Origin: an uncultured Oscillospiraceae bacterium
Lineage (GTDB): Bacteria; Bacillota; Clostridia; Oscillospirales; Oscillospiraceae
Length of the DNA: 8,309 nt
NCBI GenBank assembly: GCA_934569425.1
Contig: CAKTKM010000061.1
Location: forward strand, 1 to 8,309
Direction: 5' to 3'
Position numbers and translations under genes: made by a program. Shown here in pieces: positions 1-8,309 of this stretch. Every line of letters starts with the position of its first letter. Position 1 is the first letter of the stretch. Under the pieces are notes generated by a model. It saw only the letters and a program-made list of their open reading frames with translations. It was not told where the DNA came from and did not search any database.

Positions 1-2178
<2,178 letters not shown>

Positions 2179-2188
2179 ACCGCCCGCC

Positions 2189-3964
2189 TCAGCTTTCCGG
2201 ATGCTTCATCAGGTTTGCCGCCAGCGCCAATATGGCTTTCCGATCTTCGCCCGATGCCTGTCCGGTGCGGTCGATCTTCCGGCAAAGCTCCGGCAATGTG
2301 GTCTCTGCCATGTCCAGCAGCACACGGGCGGTCTTGGCGGTATCCGCCACGGGAACATCCGCAAAGGCGTGGTCCAGCGCCGCCGTCAGCAATATGACCT
2401 GCTGGTGCTGGCTGTAGGGATGGTACTGCTCCTGCCGCAGCAGACGCATCAGGCCCTGCCCGTAGTGCAGCTGCCGCTTGGTGGCATCATCCAGATCGCT
2501 GGAGAACTGCATGAACACCTCCATCTCGCGGTACTGGGCCAGATCAAGGCGCAGCGTACCGGAGGCCTTTTTCATCGCCTGCGTCTGTGCCGCGCCGCCC
2601 ACACGGGATACGGACAGACCCACGTTGACTGCCGGGCGCTGCCCTGCGTGGAACAGACTGCTCTCCAAAAAGATCTGTCCATCCGTGATGGATATGATGT
2701 TGGTGGGGATATAGGCGGACACATCGCCCGCCTGCGTCTCCACAATGGGCAGCGCCGTCATGCTGCCGCCGCCCAGCACGTCGGACAGGTGGGCAGACCG
2801 CTCCAGCAGCCGGGAGTGCAGATAAAACACATCTCCGGGATAGGCCTCACGACCGGGGGAACGCTCCAGCAGCAGACTCAGTGCGCGGTAGGCCACGGCG
2901 TGCTTGGACAGGTCGTCGTATACGATCAGCACATCCCTGCCACGGTGCATGAAGTATTCGCCCAGCGCGCATCCGGCATAGGGCGCGATATATTGCAGCG
3001 TGGCAGAATCGCTGGCGGTGGCGGCCATTACGATGGTATAGTCCATGGCGTCGCGGCGGCGCAGCGTTTCCACCAACTGTGCCACAGAGGACGCCTTCTG
3101 TCCGATGGCCACATAGATACAGACGATATTCTTCCCCTTCTGATTCAGGATGGTGTCCAGTGCGATGGCGGTCTTTCCCGTCTGGCGGTCACCGATGATC
3201 AGCTCACGCTGACCACGGCCAATGGGGAACATGGAGTCGATGGTCAGAATGCCCGTCTCCAGCGGCTGATCCACCGGCTGGCGGTCAATGATACCTGGGG
3301 CCGGGGCCTCCACCGGATAGTAGTCCTCCGCCGCGATCTCACCGGCATCGTCTATGGGTTCGCCCAGCGCGTTGATCACACGGCCCAGAAAGCCCTCGCC
3401 CACCGGCGTGCCCGCCACCTTTCCGGTGCGGCGCACCATACTGCCCTCCACGATCTCGCTGTCGTCTCCGAAGATCACGCAGCCGATCTCGGATTCCCGC
3501 AGATCAAGGATCATGCCCTTCAGTCCGCCGTCAAACAGCAGGATCTCGCCGTATTCCGCCCCGGCAAGCCCGCTGACTGTGGCGATCCCGTCGCCCACCG
3601 TCAGCACGGTGCCTACCTCGTCGGCACGGGGCGCGGGTGCGAAGCCCTGAATGGCCTGCCGCACCAGCGGCATCACGTCGCCGTGGCCACGGACGGCCTG
3701 GGATACCTGCTCCTTCAGCTGGCGGCTCTTGCCCGCGGCGCTCCAGTCGTAGATCTGATCCAGCTGCCAGCGGTAAACAGAGGTACCTACCTCAATGCGA
3801 AAGCCGTCATGGACGCTCGCGCCCTTCCGCCACACGACGCCGACGGTTTTCTGATACTTCTTTTCCAGAAACGCCCGCAGACGCTCCAGCTGCTCCTGAG
3901 AAGGCTCTTCGGCGCTGTAAAGATAGGCTTCGACCTCGACTTTTCTGATCTCATGCTCCGTCAT
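2189..3964 (-). CDS. atpA: F1 ATP synthase alpha subunit with fused delta C-terminal-like domain
   Basis: This is the non-catalytic, nucleotide-binding alpha subunit of F1, here 591 aa against about 500-513 in the family. Residues from about 98 onward are a complete alpha chain: a short N-terminal helix (PLVRQAIQGF), the beta-barrel entry EVGTVLTVGDGIATVSGL (116-133), the P-loop GDRQTGKT (258-265), the ALSLLLERSPGREAYPGDVF region, the arginine finger in SVSRVGG (Arg454), and a C-terminal helical domain beginning near LDDATKRQL. The first 75 or so residues are not found in ordinary alpha. They match the C-terminal domain of the delta subunit: charged helices (PSQEQLERLRAFLEKKY), a beta strand, then HDGFRIEVGTSVYRWQLDQI, equivalent to the GGLIVRIGDRIYDGSVSGKL stretch of Bacillus-type delta. 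The ATG at 3964 has AAGGAGG 8 nt upstream and sits 3 nt after the atpF stop, so the extension is translated as part of the gene. Alpha identity is certain. The delta assignment is by pattern, not alignment. Confidence 0.96.
   Translation of the reverse strand: MTEHEIRKVEVEAYLYSAEEPSQEQLERLRAFLEKKYQKTVGVVWRKGASVHDGFRIEVGTSVYRWQLDQIYDWSAAGKSRQLKEQVSQAVRGHGDVMPLVRQAIQGFAPAPRADEVGTVLTVGDGIATVSGLAGAEYGEILLFDGGLKGMILDLRESEIGCVIFGDDSEIVEGSMVRRTGKVAGTPVGEGFLGRVINALGEPIDDAGEIAAEDYYPVEAPAPGIIDRQPVDQPLETGILTIDSMFPIGRGQRELIIGDRQTGKTAIALDTILNQKGKNIVCIYVAIGQKASSVAQLVETLRRRDAMDYTIVMAATASDSATLQYIAPYAGCALGEYFMHRGRDVLIVYDDLSKHAVAYRALSLLLERSPGREAYPGDVFYLHSRLLERSAHLSDVLGGGSMTALPIVETQAGDVSAYIPTNIISITDGQIFLESSLFHAGQRPAVNVGLSVSRVGGAAQTQAMKKASGTLRLDLAQYREMEVFMQFSSDLDDATKRQLHYGQGLMRLLRQEQYHPYSQHQQVILLTAALDHAFADVPVADTAKTARVLLDMAETTLPELCRKIDRTGQASGEDRKAILALAANLMKHPES
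3674..3964 (-). other. delta-subunit C-terminal-like domain plus linker fused to alpha (residues 1-97)
   Basis: This part of the alpha gene encodes what appears to be the C-terminal domain of the stator subunit delta (OSCP), about residues 8-73, and a charged linker to about residue 97. In ordinary F1Fo enzymes delta is a separate protein of about 180 aa. Its helical N-terminal domain caps the N-termini of the three alpha chains, and its C-terminal domain holds the tail of the b dimer. Only the b-binding half is visible here. There is no room for the other half, because atpF ends 3 nt upstream. The motif that convinces me is G-F-R-I-x-V-G followed by V-Y and a final Leu-rich helix, preceded by an EQLERL amphipathic helix, in the order seen in delta. 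The functional inference is that alpha itself grips the b subunits. Confidence 0.8.
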
Positions 3965-3967
3965 GCG

Positions 3968-4450
3968 TCAGTCCTCCTTCTCCACCTTGTCCAGAAAATC
4001 GTCCAGCGGCGCTTTCCCGGAGGGCGGCAGCAGCTTATCCACCGCCTCCGCCACAAGGACGTCGATCTCCGTACCGGCCTCGACCAGCACTCTGGCCTTC
4101 TCCTGCGCGGCCTCCTTCTGTGCTCTGTCCAGAATGGCGCGGCGCTCCTCTTTGGCCTGTTGGAGCTGCTCTGCCGCCGCCTGCCGCGCGGACTCCATGG
4201 CCTGCTGCTTCAGCGCGGCGGCCTCATTCTCTACATTGGCCAGATGGTCGCGGTACTGCTTTTCCTCGCTCTGCGCGTCGGCCAGCTTCTGCTTGGCCTC
4301 CGCGTCCATGTCCTCGTAGTAGGCGGTGCGCTTGTCCATAAACGCCTTTACGGGCCGGTACAGCAGCAGGTACAGTCCGCCGAACAGGAGCAGGAAGTTG
4401 AAGAGATGCAGCAATATCTGCTGCCAGTCGATATTCAGTGGTACACCCAT
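3968..4450 (-). CDS. atpF: Fo ATP synthase b subunit
   Basis: Subunit b forms the peripheral stalk that keeps the alpha3beta3 head from spinning with the rotor. The 160-aa product starts MGVPLNIDWQQILLHLFNFLLLF. It has one N-terminal membrane helix (about residues 10-33) with the Asn-Phe pattern seen in b, followed by YRPVKAFMDKR at the membrane exit. A long Ala/Glu/Gln/Lys-rich coiled coil follows to about residue 130, and it ends in DVLVAEAVDKLL and LDDFLDKV, the part expected to meet delta. The length is normal, so the missing delta N-terminal half has not been moved here. I prefer the ATG at 4450 to the in-frame GTG at 4468, which overlaps the atpE stop, because GGGAGG sits 7 nt before the ATG. 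The GTG form would add six residues. The gene is single, with no b' partner in the window, so a homodimer is expected. Confidence 0.95.
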   Translation of the reverse strand: MGVPLNIDWQQILLHLFNFLLLFGGLYLLLYRPVKAFMDKRTAYYEDMDAEAKQKLADAQSEEKQYRDHLANVENEAAALKQQAMESARQAAAEQLQQAKEERRAILDRAQKEAAQEKARVLVEAGTEIDVLVAEAVDKLLPPSGKAPLDDFLDKVEKED

Positions 4451-4457
4451 ACCGACA

Positions 4458-4463
4458 CCTCCC
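4458..4463 (-). promoter_or_regulatory. ribosome binding site deciding the atpF start
   Basis: GGGAGG on the minus strand lies 7 nt before the ATG at 4450. It falls inside the coding frame that would result from the alternative GTG at 4468, so it argues for the shorter, 160-aa b subunit. Confidence 0.75.
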
Positions 4464-4464
4464 G

Positions 4465-4845
4465 TCACAGCACGAAGATGACCAGAATGGCAATGATCAA
4501 AGCGTAAATGACGACCGTTTCAATGAACACCAGGCCCAGCATCAGGCTGGTACGGATATTTCCGGCGGCCTCCGGCTGGCGGGAGATGCCCTCCGCCGAC
4601 TTGCCGATGGCAAGGCCCATGCCCACGGCGGCAGCCGCGGAGGCAAGGCCCACGCAGACCGCGGCGGCCACGGCCTTGCTGCCGGTGGCGCTGCCCGCCG
4701 TCTCTGTGGCGGTCTGAGCGGTTTCCGCCGCTGTATTGGCAGCGGCGTTATCGGACGTGGCGGCAAAGGCGGCCACGGTGCAGAGCGCGCAGATCAGCGC
4801 GGCCACCAGTGCCATAACGATCACTTTCTTAGAAATGGTTTTCAT
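4465..4845 (-). CDS. atpE: Fo ATP synthase c subunit with signal-like leader and Ala/Thr linker
   Basis: Subunit c forms the ion-carrying rotor ring in the membrane. The product is 126 aa, whereas bacterial F-type c subunits are usually about 70-90. The C-terminal 70 residues are a standard two-helix hairpin: helix 1 about 57-82 with small residues and GMGLAIGK, the polar loop ARQPEA-type motif as SRQPEA (88-93), and helix 2 with the ion-binding Glu109 in VFIETVVIYAL. The first 28 residues look like a signal peptide (MKTISKK, a hydrophobic core, then AFA before a possible cleavage after Ala28). Residues 29-55 are an Ala/Thr-rich low-complexity linker. The ATG at 4845 overlaps the atpB TGA as ATGA and is preceded by GGAGG 8 nt upstream, so the leader is genuinely in the reading frame. 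Whether it is cleaved cannot be told from sequence. The ion-site residues are discussed under findings. Confidence 0.96.
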   Translation of the reverse strand: MKTISKKVIVMALVAALICALCTVAAFAATSDNAAANTAAETAQTATETAGSATGSKAVAAAVCVGLASAAAAVGMGLAIGKSAEGISRQPEAAGNIRTSLMLGLVFIETVVIYALIIAILVIFVL

Positions 4846-5684
4846 GTTCTTTTCCTCCGCAGTTTTGTTTTTTCTTTCGTTTTCCGCTTGGCCGGTTCCG
4901 TGACCTCGCCATAGAACATAGCGGTCAGCATCGTCAATACATAGGTCTGGATCAGTGCGTGCAGCAGCGTAAACATCACGCCCACCGCCACCGGCAGCAC
5001 GAAGCTCAGGTGGATGTAGTAGTACACCAACTCCGTCACCAGCAGTCCACTCAGCAGCGCGCCGAACAGACGGAAGCTCATGGATACGGGCAGCGAGAAA
5101 TCCTTCAGCGTCAGCCCGATTCCCTTGACGCCGTTTCCGGCGATGCCGCCGGACATAATGACAATGTAGGACAGGCAGCCAAGGGCGATGGCACCGTTGA
5201 TATCCGACAGCGGCGCGGGCAGTGACACAGACACGCCGCCCGTCGTTACCGCCTGAATACCGAACAGCTCAAACAGCGTCCCTGTGAAGATATACACGCC
5301 TGCCGCGAACACATACGCGCCCAGGAAGGTATTTCGGTGGGGACTGCTACTCTTCGCAAGGTTATCAAAGAAGCCCACCAGCTCCTCCAGTGCCAGCTGT
5401 AATTTTCCCGGTACCATCCGGAAACGGGGAATGACCAGCAGCCGCAGAAGCAGCGCCGCCAGCAGCAATACCCCTGATACAATCAACGCCGAAATAAACG
5501 CCGGGTCTACCGCTTTCCAGCCCAGCAGGCTGATCCTGTTGGTACCGTGCAGTACCGCGTCGCGCATCGTCTCCTTGATGGACACCGACTCACCTCCGCC
5601 GCCCACCGCCAGCGCGGCGGCCAGTGTCAGCACGATCAAGCCCACCCAGATCACCAGAAACCGAGTCCGTTTCTTTTTCTCCAT
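4842..5684 (-). CDS. atpB: Fo ATP synthase a subunit
   Basis: Subunit a is the stationary membrane channel next to the c ring. It provides the two half-channels and the arginine that ions pass. The 280-aa product starts MEKKKRTRFLVIWVGL with a first membrane helix, then an extracellular loop and about four more hydrophobic segments. The essential arginine is Arg205 in SFRLFGALLSG, and Gln246 in ALIQTYVLTMLTAMFYGE is the counterpart of E. coli Gln252. The protein ends in a strongly basic tail. Earlier in-frame starts exist at 5693 (GTG) and 5690 (ATG), but AGGAAG lies 8 nt before the ATG at 5684 and is too close to, or overlaps, the others. The gene follows the DUF1275 gene by about 21 nt, and its stop overlaps the atpE start. 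The usual Asn after RLFG is Ala here. Confidence 0.95.
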   Translation of the reverse strand: MEKKKRTRFLVIWVGLIVLTLAAALAVGGGGESVSIKETMRDAVLHGTNRISLLGWKAVDPAFISALIVSGVLLLAALLLRLLVIPRFRMVPGKLQLALEELVGFFDNLAKSSSPHRNTFLGAYVFAAGVYIFTGTLFELFGIQAVTTGGVSVSLPAPLSDINGAIALGCLSYIVIMSGGIAGNGVKGIGLTLKDFSLPVSMSFRLFGALLSGLLVTELVYYYIHLSFVLPVAVGVMFTLLHALIQTYVLTMLTAMFYGEVTEPAKRKTKEKTKLRRKRT

Positions 5685-5692
5685 ACGCATCA

Positions 5693-5698
5693 CTTCCT
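5693..5698 (-). promoter_or_regulatory. ribosome binding site deciding the atpB start
   Basis: AGGAAG on the minus strand ends 8 nt before the ATG at 5684. The in-frame GTG at 5693 overlaps this element and the ATG at 5690 is only 2 nt away, so the third candidate start is favoured. Confidence 0.65.
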
Positions 5699-5705
5699 TA
5701 TCCCA

Positions 5706-6377
5706 TTACTTTTCCGGCACGAACATCATGCCGAAGCTGACCGACAGCAACACGCAGCAGACCCAGATCACCCGGTCGCCGAACGCCGTGGCCAGAACGC
5801 TGCCCAATCCCGCACCGATGCCGAACACCAGGATCACGCCGAAATAGGTCAGCGCCTTCCACAGAATTTCCTTGTCCTTTTCCCGGAAGTAGGCGCACAG
5901 CGCCTCCGTTCCGGAGCGCATATTGCCGATGCACATGGTGCTGGCATAGGCGTGGCCCCGCACCTTGTGGAAGGTCTGTACCTGCAAGGCGCAGACAAAG
6001 GACACCAGTGCGTTGGCCAGTGCATCCAGACGCTGGGGCATAAAGCCCACCGCAAGCAGCAGTAGGATCTCGCACAGCAGGATGATCTGCCGCCAGTGGA
6101 TCTTTTCATAGTGCTTCAGCCGGATATGGACGACCTCCGCCGCCGCAATACCGATCATAAAGGACAGGATGGGGATCAGATATTTCAGAGCCGTCGGCCA
6201 CTCCCGCTGGAACAGCGCCGTACTGAGCAGCACGATGTTGCCCGTCTGGGCGTTGGCAAACACGCCGCCCCGACAGCAATAGGTGTACGCGTCCTGAAAG
6301 CCGCCGGACAGAATGATAAAGATCGCCGCCCGAAAGCTGTCCGATATCTGCCCGTGAAAGCTGACGTCATGCTCCAT
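5706..6377 (-). CDS. DUF1275 (YoaK family) integral membrane protein
   Basis: The 223-aa product is predicted to be a polytopic membrane protein with about six hydrophobic segments. It carries the family's recognisable motifs: SGGFQDAYTY (24-33), GGVFANAQTGNIVLL (37-51), and the second-half motif running from NALVSFVCALQVQTF (122-136) to the Gly-Asn-Met-Arg at 151-154. Members of DUF1275 are widespread in bacteria and their biochemical role is not established, so I assign none. The ATG at 6377 begins 2 nt after the aminotransferase stop and has GGAG 6 nt upstream. A TTG at 6383 that overlaps the upstream stop is a weaker alternative adding two residues. It lies immediately before atpB, where many operons carry the small membrane protein gene atpI. 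It shows no resemblance to AtpI in length or motif, so it is a positional rather than a homologous replacement. Confidence 0.9.
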   Translation of the reverse strand: MEHDVSFHGQISDSFRAAIFIILSGGFQDAYTYCCRGGVFANAQTGNIVLLSTALFQREWPTALKYLIPILSFMIGIAAAEVVHIRLKHYEKIHWRQIILLCEILLLLAVGFMPQRLDALANALVSFVCALQVQTFHKVRGHAYASTMCIGNMRSGTEALCAYFREKDKEILWKALTYFGVILVFGIGAGLGSVLATAFGDRVIWVCCVLLSVSFGMMFVPEK

Positions 6378-6379
6378 GG

Positions 6380-7660
6380 TCAACTCCGCTCCTTTTCCAG
6401 CTTCTCAATGCTGACGAGCTTGGTACACAGTGCCAGTATCGTGACGGCGGCACGGATCTCCTCTACTGTGGCAAAGGAGGGGGCCAGCCGGATGTTCCGA
6501 TCCTCCGGATCGCGGCCATAGGGATAGGTCGCGCCTGCCGGTGTGAACTTGACGCCATTGGCGGCGCACAGCTTCACAACCTCAGCGGCGCAGCCCGGCA
6601 GCGTGTCAAAGGAGAGGAAATAGCCACCCTTTGGCGTTGTCCACCGCGCGACGCCTGTGCCGCCCAGCTCCGTGTCCAGCACCTCCAGCACCGCGTCGAA
6701 CTTGGGCTTCAGGATAGCGGCGTGCTTTTTCATGTGGGCCAGCAGCCCCGCGTCATTCTTGAAGAACCGCGCATGCCGCAGCTGGTTCAGCTTATCCGGC
6801 CCAATGGTGGAGAGCTGCAAAAACGACTTGATGTCGATGAGGTTCGCGGCGCTGGCCGCCACCGCCGCAATACCGGAGCCGGGGAACGTGACCTTGCTGG
6901 TGGAGCAGAACTCATAGACCAGATCAGGATGTCCGGTCTTTTCACACTCCGCGATGATATCCGGTATCTGGTCGCACTCCCCGTCGAAGCAGTGGACGCA
7001 GTAGGCGTTATCCCAGAAGATGCGGAAATCTGCCGCTGCGGGCCGCAGGTTGGCAAAGCGTCTGACCACATCATCACTGAACACGATCCCGGTGGGATTC
7101 TGGTATTTCGGCACACACCAGATACCCTTCACCGTCTCGTCCTGCACCAGACGCTCCACCAATGCCATATCCGGGCCGTTTTCATCCATCGGCACCGGGA
7201 TCAACTGGAAGCCGAAATGCTCCGTAATGGCAAAGTGCCGGTCATAGCCCGGCACGGGACACAGGAACTTACGTCCCGGCACCTCCTGCCACGGTGTGCC
7301 GCCGCAGATGCCCTCGGTCATGCCGTGGCTGATGATCTGATACATCAGCGTCAGGCTGCTGTTGCCGCCCACGATGGTATGGGAGGCGTGGGTCCCCATC
7401 ATGTGTGCCAGCAGCCGCTTGGCCTCCGGGATACCGTCAAGGCCGCCGTAGTTGCGGCAGTCCTGACCGCTCTCGCTGTCAAGAATGCTGCGGTGATCCA
7501 GCTCATCCAGCAGCTTCAGCGACAGCTCAAGCTGCTCCGCGGCAGGCTTGCCCCGCGACAGATCCAGCGTCAGGCCACGTTTTTCGTATTCTCTGAGCCG
7601 GCGCAGACATTGCTCCTTCTCCCGTGCCAGCGCCGCGCTATCCATTGATGTGTACTCCAT
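6380..7660 (-). CDS. aspartate aminotransferase, fold-type I, subgroup Ic (AspT-like)
   Basis: This is a PLP-dependent aminotransferase of 426 aa, expected to move the amino group between aspartate and 2-oxoglutarate, giving oxaloacetate and glutamate in the cytoplasm. It resembles the MocR-like subgroup Ic enzymes typified by Corynebacterium AspT, with LDLSRGKPAAEQL (32-44), NYGGLDGIPEAKRLL (70-84) and GGNSSLTLMYQ (98-108). Catalytic landmarks are NPTG (188-191), Asp217 and Tyr220 in WDNAY, the Schiff-base Lys256 in STSKVTFPGSG, and Arg391 in NIRLAPS, which should bind the substrate carboxylate. The ATG at 7660 has GAGGT 6-7 nt upstream. A longer in-frame reading to 7774 would run through the promoter and is not credible. 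It is the first gene after the promoter at 7725-7753 and is 2 nt from the DUF1275 gene. Substrate choice is inferred from family; another amino acid is possible. Confidence 0.9.
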   Translation of the reverse strand: MEYTSMDSAALAREKEQCLRRLREYEKRGLTLDLSRGKPAAEQLELSLKLLDELDHRSILDSESGQDCRNYGGLDGIPEAKRLLAHMMGTHASHTIVGGNSSLTLMYQIISHGMTEGICGGTPWQEVPGRKFLCPVPGYDRHFAITEHFGFQLIPVPMDENGPDMALVERLVQDETVKGIWCVPKYQNPTGIVFSDDVVRRFANLRPAAADFRIFWDNAYCVHCFDGECDQIPDIIAECEKTGHPDLVYEFCSTSKVTFPGSGIAAVAASAANLIDIKSFLQLSTIGPDKLNQLRHARFFKNDAGLLAHMKKHAAILKPKFDAVLEVLDTELGGTGVARWTTPKGGYFLSFDTLPGCAAEVVKLCAANGVKFTPAGATYPYGRDPEDRNIRLAPSFATVEEIRAAVTILALCTKLVSIEKLEKERS

Positions 7661-7685
7661 AATGATACCTCGCTTATTCTGTTCA

Positions 7686-7702
7686 GGCGACGTGCCGTCG
7701 CC
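7686..7702. repeat. perfect 7-bp inverted repeat with 3-nt loop
   Basis: GGCGACG and CGTCGCC flank the trinucleotide TGC. On the minus strand the element falls in the 5' leader of the aminotransferase transcript, about 16-32 nt after the expected start. On the plus strand it sits immediately before the -35 box of the LysR gene. There is no U-run after it in either direction, so it is not an intrinsic terminator. A protein operator or a leader hairpin are both possible. Confidence 0.7.
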
Positions 7703-7703
7703 C

Positions 7704-7732
7704 TTGACTTCCTGTAACGGGTGCATTATACT
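7704..7732 (+). promoter_or_regulatory. sigma-A type promoter for the LysR-family gene
   Basis: TTGACT (7704-7709) and TATACT (7727-7732) are separated by exactly 17 nt, one mismatch from consensus in each box. The expected start is near 7739, leaving a leader of about 69 nt before the ATG at 7808. The -10 box shares four base pairs with the opposing aminotransferase -10. Confidence 0.75.
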
Positions 7733-7753
7733 GGCATTGCTTCTATATGTAAA
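7725..7753 (-). promoter_or_regulatory. sigma-A type promoter for the aminotransferase-DUF1275-atp train
   Basis: On the minus strand TTTACA (7748-7753) and TATAAT (7725-7730) are separated by 17 nt; the -10 is perfect and the -35 has one mismatch. Transcription should start near 7718, giving a leader of about 58 nt. No other clear promoter was found in the short gaps before atpB, so this may drive the ATP synthase genes as well, though internal promoters inside the upstream coding regions cannot be excluded by eye. Confidence 0.75.
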
Positions 7754-7807
7754 ATGTATGTTGAATATGGCCATTATATCTTATTGACATATCCAAGCGG
7801 AGGGCAT

Positions 7808-8309
7808 ATGTATATCAGCTATGACTATTACCGGGTGTTCTACTATGTGGCGAAGTATGGCAATGTGTCACAGGCGGCAAAGCTTCTGCTGAACAACCAG
7901 CCGAATCTGACGCGCACCATCCGCAATTTGGAGAGCGAGCTGGGCTGCCCGCTGTTTTCCCGGACGAACCGGGGCATGAAGCTGACGCCGGAGGGTGAGC
8001 GGCTGTATGCCCATGTCCGCATCGCTTTCGAGCATATCGAGGCGGGCGAGGCAGAGCTTACCGAGGCCAGAAATCTACAGACCGGCACCGTCTATATCGC
8101 CGCCAGCGAGGTGGCGCTGCGCTGTCTGCTGCTGCCTGTTTTGAAGCAGTACCGCCTGCTCTATCCGGGCGTCCATATCCGGATCAGCAACCACTCCACG
8201 CCGCAGGCCATTGCTGCCCTGAAGGACGGCGCGGCAGACATTGCCGTGGTGACCACCCCCACTGTTCACTCTGCCTCACTGGCAGAGACCGTGATCCGCC
8301 CTATTCAGG
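7808..8309 (+). CDS. LysR-type transcriptional regulator, 3' end cut by window edge
   Basis: The first 167 codons of a LysR-family DNA-binding regulator are present; full-length members are about 290-310 aa. The N-terminus MYISYDYYRVFYYVAKYGNV leads into the winged helix-turn-helix, with the recognition region SQAAKLLLNNQPNLTRTIRNLE given here only in part as AAKLLLNNQPNLTRTI (residues 23-38), then LGCPLFSRTNRGMKLTPEG (45-63) as the wing. A linker helix runs to about 90. The effector-binding domain begins at TGTVYIAAS (92-100) and continues through LLYPGVHIRI and ALKDGAADIAVV, the typical LysR substrate-domain opening. GGAGG lies 4 nt before the ATG at 7808, slightly close but convincing. It is divergent from the aminotransferase, the usual arrangement for a LysR regulator and its target. 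The effector is unknown. Confidence 0.93.
   Translation, partial: MYISYDYYRVFYYVAKYGNVSQAAKLLLNNQPNLTRTIRNLESELGCPLFSRTNRGMKLTPEGERLYAHVRIAFEHIEAGEAELTEARNLQTGTVYIAASEVALRCLLLPVLKQYRLLYPGVHIRISNHSTPQAIAALKDGAADIAVVTTPTVHSASLAETVIRPIQ

Follow-up and report, generated by a model that had tools for sequence, protein, structure and literature searches.

The alpha subunit of the F-type ATP synthase encoded in an 8,309-nt stretch of DNA from an uncultured Oscillospiraceae bacterium (the window) carries at its N-terminus a domain that resembles the C-terminal half of the delta subunit (deltaC). New in our observations is the variety of fused alphas in the order to which the nearest relative belongs: there are several architectures, among them one with tandem C-domains and one in which b, deltaC and alpha form a triple fusion (b-deltaC-alpha). 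On the basis of the sequence, a structure model and analogy with an engineered enzyme, we consider it probable that the window enzyme has more than one peripheral stalk.

The fused alpha gene and its operon

The window contains an F-type ATP synthase operon on the minus strand with the gene order a-c-b-alpha-gamma-beta (Table 1). A first-pass annotation of this DNA had claimed that the operon lacks a delta gene and that alpha has about 97 extra N-terminal residues, and both claims are borne out. With only 3 nt between atpF and atpA there is no room for atpH, which is absent from the operon as seen in the window (the window end falls inside atpD), and the canonical alpha starts at residue 96-97 of the product. 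Because AGGAGG lies 8 nt upstream and the start is 3 nt past the atpF stop, the long alpha is the expected product. TIGR00962 matches residues 96-578 with 726.9 bits (cut-off 484.45), which identifies an F-type alpha; the N-ATPase alpha model TIGR03324 gives 619.8 bits, below its cut-off of 750.5. The b subunit is a separate 166-aa frame with no PF00213 match and is thus not a b-delta fusion of the mycobacterial type. Comparison with the b subunit of the nearest relative (locus L001), which starts MGIPLN, makes the ATG at 4450 the more likely start of atpF.

The c subunit of the window has approximately 55 extra N-terminal residues, signal-like at first and rich in Ala and Thr after that. Among the operons inspected, c is 118-157 aa long in the main fused clade described below (75 aa in L066) and 70-77 aa long in the triple-fusion and mini-delta groups. 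Just upstream of atpB, the window (5706-6383) and L001 (7430-8137) have a similar membrane-protein-like gene that we take to resemble the YoaK/DUF1275 family.

Table 1. Coordinates of features in the window and in loci of related genomes.
Feature	Position	Strand	Basis or remark
atpD, beta subunit, cut by window end	1..1261	-	HMM search
atpG, gamma subunit	1258..2178	-	PF00231, 283.5 bits
atpA, fused alpha, 591 codons	2189..3964	-	ORF translation
Canonical F1 alpha core, P-loop GDRQTGKT intact	2189..3679	-	TIGR00962; P-loop read in translation
Alpha N-terminal helix, residues 96-111, kept without canonical motif of the order	3632..3679	-	Co-linearity with 9jc1; motif comparison
Delta C-terminal-like domain, about residues 1-91 of alpha	3692..3964	-	PF00213; AF2 with Foldseek/VIA; conserved in fused relatives
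atpF-atpA gap of 3 nt	3965..3967	-	atpF stop to atpA ATG
AGGAGG ribosome-binding site of fused atpA	3973..3978	-	Inside atpF end, 8 nt before ATG
atpF, b subunit	3968..4468	-	PF00430, 63.4 bits
atpE, c subunit, 126 aa	4465..4845	-	PF00137, 54.4 bits, residues 60-121
atpB, a subunit	4842..5693	-	PF00119, 64.9 bits
Delta with three C-terminal domains in a row	L081:3737-4783	+	236.5 bits; operon otherwise ordinary
Delta with two C-terminal domains in a row	L082:3771-4556	+	189.2 bits; operon otherwise ordinary
Delta with two C-terminal domains in a row	L065:6899-7654	-	184.6 bits; operon otherwise ordinary
L077, second ATP synthase operon of G044	L077:6543-8111	+	Alpha in fused clade
Gamma-beta single frame	L054:2988-5348	-	PF00231 and PF00006
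Gamma-beta single frame	L057:8744-11104	+	PF00231 and PF00006
Gamma-beta single frame	L087:6615-8999	+	PF00231 and PF00006
Gamma-beta single frame	L095:6097-8457	+	PF00231 and PF00006

The extension was examined with profiles, single-sequence searches and a structure model. PF00213 matches alpha residues 8-85 against profile positions 100-170 of 172 (E 7.9e-6) with 26.5 bits, above the gathering score of 22.3. The domain end at residue 91 was set by analogy with L001, where the match covers residues 10-91. Only the C-terminal, b-binding half of delta/OSCP is matched, with b-binding itself being predicted from fold and profile. Since the match begins at profile position 100, the helical delta N-domain is missing, as had been claimed together with the delta-like character of the extension. 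The window alpha therefore lacks the N-terminal helical domain and separate chain that define delta/OSCP, and has a deltaC directly before a complete alpha, as in deltaDeltaN-alpha fused FoF1. The NCBIfam delta models give weak matches as well, the best at 23.6 bits and well under its cut-off of 115. An HMM built from 35 canonical deltas, all from the order of the nearest relative, matches 12 of the 16 distinct deltaC-alpha fusions tabulated; at a sequence E<=10 and domain E<=1 it gave no match in the window alpha or in three other fusions. A single-sequence search of the PDB with the extension alone returned nothing better than chance (best E 0.33), most of the matches being CD1 chains. The delta sequence signal in the window protein is thus real but thin.

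The top Foldseek/VIA matches of an AF2 model of alpha residues 1-112 are ATP synthase delta/OSCP C-domains, ahead of anything else, and a mycobacterial b-delta fusion is among them. The mean pLDDT of this model is 72, with the C-terminal helices being less sure; it agrees with the fold proposed in the first-pass annotation. The kinship of the extension to delta is visible by profile and fold and not by single-sequence search. Compared with the nearest relative, the extension is 59% identical over 95 residues and the core 79% identical, and the changes in the extension are mostly at third codon positions. Among the best 120 of 222 relatives (E<=0.001), all 120 have PF00213 plus alpha domains, and in relatives the domain at the position of the window deltaC scores as high as 66 bits with PF00213. 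The extension is a conserved coding sequence and is neither chance nor an assembly fault.

Fused architectures among related genomes

The nearest relative is an uncultured Clostridia MAG (genome G001) whose fused alpha is 62% identical over the query. Its operon (L001) has the same gene order as the window and is complete with epsilon (seven genes). In the order of this relative we searched 147 genomes, 66 of which have an F-type alpha at E<=1e-90, and 26 of these 66 have a fused alpha. Assigned from frame lengths read together with inspected loci, the 26 comprise 17 deltaC-alpha, one deltaC-deltaC-alpha, seven b-deltaC-alpha and one nearly complete delta-alpha fusion. In two of the 17 deltaC-alpha genomes (G145, G042), deltaC is below the Pfam cut-off (16 bits). 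The idea that such genomes lack a free delta stands in part. It fails in G001, which also has a complete canonical ATP synthase operon with a 180-aa delta, and it holds for 24 of the 26 fused genomes, MAGs of completeness not given, where neither a second alpha nor any PF00213 match beyond the fused frame was seen.

Across a class sample of 391 genomes, 34 have a stop-free frame of at least 580 aa with a deltaC match; left out of this count were G226 (509 aa, contig edge) and G395, G294, G504 and G204, where the match runs through stops. We inspected 20 of the 34 (18 plus G001 and G019), and all 20 are alpha fusions; delta is nearly complete in four of the 18. Two alphas were found in 13 of the 34, a count that may be low because at most three alpha candidates were scored per genome. 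A phylum scan with a strict cut-off gave 14 of 398 genomes, six with a stop-free frame of at least 580 aa, five of which were already in the class sample. Three weak PF00213 places were dropped. Those in G120 and G147 adjoin a chain that scores 257 and 240 bits, respectively, with the beta HMM, and each place and its neighbouring chain are presumably a flagellar FliH/FliI pair. Around the place in G012 no ATP synthase gene was found.

In the b-deltaC-alpha form, three of the seven proteins were domain-scanned (L040, L036, and L052) and six were aligned. ATP-synt_B scores are 33.9, 41.1, and 24.2 bits, respectively, the last being below the cut-off, and OSCP scores ahead of alpha are 43.4, 49.1, and 35.2 bits. 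In a model of the b-deltaC part, residues 51-80 are poorly predicted. All seven operons have, next to the triple fusion, a separate b of 138-141 aa. A database search gave 833 matches among 7993 proteins scored; all of the 120 listed have PF00213 with alpha domains, and 28 of these 120 also have a precomputed ATP-synt_B domain. We met no mention of this architecture in a literature search that was not aimed at that name. Because there are three alphas per enzyme, such an enzyme would have three anchored b helices unless the chain is cut.

Four more genomes of the order have a stand-alone deltaC gene of 72-74 aa (mini-delta) before an ordinary alpha. Nearly complete delta-alpha fusions that keep much of the N-domain occur at L066, L083, L085, L086, and L099; these may be intermediates or single-stalk enzymes. 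Deltas with two or three C-terminal domains in a row were also found (Table 1). We infer that binding of more than one b2 would best account for these forms and for the triple fusion. The L077 alpha retains only the end of the deltaC stretch, and no delta was seen in its operon. In G203 (L093:1-6000, L094:1-3732), delta-like frames of 287 and 236 aa have the C-domain at the very end, and gamma is 467 aa with a match broken by long inserts.

Four operons that also carry deltaC-alpha have gamma and beta in a single frame of 786-794 aa (Table 1). In a database search with length limits that leave out plain gamma, all 39 matches are gamma-beta proteins. Of 38 parsed, 37 have a Met in the linker; the 38th (P0246) matches L054, which has GTG there. 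A purine-rich stretch precedes the linker start codon in all four loci, and free beta may be made from an internal start. Since gamma has no stop of its own in this frame, the rotor would be tied to a stator subunit. A limited literature search found no description of natural gamma-beta fusions; the phrase "beta-gamma fusion" is used in PMC4052266.

A tree was built from 67 alpha cores; it is unrooted and contains long branches. In it, the b-deltaC-alpha fusions form one clade (100/100). A second (100/99) is the main fused group, whose 18 rows are 15 deltaC-alpha fusions, the double fusion, the nearly complete delta-alpha fusion and L077, which has no deltaC. Three further fused rows lie among four mini-delta rows (100/100). 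Constraining the fused alphas, including L077, to one clade was rejected both without the triple fusions (AU p 2e-5) and with them (3e-13). Grouping fused, triple and mini-delta alphas against the rest was not rejected (AU p 0.20), and the delta N-domain may therefore have been lost once, at an early stage, with the fusions arising separately afterwards.

Canonical alphas of the order share an N-terminal motif, RPxEISxIIKxQIKNY, with a mean pairwise identity of 0.45 in this region. The motif is not kept in fused (0.31), triple (0.25), and mini-clade (0.32) alphas, where the triple value comes from 10 of 21 pairs and N-terminal rows are partly missing because cores were cut by local HMM match. 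Identity over the rest of the core is 0.75, 0.72, 0.74, and 0.68 for canonical, fused, triple, and mini-clade alphas, respectively. The alpha N-terminal helix is generally known to face the delta N-domain, as a figure legend also indicates (PMC12229609).

Comparison with known ATP synthases

In an engineered Bacillus PS3 enzyme, the delta N-domain was cut off and the C-domain was fused to alpha (Ueno et al. 2025, PMC12229609; PDB 9jc1). In this enzyme a is at 2.2 times and b at 1.8 times the wild-type level, and cryo-EM shows up to three stalks, triple-stalk particles being rare; its H+/ATP is 5.8 as compared with 3.0, and the rule proposed for it is that H+/turn equals c count times a count (PMC12229609). 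With phmmer against the PDB, residues 14-548 of the window alpha align in a single stretch with residues 7-537 of 9jc1_I, and the fusion joint is in the same place when residues 1-200 are compared. Common to both are a deltaC on the alpha N-terminus, the lack of a delta N-domain and co-linearity over nearly the whole chain. The engineered enzyme has no free delta and the operon in the window has none. By contrast, the engineered enzyme is artificial, its linker is short and its epsilon is trimmed, and its multi-stalk stoichiometry was measured, whereas the window enzyme is known from genes alone.

Natural delta-alpha fusions without the delta N-domain (Acidaminococcus fermentans, UniProt G4Q3K6, A0A1I2C5T3) are noted in the Discussion of the same paper, where a multi-stalk structure is proposed as highly likely for A. 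fermentans (PMC12229609). They belong to other bacteria than the one studied here and are likened to it by their published description. Because the engineered and A. fermentans fusions are published, this kind of fusion is already in print. In the literature searched we came upon neither a structure nor a stoichiometry or assay of any natural fused enzyme. Beyond the first-pass annotation, the comparison adds that there are three docking domains per enzyme and that the design has been both engineered and noticed in nature (PMC12229609).

As a further comparison, the PDB entries of Chloroflexus aurantiacus (9itj and kin) contain 18 alpha and 12 delta (157 aa) chains in 6 entries, and 72 b and 36 a chains in 18 entries, which amounts per entry to three alphas and two deltas, with four b and two a chains. 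These chain counts alone imply a natural two-stalk F-ATPase, and our literature search found no paper on these two-stalk entries. Chloroflexus resembles the multi-stalk proposal in having an F-type enzyme with more than one delta, b pair, and a per entry, but its delta is a separate chain not fused to alpha. The mycobacterial fusion also has the delta C-domain within a fusion. There, however, delta is on b, one chain is found per entry, and the delta N-domain is kept, as the alignments of M. abscessus and M. tuberculosis-type chains cover this domain. N-ATPases resemble the window in having an F-type operon without a separate delta, and they differ in gene order and alpha family. In N-ATPases delta is absent or fused to b and the order is beta-epsilon-X-X-a-c-b-alpha-gamma (PMC11738941), which is not the order of the window.

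The number of peripheral stalks

Each F-type enzyme contains three alphas. The common assumption is that it has a single stalk and a single a subunit and that only the size of the c-ring determines H+/ATP. Sequence and prediction show the fusion and the loss of the N-domain; they also show that the alpha core is intact, that there is one b gene and that a relative has the same gene order. Three fused alphas per enzyme give three docking domains, and each alpha could offer its own site for a b-dimer. The direct alpha-to-b link that the first-pass annotation had suggested is supported as the likely design. Without the asymmetric delta N-domain atop alpha3-beta3, the limit to one stalk would be gone, and each extra stalk would likely bring its own a subunit to the c-ring. 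Two or three b2 stalks with a subunits would then raise H+ per ATP two- to threefold, so that the enzyme could make ATP, or maintain a gradient, when proton motive force is low. Such low-gradient operation would be of use to fermenting anaerobes, and relatives with both kinds of operon, ordinary and fused, could have two gears.

This multi-stalk reading has to be weighed against one in which a single b2 binds one of the three deltaC domains, leaving two idle, with one a subunit and with deltaC merely replacing the delta-alpha contact; no sequence result contradicts this, and we regard it as credible though less than probable. Three docking domains need not all be filled, and the one a and one b gene per operon, as in ordinary enzymes, give no sign of altered dosage. 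The mini-delta lineage keeps deltaC as a free gene, and nearly full-length delta-alpha fusions could seat just one N-domain; with three N-domains and a single top site, fusion alone is no proof of freed symmetry. Also speaking against the multi-stalk reading are L077, which lacks both a delta and a whole deltaC, the rarity of triple-stalk particles in the engineered enzyme, the failure of the canonical-delta HMM on the window and the mean pLDDT of its model. Against a single stalk, an average of about two sites were occupied in the engineered counterpart (PMC12229609), the Chloroflexus entries have two stalks by chain count, and the b-deltaC-alpha relatives have a b helix on every alpha.

It is unlikely that the enzyme uses a complete delta supplied by another, canonical operon, with the fused deltaC being auxiliary. 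The canonical operon of G001 and the 13 class-sample genomes with two alphas would allow this, but most fused genomes of the order have no second source of delta in the MAGs searched, and the alpha N-terminal motif is lost in fused alphas. It is very doubtful that the extension is an unrelated alpha-beta domain merely resembling delta C: the score is near the cut-off, the canonical-delta HMM misses the window, the single-sequence search fails and the pLDDT is as given above, but relatives reach 66 bits at the same position, nearly full delta-alpha and free mini-delta forms link the extension to delta, and ATP synthase chains come first among structural matches. Cleavage of the chain after translation, with deltaC then acting like the free mini-delta of another lineage, is hardly to be expected given that the fusion persists across many lineages.

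Taken further, the multi-stalk reading would mean that many Clostridia naturally have F-type ATP synthases with several stalks and that such enzymes evolved on more than one occasion. The window enzyme would be one, relatives would reach the same end by tandem deltaC or by b-deltaC-alpha with three hard-wired, membrane-anchored stalks, and several genomes would keep an enzyme with one stalk alongside another with several, a low and a high gear to match different proton gradients. We put this wider proposal forward tentatively, as one that may or may not hold in nearly equal measure. If it is true, H+/ATP would be set by the number of a subunits, and the reckoning of energy yield would change for anaerobes whose metabolism runs close to the thermodynamic limit. 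Many natural test cases are available in the genomes described here, including those with the b-deltaC-alpha form.
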